Source: Gemmatimonadota bacterium (GTDB taxonomy: Bacteria; JAAXHH01). Taken from it: a DNA stretch of 61,655 nt. The notes under the pieces were generated by a model. The model ran no database searches. It was given only the letters and a program-made list of their open reading frames with translations, and was not told the origin of the DNA. Below, one piece after another: positions 1 through 61,655 of this stretch. The position numbers and the translations under genes are program-made. Each line of letters starts with the position of its first letter. The stretch's first letter is position 1. The DNA is taken from the NCBI GenBank assembly GCA_026706345.1, contig JAPOYX010000059.1, positions 1 to 61,655 on the forward strand, read 5' to 3'.

Positions 1-833
1 TGATCAGCACGGCTTCGGCGTCCAGGGGAAAACCGAAGTGGTAGGCCGCCTCGATGGCGCCGATGGCGACCTTGTCGATCATCTCGAGGGCCGATGGAAC
101 GATCCCGCGGGCCACGACGCCGGCGACTGCGCGGGACGCATCCTCCACCGTGTCGAAAACCGCCAGGAAAGTCCGCCACGCCTGCGGGAGGCGGGTCAGC
201 TTGACCCAGGCCCGCGTGACGATGCCCAGCATGCCCTCGGAGCCGATGAGGAGCCCGCGCAGGTCATAACCCACGGCGTCGTCCGCCTTGCCGCCGAACC
301 ACGTGACCTGCCCGTCCGGCAGCACCACCTCCACGCCCAGGGTGTGGTTGGTCGTCACGCCGTATTTCAGGGTGTGGGGGCCGCCCGAGTTCTCGGCGAT
401 GTTCCCGCCGATGGTACAGGCGTACTGGCTCGAGGGGTCGGGCACGAAATGGTATCCCCGCGGTCCGACTTCCTTCGACAGGTGCAGGTTGACCACCCCG
501 GCCTCCACGAGCGCCCGCTGGTTCCGGAAGTCCACCTCCACGATGCGGTTCATCCTGGTCAGCGCGATCATGACCCCGCCGTCCGGCGGCAGGCTTCCGC
601 CGCTCAGCCCGGTGCCCGCACCGCGCGCCACGAAGGGCACCCTCGCGTCGTGAAGGATCCGGACAACGGCCGCCACCTCCTCCGTCGTGGTCGGGTAGAC
701 CACGGCGTGGGGGGCGTTCCGGTCGATGGTCAGCCCGTCGCATTCGTAGACGATCAGCTGGTCCGGGGCGTCGATGACGTTCTCCCGGCCCAGCGCGTCC
801 GCGAGCCGATTCACGAGTTGGTCTTTATCCATC
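1..833 (-). CDS. glcD: FAD-linked oxidase, GlcD-like (3'-truncated by window edge)
   Basis: This is the N-terminal 277 residues of an FAD-binding PCMH-type flavoprotein, as in glycolate oxidase subunit GlcD and D-lactate dehydrogenases. The translation from the ATG at 833 begins MDKDQLVNRLADALG. It carries the FAD-binding core seen in the family: VVYPTTTEEVAAVV, then GAGTGLSGG, then the CTIGGNIAENSGG pyrophosphate-contacting loop, and later LLIGSEGMLGI. The family oxidises 2-hydroxyacids to 2-oxoacids. The C-terminal cap domain lies beyond position 1, so substrate cannot be judged. It is the last visible gene of the minus-strand group nrnA, PTPS-like, folE, 60 bp after folE. The family call is firm; the exact substrate is not. 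Confidence 0.9.
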
Positions 834-893
834 AGGACGTCCCTGTCGGTCTGGGCGGTTCGGCATGCACGCAACGCCGTGCCGGGCGCTGCG

Positions 894-1457
894 CTACCCG
901 CCGTGCTTCGATCTGGTCAGGTCGAGGAATTCCATCCGGGTACTGCGATCGTCCCGGAACACCCCGAGCATGGCGCTCGTCGTCGCCTTGGAGTGCTGTT
1001 TCTCCACGCCGCGCATCATCATGCAGAGGTGGCCCGCTTCCATGACAACGGCCACCCCCAGGGGATCGAGGCAGGTCTGAAGGGTCTGGGCAATTTGAGA
1101 GGTCAGGCGTTCCTGCAGCTGGAGACGCCGCGAGAATACGTCCACGATGCGGGGGATCTTGCCCAGTCCGATGATCTTGCCGTTGGGAATGTAAGCGATA
1201 TGGCACTGGCCGAAAAACGGCAGAAGATGATGCTCGCACAACGAAAAGAACTCGATGTCCTTTACCAGCACCATCTCATCGTAGTCTTCCTCATAGATAG
1301 CGTTATTTATGACGGTTTCAATGCTTTTTTGATAGCCCTGGGTCAGAAAACGCAGGGACTGGGCCACGCGGTGGGGAGTCCGCCTGAGTCCGTCACGGTC
1401 CGGATTCTCGCCGATTTCCGCGAGCAGCGACCGCGTCAATCCCTCGATCGGGTCCAT
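894..1457 (-). CDS. folE: GTP cyclohydrolase I
   Basis: FolE converts GTP to 7,8-dihydroneopterin triphosphate, the first step of the folate, biopterin and deazapurine (queuosine) routes. The 187-residue product has normal length for the short bacterial form. The zinc ligands are visible as C74 in [10 protein letters not shown] and H143/C145 in [10 protein letters not shown], with the catalytic HH pair at 76-77. The conserved [14 protein letters not shown] stretch near 151-164 is present. It starts 5 bp after the stop of the tandem PTPS-like gene, so the enzyme that makes dihydroneopterin triphosphate is cotranscribed with a likely user of that product. Confidence 0.97.
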
Positions 1458-1462
1458 CGTGG

Positions 1463-2287
1463 TTACCGCTCCTCTTCGCCAAAGTACTCGAAGGCGTTCT
1501 TGGATGTCTCCACCAGGCGAATCCGATAGAGCGAAGGGTTCTCGAAATACGGAAGCAGCCGCTTCCAGATCGCTCTGAGCAACTCCTCCGAGGTCGGATT
1601 GACCGTCCGGAACTCCTCCAGGTCGTGGTTCAGATGCCGGTGATCGTAACGATCCACGACTTCCTGCCGGAGGATGTCATCGAAACGCCCCATGTCGATG
1701 ACCGTTCCCGTCGCTTCGTCCACCGGTCCCCGGACCGTCACGGCCAGCTCGTAGTTATGGCCGTGTCCGTGCGGATTGTTGCACTTACCGAATATACGCA
1801 CGTTCTCTTCGTCGCTCAACCTTATACTGTGCAGGCGGTGGGCGGCGTTGAACTCGACGCTTCTCGTGACGTAGACCATGCTGTCGTCTCCGGTGTATTC
1901 AATGTTCCTGGTCCGGCTTTCATGGAGCCGGACGCTCGTAAGCCTGCAAGGGCCGGTTCCGCTTCCCAGCGCATGCCAGAGATGGCGGGCGAGTCTTTCG
2001 CTGGTAGGCGCCGGACCGCCCAGCGCCCCGTGGTCATGGTTCAGGTGGCTCAGGTCCAGCGGTTCGATCACGTCGCCCAGTCGACGCTTGACTTCGGTCA
2101 GGTTCAGGACGACGCCGGTCCGGGGGTCGACCGCCCCCCCGAAGGTGAATTCGGCCACGTAGTCGTGGCCATGGCCGCTGCCGATGGCGCAGGCACCGTA
2201 TACCCGCCTGTTCCTGGCTTCCGGCCATTCCGGGTTCCGGCACAGGTGCGCCGCCGAGAACCGGGCTTTTCGGGTGAGGAGCATCAT
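1463..2287 (-). CDS. Tandem-domain 6-pyruvoyl/6-carboxy-tetrahydropterin synthase-like protein
   Basis: The 274-residue protein is two PTPS/QueD domains in a row, where a single domain is usually about 120-140 residues. Domain 1 (about 1-133) has zinc-type histidines H14 and GHGH at 38-41, Cys33, SHLNHD near 80-85 and E123. Domain 2 (about 137-274) has AAH at 148-150, C169, HGHGHNY at 173-179, HRHLNHD near 216-222 and E260. Both halves therefore keep recognisable metal and catalytic motifs, though domain 1 is more divergent around [11 protein letters not shown]. The family acts on dihydroneopterin triphosphate, the FolE product, giving 6-carboxy- or 6-pyruvoyl-tetrahydropterin. Adjacency to folE supports this. 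Queuosine precursor synthesis is one option, and a tgt gene lies elsewhere in the window. Which pterin product forms cannot be told from sequence alone. Confidence 0.9.
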
Positions 2288-2335
2288 ATTTCGAAGGGTT
2301 CGACGGTCGGTGGGCCGAGGGGAAGGACTTCCGCG

Positions 2336-3346
2336 CTAGAGTGCGGCGACGGCGGCCGCCGTGACGGCCTCGACAGCCTGCCCGAGCGTACCGTCGAACA
2401 CGGCGCCCGCGGCGTTCTTATGGCCCCCGCCGCCCAGGCCGACGGCGATCTGGTTGACGTCGATTTCCGGGCGGGACCGCAAGCTGATCTGGACCGAGCC
2501 GTCCCGGGCTTCCACGAAAATGATCCCGATTTCAATTCCGGCAATGGTCATGGTCACGTCCACGAAACCGCTGGTATCCGATGACAACGCGCCGGTTTCC
2601 TCGATCATGGCCCGTGTTACGGTCAGCCAGGCGATGCGGCCGCACCCGGTGAACTGTATATCCGAAAGCGCGCGGCCCATGAGACGGGTGCGGGCTCCGG
2701 TGTTGCGATGGTATATCTGGTCGTAGACCCGGGACGGATCGACGCCGGCGGACAGAAGCCGGGCCGCGACGATGTGGGCGCACGGCGCGCTCCTGGCGAA
2801 TCGGAAGGACACGGTGTCGGTCAGTATGCCCGTGTACAGGGCGTCCGCCGCCCGCGCCGTAAGCGGCGCGCCCATCGAGTCGATCAGATCGTAGACGAGT
2901 TCGGCCGTGGAAGACGCCTTCGTCTCGATCACCGAGACCGGCGTAATCAGTTCGCTGTAGGGATGGTGGTCGATCACGACCTTGGCCGCCGCCGATTCCT
3001 CCAGCGGCTTCCGCAGACGCCCCAGCCGGTCCCACCCGTTGGCGTCCACGATGACGACCACGTCCACGGAACCCAGGCGCTCGATGTCCGCATCCGCGGC
3101 GGGCGCGAGGATATCCCCATCGGGGTCCAGCCAGGCATAGGCATCGGGGATGGCGTCGTTCATGGCGACGACGGCGTCCTTCCCCAGGGCCTTCAGACAC
3201 TCGTAGACCCCCAGGGCGGACCCGATCGAGTCCCCGTCGGGATTGACGTGACTGGAGATTACGAAGGACTGATTCGACTCGATGACTGCCTTGACTTCAT
3301 CCCACATGGCCATATTCCATGGGTCGGACCTGACGACGCCGCGCAA
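2336..3346 (-). CDS. nrnA: DHH/DHHA1 phosphoesterase, NrnA-like oligoribonuclease / pAp phosphatase
   Basis: NrnA-type proteins degrade short RNA oligomers (nanoRNA) and often 3'-phosphoadenosine 5'-phosphate in the cytoplasm. The N-terminal DHH domain shows SHVNPDGDSIGSALG (metal-binding Asp/His), VVIVDANGWDRLG and the DHHP signature in KVVIDHHPYSELI. The C-terminal DHHA1 domain ends with the GGGGHKNAAGA motif. The longest frame opens with TTG at 3346, which has an AAGGA-like ribosome site about 6 nt upstream. ATG codons at 3313 and 3307 are alternatives that fit family N-termini better. A minus-strand promoter lies at 3409-3437. It heads the nrnA, PTPS-like, folE, glcD run. Confidence 0.92.
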   Translation of the reverse strand: MRGVVRSDPWNMAMWDEVKAVIESNQSFVISSHVNPDGDSIGSALGVYECLKALGKDAVVAMNDAIPDAYAWLDPDGDILAPAADADIERLGSVDVVVIVDANGWDRLGRLRKPLEESAAAKVVIDHHPYSELITPVSVIETKASSTAELVYDLIDSMGAPLTARAADALYTGILTDTVSFRFARSAPCAHIVAARLLSAGVDPSRVYDQIYHRNTGARTRLMGRALSDIQFTGCGRIAWLTVTRAMIEETGALSSDTSGFVDVTMTIAGIEIGIIFVEARDGSVQISLRSRPEIDVNQIAVGLGGGGHKNAAGAVFDGTLGQAVEAVTAAAVAAL

Positions 3347-3408
3347 CGCGTCCTTGCCTGACTCCGCTCCGATGAATCGGGGGACCTGACGACCGGTAAG
3401 AACGCCGA

Positions 3409-3437
3409 AAATAATCTCCGTTCGCCTTGCGTGTCAA
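3409..3437 (-). promoter_or_regulatory. Putative sigma70 promoter for the nrnA-folE operon
   Basis: On the minus strand TTGACA (3437-3432) is followed after exactly 17 nt by TTATTT (3414-3409). The predicted start is near 3402, about 55 nt upstream of the nrnA TTG. It is divergent from the promoter at 3501-3529 in the same intergenic region. Confidence 0.55.
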
Positions 3438-3500
3438 GGTTAATCGTTGGCCTGAAGCAGATCGGGAACAGGTTAAATGATTGATAAATAAGCGTTTTAA

Positions 3501-3529
3501 TTGACACGCCGCGTTCCGCCGGGTAGTAT
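3501..3529 (+). promoter_or_regulatory. Putative sigma70 promoter for the DUF2064/SelA-like pair
   Basis: TTGACA at 3501-3506 is followed after 17 nt by TAGTAT at 3524-3529. The expected start is near 3536, giving an 85-nt leader to the ATG at 3621. The flanking sequence is AT-rich compared with its surroundings. Confidence 0.6.
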
Positions 3530-3620
3530 GCATGAAATCTACGGAAACCCATCGTATCAACGCCTTGCCGCCTCCCGGCGGATCCGGCCTTCCCCTCAGC
3601 CTCCTGTCCAGCACACGCCC

Positions 3621-4403
3621 ATGCCGAACGCACTCGTCCTGTTTATGAAAGCTCCGAGGCCCGGGACGGTGAAAACCCGGTTGACCCCGCGGGTTTCGAT
3701 GGGCGAGGCGGCGGAACTCTATTCCGCCTTCATCCTGGACACGCTTCATCTTGCGCAAAGGGTCACCGGCACATCCCTCTTCGTCGCCTGGACACCGGAT
3801 GACGGGCTGGCGGAACTGCAGTCCGCCCTGCGCAGACCCGGCGGACCGGGCGGACCGGGCGGTCCCGACGTGAACTGGTTCGGCCAGCAAGGCGGCCATC
3901 TCGGGGAACGGTTGTCGAACGCCTTCGCGGTGTTCCTGAAAAAGGGGTGGGACAAAACGGTCGTGCTGGGTGGCGACAGCCCCCTCCTCCCCCACGCTTT
4001 CGTCGAAGAAGCCTTTGATTCGCTGGACCGTCACGATGTCGTACTGGGACCCGCCGCCGACGGGGGCTACTACCTGATCGGACTGCGCGGACTGCGCAGA
4101 CCCGGCGGACCGGGCGGACCGGGGAGATCGGGACACGGGGGGAGGGCCGCCGGCCGTTACGCCAGCCTGTTCGAGTCCATTCACTGGGGCACGGACCGCG
4201 TTTTGCGACAGACCCGGGCGGCGATCCGGGCATGTGGGCTGTCCTGCCATGAACTCCCGACCTGGCACGACGTGGACCGTCCCGGCGACCTGGACCGGAT
4301 CGCCCGCGACATACGGTCGCTGCGCGCCAGTGGCGATCATGTAACGGGGCGCCACACGGAGTCCGCGCTGGAGGCTGTCACCCGGGGAAGGAACCCTGCA
4401 TGA
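3621..4403 (+). CDS. TIGR04282/DUF2064 family glycosyltransferase-like protein with GCGGAC-repeat insertions
   Basis: The 260-residue product starts MPNALVLFMKAPRPGTVKTRL, the signature N-terminus of the DUF2064 nucleotide-sugar-transferase-like fold (TIGR04282). It continues with VVLGGDSPLLP, VVLGPAADGGYYLIGL and a WGTD motif, all typical. The biochemical role of the family is poorly established; some members sit in arsenosugar clusters. Two low-complexity insertions, LRRPGGPGGPGG near residue 70 and RPGGPGGPGRSGHGG near residue 160, are encoded by the 9-bp repeats at 3828-3867 and 4080-4123 and lengthen loops that are short in the family. The stop overlaps the next start by 4 bp (ATGA). Confidence 0.88.
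   Translation: MPNALVLFMKAPRPGTVKTRLTPRVSMGEAAELYSAFILDTLHLAQRVTGTSLFVAWTPDDGLAELQSALRRPGGPGGPGGPDVNWFGQQGGHLGERLSNAFAVFLKKGWDKTVVLGGDSPLLPHAFVEEAFDSLDRHDVVLGPAADGGYYLIGLRGLRRPGGPGGPGRSGHGGRAAGRYASLFESIHWGTDRVLRQTRAAIRACGLSCHELPTWHDVDRPGDLDRIARDIRSLRASGDHVTGRHTESALEAVTRGRNPA
3828..3867 (+). repeat. 9-bp GCGGAC-core tandem repeat, copy A in DUF2064 gene
   Basis: GCGGACCGG stands at 3841-3849 and 3850-3858, followed by the variant GCGGTCCCG at 3859-3867. It is in frame and encodes Pro-Gly-Gly units. The 32-bp segment 3828-3859 recurs without mismatch at 4092-4123 in the same gene. Confidence 0.9.
4080..4123 (+). repeat. 9-bp GCGGAC-core tandem repeat, copy B in DUF2064 gene
   Basis: Two exact GGACTGCGC units (4080-4088 and 4089-4097) run into GCGGACCGG-type units. 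Positions 4092-4123 are identical to 3828-3859. The reading frame is kept and the repeat encodes a second Arg-Pro-Gly-Gly loop next to the conserved DGGYYLIGL motif. Confidence 0.9.
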
Positions 4404-5806
4404 AACCCGGTCGGGAAGACCTGAGACTTCTGCTCGCCCGCCTGCCCTCCGTGCACGCGCTGCAACGCCAGTCCGGCATCAGGGCGCTGCGCGACCGATT
4501 CGAGGACCGGCAGATCGATACCGCGATCCGCAAGGTGCTGCGCGACACGCGGGACAGGCTCCGGTTCCGTCCGCAAGAGGCGGAGGCGTGCCAGTCGGCC
4601 TGGCTGGCGCCGGGGACCCTCGCCGAAGGAGTCGCCGCACTCCTGGAGAGCGAAGTCCGTCCAGCGGACGGGGACCTGATCAATGCCTCCGGCATCCTCT
4701 TCCATCCACTGACGCGGGACCGGTACGCCGGGACGGCCGCCCGGAGGGCTTCGAAGTTGGCGCTCACGCTCGCGGCATTCGAGGACACCGGCCGCACCGC
4801 GAGGCTGCTGCGCGAGTTGACCGGCGCCGAAGACGCCCTGGTCGCCCGTTCCGTCTCCGCCGCCTTCCTTCTGGCGGTACGATCCCTCGCGGAAGGGGCG
4901 GAAGTCGTCATCAACCGCGGCCAGTCGGGGCTGATCGACGCACCTTACGACAGGCGCCCCGTGAATCCGGTGGCGGTCTGCCAGTTCGCGGGCGCCAGCG
5001 TGGTCGAGACGGGCGCCACCAACAAGACCCGGTTGTCCGACTACCTTTCCGTCGTGCGCGACCGGACCGCGCTGATCGTCACGGCCCGTCCGTCTACATA
5101 CGCCCTTCGAGGTTTCACCGAAGAAGCCGGACAGGAAGAAATCGTTCGGGCCGGAGCGGATTCCGGCGCCACGGTACTTCACCTCGCCGGCGATACGACG
5201 TTGCGCCCGGTCCCTTCCGCCGCGTATCCGTCCGCGTGTTCCGTCGCGGAAGCCGTCCGATGCGGCACACCGTTGATCGTCATGGCCGGCGGCGGCCTGA
5301 TCGGCGGACCGCCCTGCGGCCTGCTGATCGGAAGCCGCCGCGTCATAGCGCGTATGAGAAGACACGGCCTGTGGCCCTCGGTGCAGGCCTCCCGGCACGT
5401 GCGGGCGGGACTGGAGGCGAGGCTGGCTGAACTGGCCGACAGCCGTTGCGACCTCGAGTGCCATCCGGCCGCCCACATGCTGGCCGCATCCCGTGATGAG
5501 GTAGGCGCCCGGGCCCGGCAGCTTCTGGATCGTCTGTCGGAAAACGGCCGGCACCATGCGGCGTGTTCCGTGATCGAAGGACAGGCGCATCTTACGACGT
5601 ACCGCCTCCCCGGCGACGGCATGGCCAGCTTCGCGGTATCGGTCCGGCCCGCGGGGATGCGGCCCGGAGACCTGGCGCGGCGCTGGTTGAAAGGGACCCC
5701 GGCGCTGCTTGTCGACTGCTGCCGGGACGGTATCCGGATCGACATGCGCGGCGTGGAGAAATGCCGGATTCCGGATGTGGCGCGCATCGCGAGGCCCGAC
5801 TTATAA
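4400..5806 (+). CDS. SelA-like PLP-fold protein lacking the PLP lysine (likely pseudoenzyme)
   Basis: The 468-residue protein aligns by eye with L-seryl-tRNA(Sec) selenium transferase along its length: an N-terminal RLPSVHALQ segment, INASGILFHPLTRD (SelA has INATG..HTNLGR), VVETGATNKTRLSDY and STYALRGFTEEA. In the catalytic stretch SelA has SGDKLLGGPQAG. Here it is AGGGLIGGPPCG, so the Schiff-base lysine is Gly299, and the DLGSG aspartate region reads HLAGDTT. The NNNAAA motif is also lost (SVSAAF). The fold is probably kept but classical selenocysteine synthesis is unlikely. No selB, selD or SelC tRNA was seen in the window. The start overlaps the DUF2064 stop, so the two are probably cotranslated. 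The stop lies within the first copy of a 45-bp duplication. Confidence 0.8.
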   Translation: MKPGREDLRLLLARLPSVHALQRQSGIRALRDRFEDRQIDTAIRKVLRDTRDRLRFRPQEAEACQSAWLAPGTLAEGVAALLESEVRPADGDLINASGILFHPLTRDRYAGTAARRASKLALTLAAFEDTGRTARLLRELTGAEDALVARSVSAAFLLAVRSLAEGAEVVINRGQSGLIDAPYDRRPVNPVAVCQFAGASVVETGATNKTRLSDYLSVVRDRTALIVTARPSTYALRGFTEEAGQEEIVRAGADSGATVLHLAGDTTLRPVPSAAYPSACSVAEAVRCGTPLIVMAGGGLIGGPPCGLLIGSRRVIARMRRHGLWPSVQASRHVRAGLEARLAELADSRCDLECHPAAHMLAASRDEVGARARQLLDRLSENGRHHAACSVIEGQAHLTTYRLPGDGMASFAVSVRPAGMRPGDLARRWLKGTPALLVDCCRDGIRIDMRGVEKCRIPDVARIARPDL

Positions 5807-5858
5807 CTTCAGGTTCCGGACGTGGCGCGCATCGTGAGGCCCGACTTATAACTCGTGG
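5769..5858 (+). repeat. 45-bp imperfect tandem duplication across the SelA-like stop codon
   Basis: A TTCCGGAYGTGGCGCGCATC segment starts at 5769 and again at 5814, period 45. Differences are few in the first 39 nt and the end of copy two diverges. Copy one carries the last SelA-like codons and stop; copy two lies in the intergenic region just before the promoter at 5871. Confidence 0.85.
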
Positions 5859-5870
5859 AAATAATAATAC

Positions 5871-5899
5871 TTGTACGTGAACGGCGGGCCGGATATATT
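5871..5899 (+). promoter_or_regulatory. Putative sigma70 promoter for the class II aldolase gene
   Basis: TTGTAC at 5871-5876, a 17-nt spacer, then TATATT at 5894-5899. The start is predicted near 5906, 44 nt before the TTG start of the aldolase gene. Confidence 0.55.
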
Positions 5900-5949
5900 C
5901 GAAGCCGTACCACTGAAGTCCGTACTCATTCACATGGAAATGAGCTATC

Positions 5950-6582
5950 TTGCATCCTGAGCAAGCCATCTCCGACGTGATCCACGTCGGCAAGCGGATG
6001 TATGACCGGGGGTACGTAGCCTCGAATGACGGAAACCTCAGCGTACGGCTGTCCGAAGACCGTCTGCTGATCACCATGACCGGTGTCAGCAAAGGGTTCC
6101 TGACCCCCGAAAAGCTAATCGTCGTCGACTATGACGGAAGGGTGATCTCCGGAAACTACGTGCCGTCGTCCGAGATGAAAATGCACCTGATGGTGTACCG
6201 CGAGCGTCCGGACGTACACGCCGTGGCCCACGCCCATCCGCCGACGGCGACGGGGTTTGCCGTGGCCGGCGAAAATCTGCCCGACACCCTTTTGCCCGAG
6301 GTGATCGTCTCCCTCGGGTTCGTACCCATAGCGCCCTACGGGACGCCGGGGACGATGGAACTGGTCGAATCGCTCAGACAATACGTGCGGGATTATGACG
6401 CGGTCCTGCTGGAAAACCATGGCGCGCTGACCCTGGGGCCGGATATCGTCGCGGCATATCACAAGATGGAAACCATGGAACACTGCGCACGGATCGCCCT
6501 CGTAGCCCGCATGCTCGGCCGGGTCAACACCATAGACGAAGAGCGCGTGGACAAGTTGCACCAACTATACGGCCGGCCGTAA
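5950..6582 (+). CDS. Class II aldolase/adducin family protein (FucA/AraD-like)
   Basis: This 210-residue zinc aldolase/epimerase-fold protein resembles L-fuculose-1-phosphate aldolase. Visible features are the phosphate-binding NDGNLSVRL segment (26-34), TGVSKG (44-49), SSEMKMH with catalytic-type E75, zinc histidines H94 and H96 in AVAHAHPPTA, and H157 in LLENHGAL. The family cleaves or epimerises phosphorylated sugars; the exact sugar is not predictable here. The start codon is TTG at 5950. It has its own promoter, is followed by an HU-type gene, and has no sugar kinase or isomerase beside it. Confidence 0.9.
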   Translation: MHPEQAISDVIHVGKRMYDRGYVASNDGNLSVRLSEDRLLITMTGVSKGFLTPEKLIVVDYDGRVISGNYVPSSEMKMHLMVYRERPDVHAVAHAHPPTATGFAVAGENLPDTLLPEVIVSLGFVPIAPYGTPGTMELVESLRQYVRDYDAVLLENHGALTLGPDIVAAYHKMETMEHCARIALVARMLGRVNTIDEERVDKLHQLYGRP

Positions 6583-6622
6583 TCGCCCGCCAGAAACGCG
6601 GATTCCGGGCCGAGGAACCTAC

Positions 6623-6925
6623 ATGACCACGACGCGCAGAGAACTGGTCAATGAAATCAGCGAGACGCTGGGACTGAAGAAGACGCAGATCTATCCCGTG
6701 ATCGACGCGCTTTTCGAAATCATGCGGGAAAACCTGGTCGAAGGCAACCGGATCGAGATCAGGGGATTCGGCGCCCTGGAAATCAAGAATACCCGTCCGA
6801 AGCCGGCGGCACGCAATCCGCGGACCGGTTACACCATCGAGGTTCCGGCCCGGCGAAAGGCCAAGTTCAAGCCGGGCAAGATACTCAAAGAAGCGCTGCG
6901 CGCCCAGCGGAAGCGGCGGGATTAG
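6623..6925 (+). CDS. HU/IHF family DNA-binding protein
   Basis: This 100-residue nucleoid protein starts MTTTRRELVNEISETLG. The diagnostic arm is seen in GFGALEIKNTRPKPAARNPRTG (about 49-70), including the intercalating NP within RNPRTG. A basic tail, KALRAQRKRRD-like, ends the protein. Such proteins bend or wrap DNA as dimers. The KKTQIYPVIDALFEIMRENL helix region looks IHF-like, but HU and IHF are not separable safely by eye. It sits 40 bp after the aldolase gene and is followed by a GC-rich inverted repeat. Confidence 0.93.
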   Translation: MTTTRRELVNEISETLGLKKTQIYPVIDALFEIMRENLVEGNRIEIRGFGALEIKNTRPKPAARNPRTGYTIEVPARRKAKFKPGKILKEALRAQRKRRD

Positions 6926-6928
6926 TCC

Positions 6929-6961
6929 GGCCGGGCCCTGTCGAATCCGGTCGGCCCGGCC
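6929..6961. repeat. 9-bp GC-rich inverted repeat after the HU-like gene
   Basis: GGCCGGGCC (6929-6937) and its exact reverse complement GGCCCGGCC (6953-6961) could form a strong hairpin with a 15-nt loop just after the HU stop. There is no T-run after it, so it is a possible 3'-end stabiliser or factor-dependent terminator and not a classical intrinsic terminator. Confidence 0.6.
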
Positions 6962-7021
6962 GCGGCCACAGGAACGCACAAGGCGCGCGGGGTTCGACCC
7001 CTCCACTCCGATCAGCGAAAC

Positions 7022-8044
7022 ATGCCTCCCTACTACCCGGTCGGCAAGCTGCCCGCGGATGATCTGGACCGCATACTGCGCCGCCATGCTTCCGGTACCG
7101 ACCCCAGAGTGCTCGTGGGCCCGGGTATCGGCCGGGACGCGGCGGTCATCTCATTCGGCTCCAGCGTACTCGTAACGAAGACGGACCCCATCACCTTCGC
7201 CACCGAAGAGATCGGCTGGTACGCCGTTAACATAAACGCCAACGACGTCGCCGCCATGGGCGCGGCGCCCCGGTGGTTCCTCACGACCATACTGCTCCCG
7301 GAAGCGAAAACGAGCCCCGAACTGGTGGACCGCATTTTCGCCGGACTGTCCGACGCCTGCGCCGAGCTCGGCGTTACGCTCTGCGGCGGACATACCGAAA
7401 TAACCCACGGCCTGGACCGGCCGCTGCTGATCGGGCAGATGCTGGGGGAGACGACTCCCGACGGATACGTTTCCGGATCCGGCGCCCGCGCCGGCGACCA
7501 GATCCTGCTGACCAAGGGAATCGCCATCGAGGCGACGGCCCTGATCGCCATGGAAAATGGAGACGAGCTCAGGGCCCGCTTCTCCGACGACTTCCTCGAG
7601 ACGTGCCGCCGGTACCTCAGGCGGCCCGGCCTCAGCGTGGTCAGGGAAGCCCGTATCGCGATGGAAACCGGCGGCGTCCACGCCATGCACGATCCGACGG
7701 AGGGCGGACTGGCTTCCGGATTACGGGAAATCGCCGTTGCTTCCGGGGTCGGCATGCTCATCGAGGAGGACCGGGTGCCCCTCCTGCCCGAATCGGACGC
7801 CCTTTGCACGTTCTATGGCCTGGATCCCCTTGGCGTCATCGCATCGGGCGCCCTGCTCATCGTGGTGGATCCGGACCACGCGGAGCCTGTCGTCGCGCGC
7901 CTCTCGGAAGCCGGCATCCCGGCCACCGCGATCGGGTCCGTACGGCCTCCCGATTTCGGGATTCGACTCAGAAGAAATGGATCGCTCGTCGATCTCCCGG
8001 CCTTCGACCGGGATGAAATCGGCAGGGTATTCGAAGCGTCGTGA
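7022..8044 (+). CDS. AIR-synthase/HypE-like ATP-binding family protein
   Basis: The 340-residue protein belongs to the PurM/SelD/HypE/ThiL superfamily. GPGIGRDAAVI and TKTDPITF near the N-terminus form the first metal/phosphate site, NINANDVAAMGAAPRWF is the typical dimer/ATP region, and CGGHTEIT and HDPTEGG are C-terminal-half signatures. It lacks the C-terminal PRIC tail of true HypE and shows no SelD-type glycine-rich N-terminus with catalytic Cys/Sec. No hydrogenase or selenium genes flank it. The likely role is ATP-dependent activation of an unknown small molecule or carbamoyl-type substrate. Subfamily function is unassigned. Confidence 0.85.
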   Translation: MPPYYPVGKLPADDLDRILRRHASGTDPRVLVGPGIGRDAAVISFGSSVLVTKTDPITFATEEIGWYAVNINANDVAAMGAAPRWFLTTILLPEAKTSPELVDRIFAGLSDACAELGVTLCGGHTEITHGLDRPLLIGQMLGETTPDGYVSGSGARAGDQILLTKGIAIEATALIAMENGDELRARFSDDFLETCRRYLRRPGLSVVREARIAMETGGVHAMHDPTEGGLASGLREIAVASGVGMLIEEDRVPLLPESDALCTFYGLDPLGVIASGALLIVVDPDHAEPVVARLSEAGIPATAIGSVRPPDFGIRLRRNGSLVDLPAFDRDEIGRVFEAS

Positions 8045-8192
8045 CCGCATCCCGGTCCGGGAAAAAGCACTTGCATGCAACCCCCCGGAAGATTAGATTT
8101 GCAAATCGTAAAGCTGGAAACACGGCGTGCCGCAAGGGGTAGTTGGCCGGCCCGGTCCTGTTACCGTCTTCGCATTCCTTCAGGAGGGCATC

Positions 8193-8663
8193 ATGGAAAA
8201 AGTGATGGAAATCATCGTTTTCCTCATGAAGCACATGCAGGATGAAAAGGGCCGCTTCAACGACATCGCCGATGTTTCCCAGACGCTGGTCGGTCACGGC
8301 TATACCCAGCAGGAGGTCAACACGGCCTTTGCCTGGCTGTTCGACCGCCTCCAGGCGCAGGCGGAAGTCGTGGTCGATCCGACCAAGCCGCTCCAGCCCA
8401 AACCCAACCGGATTCTGCACGCCGTGGAACAGCTGATGATCCAGCCGGACGCGTACGGCTACCTGCTGGAGCTTCGCGAACTGGGCCTGATCAACGATAC
8501 GCAGACCGAGCTGATCATCGAACGGGCCATGCTGACGGGCGCCCGTTCCGTCACCCGGGATGACATCAAAACCATCGCCGCCCCGATCCTGCTTGAATCG
8601 GAATCCGGCCAGGTCATGATCTGGTTGCCCGACGACCTCGAAGACGGCATAATCGGAAACTAG
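8193..8663 (+). CDS. smg: DUF494 (Smg) family protein
   Basis: This is a 156-residue protein with start MEKVMEIIVFLMKHM; an AGGAGG ribosome site at 8182-8187 selects the ATG at 8193 over upstream frames. The conserved DUF494 features are the N-terminal EIIVFLM helix, the linker KPLQPKPNRILHAVEQLM and the C-terminal WLPDDLEDGIIGN-like end. The function is not established. In Proteobacteria smg lies close to topA, and here it precedes topA by 41 bp, so the old gene neighbourhood is preserved. Confidence 0.92.
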   Translation: MEKVMEIIVFLMKHMQDEKGRFNDIADVSQTLVGHGYTQQEVNTAFAWLFDRLQAQAEVVVDPTKPLQPKPNRILHAVEQLMIQPDAYGYLLELRELGLINDTQTELIIERAMLTGARSVTRDDIKTIAAPILLESESGQVMIWLPDDLEDGIIGN

Positions 8664-8704
8664 AGACAGCCCCTCCATCATCCCCAGCGCGACTACGCAC
8701 AAAC

Positions 8705-11035
8705 ATGCCCAAATCACTTGTTATCGTGGAATCTCCGGCCAAGGCCCGTACGATTAAAAAGTACCTGGGCAAGGATTTCGAGATCATGGCGTCCGTGGGC
8801 CATGTCAGGGACCTGCCGCCCAAGAGCCTGGGGGTCGACGTCCAAAATGGCTTCAAGCCCGAGTATGTCACGATTCCGGAGAAGGAAAAGGTCGTAAAGG
8901 AGCTGCGCAGCGCGGCGCGGTCGGCCGATCATATCTTCCTGGCGACGGACCCCGACCGGGAAGGCGAAGCCATAGCCTGGCACGTGGCCAGCCAGTTGGG
9001 CAGCGGCAAGAAGGAAGTCGGAAGGGTCCTCTTCCACGAAGTAACGCCTCAGGCGGTGCGGACGGCCATAGACAAGCCCGTCCCCATCGACATGCAGAAA
9101 GTCAACGCCCAGCAGGCGCGCCGCGTCATGGACCGTCTCGTCGGATACCAGGTCAGCCCCTTTCTCTGGAAGACGATCACCGGAGGATTGAGCGCGGGCC
9201 GGGTACAGTCGGTGGCGCTGAGGCTGATTTGCGAACGGGAAACCGAGATCGAGAAGTTCGAAGTCGAAGAGTACTGGTCCATAGCGGCTCACCTCCGGTC
9301 GGAGCGGGACGCCGTATTCCCGGTGAAACTGATCCGTTCCGGCGGGGAGAAGCTCCATATCCCCGACGAGGAGGCGGCCCGGGGCCTGATCGACGACCTG
9401 CGCGGGAAGGCCTTCGAGATCGACGACATCACCAGGAAGCGCACGCAGCGCAATCCCTATCCGCCCTTCATCACCAGCACCCTGCAGCAGGACGCGGCCA
9501 GGCGCCTTCGGTTCACCACCCAGAAGACCATGATGATCGCCCAGCAACTCTACGAAGGCATCGAGCTGGGGGACGAGGGGGCCATAGGGCTGATTACCTA
9601 CATGAGGACGGACTCGACCCGCATCGTGGATGAAGCGGTCGAGGCCGTCCGAGGCCTGATCGCCGAAGTCTACGGCGCCGAGTACGTGCCCCCCAAGCCT
9701 CGCAGATTCAAGACCAAGCCGGGAGTCCAGGACGCCCACGAAGCGATCCGGCCCACAGCGGTGGACCGCAGCCCGGAAAAGCTCAAGTCCTTCCTGACGC
9801 CGGACCAGTACAAGCTGTACGAACTGATCTGGCTGCGTTTTGTGGCCTCCCAGATGCGGGCGGCCCGTTTCGACGTTACCACCGTGGACGTCCGGACCGG
9901 GAAGTACCTGTTTCGCGCCACGGGTACCGTGCCGACCTTCGCGGGGTTCCTGAAGGCTTACGAAGAACCTGTCGACGAAGACGCTGAACAGAAAGAGGAC
10001 GAGAAATCCCTGCCTGAGTTGCGGAAAGACGAAAAACTCGCCCTGGAGAAACTCGAGCCGAAGCAGCATTTCACCCAGCCTCCGCCCAGGTACACGGAGG
10101 CGAGCCTCGTCAAGGAACTCGAGGTCCGGCAGATCGGCCGGCCCAGCACGTATGCCCAGATCATCAGCACGCTGCGCATGCGCAAGTACGCGGCCATGAA
10201 GCAGGGCCGATTCACGCCCACGGACTTGGGCATGGCCGTAAACCGTATCCTGGTCATGGCCTTCCCGGACCTGTTCGACGTGGCGTTCACGGCCAGGATG
10301 GAAGACGCGCTGGACCGCATTGAAACGGGCGAGCTGGACTGGACCGGCACCCTGGTGGATTTCTACCAGCCCTTCAATGCGCGGCTTCAGTCCGTTAACG
10401 CCCAGCGATCGGAACTGAAAAGCACGCTGACGGAGGAAACGGACGAGACCTGCGAGAAGTGCGGCAAGTCCATGATCATCAGGTGGGGGCGCAACGGCCG
10501 TTTCATGGCGTGCGGGGGATTTCCCGCGTGCAGGAACACCAGACCGATTAACGACGGCGAGAACGCCGGCCTGAACTCCGACGAAGTATGCGATAAGTGC
10601 GGTCAGAAAATGGTCGTGAAAACCGGGCGGTACGGCCCGTTCCTGGCGTGCAGCGGATATCCGCGCTGCCGGCAGACGCGGCCGGTCAACCTCGGCGTCA
10701 ACTGCCCGGAAGAAGGTTGCGGGGGGTTCCTGACGGCGCGCCGGTCGCAGAAGGGCCGCAATTTCTTCGGTTGCAGCAACTACCCGAAGTGCCGGTTCGT
10801 GGTGTGGGACACCCCGGTCGATCACCGCTGTCCCCGCTGCGATTATCCCCTCATGGTCGAAAAACAGGAAAGGTCCGGCCGGTCGGCGCTGCAGTGTCCG
10901 AAATGCAAGCACCGGACCCGGCCCGCCGAGCCGGTACCCGCCGGTTCGGACCATGCGGACCATGCGGACCATGCGGACCATGCGGACCATGCGGACCATG
11001 CGGACCATGCGGACCAGAGGTTCCAGGAGGCGTGA
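8705..11035 (+). CDS. topA: DNA topoisomerase I with four zinc ribbons and a repeat-encoded His/Asp tail
   Basis: TopA relaxes negative supercoils by a type IA single-strand passage mechanism. The 776-residue chain begins with the TOPRIM domain ([20 protein letters not shown], then [14 protein letters not shown]). The active-site tyrosine is Y299 in [12 protein letters not shown], with [12 protein letters not shown] further on. Four C-terminal Cys4 zinc ribbons start near residues 583, 632, 674 and 708. The last 30 residues are unusual: a run of seven Asp-His-Ala units from the 9-bp repeat at 10948-11010, then DQRFQEA. It is 41 bp downstream of smg and 6 bp upstream of xerC. Confidence 0.97.
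10948..11016 (+). repeat. Seven perfect 9-bp repeats at the 3' end of topA
   Basis: GGACCATGC is repeated seven times without mismatch (10948-11010), followed by a partial unit to 11016. Rotated, the unit is GCGGACCAT, which shares the GCGGAC core with repeats in the DUF2064 and trmD genes. It is in frame and encodes Asp-His-Ala repeats ending 6 codons before the topA stop. Confidence 0.95.
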
Positions 11036-11041
11036 CCGATC

Positions 11042-11938
11042 ATGGAAAAAGAGGTCGGCGAATTCCTTGAGCATCTCGAAATCGAGCGAAACTACTCCCG
11101 GCACACCCGGTCGGCCTATGCCGGAGACCTGGCCCAGTTCCTGTCTTTCCTCTCCGACCACACCGGCACCGGCACGCCGGCACCGGATTCCATCGACAAG
11201 TCCGATGTGCGGGCATTCCTCCACCACCTGCACCGGGAAGGTTTCAGCAGGCGGACCATCGCGCGCCGTTTCGCGGCCGTGCGGTCCTTCTTTCACTTCC
11301 TCTGCCGGGAAGGGGTCGTTGCCTCGAATCCGTGCGTCTATCTTACCACGCCGAAATGGGACCGTCACCTGCCCCGGTTCCTGGACCGGAACCAGGTGGA
11401 AGCGTTGCTCGGCCAGCCCGACCGCAGCCAGGTGCTCGGACTGCGGGACGCGGTCATCCTGGAACTGCTCTACGGGGCCGGCATGCGGCTGTCGGAACTC
11501 GTCGGACTCGACATCGGCGCGATCGAACTGACGGAAGAGCGAATCCGGGTGATCGGGAAGGGGGACAAGGAACGCATCGTACCGCTGGGCGGGCAGGCGC
11601 TGTCCGCGCTGGCATCCTATATGGACGCCCGTCCCCTGCTGATCAGAACGGAGCGGGAAGATACGACCGCGCTGCTGCTTAACCAACACGGCCGCAGGCT
11701 GACGGGCCGCGGGGTCCAGTACATCCTGGGAAGATATGGCCTCAGGATAAGCCAGCAGGGGCTGACGCCCCACGTTCTCCGTCATACGACCGCTACGCAC
11801 CTGCTTGACGCCGGAGCGGATCTGCTGGCTGTCAAGGAACTGCTCGGCCACGAACGGCTTTCTACCACGCAAGTCTATACCCACGTCGCCCTCGACCGCC
11901 TCAAGAAGACGTACGACGACGCGCATCCCCGCGCCTGA
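11042..11938 (+). CDS. xerC: Tyrosine recombinase XerC/XerD
   Basis: The 298-residue recombinase has the family's full length. It has an N-terminal SAM-like core-binding domain (about 1-95) and a C-terminal catalytic domain. The active-site set is complete: R149 (GMRLSELVG), K173, H244 and R247 ([12 protein letters not shown]), H270 (LLGHERLST) and the nucleophile Y279 (QVYTHV). It is expected to resolve chromosome dimers at dif. AGGAGG at 11025-11030 lies 11 nt before the ATG. The topA-xerC order is a conserved housekeeping neighbourhood, which argues against a phage integrase. Confidence 0.95.
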
Positions 11939-11941
11939 TTT

Positions 11942-13679
11942 ATGAACCGGACGCCGGTCATTCTCGCTTTGATGGTCTCGTTCGGCATGACCGCCCTGGC
12001 CTGCGCCCGCGAAGGCATGCCCCCCGGCGGCCCCCGGGACCGCTTTCCGCCCTACGTGGTGGAAACCGATCCACCGGCGGGCTCGACCCACGTACCGTTG
12101 GACGTTTCCCCGAAGCTGACCTTCAACGAACGCATCCAGCCCCGTTCCATCGAGGGCAATCTTTTCATTGCGCCCATCGTCGAATTCGAAGCCGAAGCGA
12201 ACTGGCGGGGCAACGAGATTACGGTTCGGTTCGAGGAGCCCATTCTGAGCGAGAGAACCTACATCATTCCGGTGGGCACCGGCATCAGGGACATGCGGGG
12301 GCACCGGCATCAGGGACATGCGGGGGAACCGTATGGATTCCACCTATGTATATGCGCTGTCGACCGGCCCGAACATCGAAGAGGGGGAGGTCAGCGGCCT
12401 GGTGGTCCACGAAGGCCGGCCTGCCAGGAATGCTTACATCTGGGCCTACAGCCTCTCCGGAAAGCCCGATCCAGACCCGGCCGGTACGACCCCGGACTAC
12501 CTGATCCAGGCCGGCCGGGACGGTACCTTTACTTTTACTCATCTCTCGACCGACCGTTACCGTTTCTTCGCCTTTCTGGACCAGGGCAGAGACCGTCTCT
12601 ATGACGCGGATGTGGATCCGGTCGGGGTACCGACACGAGACGTCGTCCTGTCTGAAGAGGAAATGGCGGACGGTCCAATGTGGTTCCGCATGGCCGTAAA
12701 CGACACCGCCGCCATGCACGTGACATCCGTCCGGACCTCCCACATGCGTGAACTGAGTGTTTTCTTGAGCGAAGCACCCCGCGGAGACCAGGTCCAGGAC
12801 CTCGACGCCTACGTTATCACCAGCGTGGAGAAGGAAGAAAGCCTCGAGGTCACGTCCGCGTACCAGGATCCGGCGGACCCGGCGACTATCGTGCTCACCA
12901 CGGCGCCCCAGGTCCGCGACAGGGCGTATCTCCTGACCGTGAACGGACTGGAAAACACCTGGGGGGAACCCATCGACTCGACGGAAAACACCGCCGAATT
13001 CACCGGGTCGTCCACAGAGAACCCGCCGCGGCCGAGACTCCTGGAGGTTCAACCGGGCAACCGTTCGCGGGATATCGCGCAGTCCACCGAGCTCCTGTTC
13101 TCTTTCAGCGAGCCCGTGTTCATGGAGGAAGGGGCCGTGGTCCTGTTGGACTCCACGGGCCTGGAGGCAGGCGGGGGGATTCGATGGATTAACCCCACGG
13201 TCGCCGCGATGCGGCCCGATACCCTGCTTCAGCCGAGTGCCGAGTACGAGATCCTCGTACTGGCCGGCCTGGTTAAAAACGGGTTCGACCTGCCGCTGCA
13301 GGCCACGGGCGACCGTCCCGATACGCTCGCTTACGCCTTCTCTACCATCAATCCCGAGAGTTACGGTACACTGTCGGGGCGGTTCGAAGATGAAGACCCC
13401 GCGATCACGGGGCCCGTGGAGATCGCCCTTTACGGCGTACGGGACGCGGCCCCCTCGTCGGAGATCGAACTGGCCGGACCGGGTGATTTTCGGTTTGACA
13501 ACGTCCTGCCAGGCCGGTACATCCTGCAGGCCTATCGCGACGCGAACGGAAACGGACGATATGATTTCGGTTCCGCGATGCCCTTCGTTCCCGCCGAACG
13601 GTCCATGGTCCACCCGGATACCGTGGAGATACGAACGGGGTGGGAGACGGAGGACGTAACGCTCAGGCTGAACCGCTAG
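11942..13679 (+). pseudogene. Ig-like-domain lipoprotein, frameshifted by a 25-bp tandem duplication
   Basis: The gene starts MNRTPVILALMVSFGMTALACAREG, a signal peptide with lipobox-like Cys, followed by PPGGPRDRFPPYVVETDPPAGSTHVP and a bacterial Ig-like domain with a NERI/SEPI-type strand. This is the pattern of Ig-like surface lipoproteins in FCB-group genomes. The first frame runs 11942-12604 but leaves the family sequence after VGTGIRDMRG. The family sequence resumes in another frame from about 12318 with NRMDSTYVYALSTGP and runs to 13679: a carboxypeptidase-regulatory-like segment, a second Ig-like segment with SEPVFMEEG, and a C-terminal VLPGRYILQAYRDANGNGRYD domain. Removing one copy of the 25-bp repeat at 12274-12323 restores one continuous frame of about 570 codons. 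It is called a pseudogene unless reads show otherwise. Confidence 0.85.
12274..12323 (+). repeat. 25-bp exact tandem duplication causing a frameshift
   Basis: Positions 12274-12298 and 12299-12323 are identical, starting GGGCACCGGCATC and ending GACATGCGG. Because 25 is not a multiple of three, the duplication shifts the reading frame of the lipoprotein gene by +1. Confidence 0.97.
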
Positions 13680-13714
13680 TCCGTCAGCATCCCGGTGCAT
13701 GAAAGGAGCTGTCC

Positions 13715-14605
13715 GTGAACCACGGGAATACCGTCCTTACTTTGCAGGACGCGGTGGATGTCCTGAAGACCCGGGGCATCGTAACCGTCGAAGGCGTGTT
13801 TTCACAGGAAGAGACGGCGGAGTTCCGGACCCTCCTGGACCGGACCATCGAGGAAGCGAGCCGCGTCGCGACCTACAAGGGGCGGCCGACCGACAAGCTT
13901 CTGGGCAAGTCGAGGGACACGGTCTGGCTGCTGTGGGAACTCTATGCCGTTTGCGAAGGCGGGCTCCGGTTCTCGCGGCATCCCGCCATCGTCCGTGTGC
14001 TGGAGCGCGCGCTGGGAGAGCCGGTCCGGCACGCGAGCATCGGCACGATGTTCGACAAGGTGGCCGGCGGGGACGCCGAGATCGGGTGGCACCAGGATAC
14101 CTTCTTCATCGTCGATCCGCCGGACGACGGGGACACCGACCTCACGGGATACTGGACCCAGTTCGGCCACGTGCACGTCCGGCCCGGCGATATCGAATGG
14201 AAGGAAGACTACTTCCGGAAGACCATCATCGTGCGCATCAACGTGGATCCGCAGACCATCGAGAACGGCGCCATGAAGGTCCTCCCCGGATCCTATCTCG
14301 AAGGGCCTCTCGAACTGGCAGCCAGGCCGGGCGGACCGGGCGGGCTGGCGGACTATGTCGCCGCCCACGAACACGAGGCCATCGACTGCACGGCGGGCGA
14401 GGGCAGCGTCACCTTCTACTACCCCACCATGCTCCACAGTTCGGCGGTCAGCACGGCGCCGCCGGGCGAGCACCGGCGGGCCGCCGCACACCGGGTCCGC
14501 GCGGAAAGCCTGGAGATTCCGGGATGGAAATGGCCCGTGGACTGGCCGGAAGGCGCGGAACGGATCCGGCCGGAATCCGGTTTCGATCTGGACCCCTTCC
14601 CCTGA
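13715..14605 (+). CDS. Phytanoyl-CoA dioxygenase (PhyH) family protein
   Basis: This 296-residue Fe(II)/2-oxoglutarate-dependent oxygenase starts with GTG at 13715, behind the ribosome site AAGGAG at 13702-13707. The iron-binding HxD is in EIGWHQDTFFIV (about 128), and the distal His is in MLHSSAVST (about 240), followed by an Arg-containing segment for 2-oxoglutarate. GAMKVLPGSYLEG is a typical conserved loop. Members hydroxylate diverse small molecules and are numerous in uncultured marine bacteria; the substrate is unknown. A short RPGGPGGLAD insertion at 14324-14352 comes from the same GCGGAC repeat type seen elsewhere. It converges with the next gene. Confidence 0.92.
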   Translation: MNHGNTVLTLQDAVDVLKTRGIVTVEGVFSQEETAEFRTLLDRTIEEASRVATYKGRPTDKLLGKSRDTVWLLWELYAVCEGGLRFSRHPAIVRVLERALGEPVRHASIGTMFDKVAGGDAEIGWHQDTFFIVDPPDDGDTDLTGYWTQFGHVHVRPGDIEWKEDYFRKTIIVRINVDPQTIENGAMKVLPGSYLEGPLELAARPGGPGGLADYVAAHEHEAIDCTAGEGSVTFYYPTMLHSSAVSTAPPGEHRRAAAHRVRAESLEIPGWKWPVDWPEGAERIRPESGFDLDPFP

Positions 14606-14708
14606 TCTCCGCCTCCGGCTCCGCGCACTCCAGCATCGAGCCCTCCTGCGACGAGCCCTTCAGCACCGAACCCCGCCTCCGGCCCGACGTCTACCACCGC
14701 CCCGGTCC

Positions 14709-16418
14709 CTATCTCCGCCCGGACGCTTCTCCGCGTTCCCCGATGTACAGGGTGGCGAAGGCCGGCGCGAAACCGCTCCACCTGCGGTCGCCGAACCGGT
14801 TTTCCCCGATGCCCATGACCCAGGGCTTGACCAGGGTCGCGTTGACCATGTTGTGCAGGAATACGCCCGCGGCTTCCTCGGCCAGGATCACCTCGGCATC
14901 CTGGTACATGGCGACGCGTCTGTCCTCGTCGAATACCCGCGCGGCGGCATCCACCAGGCGATCGAAACCATCGTGTTGCCAGTCCTGCCGGCCCGATCCC
15001 GCGGGCTGGGAGCGCCACGGCACGGCGATCATGTCGCTGGGGTCCGGGTAGTCCATGTTGAACCAGAGAAATCCCCACGGGATCTCGTGGTCGCGCATGA
15101 AGGCGTTGAAGGCGTTGGTGGACTGCTGACGGAGATTCACTCTGATCCCCAGGTGTTCCCGGAACATCTGCTGCATGGCGACCACCACGTTCCATTCGTC
15201 CGGCGTCGGCGGCTGGCCCCGCACCCAGAGTTCGAGCGGGGGAAGTCCCTTGCCGCCGGGATAGCCCGCCTCCGCCAGTCTCTGCCGTGCCAGCTCTGGA
15301 TCGAAGGCCTGGTACTTCCGGATCCGCTCCACCTGGTAACCGGGAAACCCTTTCGGCAGCATGCCGTAGGCGGGCGTGGCGCCGCCGCCCAGGACGACGT
15401 TGCAGATGGCCTCACGGTCGATGGCGTGGGCGAGGGCCTGGCGCAGCCGGACGTTATTGTAGGGAGGCTCGGTTGTCCTGAAGATCGTATAGTAGGTGCC
15501 GAAGTTGGGGTAGGTGATCAGCTCGCGGCTCAGGGCGGGATCCATACGCGCGTGGTGATAGTCGGGGCCCAATACGGCGATCCGGTCGAATTCACCGTTT
15601 TCATAGGCGGGCAGGCCCCGCCAGCCCGGAAGGATGAAGGTGAACTCAATGCGTTCGAGGTATCCCTTCCACGGTCCGTTGTAGTGGGGATTGAGCGTAT
15701 AGGTCATGCCGACGCTCTTGTCCCAGGTCGCGAGACGCCAGGTGGAATTGGACACGCAGTATTCCGGTTCGGACCACTGTATCCCGTACTTTTCCACCTG
15801 CCACCGGGGCGCCGGCACGGAGGTAAAAAAGGTGAGTATGTAGGGGAAATAGGAACAGGGTTCTTCGGTTTCGATCACCAGCGTTCGGTCGTCCACGGCC
15901 CTGACGCCGACGGTCGACGCATCGCTTGTCTGCCCCGAGTTGAAGGCCCGGGCGCCCTTGATCGGATAGTAGAAGTAGGCGAAGATGTTGGCGTTGGCGG
16001 GATCGAGCAGCCGGCGGAAGGACCACGCGAAATCGTGGGCGGTCACCGGCCGGCCGTCGCTCCACTTCGCGCCCGCGCGGATCCTGAAAGTCCAGGTCAC
16101 GTGGTCGTCCGCTACGGACCAGGACTCGGCCGCCGCGCCCCTGATCTCCATGTCTTCGTCGAAGACCAGCAGGGATTCGAAGAGGAAGGCGTTGAACTGG
16201 GCGTCAAAGAGGGATATGCCCACGTCCAGGGTGGACGGCTCCAGCATGCTCAGCCGGATGTACTGCTCGCCCAGGGGCGCGGCGTCGGCCGGCAGCTCCC
16301 GGCCCACCGAATTGACGCGCGACGCCTGCGTTCCGGCGCCGGATCCGTCACCCGGCGATCCGCAGGCCGCGATGAAAAACGCCGCGGTGCAGATAAGGGC
16401 GTGTATCCGTCGACGCAT
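14709..16418 (-). CDS. ABC transporter substrate-binding lipoprotein, family 5 (peptide/OppA-like)
   Basis: This periplasmic solute-binding lipoprotein is about 569 residues from the ATG at 16418 (behind GAGGGG); an ATG at 16442 is less likely. The signal peptide ends with the lipobox FIAACGS. Family SBP_bac_5 features are LSMLEPSTLDVG, LFESLLVFDEDM, AESWSVADDHVTWTFRIRAG, AKWSDGRPVTAHDFAWSF, RQALAHAIDREAICN and LRQQSTNAFNAF. Such proteins capture oligopeptides or similar ligands for a two-permease, two-ATPase importer. No permease or ATPase genes are adjacent, so it is an orphan binding protein. It heads towards the plus-strand PhyH gene. Confidence 0.93.
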   Translation of the reverse strand: MRRRIHALICTAAFFIAACGSPGDGSGAGTQASRVNSVGRELPADAAPLGEQYIRLSMLEPSTLDVGISLFDAQFNAFLFESLLVFDEDMEIRGAAAESWSVADDHVTWTFRIRAGAKWSDGRPVTAHDFAWSFRRLLDPANANIFAYFYYPIKGARAFNSGQTSDASTVGVRAVDDRTLVIETEEPCSYFPYILTFFTSVPAPRWQVEKYGIQWSEPEYCVSNSTWRLATWDKSVGMTYTLNPHYNGPWKGYLERIEFTFILPGWRGLPAYENGEFDRIAVLGPDYHHARMDPALSRELITYPNFGTYYTIFRTTEPPYNNVRLRQALAHAIDREAICNVVLGGGATPAYGMLPKGFPGYQVERIRKYQAFDPELARQRLAEAGYPGGKGLPPLELWVRGQPPTPDEWNVVVAMQQMFREHLGIRVNLRQQSTNAFNAFMRDHEIPWGFLWFNMDYPDPSDMIAVPWRSQPAGSGRQDWQHDGFDRLVDAAARVFDEDRRVAMYQDAEVILAEEAAGVFLHNMVNATLVKPWVMGIGENRFGDRRWSGFAPAFATLYIGERGEASGRR

Positions 16419-16508
16419 CGACCCCTCAAGTTTACCACGCACCGCCGGACCATGGGCTGCCTGCCGTCCATGCGGTCCGGCGCCGCAGGTTGCCCGCAGG
16501 CCAATCGG

Positions 16509-17510
16509 TCATTCTTCCGCGAAGGCGGCGTCGAAGGCCACGTCGGACGGCGGAAAGTCGACGCCCTTCGTGAAGTCGCAGGCTTCCTCGGCGCCATGCT
16601 CACGGTCCATACCGCTGTCTTCCCACTCGATGGAGAGGGGGCCCTGGTACCCGATCTCGTTCAGCGCGCGGATGATCTCCTCGAAATCGATGCTGCCGCG
16701 GCCGAGCGACCGGAAATCCCAGTAGCGGTCGGGATGGCCGAAATTGACGTGCCCGCCGAACACCCCGGCCCGGGTCGGGCGTTCCGACCACCAGACGTCT
16801 TTCATGTGCACGTGGTAGATGCGATCGCGGAAGGTCCGGATGAAGTCCACGTAGTTCACGCCCTGGTAGCCGAAGTGGCTGGGATCGTAGTTGAATCCGA
16901 AGGCCTCGCGGTTGCCCAGGGCGTCCAGCGCGCGCTGGGCGGACGAGATGTCGAAGGCGATCTCCGTGGGATGCACTTCCAGGCCATACCTCACGCCGAC
17001 CTCGTCGAACACGTCCAGGATCGGATTCCAGCGCGCCGCGAAATCATCGAATCCCGCGTCGATGGACGACGGGTCCACGGGCGGGAAGGAATAGAGCAGG
17101 TGCCAGATCGACGAACCGGTGAACCCGTTGACCACGTCGAGGCCCATGTTCGCGGCCGCCCGGGCGGTCTGCTTCATCTCTTCGGCGGCGCGGCGGCGCA
17201 CGCCTTCCGGGTCCCCGTCTCCCCAGACATGGGGCGGCAGGATCGCCTCGTGACGGGAATCGATCAGATCGCAGACCGCCTGTCCGGCGAGATGATTGCT
17301 GATGGAGAATATCTGCAGGCCGTGCTTTTCGAGCAGCGCCCTGCGGTCTTCGCAGTACGCCTTGCTCCCGGCGCCCTGATTGACGTCGAAATGGTCACCC
17401 CAGCAGGCCAGCTCGAGACCGTCGAACCCCCATCCCGCCGCCTTCTCGGCGAGGGTTTCAAGGGTGAGGTCCGCCCACTGGCCGGTAAAAAGCGTTACGG
17501 GACGGGACAT
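16509..17510 (-). CDS. Sugar phosphate isomerase/epimerase family TIM-barrel protein
   Basis: The 333-residue protein belongs to the xylose-isomerase-like TIM-barrel superfamily. Metal-ligand-type residues are seen in [34 protein letters not shown] and SIEWEDSG near the C-terminus. An AAGGAG site precedes the ATG at 17510. It lies next to a Gfo/Idh/MocA oxidoreductase on the same strand. Such pairs usually act on inositols or oxidised sugars; the specific substrate is unknown. It probably forms a two-gene catabolic unit with the upstream oxidoreductase. Confidence 0.92.
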
Positions 17511-17593
17511 GATCGGTTGCTCCTTTCTGTTTCATTTGCGACGCGGGTCCGCCTCTCCATCCCGCGCCGGTAGCTAATGCACGGGGCGGCGGC

Positions 17594-18766
17594 CTACAGG
17601 TCGGCGATCCTGACCCAGGCACCGTTTTCCGCCGACAGCGAGACGGCTTCCAGCACGGCCTGGTCCCGGACGCCCTCGTCGAAATCCGGATGGAGGTTGT
17701 CGTCGGCGCCGGCGATGGCCTGCATGAGATCGTACACCTCGTGGATGAAGGTGTGTTCCCAGCCGATGATGTGCCCGGGCGGCCACCACCGGTCCATGTA
17801 GGGGTGGACGCCTTCGGTCACGATGATCTCGCGGAAGCCCTGCACGTGGTCCTCGTCTTCCCGGTTGTAGTACTGAAGCTCGTTCATCTTCTCCAGGTTG
17901 AAGGCGATGGAACCCTTGCTGCCGTTGATCTCGAAACGGTTTCCGTTCCGCCGCCCGCCGGCGAACCGCGTGGCTTCGAAGGAGCCCACGGCGCCGTTCT
18001 CGAACCGGGCCAGCGCCAGGGTCGTATCGTCCACGGTCACCGGTCCCCTGCGGGTGGAAGTCCCGGCGCTGGCGCCCAGGGCCGAATCGATCTCGTCGAC
18101 GATGGGACGCTCCTTGATGAAGGTCTCCTGCATGCCGGTGACCTCGGTGATCTCGCCGATGAGATACCGGGCCAGGTCGATGATGTGGGCGTTCAGGTCG
18201 CCGTGGGGCCCCGAGCCGGCCTTCTCCTTCTGCAGGCGCCACACCAGCGGGAAGTCGGGATCCATGATCCAGTCCTGCAGATAGACGGCGCGCCAGTGAT
18301 ACACCTCGCCGATGCGCCCTTCTTCGATGAGCCGCTTGGCCAGCGCGACCGCGGGCACCCGGCGGTAGTTGTAGGCCACCATGCTCTTCACGCCCGCCCG
18401 GTTCACGGCGTCGGCCATGGCCCGGGCTTCCGCGAGGCTGTTGGCCAGTGGTTTCTCGCAAAAGACGTGCTTGCCCGCTTCGGCGGCGGTAATGGCGATC
18501 TCCGCGTGGCTGTCGCCCGGCGTCGATACGTCGACCAGATCGATGTCGTCCCGGGCGATCAGGGTCTTCCAGTCGGTCTCGTAGCCCTCCCAGCCGAACT
18601 CGGCGGCCGCGCCCCTGACGTTCTCCTCGTTCCGGCCGCAGATGGCTTTCATGACCGGCACGCCGGCCGCATCCGGAAAGAAGAAGGACATGTCCTTGAA
18701 GGCGTGGCTGTGCGCCTTGCCCATGAATGAATAACCCACCAGGCCCACGTTGACGTTGCGTGCCAT
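17594..18766 (-). CDS. Gfo/Idh/MocA family NAD(P)-dependent oxidoreductase
   Basis: The 390-residue protein has an N-terminal Rossmann fold (VNVGLVGYSFMGKAHSHAF), STPGDSHAEIAI, and the catalytic-type EKP motif in HVFCEKPLANSLAEA. The C-terminal domain holds GPHGDLNAHIIDLARYL, with the conserved Asp/His pair. The family oxidises or reduces sugars and cyclitols. AAGGAG precedes the ATG at 18766. The isomerase gene follows 83 bp downstream on the same strand, and glyS is upstream. Substrate is unassigned. Confidence 0.93.
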   Translation of the reverse strand: MARNVNVGLVGYSFMGKAHSHAFKDMSFFFPDAAGVPVMKAICGRNEENVRGAAAEFGWEGYETDWKTLIARDDIDLVDVSTPGDSHAEIAITAAEAGKHVFCEKPLANSLAEARAMADAVNRAGVKSMVAYNYRRVPAVALAKRLIEEGRIGEVYHWRAVYLQDWIMDPDFPLVWRLQKEKAGSGPHGDLNAHIIDLARYLIGEITEVTGMQETFIKERPIVDEIDSALGASAGTSTRRGPVTVDDTTLALARFENGAVGSFEATRFAGGRRNGNRFEINGSKGSIAFNLEKMNELQYYNREDEDHVQGFREIIVTEGVHPYMDRWWPPGHIIGWEHTFIHEVYDLMQAIAGADDNLHPDFDEGVRDQAVLEAVSLSAENGAWVRIADL

Positions 18767-18834
18767 GTATTGCTCCTTTCTCGTCTCGCGCGCCGCCGGG
18801 GCGGTCCGTTCACCGCCTCAGCGGACGGTCCGGC

Positions 18835-20433
18835 TCACGAAGCCAGCTTTTCCTCTACGTAATCCTTCAACTCGTCGATGGGCACCCGGTCCTGCGCCAT
18901 GGTATCCCGGTCGCGGACCGTCACCGTACGGTCGTCGATCGTCTGGAAATCGACCGTGACGCACAGCGGGGTGCCGATTTCGTCCTGGCGCCGGTAGAGT
19001 TTACCGATGGCGCCCGTGTCGTCGTATACCGTGCGTATCCTGCCCCCGGACTGCAGCGCCTTGCGGATATCCCGGGCCGTGGACGCGAGCCGGTCGTCGG
19101 TCCGCTTCAGCGGAAAGACCGCCACCTTGACCGGGGCCAGGTGGGGCTTGAGCCGCAATACCGTCCGGTAGTGGTCGCCGATGACCTTCTGGGACAGGTT
19201 CCTCAGCGCCTTGCCTTCCTTGATCCGGTCGGCGCCCGGCATGGCCAGGAGCGCGTCGATGCGCGGCATGCTTTCGGGCAGTTCGCTCGAAATGGACTCA
19301 CCGAAGGAGAGCAGGGCGTCCCGCGCGTCGGCCGGCAGCTTCGTGTTTCCCGAAACGGCGGCGTTGAACGCTTCGAGCCCGCTGCCGATCCCGGAGGCCT
19401 TGTCCTCCGGCGGCGCCTTGACCATGGGTTCGTCATAGGCTTCGCTGAGGACGGCCAGCAGGCACCGGCCGACCCCCGCCGACGGCTCGACCACGAAGGG
19501 GATCACGTGGCGGTTCGTCTGCGGATCGAAATAGGATAGCCGCGTCGTGCTGGACGGGTTTTCCGCCACCTGCGCCGTGAGTTCGTACTGCTCCTGGTAC
19601 CGCGTGTGGGAGCCCAGGTCGAAATCCGTCCGGCTGGCGATGCCCTCGAGCTCCTCGTAGCCGAGGGTGGGATACCCGTACATCAGGTCGTAGGTCTTCT
19701 TGGAGTAATGGGCGAGGTCCTCCCGCGGCACGTCGTGAATCCGGATGGCGCCGCGGGGTACGCCGATGTGTTCCCACCAGTCGAGCCGGTCTTCCAGCCA
19801 CCGGTCCTGCCACGCGTCCTCCGTGCCGGGATGGACGAAGTATTCAATCTCCAGCATGTCGAACTCACGCACGCGGAACAGGAAATTGCGGGGATTGATC
19901 TCGTTGCGGAACCCCTTGCCCACCTGGGCGATGCCGAAGGGCAGCTTGCGCGCCGTGGTGGTCAGCACGTTGTTGAAATTGACGAATATGCCCTGGGCCG
20001 TTTCCGGACGCAGGTATGCGTAGGCGTCTTCTTCCGAGACCGGACCCACCTGGGTCTTGAACATCAGGTTGAAGGGCCGCGGCTCGGTCAGGTCCGTGGA
20101 ACCGCAAGCAGGGCAGGAACCGTCCACCTGGTCGGCGCGCCACCGGCCCTGGCACTTGCGGCAGTCCACCAGGGGGTCGACGAAGGTCTCCTCGTGACCC
20201 GAATACCTCCAGGTCAGCGGATTCATCAGGATGGCGCTGTCGAGCCCCTCCATGTCATCCCGTTCATAGACGTTGCGCCGCCACCAGGAATCCACGATGT
20301 TGTTCTTCATCTCGACGCCCACCGGGCCGTAATCGTACAGTCCCTGCAACCCGCCGTAGATTTCGGAGCCCGGGTAGATGATTCCTCGGCGTTTGCAGAG
20401 CGATACGAGTTGTTCCAGCGAGACAGCGGGCAC
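18835..20433 (-). CDS. glyS: Glycyl-tRNA synthetase, alpha2 type, with an extra internal segment
   Basis: This class II synthetase charges tRNA-Gly. The N-terminus (LVSLCKRRGIIYPGSEIYGG) and GLQGLYDYGPVG belong to the single-chain alpha2 enzyme, and a CRKCQGRW...CPACGS zinc knuckle is present. Motif 2 is FRNEINPR; motif 3 is in VVEPSAGVGRCLLAVL. The anticodon-binding domain starts near residue 434 (PVKVAVFPL). At about 341-412, between motif 3 and the RTVLRLKPHLAPVKV region, lies roughly 70 extra residues rich in Ala, Ser and Glu that I do not recognise from family knowledge. It is 532 aa long. A good promoter lies upstream at 20511-20539. Confidence 0.96.
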   Translation of the reverse strand: MPAVSLEQLVSLCKRRGIIYPGSEIYGGLQGLYDYGPVGVEMKNNIVDSWWRRNVYERDDMEGLDSAILMNPLTWRYSGHEETFVDPLVDCRKCQGRWRADQVDGSCPACGSTDLTEPRPFNLMFKTQVGPVSEEDAYAYLRPETAQGIFVNFNNVLTTTARKLPFGIAQVGKGFRNEINPRNFLFRVREFDMLEIEYFVHPGTEDAWQDRWLEDRLDWWEHIGVPRGAIRIHDVPREDLAHYSKKTYDLMYGYPTLGYEELEGIASRTDFDLGSHTRYQEQYELTAQVAENPSSTTRLSYFDPQTNRHVIPFVVEPSAGVGRCLLAVLSEAYDEPMVKAPPEDKASGIGSGLEAFNAAVSGNTKLPADARDALLSFGESISSELPESMPRIDALLAMPGADRIKEGKALRNLSQKVIGDHYRTVLRLKPHLAPVKVAVFPLKRTDDRLASTARDIRKALQSGGRIRTVYDDTGAIGKLYRRQDEIGTPLCVTVDFQTIDDRTVTVRDRDTMAQDRVPIDELKDYVEEKLAS

Positions 20434-20510
20434 CGCGATCCTTTCCGATCCGAATGACGGGGAGATGACGGGCAGTACGGCGCTTTCGGCACGCCGCGCA
20501 TAACGCGTTC

Positions 20511-20539
20511 AGCATAACGAAAACCCCGCGGAGTGTCAA
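20511..20539 (-). promoter_or_regulatory. Putative sigma70 promoter of glyS
   Basis: On the minus strand TTGACA (20539-20534), a 17-nt spacer and TATGCT (20516-20511). The predicted start is near 20504, about 70 nt upstream of the glyS ATG. Confidence 0.65.
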
Positions 20540-20664
20540 CCCAAAAGGCCCTCCGCGCACCGAAAATATAGATTGACATAAACAGGGGTCCCGCGCATTG
20601 ATACATAGCGTTTTTTCGGTGCATCCCCATCTTTCGGAACCCTGATTCGACGCCTGGTGTACAG

Positions 20665-21744
20665 ATGCATGAATCGACCATAAGCCATGACCAACTCGGC
20701 GCGGTCGCCGGCGACTTCCAGGGCCGGCCGGCCGTACTCCACTACGGGAACGCCGCCGCCGAATACCGGTCGGTCCGGACCGCGGCCGGCCTGTGCGACC
20801 TTTCCCAGCGTGGCAAGTTGCGCATGACCGGCGCAGACCGGCAAAACTTCCTGCACCGCGTGGTGACCAACGACGTGGAACAACTCGGCGCCGGCGAGGG
20901 CGTCTACGCCTGCATGCTGACGCCCCAGGGGAAGATCATCTCGGACATGACGGTCTATGTACGTGCGGACGACCTGCTTATCGACGTGGAACCGGGGATG
21001 GCGGGCGTCCTGCGGGACACGCTAGACCGCTATGCCCTCATTGACGCCGTCGAAATCGAGGAGGTCACCGCCCGGTACGGATTAATCGGCGTGTACGGCC
21101 GCAAGGCGGAGGCCTGCCTGCAGAGTCTGGCCGGCCCCGTGGACCCGCTGCCACCCTGCGGACACGTGGAGATCGAATGGAACGGCCTGCCCGTTACCGT
21201 GGCGCGGTCCCGCCGTACGGGTGAACGGGACTACGACGTGTACGTCCCCGCCGAAAGCGCGGATGAAATCTGGAAGGCATTGCTTGGCGGCGAGGGAGAC
21301 GCCTCCTGCGTCCCCATTGGCTTCGATACGCTCGAGGTGCTTCGCGTGGAAGCGGGCATCCCCCGCTGCACGGCGGAACTGGACGACCGCATCATTCCCA
21401 ACGAAGCGGTGAAGGACCGGGCGGTCAGTTTTGCCAAGGGGTGCTACATCGGCCAGGAACCGGTCGTGATGATGGAACACCGGGGACGCCCCAACCGATT
21501 GCTGTCGGGCCTCGCCATAGAAGGAGAAACGCTGCCCGAACGGAATGCCCCGATTCAGAAGGACGGCAAAGACGCCGGCTGGATCACCACGGCGGTTCAT
21601 GGCCGCGCGGTACAGGGCATCATCGCGCTGGGATTCGTCCGGCGGAGATACAGGGAGTCGGGCGGACCGGTGGGTGTAGTGGTGAACGGCGGCCTGGCCG
21701 GCGCCGAAATCGTGGATCTGCCTTTCTTCGATCCCGCCCCGTAA
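20665..21744 (+). CDS. ygfZ: Folate-binding protein YgfZ / GcvT-like
   Basis: The 359-residue protein has an aminomethyltransferase (GcvT) fold: an N-terminal GLCDLSQRGKLRMTGADRQNFL segment, then the diagnostic YgfZ signature KGCYIGQE near residue 258, followed by a GcvT C-terminal barrel. YgfZ proteins bind tetrahydrofolate and help repair or assemble Fe-S clusters of enzymes such as MiaB; they lack glycine-cleavage activity. No other glycine-cleavage genes lie nearby, which supports YgfZ over GcvT. TTGACA at 20573-20578 lies upstream, but no convincing -10 could be fixed. Confidence 0.9.
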   Translation: MHESTISHDQLGAVAGDFQGRPAVLHYGNAAAEYRSVRTAAGLCDLSQRGKLRMTGADRQNFLHRVVTNDVEQLGAGEGVYACMLTPQGKIISDMTVYVRADDLLIDVEPGMAGVLRDTLDRYALIDAVEIEEVTARYGLIGVYGRKAEACLQSLAGPVDPLPPCGHVEIEWNGLPVTVARSRRTGERDYDVYVPAESADEIWKALLGGEGDASCVPIGFDTLEVLRVEAGIPRCTAELDDRIIPNEAVKDRAVSFAKGCYIGQEPVVMMEHRGRPNRLLSGLAIEGETLPERNAPIQKDGKDAGWITTAVHGRAVQGIIALGFVRRRYRESGGPVGVVVNGGLAGAEIVDLPFFDPAP

Positions 21745-21777
21745 ACACCCGGCATTATACCGAGGCCTTCTCATCCC

Positions 21778-22785
21778 ATGTCGAACCGTTCCTTCTCCCT
21801 CCATTCCCCCCTGGACATGCACATCCACTTCCGCGAAGGCGCCATGTTGAGGCGCGTGGCGCCGCTGAGCGCGGAGACCTTCGCGGGCGGCGTGATCATG
21901 CCCAACCTGGTGCCCCCCGTGGACAATCTCGACCGGCTGGAACGGTACGGACGGGAAGTCCGGGAGGCCGTGGGCGGCCACGCCTTCGAACCCTATATGA
22001 CCCTGTTCATGCGGCCCTATACCGAAAGCGAACTGGCTTCGATGAAGGACCGTATCATCGGCGTCAAACTGTATCCGGAGGGCATCACCACCCACAGCGA
22101 CGAAGGGGTCGGCGACCTCCGCGACGTGGAGGACACCCTGGCCCTGATGCAGGACCTGGGCATCCGGCTGATGGTACACGGTGAATCGACGGACTTCGTC
22201 ATGGACCGCGAGCGCGCGTTCCTTCCCGTCTACGAAGACCTGGCCACGCGCTTTCCCCGGCTGGCCATCGTCATGGAACATATCACGACCCGGGAGGCTG
22301 CCGCGCTCCTGGACCGCCACGAAAACCTGTCGGCGACCGTCACCCTGCAGCACCTGCTCATCACCCTGGACGACGTGGCGGGTGGGCTGTTCAACCCCCA
22401 TCTGTTCTGCAAGCCCATCGCGAAGCGGCCGGAGGATCGCGACGCGCTCCTCGCGCTGGCCCTCGAAGCCCACCCCGGGCTCGTCTTCGGCAGCGATTCC
22501 GCGCCCCACCCGGTCGACAAGAAAGAGTGCTCCGGCTGCGCAGCGGGAGTCTTCACCGCCCCCATCGCCCTGCAGATGCTCGTCGGACTCTTCGAAGAAC
22601 ACGGCGCGCTGGACCGGCTGCAGGCCTTCGTCTCGGACAACGCGAAGCGGATCTACGGGGTCACGCCCCCGGAAAAAACCGTGGTGTTCGAGAAGACCGG
22701 GGCGGCCATCCCCGAGCGATACGGGGAAGTCATCCCCATGTACGCGGGGCGGAAACTGGACTGGAAGGTGGCGGCGGTGCGTTAA
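21778..22785 (+). CDS. pyrC: Dihydroorotase, class II (E. coli type)
   Basis: PyrC catalyses reversible cyclisation of carbamoyl-aspartate to dihydroorotate in pyrimidine synthesis. The 335-residue protein shows the metal motif [12 protein letters not shown] at the N-terminus, the carboxylated-lysine strand [14 protein letters not shown] near 138, [28 protein letters not shown] and the [13 protein letters not shown] active-site loop. These motifs match the short E. coli-type dihydroorotase better than the longer PyrC/allantoinase class. It starts 33 bp after ygfZ and converges with the PHP gene. The 74-bp gap to that gene is filled by GC-rich near-repeats. Confidence 0.95.
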
Positions 22786-22859
22786 AGCGGCCAGGAATGA
22801 AGGCGGGCAGCGGGCCGGCGTGCGGCAGCGAGCCGGAGTGCAGCGGCCCGGCGTGCGGA

Positions 22860-24065
22860 CTACTCCACCCGGATGGCGTTCGAGATGATCCAGAGCCGCT
22901 GACGCTCGCCGCGCAGCAGGGTGCCGCGCAGCTGGTAGACTTCGGCGTGATAGACCCCCGGACCGGGAATCTCCACGAACAGCTCATGGCCTTCGGTCTC
23001 GATCAGGGGGACCTCGTCTCTGTACAACCGGATGCGCACCGGGCCCGATGACGGCGCGGTCACGTGCAACCGTTCTCCTGCCTTGAAACCGACACTGGAC
23101 CCCATGGATACTCTGTCCGGTCCCATGGCGAGTTCGAAGGAAAACCCGGGGGCCGGTTCGTAGCCTTCCATCACCACGTAGCAGCTTGCGCGGCGGAGCG
23201 CGTCCACCAGGATCGCTTCGTCTGCCCCGGCATCGCCGGTCAGTTCCGTACCGGTGATCACGTAGGTCCTGATCAATCCGAACATGCGCTCGTAGGTGGG
23301 GAAGGACAAGTGGCGCTCGCCCCAGAGCGGTATGCGCTCGTGGGCGTCCACGCTGCCGATCACGGTCACCGGCTGACGCTGCGCGCGATGCATCCAGAGC
23401 CGGATGGCTTCGTCGGGACGGTCGATGAGGCTGTTGAAAACGCCGTCGGGCAGGAAAGGCAGGAATACGAGGGCACGCAACAGTTCCAGCACGCTGTCGT
23501 CGCGCCAGTCGCTGTTCGCGTTAAGCAACTCCAGGCCGTCCATCTTCTCCACCGTCCAGTCGGTCCAGGGCCGCCGTCCCGTGGGATGGGCGGCGATGGA
23601 GAGTCCCCCTGCTTCCGAAATCTCTTCGATCAGCGCGGGGAGTCCCAGGGGGCCGGCCTGCTCCACGTCCCTCCCCACGCCGAGGGCCAGCAGGTGTCCC
23701 GCGCTGGTGTTGACTTCCTCGCCGACGAGCAGGAGCAGTCCGCCATGGTACCCCTGGTGGCCGTCGAACCGGGGCTGAAGCGTATCGTGATCAGTCAGGA
23801 ACAGGAAATCCAGTCCCGCGTCCTGTCCGGCCCGGACGATATCCGCTACCGTGCCGCCGCCGTCGGAGTAGGTGGAATGGACGTGTATGGCGCCGGTGTA
23901 GCGCGGCGGGAACTCGGGACCCGGTCCGGGCGACGCCGCGGGCCCTGTGGCGGGAGACAGTGCGGAACGGGGGGATTCGGACTGTATGAGCAGGCAACCA
24001 TCGACAATCCAGAGCAGGAAGCAGGCCGCCGCGAGGACTTTCAACGTGTTTCGGAAATTCAGCAT
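22860..24065 (-). CDS. PHP-domain metal-dependent phosphoesterase-like protein with N-terminal membrane anchor
   Basis: The 401-residue protein starts MLNFRNTLKVLAAACFLLWIVDG, one hydrophobic segment that is a signal anchor or possible lipoprotein signal. The PHP domain follows: GAIHVHSTYSDGGGT, then GLDFLFLTDHDTL, GEEVNTSAGHLLALG and SIAAHPTGRRP, all metal-ligand motifs, with SVDAHERIP later. The C-terminal 100 residues look beta-rich. Substrate is unknown; exported PHP proteins are rare compared with cytoplasmic ones. The upstream frame from 24173 adds only repeat-derived Arg/Gln-rich sequence, so the ATG at 24065 is preferred. It ends the long minus-strand run. Confidence 0.85.
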   Translation of the reverse strand: MLNFRNTLKVLAAACFLLWIVDGCLLIQSESPRSALSPATGPAASPGPGPEFPPRYTGAIHVHSTYSDGGGTVADIVRAGQDAGLDFLFLTDHDTLQPRFDGHQGYHGGLLLLVGEEVNTSAGHLLALGVGRDVEQAGPLGLPALIEEISEAGGLSIAAHPTGRRPWTDWTVEKMDGLELLNANSDWRDDSVLELLRALVFLPFLPDGVFNSLIDRPDEAIRLWMHRAQRQPVTVIGSVDAHERIPLWGERHLSFPTYERMFGLIRTYVITGTELTGDAGADEAILVDALRRASCYVVMEGYEPAPGFSFELAMGPDRVSMGSSVGFKAGERLHVTAPSSGPVRIRLYRDEVPLIETEGHELFVEIPGPGVYHAEVYQLRGTLLRGERQRLWIISNAIRVE

Positions 24066-24084
24066 GACATGCCGCCTGGCGCGT

Positions 24085-24165
24085 ACCCGCCTGTGTTGCC
24101 GCGAAGGGCGCGCCTGCCTGTGCTGCCGCGGGGGGCGTGCCTGCCTGTGCTGCTGTGAGGGGCGT
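24085..24165. repeat. 27-bp tandem repeat, three copies, upstream of the PHP gene
   Basis: Units at 24085-24111, 24112-24138 and 24139-24165, period 27. The second and third share GCCTGCCTGTGCTGC and a G-rich second half. The first is more divergent. It lies between yraN and the PHP start and could be read through as 9-residue repeats from an upstream ATG at 24173. Confidence 0.85.
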
Positions 24166-24201
24166 GCCGCCAACCAGCGCTCGCCGGGAGAAGAACAGGC
24201 A

Positions 24202-24576
24202 TCATACCGTACTCCAGAATGCGCGCTCTATATGGGTTATCCGGGGTGGTTTCCCCGACAGGTCGATCCCGATGACGTCGAAGCGGCACGGAAACTCGTG
24301 CCAGTTGCGTTCCTGCAGAAAACGACGGGCGGCCCGGGCAACGTGCTGTTGCTTCCGCGAGCCTACCCAGGATTGCGGATCGCCGAACCGCTGGCCCGTC
24401 CCGGCCTTGACTTCCACGAAGACGAGTTCCTCCCCGTCCCGGGTCACGATATCGATTTCACACCGGGATACGGAATCCCGGTAGTTCCTGGCGAGTATGG
24501 CATGGCCCTTCCGGCGGAGAAACGCTTCCGCGATGGATTCGCCTCGCGAACCGCGGGTATGCGTCGATTCTGACAT
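24202..24576 (-). CDS. yraN: YraN/UPF0102 family endonuclease-like protein
   Basis: The 124-residue protein of the Holliday-junction-resolvase-like fold starts RGSRGESIAEAFLRRKGHAILARNYR. The nuclease-type core E..D....E.K is seen as CEIDIVTRDGEELVFVEVKAG. Family function is not settled. The gene commonly neighbours rnhB in bacteria and does so here, 71 bp downstream of rnhB. Confidence 0.93.
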   Translation of the reverse strand: MSESTHTRGSRGESIAEAFLRRKGHAILARNYRDSVSRCEIDIVTRDGEELVFVEVKAGTGQRFGDPQSWVGSRKQQHVARAARRFLQERNWHEFPCRFDVIGIDLSGKPPRITHIERAFWSTV

Positions 24577-24647
24577 GGCGATTCAGGTTTGCTGTTCGGG
24601 TTAAAGCGGGTTGGTCCGCCGGCGAAACGAACAGGGGCAGACTGGTT

Positions 24648-25286
24648 TCAGGCCGTGGCGATCCGGCGTCTTTTCCGGAGGAAGGAACGACGATGCACGT
24701 CGGACGGACCGTGGATTTCTAGCGCGGCCAGGTGCGCCGCCGTGCCGTAGCCCTTGTGCCTGGCGAATCCGTATTCCGGATAATCCGGGTCGCACGCGAC
24801 CATGATGCGGTCGCGGGTCACTTTCGCGATAATGGACGCTGCGGCGATGGAAAGACTGCGCGCGTCTCCTCCTGCCACCGCGGTCTGGGGGCCCTGCCAG
24901 TCGATGGTGTCGATCCCGTCGATGAGCAGATGGCCGGGGACCGGTGAAAGGGCTTCCACGGCATCCTTCATGGCGAGGAGATTCGCGCGGCGTATGTTCA
25001 CGGTGTCGATCATGGACGCGGCGGAACGGCCCACTCCGACTGCCGTGGCCAGGGCCGTGATTTCGTCGTAAAGCGCATCCCTTTTCGCAGGAGTGAGGCG
25101 TTTCGAATCGTCGAGGCCCGGTATCAGCGCATCATCCGGCAGAATAACGGCCGCCGCGATCACGGGACCGGCCAGGGCGCCCCTCCCTGCCTCGTCCACC
25201 CCGGCAGCGTGTCGTACGCCGCGGTCGAGGAGGGAGCGTTCCAGGACGGAAATGGACCGGAGTCTTTTCCGTTCCGCATCGTCCAT
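24648..25286 (-). CDS. rnhB: Ribonuclease HII
   Basis: RnhB removes ribonucleotides and RNA from RNA/DNA hybrids. From the ATG at 25286 the product is 212 residues. The catalytic acidic residues appear in AAGVDEAGRGALAGPV (D and E), in LIDGIDTIDWQG, and in SIIAKVTRDRIM. It is 8 bp downstream of the rplS stop. The frame is open much further upstream, but that region is the rplS coding strand in another frame. A TTG a few codons earlier is a possible alternative start. Confidence 0.95.
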   Translation of the reverse strand: MDDAERKRLRSISVLERSLLDRGVRHAAGVDEAGRGALAGPVIAAAVILPDDALIPGLDDSKRLTPAKRDALYDEITALATAVGVGRSAASMIDTVNIRRANLLAMKDAVEALSPVPGHLLIDGIDTIDWQGPQTAVAGGDARSLSIAAASIIAKVTRDRIMVACDPDYPEYGFARHKGYGTAAHLAALEIHGPSDVHRRSFLRKRRRIATA

Positions 25287-25294
25287 CGATATGC

Positions 25295-25639
25295 TCAATT
25301 GCGCCGCTCGGCGATACGGGCGGCCTTGCCCTTCAACTTCCTCAGGTAATAGATCCGTGACTGCCGTACCTTGCCCCGGCGCAACACCTGGAGTTTTCCG
25401 ATCGCCGGCGAATGCAGCGGGAAGATGCGCTCGACGCCAATACCCTGCGAAATCTTGCGGACCGTGATCGTTTCGCCGATGCCGTGGCCGGACCGCTGAA
25501 TGACGACGCCCTGGAAAAGCTGTACGCGTTCCTTGTCGCCTTCGCGGACCTTGACCTCGACCCGTACGGTGTCTCCGGCTCGGAACTCCGGCAGGTCGGT
25601 CCGCAACTGGTCCTGGGTGATCGTGTCTAGTGCGTTCAT
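25295..25639 (-). CDS. rplS: 50S ribosomal protein L19
   Basis: This 114-residue ribosomal protein sits at the 30S-50S interface. It is recognised by [41 protein letters not shown] and the C-terminal [21 protein letters not shown]. The order rpsP-rimM-trmD-rplS is the standard conserved operon, with rnhB following. Confidence 0.98.
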
Positions 25640-25675
25640 GGCTGTAGCTTCCGTCCTTTCGAACGATCCCGGGCC

Positions 25676-26401
25676 TTAGTGCCGCCCGTTCCCGTTCCGT
25701 TGAAGGGTTTTCAGATAAGTCACGTCCTCTCCAGTCAATTCCACGGTTTCCAGCAATTCGGGACGATGCTGGAAAGTCTTCTTCAGGGCGTCCTGCCTTT
25801 CCCATCTTTCGATGCGCTCATGATGCCCGGAAAGCAACACCTCGGGCACGCGCCATTCCTGGTAGTTCTCCGGCTCGCCCAGGGCGCCGGGAATGAGACG
25901 GACTACGGCGTCCGCGATCATCATGGCCGGTATCTCGCCGCCGGTGACGACGAAATCACCCACGGAATATTCCTCTGCGCCCAGGCCCGTCGCCACCCGT
26001 TCGTCGACGCCCTTGTAGTGCCCGCAGATGAGGACCAGCTGGCCAAGTTCCGCGAAGGACCTGGCGGTCTCCTGCACAAACGGCCGGCCCCGGGCCGACA
26101 GCAGCACGGTTCGCGACCGGCCCGCCCGTTCCACCTCGTTCGCCTGGTCCGCCTGATCCGCCTGGTCCGCCTGCCGCCGGATATGGCGGACACCCCGGAA
26201 TATGGGCTCCGGTTTGAGCACCATGCCCGGACTCCCGCCGTAGGCGTAGTCGTCGATGGTCTTGTGCCGGTCCGTCGTAAACGCACGGAGGTCATGGATG
26301 AAGATGTCCACCATGTCCCGCCTGCACGCCCGGCCCACGATACTCTCGCCGAAGGGACCCGCGAATACGCCCGGAAAGGCTGTTAGAATGTCGATACGCA
26401 T
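25676..26401 (-). CDS. trmD: tRNA (guanine-37-N1)-methyltransferase
   Basis: TrmD methylates G37 of tRNAs reading CNN codons, using SAM in a trefoil-knot fold. The 241-residue product starts MRIDILTAFPGVF, with YAYGGSPGMVLKPEPIF, LICGHYKGVDERV (knot), the EEYSVGDFVVTGGE strand and AVVRLIPGALG. The interdomain loop near residues 75-88 contains a repetitive Gln-Ala-Asp stretch made by the 9-bp repeat at 26141-26176 and is longer than in typical TrmD. It stands between rimM and rplS. Confidence 0.97.
   Translation of the reverse strand: MRIDILTAFPGVFAGPFGESIVGRACRRDMVDIFIHDLRAFTTDRHKTIDDYAYGGSPGMVLKPEPIFRGVRHIRRQADQADQADQANEVERAGRSRTVLLSARGRPFVQETARSFAELGQLVLICGHYKGVDERVATGLGAEEYSVGDFVVTGGEIPAMMIADAVVRLIPGALGEPENYQEWRVPEVLLSGHHERIERWERQDALKKTFQHRPELLETVELTGEDVTYLKTLQRNGNGRH
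26141..26176 (-). repeat. 9-bp GCGGAC-core repeat inside trmD
   Basis: On the plus strand the units are CGCCTGGTC, CGCCTGATC, CGCCTGGTC and CGCCTGCCG. In the gene direction the unit is GCGGACCAG (or its GCGGATCAG variant), which encodes Ala-Asp-Gln. The core matches the topA and DUF2064 repeats. Confidence 0.88.
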
Positions 26402-26412
26402 AGTCTATACCG

Positions 26413-26925
26413 CTACGAGATCAGCCCCGGGATCTTTCGTATGACGATTCTCGATTCCTCGGGACTGAGTTCCACCACGATGTCCCGGACCGCCGGAATC
26501 ATCGCCTCGCCCGCCGGCGTATCCACGACGAACACGTCGTTCGCCGGCATGGACATCACTTCCCTGACGACTCCGATCTCCTCACCCTCATCGGAAACGA
26601 CCGCGCAGCCCTCGAGTTCAAACACATAGTACGCGTCCTCGGGCAACGGGGCGACGGCCTCTTCGGGCACCTGGATGTACGCGCTGCGAAGCCGCTCCGC
26701 GTTTTCCGCCGAATCGACCCCGAGGAACTTCATCAACCAGCTGTTCCCGTCCTGCCTGCAGCGCTCGATTTCGAGCGACTCCCGGCGGCCGTCCCTGAGT
26801 TCCACGCCGATCCGGTCCAGATCCTCGAACCGGCCCGGGGCGTCCGACAACCCTTCCACGCGGACGTAGCCCTTGAGGCCGTGGGGTTTGCGGATGAATC
26901 CGATATTGATCCAGTCTGCGCTCAC
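26413..26925 (-). CDS. rimM: Ribosome maturation factor RimM
   Basis: The 170-residue 30S assembly factor binds S19 during 16S head-domain maturation. The N-terminal barrel begins INIGFIRKPHGLKGYVRVEGLSD, and the C-terminal PRC-barrel holds YYVFELEGCAVVSDEGEEIGVVREVM and PANDVFVVDTPAGEAMIPAV. The start codon is GTG at 26925. It lies between rpsP and trmD as in most bacteria. Confidence 0.97.
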   Translation of the reverse strand: MSADWINIGFIRKPHGLKGYVRVEGLSDAPGRFEDLDRIGVELRDGRRESLEIERCRQDGNSWLMKFLGVDSAENAERLRSAYIQVPEEAVAPLPEDAYYVFELEGCAVVSDEGEEIGVVREVMSMPANDVFVVDTPAGEAMIPAVRDIVVELSPEESRIVIRKIPGLIS

Positions 26926-26967
26926 TTACGCCCCGCCCCGGCGCACCGGCGGCCGATCCGCTTCCGG

Positions 26968-27252
26968 TCACTCGGCCGCGTCGGCCTCCGCCTGCTCTCC
27001 GCCGCGCCACTTCTGAATCGCGCCGCTCTTCACCAGAAGCGACCGCACCGTGTCGCTCGGCCGGGCGCCGCGGTTGAGCCAGTCGACGGCCTTGTCCACG
27101 TCCATCTCCAGCTGTTCCGGCGATATGGGGTTGTAGTAGCCCAGGCTTTCGATATACTTCCCGCCCAGGCGGGCCCTGTCATCCGTTACGACGATACGGT
27201 AAAAAGGTCTTTTCTTGGCTCCCGTGCGGCGAAGCCGAATGGCCACTGCCAT
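26968..27252 (-). CDS. rpsP: 30S ribosomal protein S16
   Basis: This 94-residue protein starts MAVAIRLRRTGAKKRPFYRIVVTDDRARLGG, the unmistakable S16 N-terminus, with GYYNPISPEQLEMDVDKAVDWLNRGARPSDTV following in the usual place. Its C-terminus is slightly extended and acidic (EQAEADAAE). It lies 15 bp downstream of ffh and upstream of rimM; the KH-domain gene often found between rpsP and rimM is absent. Confidence 0.98.
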   Translation of the reverse strand: MAVAIRLRRTGAKKRPFYRIVVTDDRARLGGKYIESLGYYNPISPEQLEMDVDKAVDWLNRGARPSDTVRSLLVKSGAIQKWRGGEQAEADAAE

Positions 27253-27267
27253 GTTTCGCTCCTTTAG

Positions 27268-28602
27268 CTACCTGAACGGCAACATCTTATGACCGAGTTG
27301 CTCGAGGGCGCCCGGCCGGTTCAACTGTTTCATCATCTTCTGCATCATGTTGTATTGTTTCAGTAATTGATTCACCTCCTGCACGCTCGTTCCGCTTCCC
27401 CGCGCGATACGCCGTCGCCTGCTGCCGTTGATCACCACGGGGCGCGCCCTTTCCTGCCTGGTCATGGAACTCAGAATGGCGTCCATTCGCACGAGCGCTT
27501 TCTCATCCATATCCATGCCTTTCAACGCCTTCTTGTTGACGCCGGGCATCATCTCGACCAGCTCCTGTATGGAACCCATTTTCCCCAGTTGCTGGAGCTG
27601 CGACCGGAAATCTTCGAGGTCGAAGGTCTGCTTGCGCAGCTTCGCTTCCAGCTTGCGGGCTTCCTCCACCTCTATGGCGGCCTGCGCGCGTTCGACCAGC
27701 GACACCACGTCGCCCATCCCCAGGATCCGGGACGCCATCCGTTCGGGATGGAACACTTCCAGGGCGTCCAGCTTCTCGCCGACCCCCATGAACTTGATGG
27801 GCTTGCGGGTGATCTGCCGTATGGACAGCGCCGCGCCGCCCCGGGCGTCCCCGTCCATTTTCGTCAGGATGCAGCCGTCGATGTCGAGGCGCCGGTCAAA
27901 GGCTTCCGCCACGTTGACCGCGTCCTGGCCCGTCATCCCGTCCACGACCAGGAGGATTTCGTGGGGATGGACCGTCCCGCGAATGCCGCACAATTCGTCC
28001 ATCATCTCTTCGTCGACGTGCAGACGGCCCGCCGTATCCAGGATGACCACGTCGCAGTCCTCCCGCCTGGCCCGGTCCACGGCAATCCGGCAGATCGCCT
28101 CGGGAGACCGGCCGTCCCCGAGGGATACGACCGGCACGCCCAGCTGCTCGCCCAGCACCTGCAGCTGTTTTATCGCCGCGGGCCGGTAGACGTCGGCCGC
28201 GGCCAGCAGGGGACGGCGGCCCGCCTGGATGAAGTGATGGGCCAGCTTGCCCGTGGCCGTCGTCTTTCCGGATCCCTGCAGACCGGCCATCATGACAATG
28301 GTCGGGGGCGTTTCCGCAAAGGCGATCCCCACGGCTTCCTCGCCCATCAGGGATACCAGTTCCTGGTGGACGACCCCCACCATCTGCTGTCCCGGGGACA
28401 GGTTCCTCAAAACGCCCTGCCCCAGCGCCTTCTCCTTGACCGTGTCGATGAAGGCGCGGGCCACCTTGAAATTCACATCGGCCTCCAGCAGGGCGCGGCG
28501 CACCTGCCGGAGACTGTCGTCGATGTTCTTTTCCGTCAGCTTGCCCTGGCCGCGGAGTTTTCTGACGATCCCCTCCATGCGGCCGGAAAGTTCTTCAAAC
28601 AC
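27268..28602 (-). CDS. ffh: Signal recognition particle protein Ffh
   Basis: Ffh binds 4.5S RNA and signal peptides for cotranslational targeting. The reading frame is open to 28809, but GTG at 28602 with GGAG 6-9 nt upstream gives 444 residues, the normal Ffh length, and a normal MFEELSGRMEGIVRKL-type start. The NG GTPase domain shows GLQGSGKTTATGKLA (P-loop), VILDTAGRLHVDEEM and TKMDGDARGG. The M domain has GSRRRRIARGSGTSVQEVNQLL and a Met-rich end, YNMMQKMMKQL. The upstream open stretch is a 36-bp duplication. Confidence 0.96.
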   Translation of the reverse strand: MFEELSGRMEGIVRKLRGQGKLTEKNIDDSLRQVRRALLEADVNFKVARAFIDTVKEKALGQGVLRNLSPGQQMVGVVHQELVSLMGEEAVGIAFAETPPTIVMMAGLQGSGKTTATGKLAHHFIQAGRRPLLAAADVYRPAAIKQLQVLGEQLGVPVVSLGDGRSPEAICRIAVDRARREDCDVVILDTAGRLHVDEEMMDELCGIRGTVHPHEILLVVDGMTGQDAVNVAEAFDRRLDIDGCILTKMDGDARGGAALSIRQITRKPIKFMGVGEKLDALEVFHPERMASRILGMGDVVSLVERAQAAIEVEEARKLEAKLRKQTFDLEDFRSQLQQLGKMGSIQELVEMMPGVNKKALKGMDMDEKALVRMDAILSSMTRQERARPVVINGSRRRRIARGSGTSVQEVNQLLKQYNMMQKMMKQLNRPGALEQLGHKMLPFR

Positions 28603-28610
28603 GGTTTTCT

Positions 28611-28682
28611 CCGATGCGGTCAGCCGTCTCTTCTCAGCCTCGCCGCCCGATGCGGTCAGCCGTCTCTTCTCAGCCTCGCCGC
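28611..28682. repeat. 36-bp exact tandem duplication between rsmB and ffh
   Basis: Positions 28611-28646 and 28647-28682 are identical. In the minus direction one copy carries the last rsmB codons and its TGA; the second copy is added after the stop, before the ffh ribosome site. The length keeps all flanking signals intact. Confidence 0.97.
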
Positions 28683-30033
28683 GAAACTCCCGTCGACGCC
28701 GTGGGTGGAAGGCAGCGTGGCGATTCTGCCCGCGCCGTCCAGTACCCCGGCCAGGTCTCCGGGCCAGTCTCCGGGTTTCTCCAAACGGAACCCGGGATGT
28801 CTGGCGCAAAACGCGGCCACGACCTCTTCATTCTCTTCCGGCTCAATGGTGCAGGTGCTGTACACCAATACGCCGCCCGGCTTCACCAGCCCGGCGCCGC
28901 TTTCCAGCAGCGCCAGTTGTTCGTTGCGGAGCCGGCCTATGTCCTCGGCTTTTCGCCGCCATCTCAGATCGGGCCGGCGCGCGAGCGTGCCGAGTCCGGA
29001 ACAAGGGGCGTCCACCAGGACGCGGTCGGCCGCCAGATTCACCCCGGGCGACCGGCCATCCATGCCGACAAGACGCACCTGCCCCAACCCCATTCGCCGC
29101 CGGTTTTCCTCCACCCGGCGGAGTCGATGCGGTGACGTATCGCAGGCGATTACCCTGCCGCCCGCGCCGACAATTTGCGCAATATATGTTGTTTTTCCCC
29201 CCGGAGCGCAACATAAATCGACAATGGTCTCGTCCGGTTTCGGGTCGAGAAGGCGCACCGCGAGGCCCCCGCTTTCGTCCTGTACCTGGAACAAACCCGC
29301 TTCGTGGGCAGGCAGGCGGCGGAGGTCGCCCGCGTGCCGGATCGACAGGTAATCGCCGAGCCAGCGGCCCGGTTCCACGTGGATCCCGTGCCGTTCCAAT
29401 GTCCCGGCGAGATCCCCCGTGCCGTTCCAATGTCCCGGCGAGATCCCGTGGCGTGGACCGCAAAGTGTTGACCCGGATGATAATAGGGGGCGTCCGGTTC
29501 CCCGCCCTCATGAGGGCGGCGGCGGCCTCCACGCCGTACCGCGCGACCCATCGCTTCGCCAACCACGCCGGATAGGAATGCGCGACGCCGAGTTCCGTGA
29601 CGGGGTCTTCCCCGCATACCGGCCGCTCCAGCCGGTCCCGCTTTCGAAGGGCCGTCCTGAGGATGGCGTTGGTCAGACGGACGGTGCCCTCGTGTCCGTA
29701 CCGCCTGGCCAGCTGGACCGACTCATGGGTGGCGACCGCGTCGGGGATCCGGTCCATCATCATCAACTGATACAGGCCCATGCGCAGGATATGGCGAATC
29801 CAGGCCGTCAACGAGTCCGGGTTTCCGCGCATCAGTTGACCGAGCATCCAGTCCAGGCGCCGCCGCCAGCGGATCGCGCCGTACACCAACTCGGTCGCCA
29901 GGGCCCTGTCCCGGTCGCTGCACGCGTACCGCCGGAAGAGGGCGTCGAGGGCCTCCCGCGGCAGGACGTCCCCGGTCTCCGCGCGATACAGCGCCTTCAG
30001 GGCGATCTCGCGTGCGCCGGGCGGGCCCGCCAT
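28656..30033 (-). pseudogene. rsmB: 16S rRNA m5C967 methyltransferase, frameshifted by a 31-bp tandem duplication
   Basis: RsmB methylates C967 of 16S rRNA. The N-terminal NusB-like domain and linker read normally from the ATG at 30033 (MAGPPGAREIALKALYRAETG, later RVNTLRSTPRDLAGTLERHGG). The frame then leaves the family sequence. The catalytic half is intact in another frame: HGIHVEPGRWLGDYLSIRHAGD, then DLCCAPGGKTTYIAQI (SAM motif), VDAPCSGLGTLARRPD with the catalytic Cys, and YSTCTIEPEENEEVV with the second Cys. Deleting one copy of the 31-bp repeat at 29385-29446 joins LAGTLERHGIHVEP precisely. The ATG overlaps the fmt stop (TGATG). As sequenced, no full-length enzyme can be made without recoding. 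Confidence 0.9.
29385..29446. repeat. 31-bp exact tandem duplication inside rsmB
   Basis: 29385-29415 and 29416-29446 are identical (plus-strand start CCCGTGCCGTTCCAATG). The length, 31, shifts the rsmB frame by +1 and splits the gene into an N-terminal and a catalytic-half frame. Confidence 0.97.
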
Positions 30034-30989
30034 CAACCAGACTCCGCATCCGGCGCGCCGAACCGGTCCCCGACCGCGGGACGGTATCCCCGCAGGAATT
30101 CCGCTCCATCGATCCGGCTTCGCCCCTCGGGCTGTACCCTGACCAGTTCCAGGCCGCCGTCGCCGGTCTGAACGGTGACGCCCCGGCGTTCGTCGGCGTA
30201 GACGATCCCGCCCGGTTCACCTCCGCCGTCCTCCCCAAGGCACACGGTACGGCTCGTTATGACGCGGAGATTCTTCCCCCGCCAGGTGGTGAAGGCCATG
30301 GGAACCGGGTTCAGGCCCCGCACCCTGTTGTGTATGGCACGGGCCGGCAGCCTCCAGTCTATGCGGCCGTCCTCCCGGGCAATCCTGGGCGCCGGCGTCG
30401 CGTCGCCCGTCTGGGGCCGCGGCCTGATGCCGTCGGCCGCCAGCAGGTCCAGCGTACGCAGGAGCAGGGCCGCGCCGATACGGGACAGGCGATCGTGCAG
30501 TTCGCCGGCGGTTTCTTCCGGTCCGATCGGCACGGTCTCCTGGCAGAGGATGTCCCCCGCGTCCACCTGCCTTTCCACCAGGAACGTGGTAACGCCCGTT
30601 TCCTCGTCCCCGCTCATCACCGCCCACTGGATGGGCGCCGCGCCGCGGTACCTGGGAAGCAGGGAAGGATGGAGGTTTACCGAGCCTCTCGGAGGGATAT
30701 CCAGCAGTCCGGAGGGCAGGATGCGGAAGGCCACGACCACAAAAAGATCGGCCTCCAGGGCCCGCAGGGCGTGCAGGAAGCCCGGATCGCGCAGCCTGTC
30801 CGGCTGCCAGAGGGGAATGCCGTGCCGCAGGGCCGCATCCTTCACCGGCGATGAAACGGTCTTCAACCCGCGGCCCTTCGGCCGGTCGGGCGCGGTGACG
30901 ATACCGGCCACCTCGTGTTCCGCCCGACCGATCAACGCTTCCAGGCACGGCACGGCGAAATCGGGCGTACCCATGTAGACCACGCGCAT
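30033..30989 (-). CDS. fmt: Methionyl-tRNA formyltransferase
   Basis: Fmt formylates initiator Met-tRNA with 10-formyl-THF. The 318-residue enzyme starts MRVVYMGTPDFAVPCLEAL. The folate/catalytic motif is SVNLHPSLLPRYRGAAPIQWA, and DAGDILCQETVPIG follows. The C-terminal anticodon-side domain begins near ARAIHNRVRGLNPVPMAF. The gene is 1 bp downstream of def, forming the usual def-fmt-rsmB unit. Confidence 0.97.
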   Translation of the reverse strand: MRVVYMGTPDFAVPCLEALIGRAEHEVAGIVTAPDRPKGRGLKTVSSPVKDAALRHGIPLWQPDRLRDPGFLHALRALEADLFVVVAFRILPSGLLDIPPRGSVNLHPSLLPRYRGAAPIQWAVMSGDEETGVTTFLVERQVDAGDILCQETVPIGPEETAGELHDRLSRIGAALLLRTLDLLAADGIRPRPQTGDATPAPRIAREDGRIDWRLPARAIHNRVRGLNPVPMAFTTWRGKNLRVITSRTVCLGEDGGGEPGGIVYADERRGVTVQTGDGGLELVRVQPEGRSRIDGAEFLRGYRPAVGDRFGAPDAESG

Positions 30990-30990
30990 G

Positions 30991-31545
30991 TCAGACCGCC
31001 TGGCCGCTCTCCTTCAGTTTCCGCAGTTTGCCGCGGATGAACTGTTGGCGGAGCTTGCCGATGTGATCGATGAAAAGAACGCCTTCGAGGTGGTCGTATT
31101 CGTGGACCAGGACCCGGGCCAGCAGTCCGCTGCCCTCGATCTCCAGGGGGCGTCCGTCCAAGTCCGCCGCCTCGACGCGCACGACCTCGGGCCGGGTTAC
31201 CTTCTCGTACAGTTCCGGGATACTCAGGCACCCTTCGTCGGCCGTCTGCGCGCCTTCCCGCTTGACGACACGCGGATTCACCAGCACCAGGTGGTCCGGG
31301 TCTCCCTCCAGAGACGGCCCCCCGCGGTCCCGGAAGAGCCCGGGACCGATGGCCCCGAGATTGACGACGTACATGCGGACGGTCTCGCCGACCTGCGGAG
31401 CGGCCAGCCCGATGCCCTCCGCTTCGATCATGGTGTCGATCATGTCCTCCGCGAGACGGCGAAGTGCCGCGGTCGTCTCCTCCACCGGGCGCGCTTTCTC
31501 CCGGAGGATCGGGTCGCCGTATATGCGTATGGGCCTGACCGCCAT
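30991..31545 (-). CDS. def: Peptide deformylase
   Basis: The 184-residue metallohydrolase removes the N-formyl group from nascent proteins. All three family motifs are present: GIGLAAPQVG, EGCLSIPEL with the metal Cys, and HEYDHLEGVLFID with the metal His pair and catalytic Glu/Asp variation (HEYDH where many have HExDH). It is 9 bp downstream of yajC and 1 bp upstream of fmt. Confidence 0.97.
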   Translation of the reverse strand: MAVRPIRIYGDPILREKARPVEETTAALRRLAEDMIDTMIEAEGIGLAAPQVGETVRMYVVNLGAIGPGLFRDRGGPSLEGDPDHLVLVNPRVVKREGAQTADEGCLSIPELYEKVTRPEVVRVEAADLDGRPLEIEGSGLLARVLVHEYDHLEGVLFIDHIGKLRQQFIRGKLRKLKESGQAV

Positions 31546-31554
31546 GACTGCTTC

Positions 31555-31890
31555 CTATTCTTCTTTGTTTCCCTTCTTGCTGCTGATCAGCCGGGATATG
31601 GCGCTCCGTTGCAGATCGATCCGGACGTCATCGGCGATGCGCACCGTGACCACGTCCGCCTTCAGGCCGGTAACGACACCGATGATCCCGCCCTGCGTCA
31701 CCACCTTGTCCCCGTTCTGCAGGGCGTCCAGCATGGCCTGGTGTTCCCGCTGTCTCTTCTGCTGGGGCCGGATCAGCAACAGGTAGATGATCGCGAACAT
31801 CAACAGGATGGGGATCATGGAGATCAGGAAACCCGGTCCGGAAGCGTCTCCGCCGCCGCCGGGACCCATGGCAAAGGCATCTTGAATCAC
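31555..31890 (-). CDS. yajC: Preprotein translocase subunit YajC
   Basis: YajC is a small inner-membrane partner of SecDF-SecYEG. The 111-residue protein has a Gly-rich N-terminus, one membrane segment (about 23-40, FLISMIPILLMFAIIYLLLI), then the signature RPQQKRQREHQAMLDALQNGDKVVTQGGIIG. The GTG start at 31890 overlaps the tgt stop (GTGA). No secD or secF follows, unlike many genomes; def is next. Confidence 0.96.
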   Translation of the reverse strand: MIQDAFAMGPGGGGDASGPGFLISMIPILLMFAIIYLLLIRPQQKRQREHQAMLDALQNGDKVVTQGGIIGVVTGLKADVVTVRIADDVRIDLQRSAISRLISSKKGNKEE

Positions 31891-33044
31891 TGGGGATACT
31901 CCTTTCTTTCCGTCTCACTGCGATACACGGTCAAAAACGACCTGCTCCACGCGCCGAAACGGCCTTCCAGGATGGCTCTTCCCATCTCGGAGACCAGGCC
32001 GACATAGAAGTGGATGTTGTGGAGGGTCCCCATTCTCGGACCCAGTATTTCTCCCGCGCGGTAAAGGTGCCGGACGTACGACCGGCTGAAAGTCCGGCAG
32101 GCATAACAGGAACAGGATGCATCGATCGGTCCGGCGTCGGCCCTGAAGCGGGCGTTGTAGATATTGATGCGGCCGGAGCGGGTGTACAGCGCGCCGTTCC
32201 GGCCCTCGCGGGTGGGAATGACGCAGTCGAACATGTCGATGCCCCGTCCCACGGCGTCGACGAGGTCTTCCGGCGTCCCCGCGCCCATCAGGTAACGGGG
32301 CCGGTCTTCCGGCAGGTGCTCGACGGTGGCGTCGATCAGGTCCGCCATGGCCGGCTTCGGCTCCCCGATCGACATCCCTCCGATGGCATAGGCGTCGAAT
32401 CCCCGGTCCACCAGCGACCGCGCGCAGTCGACCCGGAGGTCTTCGTACACGCTTCCCTGCACGATGCCGAACAGCGCCTGGGGATGCGCTCTTTCTCCCT
32501 CCAGTTCGTCGAAACGCTTCCGGGACCGATCGGCCCATCGCAGCGTCAGGGCGGCGGAATCCTTCGCGTAACCGTAGTCGCAGGGATAGGACGGACACTC
32601 GTCGAGGGGCGCGATGATATCGGCGCCGAGCGCCGTCTCGATCTCCATGACGGACTCCGGCGTGAACAGGTGCCGAGAGCCGTCGATGTGCGACTGAAAG
32701 GTCACCCCCTCTTCCTGGATGGACTTGAGGTCCGAAAGGCTGAACACCTGGTAGCCTCCGCTGTCCGTCAACAGGGGCCGCCGCCAGTTCATGAAGCCGT
32801 GCAGCCCGCCCATCTCCCGGATCAATGCATGCCCGGGCCGGAGAAACAGGTGGTAGGTGTTGCCGAGTATGATCTGCGCGCCAGCGGCTTCGAGTTCCTC
32901 CGGCGTCAGCGTCTTCACCGTCGCCTGGGTCCCCACGGGCATGAACACCGGCGTGCGGATCTCGCCGTGGGGGGTCTTCATGCGACCGGCCCGCGCCCGG
33001 GAAGCCGGATCCGCGGCGAGCAGGTTAAAATCCAGCGACGCCAT
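31887..33044 (-). CDS. tgt: tRNA-guanine(34) transglycosylase
   Basis: Tgt exchanges G34 for preQ1 in tRNAs with GUN anticodons. The 385-residue enzyme has the full barrel: TPVFMPVGTQATVKTL, LGNTYHLFLRPG, LTDSGGYQVFSL, the substrate-binding ALFGIVQGSVYEDLR, GGMSIGEP, and the nucleophile region FDCVIPTREGRNG. The zinc site is in CSCYACRTFSRSYVRHLY. It is coupled to yajC by a 4-bp overlap, as in many bacteria. It suggests queuosine is used, linking to folE and the tandem PTPS-like gene at 1463-2287. Confidence 0.97.
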   Translation of the reverse strand: MASLDFNLLAADPASRARAGRMKTPHGEIRTPVFMPVGTQATVKTLTPEELEAAGAQIILGNTYHLFLRPGHALIREMGGLHGFMNWRRPLLTDSGGYQVFSLSDLKSIQEEGVTFQSHIDGSRHLFTPESVMEIETALGADIIAPLDECPSYPCDYGYAKDSAALTLRWADRSRKRFDELEGERAHPQALFGIVQGSVYEDLRVDCARSLVDRGFDAYAIGGMSIGEPKPAMADLIDATVEHLPEDRPRYLMGAGTPEDLVDAVGRGIDMFDCVIPTREGRNGALYTRSGRINIYNARFRADAGPIDASCSCYACRTFSRSYVRHLYRAGEILGPRMGTLHNIHFYVGLVSEMGRAILEGRFGAWSRSFLTVYRSETERKEYPQ

Positions 33045-33083
33045 ACCGGTAGACCCGTAGTCCTCCTGTCGAGTTATCCATGA

Positions 33084-33830
33084 CTATTCCAGTGATTTTA
33101 TGGGGCCCTCGCCGCGGCCGAGAATGAACTGCTGGACCAGCGGGTCGTCGCAGTTTCTGATTTCATCGGGCGTCCCCACCATGTGGATCACCCCGTCATG
33201 CAGCATGGCGATGCGGTCCGCGATCTTGTACGCGCTGATCATGTCGTGGGTCACCGCGATCGCCGTCACCGACAGCCGCTGGTTCATGTCCAGGATCAGG
33301 TCGTTGATGATGTCCGCCATGATGGGATCCAGGCCCGTGGTTGGTTCGTCGTAGAGAATGTACTCCGGATTCATGGCGATCGCCCTGGCGAGTCCCACCC
33401 TCTTGCGCATGCCGCCCGAAAGCTCCGCCGGCTTCTGTTCCTCCACGTCGGACAGGCCGACCATCTGGAGGCAGGTACGGACCCGTTCGCCGATCTCCGC
33501 TTCGGTCCGGTCGGTGTGTACCTTCAGGGCGATCCCCACGTTCTCGCCCACCGTCATGGAATCGAAGAGGGCGCCGCCCTGGAACAGGAAACCGAACCGC
33601 TTCCGGATTTCGTCCAACTCCGTTCCGTACAGCCTGGTCACGTCCCTGCCGTCCACCAGCAGCGTTCCGCCGTCCGGGTGCAGCAATCCGGTGATGTGCT
33701 TGAGCAGCACGCTCTTGCCGCATCCGCTCCGGCCGATGATGACCATGGTCTCCCCGGATTCGATGGTCAGGTTGACGTCCTTCAGCACCGATTTGCCGAA
33801 GGCCTTTCTCAGGTGGATGATTTCGATCAT
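33084..33830 (-). CDS. ABC transporter ATP-binding protein, MlaF-like, without neighbouring permease
   Basis: The 248-residue ATPase has Walker A GRSGCGKSVLLKHI, Q-loop LFQGGALFDSMTVGENV, signature ELSGGMRKRVGLARA and Walker B YILYDEPTTGLDPI. Family features (LFDSMTVGENV, GLDPIMADIIND, TPDEIRNCDDPLVQQFI) place it with MlaF/Ttg2A of the lipid-asymmetry importer. MlaE, MlaD and MlaB would normally be adjacent; here the flanks are dnaB and tgt. The partner permease must lie elsewhere if the system is complete. Confidence 0.92.
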   Translation of the reverse strand: MIEIIHLRKAFGKSVLKDVNLTIESGETMVIIGRSGCGKSVLLKHITGLLHPDGGTLLVDGRDVTRLYGTELDEIRKRFGFLFQGGALFDSMTVGENVGIALKVHTDRTEAEIGERVRTCLQMVGLSDVEEQKPAELSGGMRKRVGLARAIAMNPEYILYDEPTTGLDPIMADIINDLILDMNQRLSVTAIAVTHDMISAYKIADRIAMLHDGVIHMVGTPDEIRNCDDPLVQQFILGRGEGPIKSLE

Positions 33831-33863
33831 GTGTGGGTAACGGACGTACCGGGTGAAGAACAG

Positions 33864-35225
33864 TCAACCTGGATCTTCGTGGAACAGGTCGGGGTTTTCA
33901 AAGCGGGCGAATCGGTCCACGAAAACCAGGTTCACCGTACCTACGGGACCGTTGCGCTGCTTGCCGATGATGATTTCCGCGTGGTTCTCCTCGTGCTCCT
34001 CTCCTTCCCCGTAGCGGGCGGGCCTGTAGATGAACAGTACCACGTCGGCGTCCTGCTCGATCGCACCCGATTCCCTGAGGTCCGACAGCTGAGGCCGTCC
34101 ATCCCCTCCGCGGGTTTCTACCGCCCGGGAGAGCTGCGAGAGGGCGACGATGGGGACATTCAGTTCCTTGGCCAGGGCCTTCAGGTTCCGGGAGATGGCG
34201 GATATCTCCTGCTGCCTGTTCTCCACGTTATTCGGGCCCCGCATCAGCTGCATGTAGTCGACGGCCAGCAGACCGATGTCCTTATGCTCGGACATGAGCC
34301 TCCGCGCCCGGGAACGCATTTCGGTGACCGACAACGCCGGAGTCTCGTCGATATACACGGGGGCGGTGGCGAGGGCCCCCACCGCGATGCTCAGGTTCGA
34401 CCAGGCGTCTCCCGGAAGCCGGCCGGTCCGCATCAGGTGGGAGTCCACCCGCGCTTCGCTGCATAACATCCGCTGGGCCAGCTGGTGGCTGGTCATCTCG
34501 AGGCTGAACAGGCCGACGCCGACCTGGGCCTCCACCGCGATGTGGCGGATGATATTCAGGCAGAGCGCCGTCTTCCCCATGGCCGGCCGGGCCGCGATGA
34601 TGACCAGGTCCCCGCGTTGAAAACCGGCGGTCATTTCGTCCAGCCGGGTAAACCCCGTGGGTACCCCGGTCACGGTACTATCCTGCTCGTGGAGTTTTTC
34701 GATGTTCTCGAAGGTATCGTGCAGGATGGGATTGAGCTGGGTGAACCCGCTGCGGGCGTTACGCTGGGACAGGGAAAACACCATCTGCTCGGCCTCATCC
34801 AGCAGGTCCGCGGTGTTTTCCGACGATTCATACGCCCGGGAGGCGATCTGAGTGGTCACGTTGATCAGCTTGCGGGCCTGGGATTTTTCGAGCACGATCC
34901 GGGCGTGGTATTCCACGTTGGCCGCCGTCGAAATGCTGTCCACCAACCCGGTAAGGTAGAAGGAGCCCCCCACGGAGGCCAGTTCCTGCCGCTTTTCCAG
35001 TTCTTCGCTCAGCGTGATCAGGTCGTTAGGTTCGTTCCGGTCGTACAGGGCGATGACGGCGTTGTAGATCTTGCGGTGTGCTTCCCGGTAGAACGCCGTA
35101 TCGTCGAGGATCTCGACGACGGTCAATATGGCGTCCTGCTCCAGCAGCATGGCCCCCAGAACAGCCGCCTCCGCCTCCACGGCCTGCGGCGGAAGTCGTT
35201 CCGCCCCGTCGCTCCGGGTATTCAT
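33864..35225 (-). CDS. dnaB: Replicative DNA helicase
   Basis: DnaB is the hexameric 5'-3' replication helicase. The 453-residue protein starts with an N-terminal helical domain (PPQAVEAEAAVLGAMLLEQDAI). The RecA-type domain shows Walker A ARPAMGKTALCLN, SLEMTSHQLAQRML, LLAVDYMQLM (Walker B region), and ALSQLSRAVE followed by SDLRESGAIEQDADVVLFIYR. No intein and normal length. It is 12 bp downstream of the uracil-DNA glycosylase gene. Confidence 0.97.
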   Translation of the reverse strand: MNTRSDGAERLPPQAVEAEAAVLGAMLLEQDAILTVVEILDDTAFYREAHRKIYNAVIALYDRNEPNDLITLSEELEKRQELASVGGSFYLTGLVDSISTAANVEYHARIVLEKSQARKLINVTTQIASRAYESSENTADLLDEAEQMVFSLSQRNARSGFTQLNPILHDTFENIEKLHEQDSTVTGVPTGFTRLDEMTAGFQRGDLVIIAARPAMGKTALCLNIIRHIAVEAQVGVGLFSLEMTSHQLAQRMLCSEARVDSHLMRTGRLPGDAWSNLSIAVGALATAPVYIDETPALSVTEMRSRARRLMSEHKDIGLLAVDYMQLMRGPNNVENRQQEISAISRNLKALAKELNVPIVALSQLSRAVETRGGDGRPQLSDLRESGAIEQDADVVLFIYRPARYGEGEEHEENHAEIIIGKQRNGPVGTVNLVFVDRFARFENPDLFHEDPG

Positions 35226-35237
35226 GGGCTCTTGCTC

Positions 35238-35993
35238 CTAAGTCGCCTTCGTATCAGACTGGACGATGCGATCGTATTCCTTCCGCAACATCTGTACATC
35301 CTCCCAGGTCGGCCGTTTGTAGGCCGGATTATGCAAGAGGCCGGACGGGTGGTACGTCACCAGGAGCTTCACGCCGTGATAGTCGTGAAACCTTCCGCGC
35401 AGGGATCGTATCGAGCTGTTCTGCTTGAGCAGGGCCTGGGCGGCGACACGTCCGAGGGCACAGATCAGCCGGGGCCGGACGAGACGGATCTGTTCCTTGA
35501 GTATGGCGTCGCAGGCGTCGATCTCATCGGGTTGCGGGTCCCGGTTGTTTGGCGGACGGCATTTCAGGATGTTGGTGATGTACACCTCGTCCCGGGTAAA
35601 GTCGATGGCGTTGAGTATGCGGGTCAGCAGCTTGCCCGCCGCCCCCACGAAGGGCTGGCCCTGTTCGTCTTCATGGGCTCCGGGCGCTTCGCCCACGAAC
35701 ATCACGTCGGCGTTTTCGTTGCCGGAGCCGAATACGAAGTGTTTGCGCTTGTGTCCGAGCGCGCAGGCCGTACACCGGTGGTACTTTTCATACAGGGCGT
35801 CGAGCGAACCGGCCCGGACGTCGCGAGATCCGGCCCGGGCATCCGGGACAGGCCGGCGATCCCGTTCCGGCATCGGGAGCGACGCTTCCAGTCCAGCCGG
35901 CATGTAGAGCGACTCCAGCCCCTGCTCTCCCTCCTGTTTCACGACCTCGGCGGTCTTGCGTATCAGGCCGGCCAGCAGCGCTTGTCGGCTCAT
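35238..35993 (-). CDS. Uracil-DNA glycosylase, family 4 (Fe-S type)
   Basis: The 251-residue enzyme removes uracil from DNA. The four Fe-S cysteines are C74, C77, C145 and C161 (CTAC near 74-77, KCRPPNN, IDAC). Motif A is GEAPGAHEDEQG (about 101-112) and motif B is YHPSGLLHNP near the C-terminus. Residues 1-65 form a family-variable tail with an ARAGSRD/VRAGSLD near-repeat. The ATG overlaps the coaBC stop by 4 bp. It lies between coaBC and dnaB. Confidence 0.93.
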   Translation of the reverse strand: MSRQALLAGLIRKTAEVVKQEGEQGLESLYMPAGLEASLPMPERDRRPVPDARAGSRDVRAGSLDALYEKYHRCTACALGHKRKHFVFGSGNENADVMFVGEAPGAHEDEQGQPFVGAAGKLLTRILNAIDFTRDEVYITNILKCRPPNNRDPQPDEIDACDAILKEQIRLVRPRLICALGRVAAQALLKQNSSIRSLRGRFHDYHGVKLLVTYHPSGLLHNPAYKRPTWEDVQMLRKEYDRIVQSDTKAT

Positions 35994-37207
35994 GCGGGGA
36001 CGCCTTCCCGGTTTCTGAGCAGCGCGGCGACCTCGTCCATGATACGGTCCGCCACGCCGGACTTGGACTGCAAGGGCAGCGTCTCCTCGCGGCCGTCGCG
36101 GTGGACAAGGGTGACGATATTGGTATCCGTACCGAACCCGGCGCCTTCCTTCGTGATATCATTGTAAACCACCAGGTCCAGGTCCTTCTCCGCCCGTTTT
36201 CTGCGCGCGAAATCGAGGCCGTCATGGGTCTCGGCCGCAAAGCCGATCAGCACGGGCGGCCTGTCGGCGGCCACTTCCTTCAGGATATCCGTGGTCCGCG
36301 TCATTTCCAGCGTAAGACGCTCCTCCGCCTTCTTCATCTTCCTCCCGGCCTGGACGCCGGGCCGGTAATCAGCCACCGCCGCCGCCATGATTACGGCATC
36401 CTGTCCTCCGCGGTTCCGCAGGACGGCCTCGTGCATCTCATCGGCGGACCGAACGCGTTCCACGGTGATCCCGTACGGGTCCTGGAGGCTCGTCGGTCCC
36501 GAGACCAGCGTGACCGACGCGCCGCGGCGCGCCGCGGCCCGCGCGACGGCGAAACCCATCTTTCCGCTGGAACGGTTCGTAATGCACCGGACCGGATCGA
36601 TATCCTCCTCGGTGGGTCCCGCGCTCACCAGCACGTTGCATCCGGCCAGGTCCGGGTCGGGATCGGCAAGGATGGCGATCGCCTCCACGATACGGTCCGG
36701 GCCCGCCAGCCTGCCGTCACCCGTTTCTCCATTGGCCAGCACGCCGAATTCCGGATCGACGACGTGAACGCCCCGGCTTCTGAGCCGTTCGAGATTCGCC
36801 TGGACGGCCTCGTTTCTCCACATGCGGAAATTCATGGCCGGCGCCAGGCAGCAGGGCGCTTCACAGGCGAGCATCACGGTGGAGAGCAGGTCGTCCCCCA
36901 GGCCGTTCGCCATCTTTCCGATGATATTGGCCGTGGCGGGCACTATGGCCACCGCATCGGCCCAGACCGCGAGATCGATGTGCTCTTCACCGGACGCGCC
37001 GGCTTCGGGAAACTGCTCGACAGCCACGGGATGCGCGGTCAAGGCGCTGAACGTTACGGCCCCCACGAAGGCGCCGGCTTCACGCGTCATGACCACGCGG
37101 ACGTCCGCCTTCTCCTGAACGAGTCCGCGGGCTACTTCCGCCGCCTTGTAGGCCGAAATGCTGCCCGTCACCCCCAGGACTATCCGGCGACCTTTCAACC
37201 TGGACAT
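35990..37207 (-). CDS. coaBC: Bifunctional phosphopantothenoylcysteine decarboxylase / phosphopantothenate-cysteine ligase
   Basis: This enzyme carries out two steps of coenzyme A synthesis. The N-terminal flavin-dependent CoaC domain starts RRIVLGVTGSISAYKAAE, with APAMNFRMW (catalytic region) and a Cys-rich CEAPCCLAPAM. The CoaB domain begins NVLVSAGPTEEDIDPVRCITNRSSGKMG, followed by AAAVADYRP and GFAAET. The 405-residue length is normal. It lies between rpoZ (15 bp) and the uracil-DNA glycosylase. Confidence 0.96.
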   Translation of the reverse strand: MSRLKGRRIVLGVTGSISAYKAAEVARGLVQEKADVRVVMTREAGAFVGAVTFSALTAHPVAVEQFPEAGASGEEHIDLAVWADAVAIVPATANIIGKMANGLGDDLLSTVMLACEAPCCLAPAMNFRMWRNEAVQANLERLRSRGVHVVDPEFGVLANGETGDGRLAGPDRIVEAIAILADPDPDLAGCNVLVSAGPTEEDIDPVRCITNRSSGKMGFAVARAAARRGASVTLVSGPTSLQDPYGITVERVRSADEMHEAVLRNRGGQDAVIMAAAVADYRPGVQAGRKMKKAEERLTLEMTRTTDILKEVAADRPPVLIGFAAETHDGLDFARRKRAEKDLDLVVYNDITKEGAGFGTDTNIVTLVHRDGREETLPLQSKSGVADRIMDEVAALLRNREGVPA

Positions 37208-37221
37208 CGGGAACCCCTGTT

Positions 37222-37464
37222 TTACGCTTCGGCCTCGTCGTTCCCGGCCGACTGGTAGTCATAGCGCAACTCGTCGCCGAGCAGGCGGTCCAGCGCGATG
37301 GTCGTCACTTTTTCGGCACGGTCTTCCTGCGTACCCAGCATCTTGTTGTGGAGATTGATTCGCCGGGCTTCCAGGGCGGTAACCATGACGGCTTCGTAGA
37401 TGTTCTCGGCGGCATCCCTCATGCGTTCCTGGGATATGTACTGCGCTGATCTTCTGGTATTCAT
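37222..37464 (-). CDS. rpoZ: RNA polymerase omega subunit
   Basis: The 80-residue omega-like protein starts at the ATG at 37464 (MNTRRSAQYISQERM), which overlaps the gmk stop by 4 bp. It shows the omega helix pattern NIYEAVMVTALEARRINLHNKM, then KVTTIALDRLLGDELRYD. The gmk-rpoZ-coaBC order is the classical one and supports the call of this short, divergent protein. Confidence 0.9.
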   Translation of the reverse strand: MNTRRSAQYISQERMRDAAENIYEAVMVTALEARRINLHNKMLGTQEDRAEKVTTIALDRLLGDELRYDYQSAGNDEAEA

Positions 37465-38084
37465 TGCGGCTCCCATCGACTGATGCGACGCCGTTCGGCG
37501 GCTATGATCCCTCGAATGGCGTCGACGGTTGACTGCTGCTTTCCCTCGTCATTGTCCACCCCGTAGTCATAAGCGGGAAGGTACTTCATTTCGGTACGCG
37601 CCTTGATCAGCCTTTTCTGTATCTGTTCATCCGTTTCCAGGCCCCGTTGTTTCAACCGCCTTGACAGGCTGTCCAGGGAAGGTGGTACAAGAAAGACGAG
37701 AACGGCCTCGGGGAATATGGCCTTGACGGCCCGTCCGCCCTGAACATCGATGACCAGCAGGGCCACCGCCCCGGATCGAATGACCCGCTCTACAGTCTCC
37801 CGCGGGGTGCCGTAAAGCACACCGTCGTATACTTCCGCCCATTCGAGAAAGGTGCCCTGACGGATCTTCGCCTTGAATTCGTCGGTACTGACGAAATGGT
37901 AATCTACGCCATCTTCCTCGTTCGACCGCTTCGTCCGGGTCGTCATGGATATCGACCTGACGATGGTCGAATCTCCGGAGGTGAGCAACTCGCCAATCGT
38001 GGTTTTCCCCGTGCCTGACGGCGCGGACAGGACCAGGCAGAACCCCTTGGAAGCCGAACGGGAGAGTGGAACGAAATCACTCAA
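37461..38084 (-). CDS. gmk: Guanylate kinase
   Basis: Gmk phosphorylates GMP to GDP. TTG at 38084, overlapping the yicC stop by 8 nt, gives 207 residues, the usual length; the longer open frame would add 25 residues that are yicC in another frame. The P-loop is SAPSGTGKTTIGELL, the GMP-binding domain has SISMTTRTKRSNEEDGVDYHFVS, and the core continues FLEWAEVYDGVLYGTPRETV and LLVIDVQGGRAV. It fits the yicC-gmk-rpoZ-coaBC cluster. Confidence 0.95.
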   Translation of the reverse strand: MSDFVPLSRSASKGFCLVLSAPSGTGKTTIGELLTSGDSTIVRSISMTTRTKRSNEEDGVDYHFVSTDEFKAKIRQGTFLEWAEVYDGVLYGTPRETVERVIRSGAVALLVIDVQGGRAVKAIFPEAVLVFLVPPSLDSLSRRLKQRGLETDEQIQKRLIKARTEMKYLPAYDYGVDNDEGKQQSTVDAIRGIIAAERRRISRWEPQ

Positions 38085-38955
38085 TATTCTGCACCTGTTC
38101 ACGAACCTTCTCGAGTTCTTCCTTGGCCTGGATGACGGAATGACTGATTTCCGTGTCATTCCCCTTCGACCCGATGGTGTTGATCTCCCGGTTCATCTCC
38201 TGTATCAGGAAGTTGAGACGTCTTCCCGCACTCCCGTCGGCCTCGAGCGCTTCCATAAACGCATCGCAGTGGGTTCTCAGGCGGACGCATTCCTCGGTCA
38301 CGTCGATGCGCTCCGCAAACAGGGTTATTTCCATGGCCACCCGCTGCGGATCGAGCTGACGTTCATCCAGCAGGTCGACGAGCCGGTTGTTCAAGCGTTC
38401 CCGGTACTCGACCACCCGGTCCGGCGCCCGGTCCTCGATCGCGCGCAGTATGGCCAGTATGGCTTCGACCCGGATACGCAAGTCTGTTTCGAGGGCCCTG
38501 CCCTCGCTCCTCTTCATCTCCTTGAAAGCGGCCAGCGCTTTCACCAGGGCGGCTTCCATCCCCGTCCAGCGCTCGGACGGATCGACTTCTTCGTTTTCCG
38601 GCGTCACCAGGCCCGGATAAGCGGCGACCATATCGAGGGACACATCGCCCGAAACGCCAAGTTGCTCCTTGAGTTCCCTCAGCGCGTCGCAGTACTTCTT
38701 CCCGGCCTCCACGTCGATTCGCACCGCATGCGCGCCCGTATCGCCATCGTCGCACCGAACGGACACGGAAACGTTGCCCCGGGTCACGTGTTCCTGCACA
38801 TAGGCACGCACGCGGCCCTCGAGCGACCCCAGAGACCTGGGCAACCTTACCGCTATGTCGCAGTATCGGCCGTTAACTGAACGCAGTTCGACGACGGTGC
38901 GGACGCCGGCAAGGTCCGATTCTCCGGCGCCGTAGCCGGTCATGCTGCATATCAT
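38077..38955 (-). CDS. yicC: YicC family endoribonuclease
   Basis: The 292-residue protein starts MICSMTGYGAGESD and ends with an REQVQNIE tail; the conserved RSVNGRYCDIAVRLPRSL near the N-terminus and ERIDVTEECVRLRTHCDAF, GRRLNFLIQEMNREINTIGSK in the DUF1732 C-terminal region confirm the family. YicC proteins act on mRNA/sRNA. It heads the 16-kb minus-strand run, behind a promoter at 39001-39029. Confidence 0.95.
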   Translation of the reverse strand: MICSMTGYGAGESDLAGVRTVVELRSVNGRYCDIAVRLPRSLGSLEGRVRAYVQEHVTRGNVSVSVRCDDGDTGAHAVRIDVEAGKKYCDALRELKEQLGVSGDVSLDMVAAYPGLVTPENEEVDPSERWTGMEAALVKALAAFKEMKRSEGRALETDLRIRVEAILAILRAIEDRAPDRVVEYRERLNNRLVDLLDERQLDPQRVAMEITLFAERIDVTEECVRLRTHCDAFMEALEADGSAGRRLNFLIQEMNREINTIGSKGNDTEISHSVIQAKEELEKVREQVQNIE

Positions 38956-39000
38956 TCGAAGCCCCTGGATCCCCGTTTCAGCCCATTTTCAAGAACCATG

Positions 39001-39029
39001 AAAGTACACGCTAAACAACGATTTGTCAA
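39001..39029 (-). promoter_or_regulatory. Putative promoter of the yicC-gmk-rpoZ run
   Basis: Minus strand TTGACA (39029-39024), 17-nt spacer, TACTTT (39006-39001). The -10 is weak. It lies 46 nt upstream of the yicC ATG. Confidence 0.45.
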
Positions 39030-39099
39030 TAAGATATTGGCGGACGCCCGGAGGTGGTTTCTCTACTTTTCGGTGCGCCGAATCGAAGATTCACGACGC

Positions 39100-39128
39100 T
39101 TGACGCACCGGTCCGGTTATATTATGAA
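39100..39128 (+). promoter_or_regulatory. Putative promoter of the NFACT gene
   Basis: TTGACG at 39100-39105, 17-nt spacer, TATGAA at 39123-39128, giving a start near 39135 about 80 nt before the ATG at 39216. Confidence 0.5.
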
Positions 39129-39215
39129 AAAGGGGGAACCAGGATAACTCCGCGTCGAAGAACGCCTTTGCACACGTAACAACCGCACCGGACACCGGAC
39201 AGGGGATTGAACGTC

Positions 39216-40991
39216 ATGGACGCCCTGGCGTTGCAGGCCGTGATAGATGAATGCAGGGACCTGGAAGGTGCGCGTATTGTGGCCATTGACCAATACGCGC
39301 CCATGGAAATAGGCTTCGTGTTGAAGAACGGGTCAGGCAGACGGTTGCTGTCTCTCTCGGTCCAACCGGGTTTCACCCGGGTACATTTGTCGGATCCCGC
39401 GAAAAAGAGCGCGGCTTCGTCCGCTCTGCTCACCGTACTGCGTGATCACCTCATCCCCGGTAAGCTGGAGAAGATCGGGGCGGCGCCCTTCGAACGGGTG
39501 GTGGACCTACGCTGCCTGGGCCGGTCTTCGGCCGGTCCCCGCCGCTACCGCCTGATCGCCGAACTCATCGGAAACCGGGGCATCCTGGTGTTCCTTACCG
39601 AACCGGACCGGGTTATCCTGGAGACCCTGAGGCGTATCCGGGGGACCGGCAGAGAACTGGTTCCGGGCGAGACCTACGCGTCTCCGCCGCCCATGAAGAA
39701 AACGCCGCTGAGCGAAGCCACGCGGGAACTGCTGGAAGGAACGGGCCGCCTGTCGACTCCGGAAGATCTGGCGCGGCATCTGGCCGGCACGTTTGCGGGG
39801 CTTTCCAGGGAAATGGCCCTGGAGGTCCTGGCCCATGGGGGCCTGGCGGAACCGTCGGACCTTGCCGATTCGGACGCGGACGCCCGCGTCGGCCGGATCT
39901 GGCGCAGCCTGCGGGATCTCGTCCGCCGTGTCCAGTCCAAGGACTGGACGCCCTGCCTCGGAAGATCGCCGGATGGCCGGGCCCGGTTACTCTCAGCGGT
40001 CCCGATCCACTCCCTGCCGGAGGAACAGGTCGAATGCCACGAATCCATCAGTGCCGCCGCGGTTCGGTTTTACGAAGAGCGGATGGCGGAAGATGCGAGG
40101 AAGCAGCTTGAGATGAAGGTCCAGCGCGCCTTGCGGGACGAAATACGGCGCCTGGAACGATTGACGGGAAACCTGGCGCGCGACCAGGAACACGTGGAGC
40201 GGGAGGAGGAATACCGCAGGTACGGCGACTTGATCACGTCTCACATGGGCCGGCTGAAAGCGGGCTTGACGGAAGCCATTGTCGAAGACTATTTCAGCGG
40301 GAGCCGGGAGGAAATCGCCATACCGCTGAAGCCCGCCCTGTCGCCATCTGAAAACGCCCGGTGGTACTTCCGGCAGGCGCGAAAGGCCAGAGACGGTCGG
40401 AAGGCGGTGGCCCAGCGGATCGCCCGGGCGCGAAAACGCCTGGAAGACGTTTCGGGCATCCGCGATATGCTGGAGCGCGGCACGGACGAGAAAACGCTGG
40501 AGCAGGCCCACAGAGCCTGTATCAAGCTGGACCTGGTCAAGGCGCCCCGCAAACCCGACACCGCAAAGCGATCGCGCAAGAAGGCCAGGGTGGACGTTCA
40601 CCCTAGGAGGTACCTGACCTCCGGCGGACACCTGCTGCTCGTGGGCCGAAACAGCCGGGAAAACGAAGCGCTCACCAAAGCGGCGGCGCCGGACGACATC
40701 TGGCTCCACGCGCGGGACCTCGGCGGTTCCCACGTGATTCTGCGACGGGTGGACAAAACCCAGATGCCGAGCCGGAAGACCCTTTATGAGGCGGCGTGCC
40801 TCACCGCGTACTTCAGCAAGGGCCGGGGGTCCACCACGGTGCCAGTGGACTACACGGAACGCCGTTACGTCAGGAAGATGAAGAACGGCGCGCCCGGACA
40901 GGTCGTCTTCACCCGGGAAAAGACGCTCTTCGTCGAGCCCAAACTGGAACTCAGGCAGGCCGACTCTCCAGAAGCGCCCGACCGCGGATGA
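39216..40991 (+). CDS. NFACT family protein (RqcH/Rqc2/FbpA-like)
   Basis: The product is about 591 residues from ATG 39216, chosen because AGGGG at 39201-39205 fits it better than the TTG at 39207. NFACT-N starts MDALALQAVIDECRDLEGARI, and RLIAELIGNRGILVFL corresponds to the family core. A coiled-coil region lies at about 285-355 (RKQLEMKVQRALRDEIRRLERL). The NFACT-R domain is RYLTSGGHLLLVGRNSRENEALTKAAAPDDIWLHARDLGGSHV. RqcH proteins bind obstructed 50S subunits and add C-terminal Ala tails. The Asp-Arg pair important for tailing in B. subtilis is not clearly preserved. It converges with pheA, only 10 bp away. Confidence 0.9.
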   Translation: MDALALQAVIDECRDLEGARIVAIDQYAPMEIGFVLKNGSGRRLLSLSVQPGFTRVHLSDPAKKSAASSALLTVLRDHLIPGKLEKIGAAPFERVVDLRCLGRSSAGPRRYRLIAELIGNRGILVFLTEPDRVILETLRRIRGTGRELVPGETYASPPPMKKTPLSEATRELLEGTGRLSTPEDLARHLAGTFAGLSREMALEVLAHGGLAEPSDLADSDADARVGRIWRSLRDLVRRVQSKDWTPCLGRSPDGRARLLSAVPIHSLPEEQVECHESISAAAVRFYEERMAEDARKQLEMKVQRALRDEIRRLERLTGNLARDQEHVEREEEYRRYGDLITSHMGRLKAGLTEAIVEDYFSGSREEIAIPLKPALSPSENARWYFRQARKARDGRKAVAQRIARARKRLEDVSGIRDMLERGTDEKTLEQAHRACIKLDLVKAPRKPDTAKRSRKKARVDVHPRRYLTSGGHLLLVGRNSRENEALTKAAAPDDIWLHARDLGGSHVILRRVDKTQMPSRKTLYEAACLTAYFSKGRGSTTVPVDYTERRYVRKMKNGAPGQVVFTREKTLFVEPKLELRQADSPEAPDRG

Positions 40992-41001
40992 CGCGGTCCT
41001 C

Positions 41002-41844
41002 TCAGCCCCGATCCGCAATCCTGCCTTCGGCGTAGGATCCCAGCAGCTTGAAGTTGGTCGTAATCTCCCGGAGATGGTTGAGCGCCCGGCTGCAGAGCAG
41101 GCTCTCCGCGTGCCCCTCGAAATCCAGGTAGAACAGGTATTCCCAGGGGGATCCGACCAGGGGCCGCGATTCGATCTTGTTGATGGAGATGTCCCGCAAC
41201 GCAAAGACGCTCATGGCCTTGAACAGCATGCCGGGCTCGTGGGGAACCGAGAAGACGATAGATGTCTTCAAGCGCTCGCCTTCCGATGGTTCCGCTTCCC
41301 GCCCCAGGACCAGGAAACGGGTATAGTTCTGGGTGTTGTCCTCAATCCCGTTCTCCAGGATTTCCAGGCCGTAGCGCTCTGCCGCCCGGGTGCTCGCGAT
41401 GACACCGACGTCCCGGGCCGCTCCCTCGCAGAGCATCTTGGCCGCGCCGCCGGTATCGTACACGGTTTCGGGTTTCAACGAAGGATGCTCCCGAAAAAAC
41501 CGCACGCACTGCTCCAGCGCCTTGGTATGGGACTGCACCCGCCGGAGTTCCTCCCGCCGGACACCCGGTTTCGCCATCAGGTTGTGGACGATGCGAAGTA
41601 CGATCTCGCCGACAATCTGCAGATCGTGCTCCTGCATCAGGTCGTAGTTGACGTGAATGCTGCCCGCCAGCGTGTTTTCGATGGGCAGCATCCCGTAGTC
41701 GCAGCGGCCCTGCTCCACGGCCCGGAAAACGTCGTCGAACCACCCGTGGGGCACGGGTTCCGCCCCGTCGCCGAAATACTCGAGCACCGCCATCTCGCTA
41801 AAGGCTCCCAGTTCACCCTGGAAGCCGGTCCTGTACTTCTTCAA
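41002..41844 (-). CDS. pheA: Prephenate dehydratase with ACT domain
   Basis: This enzyme converts prephenate to phenylpyruvate for Phe. The 280-residue chain has the PDT domain (GFQGELGAFSEMAVLEYFG, LPIENTLAGSIHVNYDLM, SHTKALEQC, NYTRFLVLG with the catalytic T-R-F) and a C-terminal ACT domain with the Phe-binding motif NKIESRPLVGSPWEYLFYLD. There is no chorismate mutase domain, so the separate aroH gene must supply it. The start is TTG at 41844, overlapping the tyrA stop (TTGA). It is the last gene of the aromatic cluster. Confidence 0.96.
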   Translation of the reverse strand: MKKYRTGFQGELGAFSEMAVLEYFGDGAEPVPHGWFDDVFRAVEQGRCDYGMLPIENTLAGSIHVNYDLMQEHDLQIVGEIVLRIVHNLMAKPGVRREELRRVQSHTKALEQCVRFFREHPSLKPETVYDTGGAAKMLCEGAARDVGVIASTRAAERYGLEILENGIEDNTQNYTRFLVLGREAEPSEGERLKTSIVFSVPHEPGMLFKAMSVFALRDISINKIESRPLVGSPWEYLFYLDFEGHAESLLCSRALNHLREITTNFKLLGSYAEGRIADRG

Positions 41845-42704
41845 TCCGTTCTCCTTTCGCCGGACACCGAGGTCCGGCCGTCCTTCGCATCCGTCAACAT
41901 CCTCACCAGTTCCGTTTCGTTTCCCTGTTCGATCTGCGCCGCCAGGTCGTCCAGCAACCGCCTGGCTTCCCCAACGGCGTTCAGCAAGGGTCCCCTGTTG
42001 GTCAGGCAGATGTCGGCCATCACGCGCACGTTGGACGCGGCCAGGCGGGTGGTGTCCCGGAATCCTGACGCGGTAAACTCCCCCGTCCGGCTTTCCCCAC
42101 GCGCCATGTCTTCCGCGGCGAGGGCCAGCACGACGGACAACAGGTAGGGAAGATGGCTGGTGATGGAGACGATCCGGTCGTGGCGTTCGGCGGAAATGAC
42201 GACGGGGCGGGCTCCGATCCGGCGAACCAGGCCCGTGAGCAGATCGACGGCCCCTTCGTCCACCGCAGGCGGCGGAACCAGGGCGAAAGTCGCCCCCCGC
42301 AACAACCCCTCATCGGCGTGTTCGATGCCGGAGTGCTCGGTACCCGCCATGGGATGGCCGCCGACGTACCGCCTGATGCCGGCCAGACCCGCGACGGTGG
42401 AGACGATGGCTTCCTTCGTGCTGCCCAGGTCGAAGAGGATCGTCTCGCGGCCGAGTATCGGTGCCAGGACGGGCAGCATCTCCAAGATGGATCGCACGGG
42501 CGTGGCGAGGACGACCATATCGGCCCCGGCCACGCCCTCGGCCGGTTCGAGGTACCCCACGTCAATAGCGCCGCGGGCCCGGGCCCGGTCCAGCGTGGCC
42601 CGATCGAGGTCGACGCCCGCGACGTGGTCCGCCGCTCCCGCCTTCCGGACCGCCATGCCGAAAGATCCGCCCAGCAGGCCCACGCCGATGATGGTGATTC
42701 GCAT
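41841..42704 (-). CDS. tyrA: Prephenate dehydrogenase
   Basis: The 287-residue NAD(P)-dependent enzyme starts at the ATG at 42704: MRITIIGVGLLGGSFGMAV with the Rossmann G-x-G-x-x-G. Family landmarks are VLATPVRSILEMLP, GHPMAGTEHSGIEHAD with catalytic His, SERHDRIVSITSHLPYLLSVVLA, and the GFRDTTRLAASN substrate loop. No ACT domain follows. It makes hydroxyphenylpyruvate for Tyr. It lies 8 bp after the DAHP synthase and overlaps pheA. Confidence 0.96.
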   Translation of the reverse strand: MRITIIGVGLLGGSFGMAVRKAGAADHVAGVDLDRATLDRARARGAIDVGYLEPAEGVAGADMVVLATPVRSILEMLPVLAPILGRETILFDLGSTKEAIVSTVAGLAGIRRYVGGHPMAGTEHSGIEHADEGLLRGATFALVPPPAVDEGAVDLLTGLVRRIGARPVVISAERHDRIVSITSHLPYLLSVVLALAAEDMARGESRTGEFTASGFRDTTRLAASNVRVMADICLTNRGPLLNAVGEARRLLDDLAAQIEQGNETELVRMLTDAKDGRTSVSGERRTD

Positions 42705-42712
42705 AACCCAAC

Positions 42713-43729
42713 TCAGCCGATGGTACGGTTCACTGCCGCCGCGACCGCCTGCAGTTCCGGAATCAGGGAGGTCAGCGCTTCCGGCGTCAGGGACTGGTCC
42801 CCGTCGGATAGCGCGCGCTCCGGGGTCGGATGCATTTCGATCATGAGCCCGTCGGCGCCGACCGCCACGGCCGCCCGGGACGCCGGTCCCACGAAATCCG
42901 CGTTGCCGGTCCCGTGGCTCGGGTCGATGAACACGGGCAGATGGGTGTATTTCTGCAACACGGGCACGGCCGAGATGTCGAGCGTATTCCGCGTCCACGT
43001 TTCAAACGTCCGTATGCCCCGTTCGCACAGGACGACGTTGTGGTTCCCCGCCGCCAGGATGTACTCGGCCGCCAGCAGCATCTCCTCGAGCGTGGCGGAC
43101 ATGCCCCGCTTGAGCATGACGGGCCTGGAACTCTGTCCCACCGCATTCAGCAGCGGGTAGTTCTGCATGTTCCTGGCGCCGATCTGCAGCATGTCCACGT
43201 ACTCCGACACCATGGGTTCCGTCTCCGGTTCCATCACCTCCGAGATGGTCGGCAGACCCGTTTCCTCGCTGACCCGGGCCATGATCTCGAGACCTTCCTT
43301 CCCGAGGCCCTGAAAACTGTACGGGGAAGTCCTCGGCTTGAACGCTCCGCCCCGTATGATGTGGGCCCCCGCCGCCCGCGCGTGCTGCGCCGCGGTCAGA
43401 AACTGGTCGTAGGATTCCACGGAACAAGGACCGGCGATGATGGTGATGCCGTCGCCGCCGACGGTAACATTGCCCACCTGAAACCTGGTCTTGTGCGGCT
43501 GTACCTCCCGGCTCACCAGCTTGTAGGGCCGCTGGATACGCTGGACCCGGTCCACTCCGTCCAGAATTTCAAACTGTTCCGGTGAAAGACTCAGGGTATT
43601 GCCGATGACGCAGATAATGGACATTTCGTCGCCCTGTATATCCCGTGGTTTACAGCCGAAGGTCCGGATGGTTTCCCGGACATGTTCCTTCTGTTCTTCC
43701 GTAGCCCCGAGTTTCATTACAACCACCAT
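42713..43729 (-). CDS. aroF: 3-deoxy-7-phosphoheptulonate synthase, class I-beta with N-terminal regulatory domain
   Basis: This is the first enzyme of the shikimate pathway (PEP plus erythrose-4-phosphate). From ATG 43729 the product is 338 residues. Residues 1-70 form a ferredoxin-like domain ([21 protein letters not shown]) as in the Thermotoga enzyme, where it mediates Tyr/Phe feedback. The barrel carries [49 protein letters not shown] and [11 protein letters not shown]. The start is 2 bp from the aroH stop, so the first pathway step is coupled to chorismate mutase. Confidence 0.96.
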
Positions 43730-43730
43730 T

Positions 43731-44096
43731 TCAACCTCCCTCGACAATGTCCGGCCGGAGCACGACGGCGCCGTCCAGGTACACATGCCGTATTTCACCC
43801 TGCGGTTTTTCCGTGTTTACATGAACCAGCACCCGTATGCACCCGGGAAGACTTCCGGGAACCTCCATCTCCTGCGTGCAGAACAGGGGAATCGCGGACC
43901 AACCCATCTGGCGCACGCCGTAAGCGGGGGTCTGCGCGTCGAGATCCTTCGTCGATGAAAAAAACACGCTGATGATCTGTTCCAATTCGATGCGGTTTCG
44001 TTCGACGATCGTTGTAAGCAACCGGCGCGATGCCTCGCAAATAGCTTCGGAGGTGTTCGATTCAGCGGTTATCGCGCCACGAATGCCTCGTACCAT
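43731..44096 (-). CDS. aroH: Chorismate mutase, AroH class
   Basis: The 121-residue trimeric-type chorismate mutase starts [19 protein letters not shown] with the active-site Arg of the B. subtilis AroH class. Conserved [33 protein letters not shown] and [10 protein letters not shown] follow. It produces prephenate for tyrA and pheA, which lie downstream on the same strand. A large hairpin sits in the 191-bp gap between it and trpA. Confidence 0.95.
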
Positions 44097-44162
44097 AGTT
44101 TCTCCCGGGATGGAACATGCTGAACATTACCCGACGAAAGCATGAAACGGTGGATGAAATAC

Positions 44163-44203
44163 GTGGGAGTCGCGAAGACCGGGACGGTCTCCTGGACTCC
44201 CAC
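44163..44203 (-). promoter_or_regulatory. 41-nt perfect two-part hairpin between trpA and aroH
   Basis: GTGGGAGTC (44163-44171) pairs with GACTCCCAC (44195-44203), and inside it AGACCG (44176-44181) pairs with CGGTCT (44185-44190) around a 3-nt loop. There is no strong T-run after it on the minus strand, so an mRNA-stabilising, processing or attenuating element is more likely than an intrinsic terminator. Confidence 0.65.
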
Positions 44204-44287
44204 ACGCATCTCCCGGTTTGACTGAAATCTCTGTCATCGTCATTTCCTGTGATCTCGGGCGACAGATGTAATTCGTACCCGCCGCGG

Positions 44288-45109
44288 TTACTCCGGTGCG
44301 GTCACCGGGGTCTTGCCGTCTATGCCGGCTCTCAGTGAAGCCACGTATTCGCCCACGAGCCGGAGCAAGTCCGGTCCGCCGGCGTGTTCTTCCATCACGT
44401 TGATGATGGCGCTGCCCACGATGACCCCGTCGGCCAGCCGGGAGGCCTCATCGGCCTGTTCCGGCGACGATATGCCGAACCCCAGTCCAAGGGGCCGGTC
44501 CGTGCGGGACCGCACCTGCGCCATGAACTCGTTCACCCCGTCCGCAAGTTTTCCCCGGGCGCCCGTGACGCCGGTCAGGGAGACGCAGTAGACGAATCCC
44601 GTGGTATGCCGGTTCACCAGTTCGATCCGTGTCGCCGTGCTCGTGGGCGCCACCAGGAAGACGACGGTGAGTCCGTGCCGCCGGCAGGCGTCGGACAGTT
44701 CGGCGCCTTCTTCCGGCGGCAGGTCGGGCACGATCAGACCGTCCACGCCCGCGCGGGCCGCATCCCGGCAGAGGGCCTCGATCCCGTACGCGAGCACCGG
44801 GTTGTAATAGGTCATCAGGACGATCGGTATGGCGGACCGCTCCCGAATGGATCCGACCGTATCGACGATGTCCCGAAGGGTCGTGCCGTGGTCCAGGGCT
44901 CTTAGCGCGGCCCGCTGAATCGTGGGACCGTCCGCGATAGGATCCGAGAAGGGAACGCCCAGTTCGACCAGGTCGGCGCCCCGGCGGTCCATTTCCACGA
45001 CCAGCGCGGCGGTCGTTTCCAGGTCGGGGTCCCCCGCCATGACGTACGGAATCAGTGCCTTGCGATCCGCGGACTTGAGCGACGCGAAGGTCTCCTCAAT
45101 GCGGTTCAT
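44288..45109 (-). CDS. trpA: Tryptophan synthase alpha subunit
   Basis: TrpA releases indole from indole-3-glycerol phosphate. The 273-residue barrel shows LIPYVMAGDPDLETTAALV, ELGVPFSDPIADGPTIQRA (catalytic Glu and Asp), MTYYNPVLAYGIE, LIVPDLPPEEG, FVYCVSLTGVTGAR and GLGFGISSPEQA. The gene abuts trpB without any gap, the expected translational coupling of the alpha2beta2 complex. Confidence 0.97.
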   Translation of the reverse strand: MNRIEETFASLKSADRKALIPYVMAGDPDLETTAALVVEMDRRGADLVELGVPFSDPIADGPTIQRAALRALDHGTTLRDIVDTVGSIRERSAIPIVLMTYYNPVLAYGIEALCRDAARAGVDGLIVPDLPPEEGAELSDACRRHGLTVVFLVAPTSTATRIELVNRHTTGFVYCVSLTGVTGARGKLADGVNEFMAQVRSRTDRPLGLGFGISSPEQADEASRLADGVIVGSAIINVMEEHAGGPDLLRLVGEYVASLRAGIDGKTPVTAPE

Positions 45110-46315
45110 TCAACGCTCCATGCTCTCAGGGTCCATGAATCCGCAGACTTGCTGGACGTCCTTGTCCCCGCGGCCCGACAGCCCGGCGACAATGACCTGC
45201 TCCCGGCCCATCTCCGGGGCGATCCGGGCGATATGGCCGATGGCGTGGGCGCTTTCCAGGGCGGGTATGATGCCTTCGACCCTGGACAGCAGCTCGAAGG
45301 CCTCCAGCGCCTCGTCGTCGGTGACGCTGACGTATTCCGCCCGGCCGGCGTCTTTCAGGTAGCTGTGCTCGGGTCCCACCCCGGGGTAGTCCAGTCCCGC
45401 GGAAATGGAGTGAGCGACCTGGATCTGGCCATTCGCGTCCTGTCCCGTGTAGCTCATGGCGCCGTGCAATACACCCGGCGATCCCACGCCGAGCGTCGCG
45501 GCGTGCATGCCCGTATCGAGCCCGTGCCCCGCGCCTTCCACGCCGACCAGTCGGACGTCGTCGTCGAGAAAGGGATGAAAGAGTCCTATGGCGTTGCTGC
45601 CGCCCCCCACACAGGCGACGAGCACGTCCGGCAGCCGGCCTTCTTTTTCGAGGATCTGCTCGCGGGCTTCGCGGCCGATGACCGACTGGAAATCACGTAC
45701 CATCATGGGGAAGGGATGAGGCCCCGCCACCGACCCGATGATGTAGTGGGTATGACGTACATTCGTCGCCCAGTCGCGCAGGGCCTCGTTCAGCGCGTCC
45801 TTGAGCGTGCGGCTTCCCGCGTCGACGCCGATGACCCGGCTCCCCATGAGGCGCATGCGGAATACGTTCAGCGCCTGGCGTTCCATGTCCTCGGTCCCCA
45901 TGTAGACGTCGCATTCCAACCCGAAACGGGCGGCCACGGTCGCCGTGGCCACGCCGTGCTGCCCGGCCCCGGTCTCGGCGATGATCCGGGGTTTCTTCAT
46001 GCGCCGGGTCAACAGGATCTGGCCGATGGTGTTGTTGATCTTGTGGGCGCCCGTGTGGTTCAGATCTTCCCGCTTGAGATAAACCCGCGCGCCGCCGAGG
46101 GTCTCCGTCAGCCGTTCCGCGTAGTACAGCGGGGAAGGCCGGCCCACGTAATCTCCCAGGTAGTAGCGGAATTCAGCCTCGAATTCCGGGTCTCCCTTCG
46201 CGGTTTCATACACCTCGAGGAGTTCGTCGAGGGCCGTCATCAGCGTTTCCGGGACGTAGCGGCCGCCGAAGATTCCGAAATGCCCTCTTTCGTCGGGCAG
46301 TACGGTTGCTGTCAC
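45110..46315 (-). CDS. trpB: Tryptophan synthase beta subunit
   Basis: TrpB joins indole and serine with PLP. The start is GTG at 46315 (overlapping the aroQ stop as GTGA), giving 401 residues beginning with [24 protein letters not shown]. The PLP lysine lies in [18 protein letters not shown], with [20 protein letters not shown] and [15 protein letters not shown] as further landmarks. The upstream open frame is aroQ in another phase. It is the TrpB1 type that pairs with TrpA. Confidence 0.97.
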
Positions 46316-46758
46316 GCTTTGCTCCCATTCGCGACGTGATTCACCAGGGCTTCCAGGCCCAGCCGATAGCTGTCGCTGCCGTGTCCGCAAATCTGACCGA
46401 TCGCCACCGGTTCGATATAGGAATGGTGCCGGAAACTTTCCCGGGCGTGGATATCGGACATATGGACCTCCACGACGGGCAGGCCCACGGCGACGATCGC
46501 ATCGCGCAGGGCGATGCTCGTGTGCGTGTACGCGCCGGGGTTGATCAGGATCCCGTCCGCCCACCCGAGGGCCTGCTGAATCTCGTCCACCAGCACGCCT
46601 TCGTGATTGGACTGAAGAATGCGCAACTCGACTCCCCGTCCCGCCGCGGCCGACCGGAGGGACCGGTTGATGTCATCCAGCGTATCGGTACCGTAGACCT
46701 CCGGCTCCCGGACGCCCAGCATGTTCAGATTCGGACCGTGCAGCACGAGTATTTTCAT
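46312..46758 (-). CDS. aroQ: Type II 3-dehydroquinate dehydratase
   Basis: The 148-residue dodecamer-type enzyme starts at ATG 46758: [23 protein letters not shown], including the catalytic Tyr-containing flexible loop. [31 protein letters not shown] and [19 protein letters not shown] carry the remaining active-site residues. It makes 3-dehydroshikimate. It is 35 bp after aroKB and overlaps trpB. Confidence 0.97.
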
Positions 46759-46793
46759 GATTCCGGATCGATTTCGCGTGAAAACGCCTTGGT

Positions 46794-48416
46794 TCAGGTT
46801 CCCGAGGTCAGGACAGACCGGATGTATTCTTCGGGTACATCGTCGCGGATGGCCACCTCCCCTATCCGGTTCGGCAGGATGAAACGCAGGCGGCCCCCGA
46901 CCGACTTCTTGTCGAACTTCATGGTTTCGATGGTCCCGGAGACGTCCAGTCCGTCGCAACGGATGGGCAGCCCCACTCGCCTGACAAGGTCGGCGAGGCG
47001 TCGGACGCTCCTGCCGTCCAGCATGTCCATGCGTTCCGCCACGCGGGCCGCGTAGACCATGCCGATCGCAATGGCCTCCCCGTGCAGCATGCCGGTCTGC
47101 GTCTCGATGGCATGGCCCATGGTATGGCCGAAGTTGAGTATGGCCCGCCGCCCCAGTTCGCGCTCGTCAGCGGCGACTACTTCCGCCTTGATCTCGCAGG
47201 AACGGGCCACCAGGTGCGCCAGGGCGCCGTGGTCCCGCCCGAGTATCTCGTCAAGGCGACCCTCAATATAGACGAAAAGACCGGCGTCTGCAATGACCCC
47301 ATACTTGATCACTTCCGCCATGCCCGCGCGCAGTTCCCGGTCCGGCAGGCTGTCGAGCGTATCCAGGCTGGCCAGTACGAGCAGGGGCTGGTAGAACGCG
47401 CCGATCAGGTTCTTCCCGCGCCGGTGGTCCACGGCGACCTTGCCGCCCACGCTGGCGTCCACCTGGGCCAGGAGGGAAGTAGGCGCCTGTATGAACGGTA
47501 TGCCGCGCAGGAAGGTGGCCGCGGCGAAGCCGGTCAGGTCCCCGATCACCCCGCCGCCCAGCGCGACGACGGGGGAACGGCGGTCCATGCGGTGGGACAG
47601 CATCGCGTCGTAGAGCTTCTCGGCCCACTGCAGCGATTTCTGCGCCTCGCCTTCCGGCACCTCGACCAGGTCCGGTTCGAAGCCGGCCGACCGCAGGGAG
47701 TCCGTCGTCCGTTCTCCATAGCGTTCCGAGATACCCGGATGGGTTACGACCAGCGCGCGATCGGTCAGGTCGAACGATCTCATCAGGGAGCCCAGGCGGT
47801 CGAGACACTCGGGCCCGATCACGATATCGTAGCTGTCGGTCTCCAGGTCCACCCGGATCACGCGCTCGCTGTTTCCGGTCCATGCCATGACCATCTCCAC
47901 GGTCTCGTCTAGCGTATGACGTGACGTATCTACTTCGTGGTCAGCCCGGGCGTAGGCCGGCGCGCGCTCCCGTTGAAGCGACCGGATCCGCTCCAGCGGA
48001 TCGTCACCGGCCAGAAGGGGCCGCACCCCGGCGTCGCCTTTCGTGCGTGCCAGGATCGTCGACGCCCGCGCGCTCAGGTGAATGACCGAGCCGAGGGATT
48101 TGAGCATATCGAAGTTGTCCGGATCGAGTACTGCTCCCCCGCCCGTGGCGATCACCCGGCGCTCCCCATCGGCGAGGCCGTGAATGACCTCTTTCTCGAT
48201 CGCCCGGAAGCCGGTCTCGCCCCGCGTCTTGAAGAGCGTCGGAATACTCGTCGCGGTCTTCTCCTCGATCAGGGTGTCGGTATCCACGAAGGGCACGCCG
48301 AGTACGCCTGCCAGCCGTCGGCCCACCGCCGTCTTCCCGGTGCCCATGAAGCCGATCAGGACGATACCGCCCGCTTTCTTCCGTTCTGTTTTCCCCACGT
48401 CTAACCTGCCTGTCAT
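46794..48416 (-). CDS. aroKB: Fused shikimate kinase / 3-dehydroquinate synthase (AroKB)
   Basis: This single 540-residue polypeptide holds two non-consecutive shikimate-pathway activities. The shikimate kinase domain (about 1-170) has P-loop [15 protein letters not shown], the shikimate site DTDTLIE and GGGAVLD. The AroB domain (about 185-540) shows [51 protein letters not shown], the NLIGAFYQP metal region and [11 protein letters not shown]. The linker is short. ATG 48416 is preferred, with GAGG upstream; a GTG lies two codons before it. Such AroKB fusions are known in some lineages. Confidence 0.95.
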
Positions 48417-48479
48417 GCGCACCTCAGTCCGTGTAGTCCGACGGTCGCGCGCGCTTTCGGTAGAGATCTGGATGATCCA

Positions 48480-49637
48480 CTAGTAACGGGCCAACTGGTC
48501 CTTGTAGCCCAGGTAGTTCCGCTTCATCTCCTCCAGACTGTCACCGCCGAATTTCTCCTGCATGGCGTCGGCGATGACGAAGGCCACCACCGCTTCGCCG
48601 ATCACGCCGGCCGCGGGTACGGTGCAGACGTCCGAACGCTCCTTGGCGGAATCGAAGGCTTCCTTGGTCTCGATATCCACCGACATGATGGTGCGCATCA
48701 GGGTCGCGATGGGCTTGAGGGCGCCGCGGACGACGATTTCCTCGCCTTCGGTCATGCCGCCCTCGATGCCGCCGGCCCGGTTCGTCTTTCGGCAGAATCG
48801 GTCGCCGCCGTAGAAGATCTCGTCATGGACCTCGGAACCGAGGACCCGGGTCACCCCGAAGCCCAATCCGATCTCTACGCCCTTCACGGCCTGGATGCTC
48901 ATGACCGCCTGGGCCAGTCGTCCGTCGAGCTTGCGGTCCCACTGCACGTGGCTGCCCAGACCGGGGGGCACACTCAACACCTTGACCTCGAAGACGCCGC
49001 CGATCGTGTCCTTGAGGGACTTCGCCCGGTCGATTTCTCCGATCATCTTCTGCGCGGCGTCCGCATCGGCGCAGCGCACGGGCGACGCCTCGGCCCTATC
49101 CCGGATTTCTTCGTTGGAAAGTCCGCTCACGTCCGCGTCCACCTGTCCGATACGGACGACGTGGCTGAGCACATGGATACCGAACTCCGACAGCAACGAC
49201 CGGGCGATCGCGCCGACCGCCACCCGCATGGTCGTCTCCCGGGCGCTGGCCCGCTCCAGGATGTCCCGCAGGTCGCGGCGGTCGTATTTCAGTCCGCCCG
49301 CCAGGTCGGCATGTCCCGGCCGGGGCCGTGTCACCTGGCGCCTTACCGGTCCATCGGCCTCCTCGATCGACATCACGTCCGTCCAGTTCTTCCAGTCCTG
49401 GTTCTGCACTACCAGGGAAACCGGGCCGCCCATGGTCTTTCCGTGGCGCACGCCGCCCCGGATTTCGATCGTATCGGTCTCGATCTGCATTCTGCGGCCC
49501 CGCCCATATCCGCCCTGGCGCCGTTTCAGGTCGCGGTTGATCTCGTCCGCCGCGACCGGAACCCCCGCGGGCAGTCCTTCGAGGATCGCGGATATTGCCG
49601 GTCCGTGAGATTCTCCTGCGGTCAGGTATCGTAACAT
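48480..49637 (-). CDS. aroC: Chorismate synthase
   Basis: AroC eliminates phosphate from EPSP using reduced FMN. The 385-residue protein starts MLRYLTAGESHGPAISAILEGLPAG and shows RRQGGYGRGRRMQIETD, GVRHGKTMGGPVSL and RPRPGHADLAGGLKYDRRDLRDILERASARET, then GEAVVAFVIADAMQEKFGGD. The EPSP synthase that makes its substrate is not present in the window. The 111-bp gap to aroE contains a CGGTCCG/CGGACCG hairpin near 49661-49681. Confidence 0.97.
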   Translation of the reverse strand: MLRYLTAGESHGPAISAILEGLPAGVPVAADEINRDLKRRQGGYGRGRRMQIETDTIEIRGGVRHGKTMGGPVSLVVQNQDWKNWTDVMSIEEADGPVRRQVTRPRPGHADLAGGLKYDRRDLRDILERASARETTMRVAVGAIARSLLSEFGIHVLSHVVRIGQVDADVSGLSNEEIRDRAEASPVRCADADAAQKMIGEIDRAKSLKDTIGGVFEVKVLSVPPGLGSHVQWDRKLDGRLAQAVMSIQAVKGVEIGLGFGVTRVLGSEVHDEIFYGGDRFCRKTNRAGGIEGGMTEGEEIVVRGALKPIATLMRTIMSVDIETKEAFDSAKERSDVCTVPAAGVIGEAVVAFVIADAMQEKFGGDSLEEMKRNYLGYKDQLARY

Positions 49638-49748
49638 GCCGTCTCCAGATTTCGGGGTTCCCGGTCCGATCAGCGCCGGACCGTCACGCTTTTCAACGCC
49701 GCCGGCCGGTGTATCCGGGTGGGCGGCCTCTGGGCCTCCGCTCTATCG

Positions 49749-50642
49749 TTATACCGGTTGCCCCGTATGACCGGTTTCTTCCCGGCCTGCCCGGCACAGC
49801 AACTGATCTTCCAGGGCGCTTCTCATCACCTCGACCGGCGCCGGCCGGCCAGTCCAGATTTCAAAGGACGCCGCACCCTGAAACAGCAGCATATCGATAC
49901 CGTTCGACGCCCCCGCGCCCCGGGACCGGGCGCACCGGATCAACGCGGTTTCCTCCTGGTCGTAACGCGTGTCGTAGACGAACTGGTCCGCTTTGAACCA
50001 GTCCCCATCCAGGGTCAGGTCCGTGGGGATCGCGTTGATGACCAGGTCGGCGTTCCCGAGCGCCGGACCCAGTTCGTGCGACGACAGGGAGACCACCGAA
50101 GCGTCTCCCAGTTGTGCGGTGTCACGGGCCCGTGACGCGTTGCGCGCGGCTATGGCAATCGAACCGGCGCCCGCCTGCTTCGCCAGATCGCAGGCCGCGC
50201 GGGCCGCACCGCCCGCGCCCAGGATCAGCACCTTCGAATCCCTGATGTCGATCCCCTTGTCCTCAAGCGCCCGCAGCATTCCGGCGCCGTCCGTCGAAGC
50301 GCCGGCGAGCCGGCCCGAACGATTGACGATGGTATTGACCGAACCGATCCTCCGGGCCTCGTCGGACACCTCGTCCAGGAAGGGCAGCACGTCGGTCTTG
50401 AGCGGCTTGGTCACGTTGACGCCCGCCAGCCCGAGTCCCCGGATCCCGTCCACCGCCTGCCGAACGGCGGTCGCCGCGATTTCGAAGGTTACATACACGT
50501 AGTCCAGTCCGCAATGCCGAAAGGCGGCGTTGTGCATGGCCGGCGAAAGGGTGTACCCGATGCCCCTGCCGCATACGCCTACCACGCGGGTCGAACCGGA
50601 AATAGCAAGCCCGGGGGGGCTGGCTTCGTTTCGCGTGATCAT
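49749..50642 (-). CDS. aroE: Shikimate dehydrogenase (NADP+)
   Basis: From ATG 50642, which overlaps the trpF stop by 4 bp, the product is 297 residues. The shikimate-binding N-terminal domain has GYTLSPAMHNAAFRH and GVNVTKPLKTDVLPFLDEVS with the catalytic Lys-Asp. The Rossmann domain has ILGAGGAARAACDLAKQAGAG. LINAIPTDL-like and YDTRYDQEETALIRCA, GIDMLLFQGAASFEIWTG complete the pattern. It reduces 3-dehydroshikimate. Confidence 0.96.
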   Translation of the reverse strand: MITRNEASPPGLAISGSTRVVGVCGRGIGYTLSPAMHNAAFRHCGLDYVYVTFEIAATAVRQAVDGIRGLGLAGVNVTKPLKTDVLPFLDEVSDEARRIGSVNTIVNRSGRLAGASTDGAGMLRALEDKGIDIRDSKVLILGAGGAARAACDLAKQAGAGSIAIAARNASRARDTAQLGDASVVSLSSHELGPALGNADLVINAIPTDLTLDGDWFKADQFVYDTRYDQEETALIRCARSRGAGASNGIDMLLFQGAASFEIWTGRPAPVEVMRSALEDQLLCRAGREETGHTGQPV

Positions 50643-51253
50643 GTCGCGCCCCTCGCGGCCTCCACAAAGGCCCGGATCTTTCCGTGGTCCTTGAGGCCCG
50701 GTTCCCGTTCCACGCCGCTTCCCGTGTCCACGGCGTAGGGCCGCACGCTCCGCACGGCATCCGCCACGTTCCGCGGATTCAGTCCGCCGCTCAGTATGAT
50801 GCGGTGGGGACTGCCTTCCACGAGGCGCCAGTCGAATGGAACGCCCGTACCGCCGTACCGGTCTTCGGCGAAAGTATCGAGCAACACCGCGCCGACGGCA
50901 TAGGCCGCGGCATCGGACTTCCAGGATTCGTCCCTGACGCGAAGGGCCTTGATGACGGGACGGTCCAGTTTGCTGCAAAAGCCCGGCGATTCGTCGCCAT
51001 GAAGCTGTGCGACCTGGACGCCCGTGTACCCGCAGACTTCGTCAACCTCGTCGACCGTCGCGTTCACGAGTACGCCTACCGGGACGACGAAAGGCGGCAG
51101 GCCGTCCACGATTGCCGCGGCCCGCTCCGGCTCCACGTATCGGGGGCTGCCTGCGTAGAAAATGAATCCCAGGGCGTCCGCGCCCGCATCGACCGCTGTG
51201 GCGGCGTCCGCTTCGTTCGTGATGCCGCAAATCTTGATCTTGACCGTGTTCAT
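50639..51253 (-). CDS. trpF: Phosphoribosylanthranilate isomerase
   Basis: The 204-residue barrel starts at ATG 51253 with VKIKICGITNEADAATAVDAGADALGFIFY, including the catalytic Cys. VQLHG-like AQLHGDESPGFC, LLDTFAEDRYGGTG with the catalytic Asp, and IILSGGLNPRNV follow. It is 23 bp downstream of trpC and overlaps aroE. The long open frame to 51790 is trpC in another phase. Confidence 0.97.
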   Translation of the reverse strand: MNTVKIKICGITNEADAATAVDAGADALGFIFYAGSPRYVEPERAAAIVDGLPPFVVPVGVLVNATVDEVDEVCGYTGVQVAQLHGDESPGFCSKLDRPVIKALRVRDESWKSDAAAYAVGAVLLDTFAEDRYGGTGVPFDWRLVEGSPHRIILSGGLNPRNVADAVRSVRPYAVDTGSGVEREPGLKDHGKIRAFVEAARGAT

Positions 51254-51276
51254 AGTTCTATCCGCAGAGAGATCAC

Positions 51277-52077
51277 TCAGGCCCCGCGTCCTGTTCGCGC
51301 AGGCACCCGGCCCAGCAGGGCGTCCAGTTGGTGACCAATCCCGTCCGCCGCCATCAGGGACTCGCCCACGAGTACGGCGTCGAATCCCGCCTGCTGCAGG
51401 AGCAGGACGTCCTCCCGTGTGTAGATCCCGCTCTCGCCGACGGTGACGATCCCATCGGGAATGCGCGGTCTCAGGCCCAGTGAAGTATCCAGCGAAACCG
51501 TGAAATCCTTCAGGTCCCGGTTGTTGACGCCGATGATGCGGCTTCCGGCTTCCAGGGCCCGGTCCAGCTCCCGCTCGTCGTGTACTTCCACCAGGCAGTG
51601 CAGGCCGTATGCCGCCGCGGTCTGCTGCAGGGCTTTCAGGCGGGCGTCGTCCAGGACCGCAACGATCAGCAGCAGGGCGTCCGCGCCCATGGACGCGGTT
51701 TCGTGGACCTGGTATTCGTCCACAATGAATTCCTTGCGCAACACCGGCACCGGCACGCTCCGGCGAAGCGCCACCAGGTCCTCGTCGCACCCCTGGAAGA
51801 ACCGCGTGTCCGTCAACACCGAAATGGCCGAGGCTCCGTGAGCCGCGTATACCGGCCCGATCTCATCGGGGATCGCATCGGGACGTATCGCGCCTTTAGA
51901 CGGCGAAGCCTTTTTGAATTCGGCGATGACTCCGATACCGTCCCCCTGCTTCAACGCCTGGTCGAAGGGCCGAAGGTCCACGCGGCGCCCGGGCTCGACA
52001 AGGGGCAACGGATTGCGGCTCTTGCGGTCCTCGACCTCACGTATCTTGTGCGCTACGATCTGGTTCAGAATATCCAT
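51277..52077 (-). CDS. trpC: Indole-3-glycerol phosphate synthase
   Basis: The 266-residue barrel begins MDILNQIVAHKIREVEDRK (ATG 52077; another start at 52101 is less family-like). VIAEFKKASPSKGAI, SVLTDTRFFQGCDEDL, PVLRKEFIVDEYQV, LLIVAVL, VEVHDERELDRA, IGVNNRDLKDFTV and GESGIYTREDV are the standard motifs. It is separate from TrpF, unlike the E. coli fusion. Confidence 0.97.
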   Translation of the reverse strand: MDILNQIVAHKIREVEDRKSRNPLPLVEPGRRVDLRPFDQALKQGDGIGVIAEFKKASPSKGAIRPDAIPDEIGPVYAAHGASAISVLTDTRFFQGCDEDLVALRRSVPVPVLRKEFIVDEYQVHETASMGADALLLIVAVLDDARLKALQQTAAAYGLHCLVEVHDERELDRALEAGSRIIGVNNRDLKDFTVSLDTSLGLRPRIPDGIVTVGESGIYTREDVLLLQQAGFDAVLVGESLMAADGIGHQLDALLGRVPARTGRGA

Positions 52078-52128
52078 GGCTGCCACGCTTACCTGTCGCA
52101 CTCCTCACTCCAGTCGAGTTCCGGTTGC

Positions 52129-53139
52129 CTATTCGTTGGTCATCCTGATCAACGCGTCGAGCTTTTCCAGGGCCGCGCCGGAGTCGATCGCCCGGGCCGC
52201 CCTGGCGATACCTTCGTCGAAATCCTCCGCCCGGCCGCCGGCAACGATCGCCGCGGCGGCATTGAGCAGGACGATGTCCCTGCGGGGACCCTCTTCTCCG
52301 GCCAGGACGGTCCGGATGATCGCCGCGTTCTCATCTACCTCGCCGCCTTTCAAATCCTCGATGGAAGCCCGTGGCAGGCCGAAGTCTTCCGGCGCGACAT
52401 CGTAGGTCCTGACCGTGCCGTCCCGGACTTCCGCCACGTGGGTGGACGCCGTGATCGTGATTTCGTCCAGTCCGTCCGCGCTGTGCACCACGAAGGCGCG
52501 CTCCGCCCCCAGGTTGTTCAGTACGTGCGCCGCGGTCTGGACGACGCTTCCGTCGTACACGCCCATGACCTGCGCCGTCGTACCGGCCGGATTGGTCAGC
52601 GGTCCCAGGAGGTTGAGCACCGTCCGCACGCCGAGTTCCCTGCGCGGCCCGCTGGCGAAACGCATGGCCGAATGGAGGGCGGGGGCGAACATGAAACCGA
52701 TGCCTATTTCATCGATGCAAGCCGACACTTGTTCGGGCGGTATCTCGATATTCACGCCAAGGGCCGTCAGAACGTCGGCGCTGCCCGCCTTGCTGGATGC
52801 CGCGCGGCCGCCGTGCTTGGCGATGAAGGCGCCACCGGCCGCGGCCACGAAGGCCGCCGCCGTCGATATGTTGAAGGTATGCTTCCCGTCGCCTCCCGTA
52901 CCGCAGGTGTCCACGATGGGGTAGGCGCGGCAGTCGATCCGCGTGGCCCTGGCGCGCATGACCCGGGCGAAGCCGGTGACTTCCTCGATCGTCTCGCCCT
53001 TCAGACGAAAGGCGACCAGCAAGGCGCCGATCTGCGCCGGCGTCGCGTCGCCGGACATGATGCCTTCCATGACCTCCATCGCTTCCGCCTCGGTCAGCGA
53101 AACGCCCTCGATGGCTTTAGCTATCGCTTGTTGAACCAT
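52129..53139 (-). CDS. trpD: Anthranilate phosphoribosyltransferase
   Basis: The ATG at 53139 is chosen for its family-like start MVQQAIAKAIEGVSLTEAEAMEVMEGIMSG-type sequence and a nearby AAGGA; the ATG at 53166 would add nine residues. Hallmarks: VDTCGTGGDGKHTFNISTAAAFVAAAGG (PRPP loop), KHGGRAASSKAGSADVL, LGPLTNPAGTTAQVMGVYD and HSADGLDEIT. About 336 residues. No glutamine-amidotransferase domain here; it is fused to TrpE instead. Confidence 0.96.
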   Translation of the reverse strand: MVQQAIAKAIEGVSLTEAEAMEVMEGIMSGDATPAQIGALLVAFRLKGETIEEVTGFARVMRARATRIDCRAYPIVDTCGTGGDGKHTFNISTAAAFVAAAGGAFIAKHGGRAASSKAGSADVLTALGVNIEIPPEQVSACIDEIGIGFMFAPALHSAMRFASGPRRELGVRTVLNLLGPLTNPAGTTAQVMGVYDGSVVQTAAHVLNNLGAERAFVVHSADGLDEITITASTHVAEVRDGTVRTYDVAPEDFGLPRASIEDLKGGEVDENAAIIRTVLAGEEGPRRDIVLLNAAAAIVAGGRAEDFDEGIARAARAIDSGAALEKLDALIRMTNE

Positions 53140-53175
53140 GAATTCCTTAACCCCGTCGGGTGACATCAGGCCGGT

Positions 53176-55401
53176 TCACGGGTTGCCCTCCCGGCCGGCG
53201 TCTACCTTATCAGCCACGGGAACCAGTTTCCTGAAGAGGTTGCCGATGAGACGAAGGCCGATTCTGTCTTTGAGCGTCATAATGGACTCGGGATGAAACT
53301 GGACCGCCGCCACCGGCAGCGTGCGGTGCTCGACGGCCATGACGATCCCGTCGTCCGATTCTGCCGTGACCGAAAGATCCAGCGGCAGTCGTTCCCGCTC
53401 GGCGTACAGCGAATGATACCGGCCCACGGTGAATGAAGGGGGAAACCCTTCGAATAGTGCCCCGGCCCGCCCGCCCCTAACGATCACGCGTGATTCTTTC
53501 CCGTGCACGGGATAGGGCAGTTCTCCCAGCGTTCCGCCGAAATACTCTACGATGCCCTGGAGCCCGAGGCAGACGCCGAATACCGGCAGCGACCGTTCCA
53601 GCGCGGCGTCGATGGCCAGCGCCACGTCGAAATCCGACGGTTGGCCGGGGCCGGGCGACAGAAACACCAGGTCCGGATCGTAGGCATCCATGAGGTCCGT
53701 CAGGCGGGACCGCGAGAACCCGGTTCTGACCGTCAATACGTCGGCGCCGGTCTGACGAAGATAGTTGGCCAGGGTATGCACGAATGAATCTTCGTAGTCC
53801 ACCAGAAACACCCGTTTCCCCACACCCGAGTCTTCCGCGGAACCGGGATGCTGTGTCCCCCCTCCTGATCCGCGGGGACGCCTGATCGCATCGATGAACG
53901 CCATGGCCTTGAGTTCGGTCTCGCGCTCCTCGTCCTCGGGACTGGAGTCCATCAGCAGCGTGCTTCCGGCTCTTACCTCGGCAATACCGTCCTTAATGCG
54001 AATGGTCCGAAGCGTCAGGCCCGTGTTCATGTTCCCGTCGAACCCCAGGAAGCCTATCGCCCCGCCGTACCACGCGCGGCAGGACCTTTCGTGATTTTCG
54101 ATGAACCGCATGGCCCAGATTTTCGGCGCGCCCGTAACGGTGACCGCCCAGGCGTGGGAGAGGAAGGCGTCCAGGGCATCATACTCCGGCCGCAGAATGC
54201 CTTCCACGTGATCGACCGTGTGTATCACCCTCGAGTACATCTCGATCTGCCGACGGCCGATGACGCGGACGCTTCCGGGCACGCATACCCGCGACTTGTC
54301 GTTCCGGTCCACGTCCGTACACATGGTCAGTTCCGAGTCCTCTTTCTCCGAACTCAGCAGCTTGAGGATCTGGTCGGCGTCGCTCAGCGCGTCGTTCCCC
54401 CGGCTTACCGTGCCTGCAATAGGACAGGTCTCGATGCGGATGCCCTCACCCCGGACGAACATCTCGGGTGAAGCGCCGACCAGGTATTCCCGCTGTCCCA
54501 GGTTTACGAGCGTGGCGTACGGCGCGGGGTTCCGCTCCCTGAGGCGCCGGAAGATCTCGGAAGGCGGGTCGGGGCATGATTCGTAAAAGGTCTGGCTGGG
54601 CACGACCTCGAACAAATCGCCTCTCCTGAAGTATTCGTGCGCCTTGCGGACGACATCCCCATACGCGCCCTTCTCGAATTCCCTGCCCGTCGCGGCGCGA
54701 CCTCCCCGATAGGGTTGAACGGCGCCCTCCCGGGGCAGGTCCTGCGTGGATTCGCCGCCCGTTTCGAACTCGTAATCGTACCGGATGGCCACCTCGCGAT
54801 TGTGATCGATGGTCACCAGCCGGTCGGGCAGGTACAGCACCAGGTCCCGCTGGTCCGCCGGCCGGCGCAGGCGGTAGTCCATCGGTTCGAATTGAAACGC
54901 AAGATCGTAACCGAAGGCGCCGTAAAGGCCGAGATGGTGCTCGTCCGGACAGGAGAACAGACCGATGATTCCGCGCAGGATCGAAAATATGGAGGGTTGT
55001 CTGCTGCGCTGTTCTTCCGGGAAATACGCGTCGGGCAGAAGCACTTCGCCGCTGATGCGGTCTTCCTGGCGGGAAAGGGTATCCGTTACCCGCAACCCTT
55101 CGATCTGCCCATGAATCGCAGGCAGCAACACCTTACCCCGCGCATTCAAGGCCAGGACATGAAACGAGTTCTTCCGGGATTCGATCCGGATCGGCGGATC
55201 GACGAACCCCATGTCCCACCGGGTATACCTTCCGGGATATTCATAACCCGACGCGAACAAGGCGCCCGGATGCGAATCGAGGCCGTCGACCACGGGCTCG
55301 ATGGCTTCGTCCGGCGAGAGGTGCTGGGCGTAACGCTTGACCGAAACGCCGCCCTCGGTCTGGTATTCGATGGCTTCGAGATGGATATGGGTAACACGCA
55401 T
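53176..55401 (-). CDS. trpEG: Fused anthranilate synthase TrpE-TrpG
   Basis: This single 741-residue polypeptide converts chorismate and Gln to anthranilate. The TrpE part (about 1-515) has FEVVPSQTFYE, PAPYATLVNLG, GASPEMFVRGEG, ETCPIAGTVSRG, DVDRNDKSRVC and VTGAPKIWAMRFIE, GAIGFLGFDG. A linker (about 516-530) leads to the TrpG domain: VFLVDYEDSFVHTLANYL, LVFLSPGPGQPSDFD, nucleophile C611 in GVCLGLQGIVEYFGG and the His-Glu pair in AVQFHPESIMTL. The same fusion is known in rhizobia and Azospirillum, where it is controlled by attenuation. Here too a leader peptide and terminator precede it. Confidence 0.96.
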   Translation of the reverse strand: MRVTHIHLEAIEYQTEGGVSVKRYAQHLSPDEAIEPVVDGLDSHPGALFASGYEYPGRYTRWDMGFVDPPIRIESRKNSFHVLALNARGKVLLPAIHGQIEGLRVTDTLSRQEDRISGEVLLPDAYFPEEQRSRQPSIFSILRGIIGLFSCPDEHHLGLYGAFGYDLAFQFEPMDYRLRRPADQRDLVLYLPDRLVTIDHNREVAIRYDYEFETGGESTQDLPREGAVQPYRGGRAATGREFEKGAYGDVVRKAHEYFRRGDLFEVVPSQTFYESCPDPPSEIFRRLRERNPAPYATLVNLGQREYLVGASPEMFVRGEGIRIETCPIAGTVSRGNDALSDADQILKLLSSEKEDSELTMCTDVDRNDKSRVCVPGSVRVIGRRQIEMYSRVIHTVDHVEGILRPEYDALDAFLSHAWAVTVTGAPKIWAMRFIENHERSCRAWYGGAIGFLGFDGNMNTGLTLRTIRIKDGIAEVRAGSTLLMDSSPEDEERETELKAMAFIDAIRRPRGSGGGTQHPGSAEDSGVGKRVFLVDYEDSFVHTLANYLRQTGADVLTVRTGFSRSRLTDLMDAYDPDLVFLSPGPGQPSDFDVALAIDAALERSLPVFGVCLGLQGIVEYFGGTLGELPYPVHGKESRVIVRGGRAGALFEGFPPSFTVGRYHSLYAERERLPLDLSVTAESDDGIVMAVEHRTLPVAAVQFHPESIMTLKDRIGLRLIGNLFRKLVPVADKVDAGREGNP

Positions 55402-55476
55402 CGTCAGATCCCGTTCTCCGTGGTTCGGTTATGGTGCATCCCCAACCCTGTGCGGCCTTCGTTGATTCACCATATA

Positions 55477-55513
55477 AAACAAAAAAGGCCGCTACCTTGT
55501 AAGGGTAGAGGCC
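55477..55513 (-). terminator. Intrinsic terminator of the trp attenuator
   Basis: In the transcript sense the hairpin is GGCC-T-CTACC, a short loop, GGTAG-C-GGCC, followed at once by a U-rich run (TTTTTTGTTTT). It lies 33 nt after the leader-peptide stop and 75 nt before the trpEG ATG. An 11-bp inverted repeat (55457-55467 with 55519-55529) encloses it. Confidence 0.85.
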
Positions 55514-55546
55514 GGTCAAATCAACGAAGTGATGAATCTACTTCAA

Positions 55547-55666
55547 TCAGGCGCCGCTTCGCATGACATGCCGCCTCGTCCCATAAAAAGGCCACCAGGT
55601 AAACAGATCGCTCTGCTTCCACCAATAGTTGAAACGGGATGACCGGGAGGAGTTAACGGCTGTCAT
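55547..55666 (-). CDS. trpL: Tryptophan operon leader peptide (39 codons, two Trp-Trp pairs)
   Basis: On the minus strand an ATG at 55666 opens a 39-codon frame ending in TGA at 55549-55547. Residues 14-17 read YWWK and 23-27 read TWWPF, so four of 39 codons are Trp, in two adjacent pairs. In a genome where Trp is rare this is strong evidence for a stalling leader. It lies 48 nt after the predicted transcription start and directly before the terminator at 55477-55513. Codons 29-32 (GGGACGAGGCGG) could pair with the 5' arm of the terminator (55503-55515) as an antiterminator. Confidence 0.85.
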   Translation of the reverse strand: MTAVNSSRSSRFNYWWKQSDLFTWWPFYGTRRHVMRSGA

Positions 55667-55720
55667 TTCGATCCAATGTCTGATGTGGAACCCTTTCGAC
55701 TACCGATTGTAGATTGCGGC

Positions 55721-55749
55721 AATATAGCGTGGTCCGCCAGTCAAGTCAA
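55721..55749 (-). promoter_or_regulatory. Putative sigma70 promoter of the trp/aromatic cluster
   Basis: Minus strand TTGACT (55749-55744), a 17-nt spacer, TATATT (55726-55721). The start is expected near 55714. The promoter, leader peptide and terminator together explain the otherwise empty 265 bp before trpEG. Confidence 0.7.
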
Positions 55750-55816
55750 GGATTTTTGTCACCAAGAAAACAGTTGCGATTTCAGGGGTGAGCCTGTACC
55801 ATGCAGGCGTTGTCGA

Positions 55817-55945
55817 GCAGTCCGAGCCGGCCTTTGGAATCGGGCTTCGCGAACCATTGTGGCAGTCCGAGCCGGCCTTTGGAATCGGGCTTCGCGAACC
55901 ATTGTGGCAGTCCGAGCCGGCCTTTGGAATCGGGCTTCGCGAACC
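55817..55945. repeat. 45-bp tandem repeat, nearly three copies
   Basis: Identical units begin at 55817, 55862 and 55907 (start GCAGTCCGAGCCGGCC); the third is cut after 39 bp. A degenerate fourth copy can be followed to about 55990. This fills much of the 365-bp gap between the trp promoter and the DUF624-like gene. The many overlapping open frames across it, on both strands, simply reflect the 45-bp period; I see no real gene. Nothing else was recognised in 55750-56031. Confidence 0.93.
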
Positions 55946-56031
55946 GCGGCACTCGACCGGGCCGACTCGCGGATTCGGGCTTCGCAAGCCGCGGCGGCCG
56001 GCCGGAAGCCGCGTAACGGGGTACGCCGTTT

Positions 56032-56712
56032 ATGCCGGACAAGGAACCCGGACTGTTCAGAAAGTGGTTCTGGAATACCTATGATTACCTGGGAACGCTG
56101 ATCGTGATCAACATCCTGTGGCTGTTGCTTGCCCTGCCGCTGGTTACCCTTCCTCTCGCCTTCGCCGGACTGTTCCGCGTCACCGGACGGATCGCCGCCT
56201 ACGAAGAAACCGGCATACGGGATTTCTTCTCCCACACGCGGGAGGACCTCGGCCGGAACTTCAGCATCTGCGGACTGTACGCAGGCGTCCTGTTGCTCCT
56301 TGCGGCCAATGTGCTTTTCTACGTACGGCTCATAGACGCATGGCCCTGGGTGGGCGCGATCCTGGGCGGCGTGATGATGTGGCTGATCGTCTTCGTCTGC
56401 ATGACGGCCGTTTACGTCCTCCCGCTCATGCAGCGGAGTAAAACCCCGGTAAGGCAGATCGTCCGGTCGGGCGTATTCCTGGTCGTAGACAACCCGCGGT
56501 ACGCCTTCATGCTGTTGTTTTGCGGGTCCGTTGCCATGGCCTTCAGCCTGGCCAGCGGCGTCGGCCTGCTGTTCCTGGGCGTCGGGGCCGTCGGCGTGCT
56601 GTTCAGCACCGGACTGAGAGAGACGCTGAAACGATACGATAAAGCGGACGAGGACGTACTGGAAGAAGCGCGGGGATGGCGGGACCTGCTCCGTCCATGG
56701 GGGTATTCATGA
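56032..56712 (+). CDS. DUF624/YesL-like integral membrane protein
   Basis: The 226-residue protein has about five hydrophobic spans: 22-45 (GTLIVINILWLLLALPLVTLPLA), 82-100, 107-130, 158-175 and 178-192. The WFWNTYDYLGTLIVINILWLL start and the GLFRVTGRIAAYEETGIRDFF loop resemble the DUF624 (YesL) family, which is linked to sugar ABC loci in other bacteria. Function is unknown. Its stop overlaps the tmk start by ATGA, so the two are likely cotranslated. Confidence 0.75.
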   Translation: MPDKEPGLFRKWFWNTYDYLGTLIVINILWLLLALPLVTLPLAFAGLFRVTGRIAAYEETGIRDFFSHTREDLGRNFSICGLYAGVLLLLAANVLFYVRLIDAWPWVGAILGGVMMWLIVFVCMTAVYVLPLMQRSKTPVRQIVRSGVFLVVDNPRYAFMLLFCGSVAMAFSLASGVGLLFLGVGAVGVLFSTGLRETLKRYDKADEDVLEEARGWRDLLRPWGYS

Positions 56713-57371
56713 CGGGGAAGGAGGTCCGCGGCGACGGCGGGGACGCCGGCGCGCCATTCATCGTGATCGAAGGGATCGACGGCGCGGGCAAGACGACCCA
56801 GTTGAAGCAGCTTCACCAGTGGATGGAAACGCGTTACGGATGTCCCGTCCATACCACGGGGGAACCTACGAACCGCCCCATAGGCAGGCTGCTGAAAGAA
56901 GCCCTTCAACGCCGGGTGGAACTCGACGGCATCTGTCACGCGCTGCTGTTCGCCGCCGACCGGATCGACCACGTCAAGTCGGAAATCGAGTCCAACATTC
57001 AACGGGGAATCCCCGTGCTGTGCGACCGTTACTTTCTCTCGTCCTTCGCCTACCAGTGGCGGGAGATGCCCGGCGAACTGGACTGGATAGAGTCGATCAA
57101 CGCCAGGGCGATACACCCCCACCTGACTCTGCTGATCGATGCGCCCGCCGAGGTCTGCATGGACCGCATACGCCGGGCGCGTTCGGATACCGAACTGTTC
57201 GAGGATCTGGTAACGCTCCGCGCCATCCGGGAGAATTACCTGGAACTGGCGCGCCGGAGAAAAGACGTGGACCGCATAGAGATCATCGACGGCGCGCATT
57301 CGCCCGGCGAGGTGCAGCAGGCCGTGCGCGCGCGGGTGGAAGAGGTCATGCAACCCTACAGCAGCGGATAA
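56709..57371 (+). CDS. tmk: Thymidylate kinase
   Basis: Tmk phosphorylates dTMP. With the ATG at 56709 the product is 220 residues; an upstream ATG at 56697 lies in the preceding gene. The P-loop is EGIDGAGKTTQLKQL, followed by TTGEPTNRPIGRLLKEAL, LFAADRIDHV and the DRY-type motif CDRYFLSSFAYQ. LIDAPAEVCMDRIRRAR is the lid side. A 12-residue low-complexity extension precedes the P-loop strand. Confidence 0.95.
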   Translation: MTGKEVRGDGGDAGAPFIVIEGIDGAGKTTQLKQLHQWMETRYGCPVHTTGEPTNRPIGRLLKEALQRRVELDGICHALLFAADRIDHVKSEIESNIQRGIPVLCDRYFLSSFAYQWREMPGELDWIESINARAIHPHLTLLIDAPAEVCMDRIRRARSDTELFEDLVTLRAIRENYLELARRRKDVDRIEIIDGAHSPGEVQQAVRARVEEVMQPYSSG

Positions 57372-57375
57372 AGCC

Positions 57376-57588
57376 ATGCTGACATACCTGTTCAGGTTCG
57401 TGATGAGATTTCTCATGGGGATCCTGATCCAGCAGGCCTTTCGTTTCCTGGCCGCCATGATCACCCGTCCCCCTCGTCCTCCCAGGCCGGCACCCGAACC
57501 GAGATCCGGGGCGCCGAAGAAACCGAGGACGACCATCGATCCGAAGAACATCGTGGAAGGACGGTTCGAGGACATCCCCGAGAAGTGA
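57376..57588 (+). CDS. Small membrane protein, DUF4834-like architecture
   Basis: The 70-residue protein begins with one amphipathic or membrane helix (MLTYLFRFVMRFLMGILIQQ), then a Pro/Arg linker (TRPPRPPRPAPEPRSG), and ends with IDPKNIVEGRFEDIPEK. This membrane anchor, Pro-rich linker and acidic 'EGRFEDI' tail recall short DUF4834-type proteins of FCB bacteria, but I cannot confirm membership. It lies 4 bp after tmk and 15 bp before the phosphatase gene, in frame with good spacing, so it is probably real. Confidence 0.65.
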   Translation: MLTYLFRFVMRFLMGILIQQAFRFLAAMITRPPRPPRPAPEPRSGAPKKPRTTIDPKNIVEGRFEDIPEK

Positions 57589-57603
57589 TACCGGGAGCAT
57601 AGG

Positions 57604-58098
57604 ATGCTTAGAAACTTCACCTGGGTCATCCCCCGGCGCCTGGCCGGCATGGCCCTGCCCACGAGTGCGTATCGAACGCGTGCGGGTGGACTGACGGACC
57701 GGGCCCTGGAACGGGACCTGATGAGCCTGAAAGCACTGGGCGTGAGCACCGTGGTGTCCCTGACGCGCGAGCCGCTCCACGAGGAGACGCTGGACCACTG
57801 CGGTCTCCGTTGCCTGCACGTTCCCGTGGAGGACATGACGGCGCCTTCTCCGGAACAGATTCGCAGGGCTGTCCAATATATAGATGAACATATAGATCAG
57901 GGCGGCGTGGTCGTGCACTGCATGGCGGGCATAGGCCGGACCGGAACCGTGCTGGCCGGGTATCTCGTCTGGCGGGGGTCCACGCCGGAAGCCGCCATAG
58001 CGGAAATCAGAAACAATCGGCCCGGGTCGGTCGAGACCTTCGACCAGGAATCGTCGATCTTTCAATTCGCCGAGTCCATGGCCGAGTACGGCGCGTAA
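57604..58098 (+). CDS. Dual-specificity / tyrosine phosphatase family protein
   Basis: The 164-residue protein carries the CX5R signature HCMAGIGRTG with nucleophile C106 and R112, and a likely general acid D77 in PVEDMTAPS. The fold is that of compact cysteine-dependent phosphatases (DSP/PTP-like), which may act on proteins, phosphoinositides or other small phosphates. It lies in a plus-strand run between the small membrane protein and a sugar-isomerase gene. Confidence 0.9.
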   Translation: MLRNFTWVIPRRLAGMALPTSAYRTRAGGLTDRALERDLMSLKALGVSTVVSLTREPLHEETLDHCGLRCLHVPVEDMTAPSPEQIRRAVQYIDEHIDQGGVVVHCMAGIGRTGTVLAGYLVWRGSTPEAAIAEIRNNRPGSVETFDQESSIFQFAESMAEYGA

Positions 58099-58128
58099 GA
58101 CAAGACGCGCCAGGAAGGCATTAAGCCC

Positions 58129-59013
58129 ATGTTCACGATCGCGGTAATCACCGACGAAGTGTCCCAGGACCTGGACAGGGTCATCGCGTTCGCCCGTGAT
58201 TTCAACCTGGACGGGATCGAAATCCGATCGATCTGGGACAAGCCGCCCCAGGATCTCGACGACGACGAGATCGCCCGGATCAGGGACCGGACCGGTGAAG
58301 CCGGACTGGCGGTCGTCGGCGTGGCACCCCCCTTCTACAAGTGCGACATAGACGACGACGCCTCGTGCAGCGGACATCTCGATATCCTCCGCAGGAGCAT
58401 ACGGGTCGCCCGGGGATTGAACACGCCGCTGGTCCGCGTCTTCGCCTTCTGGAAACAGGATCCCCTCGATAAATTCTGGGACCGGATTGTCGACCGGTTC
58501 CTTGAACCTGTCCGTATCGCCGAAGGCGAGGGCGTCGTGCTGGGACTGGAAAACGAAATGTCCACCATGATCGGCACCGGCGCGGAAACCCGGCGTTTGA
58601 TCGACGTCCTGGATACACCGGTCGTCAAACCCCTCTGGGATCCCTGCAACGAACTGTTCGACGACGACGGTCACGCGCCTTATCCCGACGGCTACGCTCA
58701 CATCCGGTCGGACATGTATCACATGCACATCAAGGATGGGGCACGGGGCACGGACGGGGGGTATGTCAATGTTCCCATGTGCGAAGGCGAAATAGACTAC
58801 CGCGGTCAGTTCGCCGACCTGGTCGAGCAGGGCTACGAGGGTTGCGTGTCACTCGAGACCCATTGGCGCGTCGGACCGGAGCAGATCGAACAGACCCTGC
58901 TTGAATTGCCTGGTGGAAAACAGTTTTCGGAGGCCGGTGAAGCGGCTTCCAGGATATGCATGCGGAACACGCTGGACCTCCTGGCCGAACTGGGCGTGGA
59001 GCGGTCCGCCTGA
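58129..59013 (+). CDS. Sugar phosphate isomerase/epimerase family TIM-barrel protein
   Basis: This 294-residue xylose-isomerase-like protein starts MFTIAVITDEVSQDLDRVIAFARDFNLDGIEIRSIW. Metal-binding positions are suggested by GLENEMSTM (Glu), PLWDPCNELFDDDG (Asp), MYHMHIKDGARG (His) and CVSLETHW (Glu). It differs clearly from the isomerase at 16509-17510. The substrate is unknown. It precedes aspS by 61 bp. Confidence 0.92.
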   Translation: MFTIAVITDEVSQDLDRVIAFARDFNLDGIEIRSIWDKPPQDLDDDEIARIRDRTGEAGLAVVGVAPPFYKCDIDDDASCSGHLDILRRSIRVARGLNTPLVRVFAFWKQDPLDKFWDRIVDRFLEPVRIAEGEGVVLGLENEMSTMIGTGAETRRLIDVLDTPVVKPLWDPCNELFDDDGHAPYPDGYAHIRSDMYHMHIKDGARGTDGGYVNVPMCEGEIDYRGQFADLVEQGYEGCVSLETHWRVGPEQIEQTLLELPGGKQFSEAGEAASRICMRNTLDLLAELGVERSA

Positions 59014-59074
59014 CGCGCGTAGCGCACCGACCCGAGTCGCGGTTCAACCGGAAAGGAAAGAAAGGGCCTATTAG

Positions 59075-60847
59075 ATGAAAGAGCACCCCTACAGGACACA
59101 CACCTGCGGTGAATTGCGGCAGACCGACGAGGGAACGCGGGTGCGGGTCGCCGGCTGGGTTCACCGCAAACGGGACCACGGCGGCCTGCTCTTCATCGAC
59201 CTGAGAGACCATTACGGGATCACGCAGGTCGTCATCACCCCGGAGAGCGGGTTTCACGAGGAGGCGGGGGACCTGCGTTCGGAGAGTGTCGCCACCTTTA
59301 GCGGCGAGGTGATTCTGAGGGCGGAGGATGCGATCAACCCCAACCTGCCCACCGGGCACATCGAAGTGAAGGCCGATTCCATGACGGTGCTCAGCGCCGC
59401 GGATCCCCTGCCCCTGTCCGTCGCGGACGAGCGGGAGTACCCGGAGGCCACCCGGCTGACCTACCGCATGCTCGATCTGCGCAGGCAGCGGCTGCACCAC
59501 AACATCATCATGCGTTCGCGCATCATCGCGAGCATACGGCGCCGCATGACGGACCTGGGTTTCAACGAGTTCAACACGCCCATCCTCACAAGCAGTTCGC
59601 CCGAAGGCGCCCGCGACTACCTGGTCCCGAGCCGCGTGCATCCCGGCAAGTTCTACGCCCTGCCCCAGGCGCCGCAGCAGTTCAAGCAGCTCCTGATGAT
59701 CTCGGGGTTCGACCGGTATTTCCAGATCGCCCCGTGCTTTCGGGATGAAGACGCCCGGGCCGACCGGTCGCCTGGCGAGTTCTACCAGCTGGACGTGGAG
59801 ATGTCCTTCGTCGAGCAGGACGACGTCTTCGAAGCGCTGGAAGCCTTGTTTTACGGCCTGTTCACCGAGTTCAGCGACTGGGACGTAACCGCCCCGCCCT
59901 TTCCGCGCATCCCCTATCGCGACGCCATGCTCCGGTACGGGACCGACAAGCCCGATCTCCGGTTCGGCCTGGAGATCGAGGACGTCACCGAAGCCTTCAG
60001 GGAGTCGGAATTCAACGCCTTCCGCCAGATCGTGGAAAAGGGGGGTGTCGTTCGGGCCCTCGCCGTCCCGGGCGTGGCCGCGCGGCCTCGCAGCTTCTTC
60101 GACAACCTGGACCGGACCGTGAAGGAGGATTTCGGGGGACGGGGCGCAGCCTACATCTCCTTCGCCGAGGCCGGAGTCAAGGGTTCCATCGCCCGCGTGC
60201 TGGACGAACAGACCCTCGAACGGCTTAAAACCGTCATCGAACCCGAAACGGGAGCCTCGTGGTTCTTCGTGGCCGACACGGAGGAGCGGGCCAGCGACGT
60301 GGCGGGCCGGCTCAGGCTGCATTTCGCCGACCTGCTCGATCTGCGGGAACCGAACGCCTACCGTTTCTGCTGGATCGTCGATTTCCCCATGTACGAGTAC
60401 GAAGCCGAATCGGGCAAGGTGATCTTCTCGCATAATCCCTTCTCCATGCCCCAGGGCGGACTGGAAGCCCTCGAACAGACGCCGCCGCTCGATGTCCTGG
60501 CCTACCAGTACGACATCGTCTGCAACGGTACGGAGCTGTCCAGCGGCGCCATCCGGAACCACCGGCCCGACATCATGTACCGGGCCTTCGAAATCGCCGG
60601 TTACTCCGCCGGCGAAGTCGACGCGGAGTTCGGCGGCATGATCAGCGCGCTGAAGTACGGCGCGCCGCCCCACGGCGGCATCGCTCCGGGCATCGACCGC
60701 ATCGTAATGCTCCTCACCGACGAGACCAACCTCCGGGAAGTCATCGCCTTTCCCCTGAACCAGAACGCCCAGGATCTGCTCATGGGCGCGCCGGGAGAGG
60801 TCAGCGAAAAACAGCTCCGGGAACTCCACATCCGCCTGCGGCGGTAA
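59075..60847 (+). CDS. aspS: Aspartyl-tRNA synthetase
   Basis: The 590-residue bacterial-type enzyme has the OB-fold anticodon domain ([23 protein letters not shown]), motif 2 ([24 protein letters not shown]), the bacterial GAD insert near 290-410 and motif 3 ([18 protein letters not shown]). His35 in the RKRDHGG segment is the residue seen in nondiscriminating enzymes that also charge tRNA-Asn, while the second marker (Gly near 83) is Ala here. A short hairpin across the stop (60840-60859) precedes the tRNA promoter. Confidence 0.96.
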
Positions 60848-60894
60848 TGCGGGACCGCCTGATCCCCGTCTTCATTATTATTTTGCATACACCC

Positions 60895-60923
60895 TTGACA
60901 ATGGCAGGGATGTTGATTATATT
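60895..60923 (+). promoter_or_regulatory. Near-consensus sigma70 promoter of the tRNA-tuf operon
   Basis: TTGACA at 60895-60900, a 17-nt spacer, and TATATT at 60918-60923. The expected start is near 60930, 49 nt before the first tRNA. It is the closest match to consensus in the window, which fits a strongly expressed stable-RNA operon. Confidence 0.8.
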
Positions 60924-60978
60924 TACCTGTCTGTGTTCTTGAGCTGCTCAAGATGCGGATCCGTACTGATTATAATGG

Positions 60979-61051
60979 GCCACCATAGCTCCAATGGCAG
61001 AGCGGCTGATTTGTAATCAGTAGGTTCTCGGTTCGAATCCGAGTGGTGGCT
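60979..61051 (+). tRNA. tRNA-Thr (anticodon TGT)
   Basis: A cloverleaf is seen with acceptor GCCACCA pairing with TGGTGGC, an anticodon loop TTTGTAA (anticodon TGT), and T-loop GGTTCGAATCC. Discriminator T at 61051; the CCA end is not encoded. Confidence 0.95.
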
Positions 61052-61063
61052 TTCCGGCAGCCA

Positions 61064-61145
61064 GGGGAGGTTCCAGAGCGGTCAAATGGGACGGACTGTA
61101 AATCCGTTGGCTCAGCCTTCGCAGGTTCGAATCCTGCCCTCCCCA
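61064..61145 (+). tRNA. tRNA-Tyr (anticodon GTA)
   Basis: Acceptor GGGGAGG pairs with CCTCCCC. The anticodon loop CTGTAAA gives GTA. A long variable arm makes the gene 82 nt, as expected of class II tRNA-Tyr. The T-arm is GCAGGTTCGAATCCTGC. CCA is not encoded. Confidence 0.95.
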
Positions 61146-61170
61146 TGTTACGCGAAGAGGGCCGGACCGG

Positions 61171-61275
61171 GCCGCCTGGACTGACCGGGCCGCCTGGACT
61201 GACCCGGCCGCCTGGACTGACCGGGGTGACTGAGCGGACGAGGGCCGGCAGGCTGACCAGGCTGACCAGGCTGAC
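61171..61275 (+). repeat. 18-bp and 9-bp tandem repeats in the tRNA-Tyr/tRNA-Gly spacer
   Basis: An 18-bp unit, GCCGCCTGGACTGACCGG, occurs at 61171-61188, 61189-61206 (one mismatch) and 61207-61224. A 9-bp unit, CAGGCTGAC (rotated GCTGACCAG), occurs three times at 61249-61275. They expand the spacer to about 150 bp where the other tRNA spacers are short. Confidence 0.92.
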
Positions 61276-61298
61276 CAGCAGCATCAGAACGAAGACCG

Positions 61299-61372
61299 GC
61301 GGGAATAGCTCAGTTGGCTAGAGCATCAGCCTTCCAAGCTGAGGGTCGCGGGTTCGAGTCCCGTTTCCCGCT
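61299..61372 (+). tRNA. tRNA-Gly (anticodon TCC)
   Basis: Acceptor GCGGGAA pairs with TTCCCGC. The anticodon loop CTTCCAA gives TCC. D-loop AGCTCAGTTGGCTAGAGC and T-arm GCGGGTTCGAGTCCCGT are regular. CCA is not encoded. Confidence 0.96.
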
Positions 61373-61457
61373 CTTTGAAGTCCCGCGTCCGGGGTTCGGA
61401 AAAACTGAAGATTTCGGCCGTTGAATGGTAAAAGTTTATCTGAACCTTGAACGAAGC

Positions 61458-61530
61458 GCCCTTGTAGCTCAGTTGGTAGAGCAACACCATGGTAAGGTGT
61501 AGGTCGCCGGTTCAAGTCCGGCCGAGGGCT
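61458..61530 (+). tRNA. tRNA-Thr (anticodon GGT)
   Basis: Acceptor GCCCTTG pairs with CGAGGGC (one G-T pair). The anticodon loop ATGGTAA gives GGT. The T-arm is GCCGGTTCAAGTCCGGC. It lies 71 nt upstream of the tuf start. CCA is not encoded. Confidence 0.96.
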
Positions 61531-61601
61531 TGGCTCTGATTTATTCTGACTTATATGGTGTCTTCGTTTCGTTAACCTAACTGGTTCAGGAGAAAGCCTC
61601 C

Positions 61602-61655
61602 ATGTCGAAGGAAAGATTCGAGCGTACCAAGCCCCACGTGAACATCGGCACGATC
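61602..61655 (+). CDS. tuf: Elongation factor Tu (5' end only)
   Basis: Only 18 codons are in the window, MSKERFERTKPHVNIGTI, the standard EF-Tu N-terminus leading to the P-loop GHVDHGKT just outside. A CAGGAGA ribosome site lies at about 61588-61594. It follows tRNA-Thr(GGT), the same order as the E. coli thrU-tyrU-glyT-thrT-tufB operon. Confidence 0.95.
   Translation, partial: MSKERFERTKPHVNIGTI

Follow-up and report, generated by a model that had tools for sequence, protein, structure and literature searches.

A predicted ribosome-mediated attenuator before an aromatic gene cluster in Gemmatimonadota, kept while the anthranilate synthase gene behind it was swapped

Genes for trp, aro, tyrA, and pheA are gathered in one 14.4-kb cluster behind a short leader in a stretch of 61,655 nucleotides from a Gemmatimonadota bacterium (contig JAPOYX010000059.1 of assembly GCA_026706345.1, hereafter referred to as the window). 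On the minus strand, a promoter, a 39-codon leader ORF, an antiterminator, a terminator, and trpEG follow one another in 5' to 3' order. A first-pass annotation had described the promoter, the ORF with Trp-Trp (WW) pairs at codons 15-16 and 24-25, and the terminator as a ribosome-mediated trp attenuator before trpEG. All of these elements were recovered at their places on the minus strand, and the comparisons and folding models described below supported the reading: the trp-aro-tyr-phe cluster is very probably controlled by a ribosome-mediated transcription attenuator. A longer antiterminator, a supraoperon, and a gene replacement were found in addition. The leader includes the following features:

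55721..55749, minus strand: promoter TTGACT-17-TATATT, sigma-70-like, 10 of 12 consensus matches
55547..55666, minus strand: leader ORF of 39 codons, MTAVNSSRSSRFNYWWKQSDLFTWWPFYGTRRHVMRSGA; all 16 genomes have an equivalent open frame
55657..55666, minus strand: putative 5' protector, the first ten bases of the ORF, which in the fold pairs with 55563-55573 if the leader is untranslated
55619..55624, minus strand: codons 15-16, WW here and W-R in 11 of 12 genus genomes; the pair is not conserved
55592..55597, minus strand: codons 24-25, a WW pair kept throughout the genus (12 of 12 genomes); these are the predicted control codons and lie at the 3' limit of the window that permits antitermination
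55557..55582, minus strand: antiterminator 5' arm (segment 2), codons 29-37, from fold and alignment
55503..55529, minus strand: antiterminator 3' arm (segment 3), overlapping the terminator 5' arm, from fold and alignment
55481..55513, minus strand: GGCCTCTACC-loop-GGTAGCGGCC followed by a T tract, an intrinsic terminator found in all 16 genomes, with 9 of 9 pairs invariant

The terminator hairpin spans 55513-55487 and is followed by T6. In the genus, the leader has by eye an apparently weak Shine-Dalgarno sequence, consisting of GGA only, and the fold of the free leader RNA was unexceptional, with a z of -1.53 and 14 of 200 shuffles folding at least equally well.

The comparison set consisted of 16 genomes of the lineage from five genera, where 12 genomes belong to the genus of the window and four (G012 to G015) to other genera. 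The leader, the terminator, and trpE were found in the same order in all 16 genomes and all five genera. A DNA search returned the leader strongly in 13 genomes, and it was recognized in G012, G014, and G015 by reading the sequence upstream of trpE. The promoter, TTGAC[TA] and TATA[AT]T, had a spacing of 16-17 nt in 15 genomes and 15 nt in G014. The attenuator reading could have failed if relatives that keep the terminator had lost the leader frame or its Trp codons; instead, the frame was open, with start and stop in place and at least two Trp codons, in every genome. The terminator pattern occurred exactly once per genome, and a reversed control pattern occurred in none. A covariance model (R1), built from eight leaders and applied with strict filters, matched 16 of 153 genomes, all of them from the taxonomic order of this lineage, and these 16 include the eight training sequences. 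The best match to a second leader copy in the 16 genomes, among the matches listed, had an E-value of 0.026. Additionally, no homologous leader was seen before the housekeeping trpS at any of the six loci (of 16) inspected, within at most 400 nt before the open frame; the upstream regions at L096 and L111 carry short Trp-bearing frames unlike the leader, and that at L103 carries a terminator-like string.

A scan of a wider genome collection with the terminator pattern returned 13 stretches, 12 of them from genomes of the lineage. The match from Nanosynbacter showed a similar terminator and, by eye, an integrase-like frame, with no leader or trpE seen, and was set aside as an apparently unrelated terminator.

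Within the genus, the leader has been held nearly constant. In codons 17-39, 21 of 23 codons were invariant over 12 congeneric genomes, as compared to 14, 14, 15, and 13 of 23 in the best windows of trpD, tmk, aspS, and aroC, respectively (aroC from 11 genomes and aspS over 209 shared codons). All four-fold sites in these leader codons were identical (1.00), as compared to 0.74 in trpD, 0.82 in tmk, 0.83 in aspS, and 0.74 in aroC. Pairing in two alternative structures explains most of this constancy, though not that of the loop between the antiterminator arms (55530-55556), which is nearly invariant in the genus though unpaired in the model and is not conserved between genera.

The antiterminator of the first-pass annotation, with 3+5+2 base pairs, one internal loop, and one bulge, was reproduced by ViennaRNA, and it proved to be longer than described, as codons 33-37 also pair with bases from 55529 on. 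The full hairpin joins codons 29-37 to the stretch ending in the terminator 5' arm and contains 22 pairs. A sequence-only alignment of eight leaders, four from the 12 congeneric genomes and four from the genomes outside the genus, covers all five genera and placed both arms in register. Of the 174 cells in these eight of the 16 sequences, 85.1% held standard pairs, as compared to 37-53% in slid versions; the pairing figures are favored because the structure was drawn from the same eight sequences. Covariation in relatives had been proposed as a check. Compensatory changes were observed, as five of the 22 antiterminator pairs were changed on both sides, which was reached by one of 500 shuffles (each double change is in one cell, and two of the five rest on G015), but the covariation term of RNAalifold was unfavorable at +0.51 kcal/mol. 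Unaided, RNAalifold recovered the distal part of the antiterminator and the terminator. Some pairs fail in individual taxa: two inner pairs (columns 36-37) in the genus, where the fold bridges the gap with a bulged register; the outer and several distal pairs in G012, where the distal arm seems by eye to be shifted by one column; and most distal pairs in G015. All nine terminator pairs were invariant, which is expected because the terminator arm must pair twice.

The effect of ribosome position on these structures was predicted by folding the RNA with the ribosome footprint removed, under the rule, assumed from established knowledge, that the end of the footprint and the first base of the codon in the A site are 13 nt apart. 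In three genus members (G000, G006, and G004), the predicted probability of the terminator was 0.01-0.02 with W24 in the A site, 0.62-0.82 with W25, 0.99 with the stop codon, and 0.99 without a ribosome. It was 0.01 at W23 in G013. With the terminator complete, the probability at the last Trp codon was 0.75 in G012, 0.84 in G014, and 0.90 in G015, and in these three genomes the last Trp codon favored the upstream pairing only before segment 4 was transcribed. In folds of the RNA as it stands prior to transcription of segment 4, all five genera had their last Trp codon one to four codons before the point at which segment 3 stops pairing upstream, an edge that was chosen after the profiles had been seen. 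The predicted switch is thus clear in the genus of the window and in G013 (two of five genera) and weaker in G012, G014, and G015. Ribosomes stalled much earlier in the frame, at positions starting from about codon 5-11, were also predicted to permit antitermination in the genus. Since this is so, structure alone does not explain a specificity for Trp, and the decisive codon in the cell would depend on which tRNA runs short.

The following sequence of events is proposed. RNA polymerase would start downstream of 55721 and make the leader with its 39-codon ORF. If charged tRNA-Trp is short, a translating ribosome would pause when W24 (or W25) enters its A site, and its footprint would end around codon 28-29, so that codons 29-37 would stay free, pair with the stretch that includes the terminator 5' arm, and allow transcription to continue. 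If Trp is plentiful, the ribosome would reach the stop codon, segment 2 would be unavailable in time, and the terminator would form. If the leader is untranslated, its first ten bases may pair with codons 32-36, and the terminator would again form; in the fold, this 5' protector pairing with 55563-55573 leaves the terminator free.

The two WW pairs differed in their conservation. The pair at codons 24-25 was present in 12 of 12 genus genomes, and WW was found nowhere in the leaders of the four genomes outside the genus. At codons 15-16, WW occurred in the window strain only; codon 16 is Arg (CGG) in the other 11 genus members, so a single C-to-T change appears to have created the first WW in the window strain. 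Outside the genus, the four genomes carry two or three single, spaced Trp codons in the contexts FTWRPFYG, FVWRPFYP, FTPWYFYG, and FTRWFFTG. Hence, two separate WW stall sites, which the first-pass annotation had read as the layout of the leader, represent a strain-level change. Trp-richness alone is weak evidence for such a leader, because small Trp-bearing ORFs are common by chance: among 224 ATG ORFs of 30-50 amino acids taken from five regions, the leaders themselves included, 53 contained at least two Trp codons, seven contained at least four, and four contained WW.

The cluster behind the leader includes the following genes:

53176..55401, minus strand: trpEG, fused anthranilate synthase (TIGR01815 clade 3), 1103 bits
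53162..53179, minus strand: probable scar of an auxiliary trpS, resembling the first six codons (by eye)
52129..53166, minus strand: trpD, likely start 53139 (by eye)
51277..52101, minus strand: trpC
50639..51790, minus strand: trpF ORF, family match at residues 182-380
49749..50978, minus strand: aroE ORF, where the family match begins at about residue 128
48480..49637, minus strand: aroC
46794..48422, minus strand: aroKB (shikimate kinase and dehydroquinate synthase)
46312..46758, minus strand: presumably aroQ (type II dehydroquinase), an assignment made by eye from its motif
45110..46315, minus strand: trpB, start read from the sequence
44288..45109, minus strand: trpA
43731..44096, minus strand: aroH, chorismate mutase (PF07736)
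42713..43729, minus strand: DAHP synthase, start read from the sequence
41841..42998, minus strand: tyrA ORF (prephenate dehydrogenase), where the family match begins at about residue 98
41002..41844, minus strand: pheA, prephenate dehydratase, the last cluster gene, followed by a convergent NFACT gene

Within the cluster, aroA was the sole gene of the path from DAHP to chorismate that was not recognized. The order aroKB, trpB, trpA, aroH, DAHP synthase, tyrA, and pheA was found in 10 of 10 further genomes with a contig that reaches there (G001-G006, G008, G009, G011, and G013); in G012 the cluster could be traced as far as aroH, where the contig ends, and G007, G010, G014, and G015 lie outside this count. 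Outside the gene-order query, aroQ was seen by eye in six other genomes. No promoter-like site was found inside the cluster on either strand, where 2.6 were expected by chance, and eight terminator-like sites were found, three of them on the minus strand, where 8.8 were expected. The whole 14 kb would presumably be transcribed as one unit. Neither TrpR nor TRAP was found at an E-value of 0.001 in the 16 genomes (83-99% complete), while the controls were detected in E. coli and B. subtilis (the latter for TRAP).

Several other features of this region were observed. In G012 and G013 (L092 and L123), about 1.5 kb of unannotated sequence lies between trpA and aroH, which is absent from the genus. 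Upstream of the trp promoter, a GCAAC..TTTTCT element (55764-55777, minus strand) was present in 16 of 16 genomes at a varying distance, and it perhaps belongs to the promoter of the divergent operon. The divergent intergenic region also contains a 45-bp tandem repeat in nearly three perfect copies (55817-55945), and GC-rich repeats resembling it by eye lie upstream in G008 and G010. A protein that appears hydrophobic by eye (56032-56712, plus strand; no Pfam match at 1e-8) is encoded beside tmk, and a dual-specificity phosphatase-like protein (57604-58098, plus strand) near tmk, in all 16 genomes.

The leader has outlasted an exchange of the enzyme gene that follows it. The family cut-off for fused trpEG was passed in 10 of the 16 genomes, and six fell below it. 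In five of these six, trpE and trpG are separate genes, and in G015 the contig ends inside trpE. The six non-fused TrpE proteins share 60-93% identity with one another and about 30-43% with the fused protein over the matched stretch, and gene order is kept on both sides of the leader as far as the contigs reach. In a tree of seven neighboring genes, including trpD and aroC (four of the seven missing in one to three of the 16 genomes), the non-fused G004 grouped with the fused G010 with a support of 99, and the position of G005 was weak (45-46). One clean division of the genus into a fused and a non-fused clade was rejected (AU p = 0.02). The housekeeping trpS was present in 16 of 16 genomes. 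An auxiliary trpS, about 30-35% identical to it, lies between trpEG and trpD in the other nine of nine fused genomes, and its absence from the window strain could be a true deletion or an assembly effect.

Alternative readings of the leader have to be weighed against this background. A plain terminator, or another RNA sensor such as a T-box or a TRAP site with the ORF being incidental, would fit the terminator as the most conserved element and the abundance of chance Trp-codon ORFs. However, no Rfam match was obtained for a T-box, the sole Rfam match being sub-threshold and on the other strand, no TRAP gene was found, the frame with start and stop is kept in 16 of 16 genomes, and a Trp codon lies near the switch edge in five of five genera; such an explanation is very improbable. 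Similarly improbable is a Trp-sensing arrest peptide, for which TnaC is a precedent, where free Trp in the ribosome rather than uncharged tRNA would set the stall. The residues around W-R/W-P-F are common to three genera, as an arrest peptide might show, but the C-terminal end is not shared across genera, the constraint also acts at the nucleotide level, and the logic would be reversed for a biosynthetic operon, since a Trp-induced stall would switch it on. A role of the terminated leader RNA in trans, as a small RNA, could explain why about 130 nt of the leader region, including a loop that the antiterminator does not use, are nearly invariant in the genus, and rnTrpL of Sinorhizobium offers a precedent (PMC7298713). 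Two-way pairing covers most of this invariance, however, and the loop is not conserved between genera, which makes a trans-acting RNA unlikely, if less so than the previous two readings.

A further proposal extends the attenuator reading rather than replacing it. All three aromatic amino acids are products of the cluster, and for this reason a ribosome slowed at Phe codons, and also at Tyr codons, in the permissive window may relieve termination as well. The cluster holds aroE, aroC, aroKB, aroQ, aroH, DAHP synthase, tyrA, and pheA, and the leaders as a whole are rich in F/W/Y in all five genera (p = 0.001-0.006), with an enrichment of F+Y against stop-free windows of the same regions (p = 0.05, 0.016, 0.0015, 0.003, and 0.028). 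The eight codons before the switch point contain 3, 3, 4, 5, and 4 F/W/Y in the five genera. Against this, the genus of the window, represented by G006, has only one F or Y in those eight codons (p = 0.26), with Y28 beyond the edge; U-rich codons may serve the RNA structure; and the five genera share ancestry and were compared at an edge picked after seeing the profiles. Such multivalent sensing is possible but less likely than not. Slightly more doubtful still is the full combination, in which one leader integrating Trp, Phe, and Tyr supply would control a nearly complete aromatic supraoperon without TrpR or TRAP, and would have outlived a replacement of the anthranilate synthase genes that apparently happened repeatedly, with an auxiliary Trp-tRNA synthetase gained and lost in the same operon.

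The ribosome-mediated attenuator is thus the preferred reading, and its parts can be compared to known systems. The Rfam trp leader family, which we take to be RF00513, gave no covariance-model match among those listed up to an E-value of 10, and no description of this leader was found among the listed matches in the open-access literature, which does not establish its absence from print. The E. coli trpL is the classical proteobacterial trp attenuator. In Actinobacteria, trp leaders carry double or triple UGG runs, and their attenuators have strongly conserved triples in segments that pair twice (PMC1262725). Like both of these, the present leader combines a Trp-codon ORF with an antiterminator and a U-tracted terminator that exclude each other, before trp genes. 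Unlike the UGG runs described there, WW is found in one genus and spaced single Trp codons in four. In contrast to classical attenuators, four of the five genera have an antiterminator arm that falls within the ORF, and aro, tyrA, and pheA are part of the cluster.

A comparison with rhizobia, made in the first-pass annotation, held in part. The trpLE(G) of Sinorhizobium meliloti has a 14-aa leader and attenuation without transcriptional repression (PMC7298713). Attenuation before a fused trpE(G), very probable here, is common to both systems, and the terminated RNA could persist here as well. In contrast, the leader here has 39 codons, matches no Rfam family, and precedes a distant non-fused trpE as well as the fused gene, with trpD and others in one cluster. 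Leader-peptide attenuation has also been described for the his leader of bacilli (PMC2965389) and Rli60 of Listeria (PMC5864092), which places ribosome-mediated attenuation beyond Proteobacteria and Actinobacteria, for other amino acids and in other phyla. With the present leader, leader-peptide attenuation backed by covariation reaches a lineage that is represented here by metagenome assemblies only.

The B. subtilis operon is the TRAP-controlled case of trp genes inside an aro supraoperon; no TRAP gene was found here, and a leader peptide appears in its place. Aromatic supraoperons, including predicted attenuators of tyrA supraoperons, have been described (PMC1173090), and as in those, trp is merged here with aro and tyrA under one attenuation point. 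The mechanism of attenuation is itself textbook, and what stands out is the regulon, along with an enzyme gene exchanged beneath a frozen leader. The locus represents a leader retained under enzyme-gene exchange and a testable case of one leader for all three aromatic amino acids.
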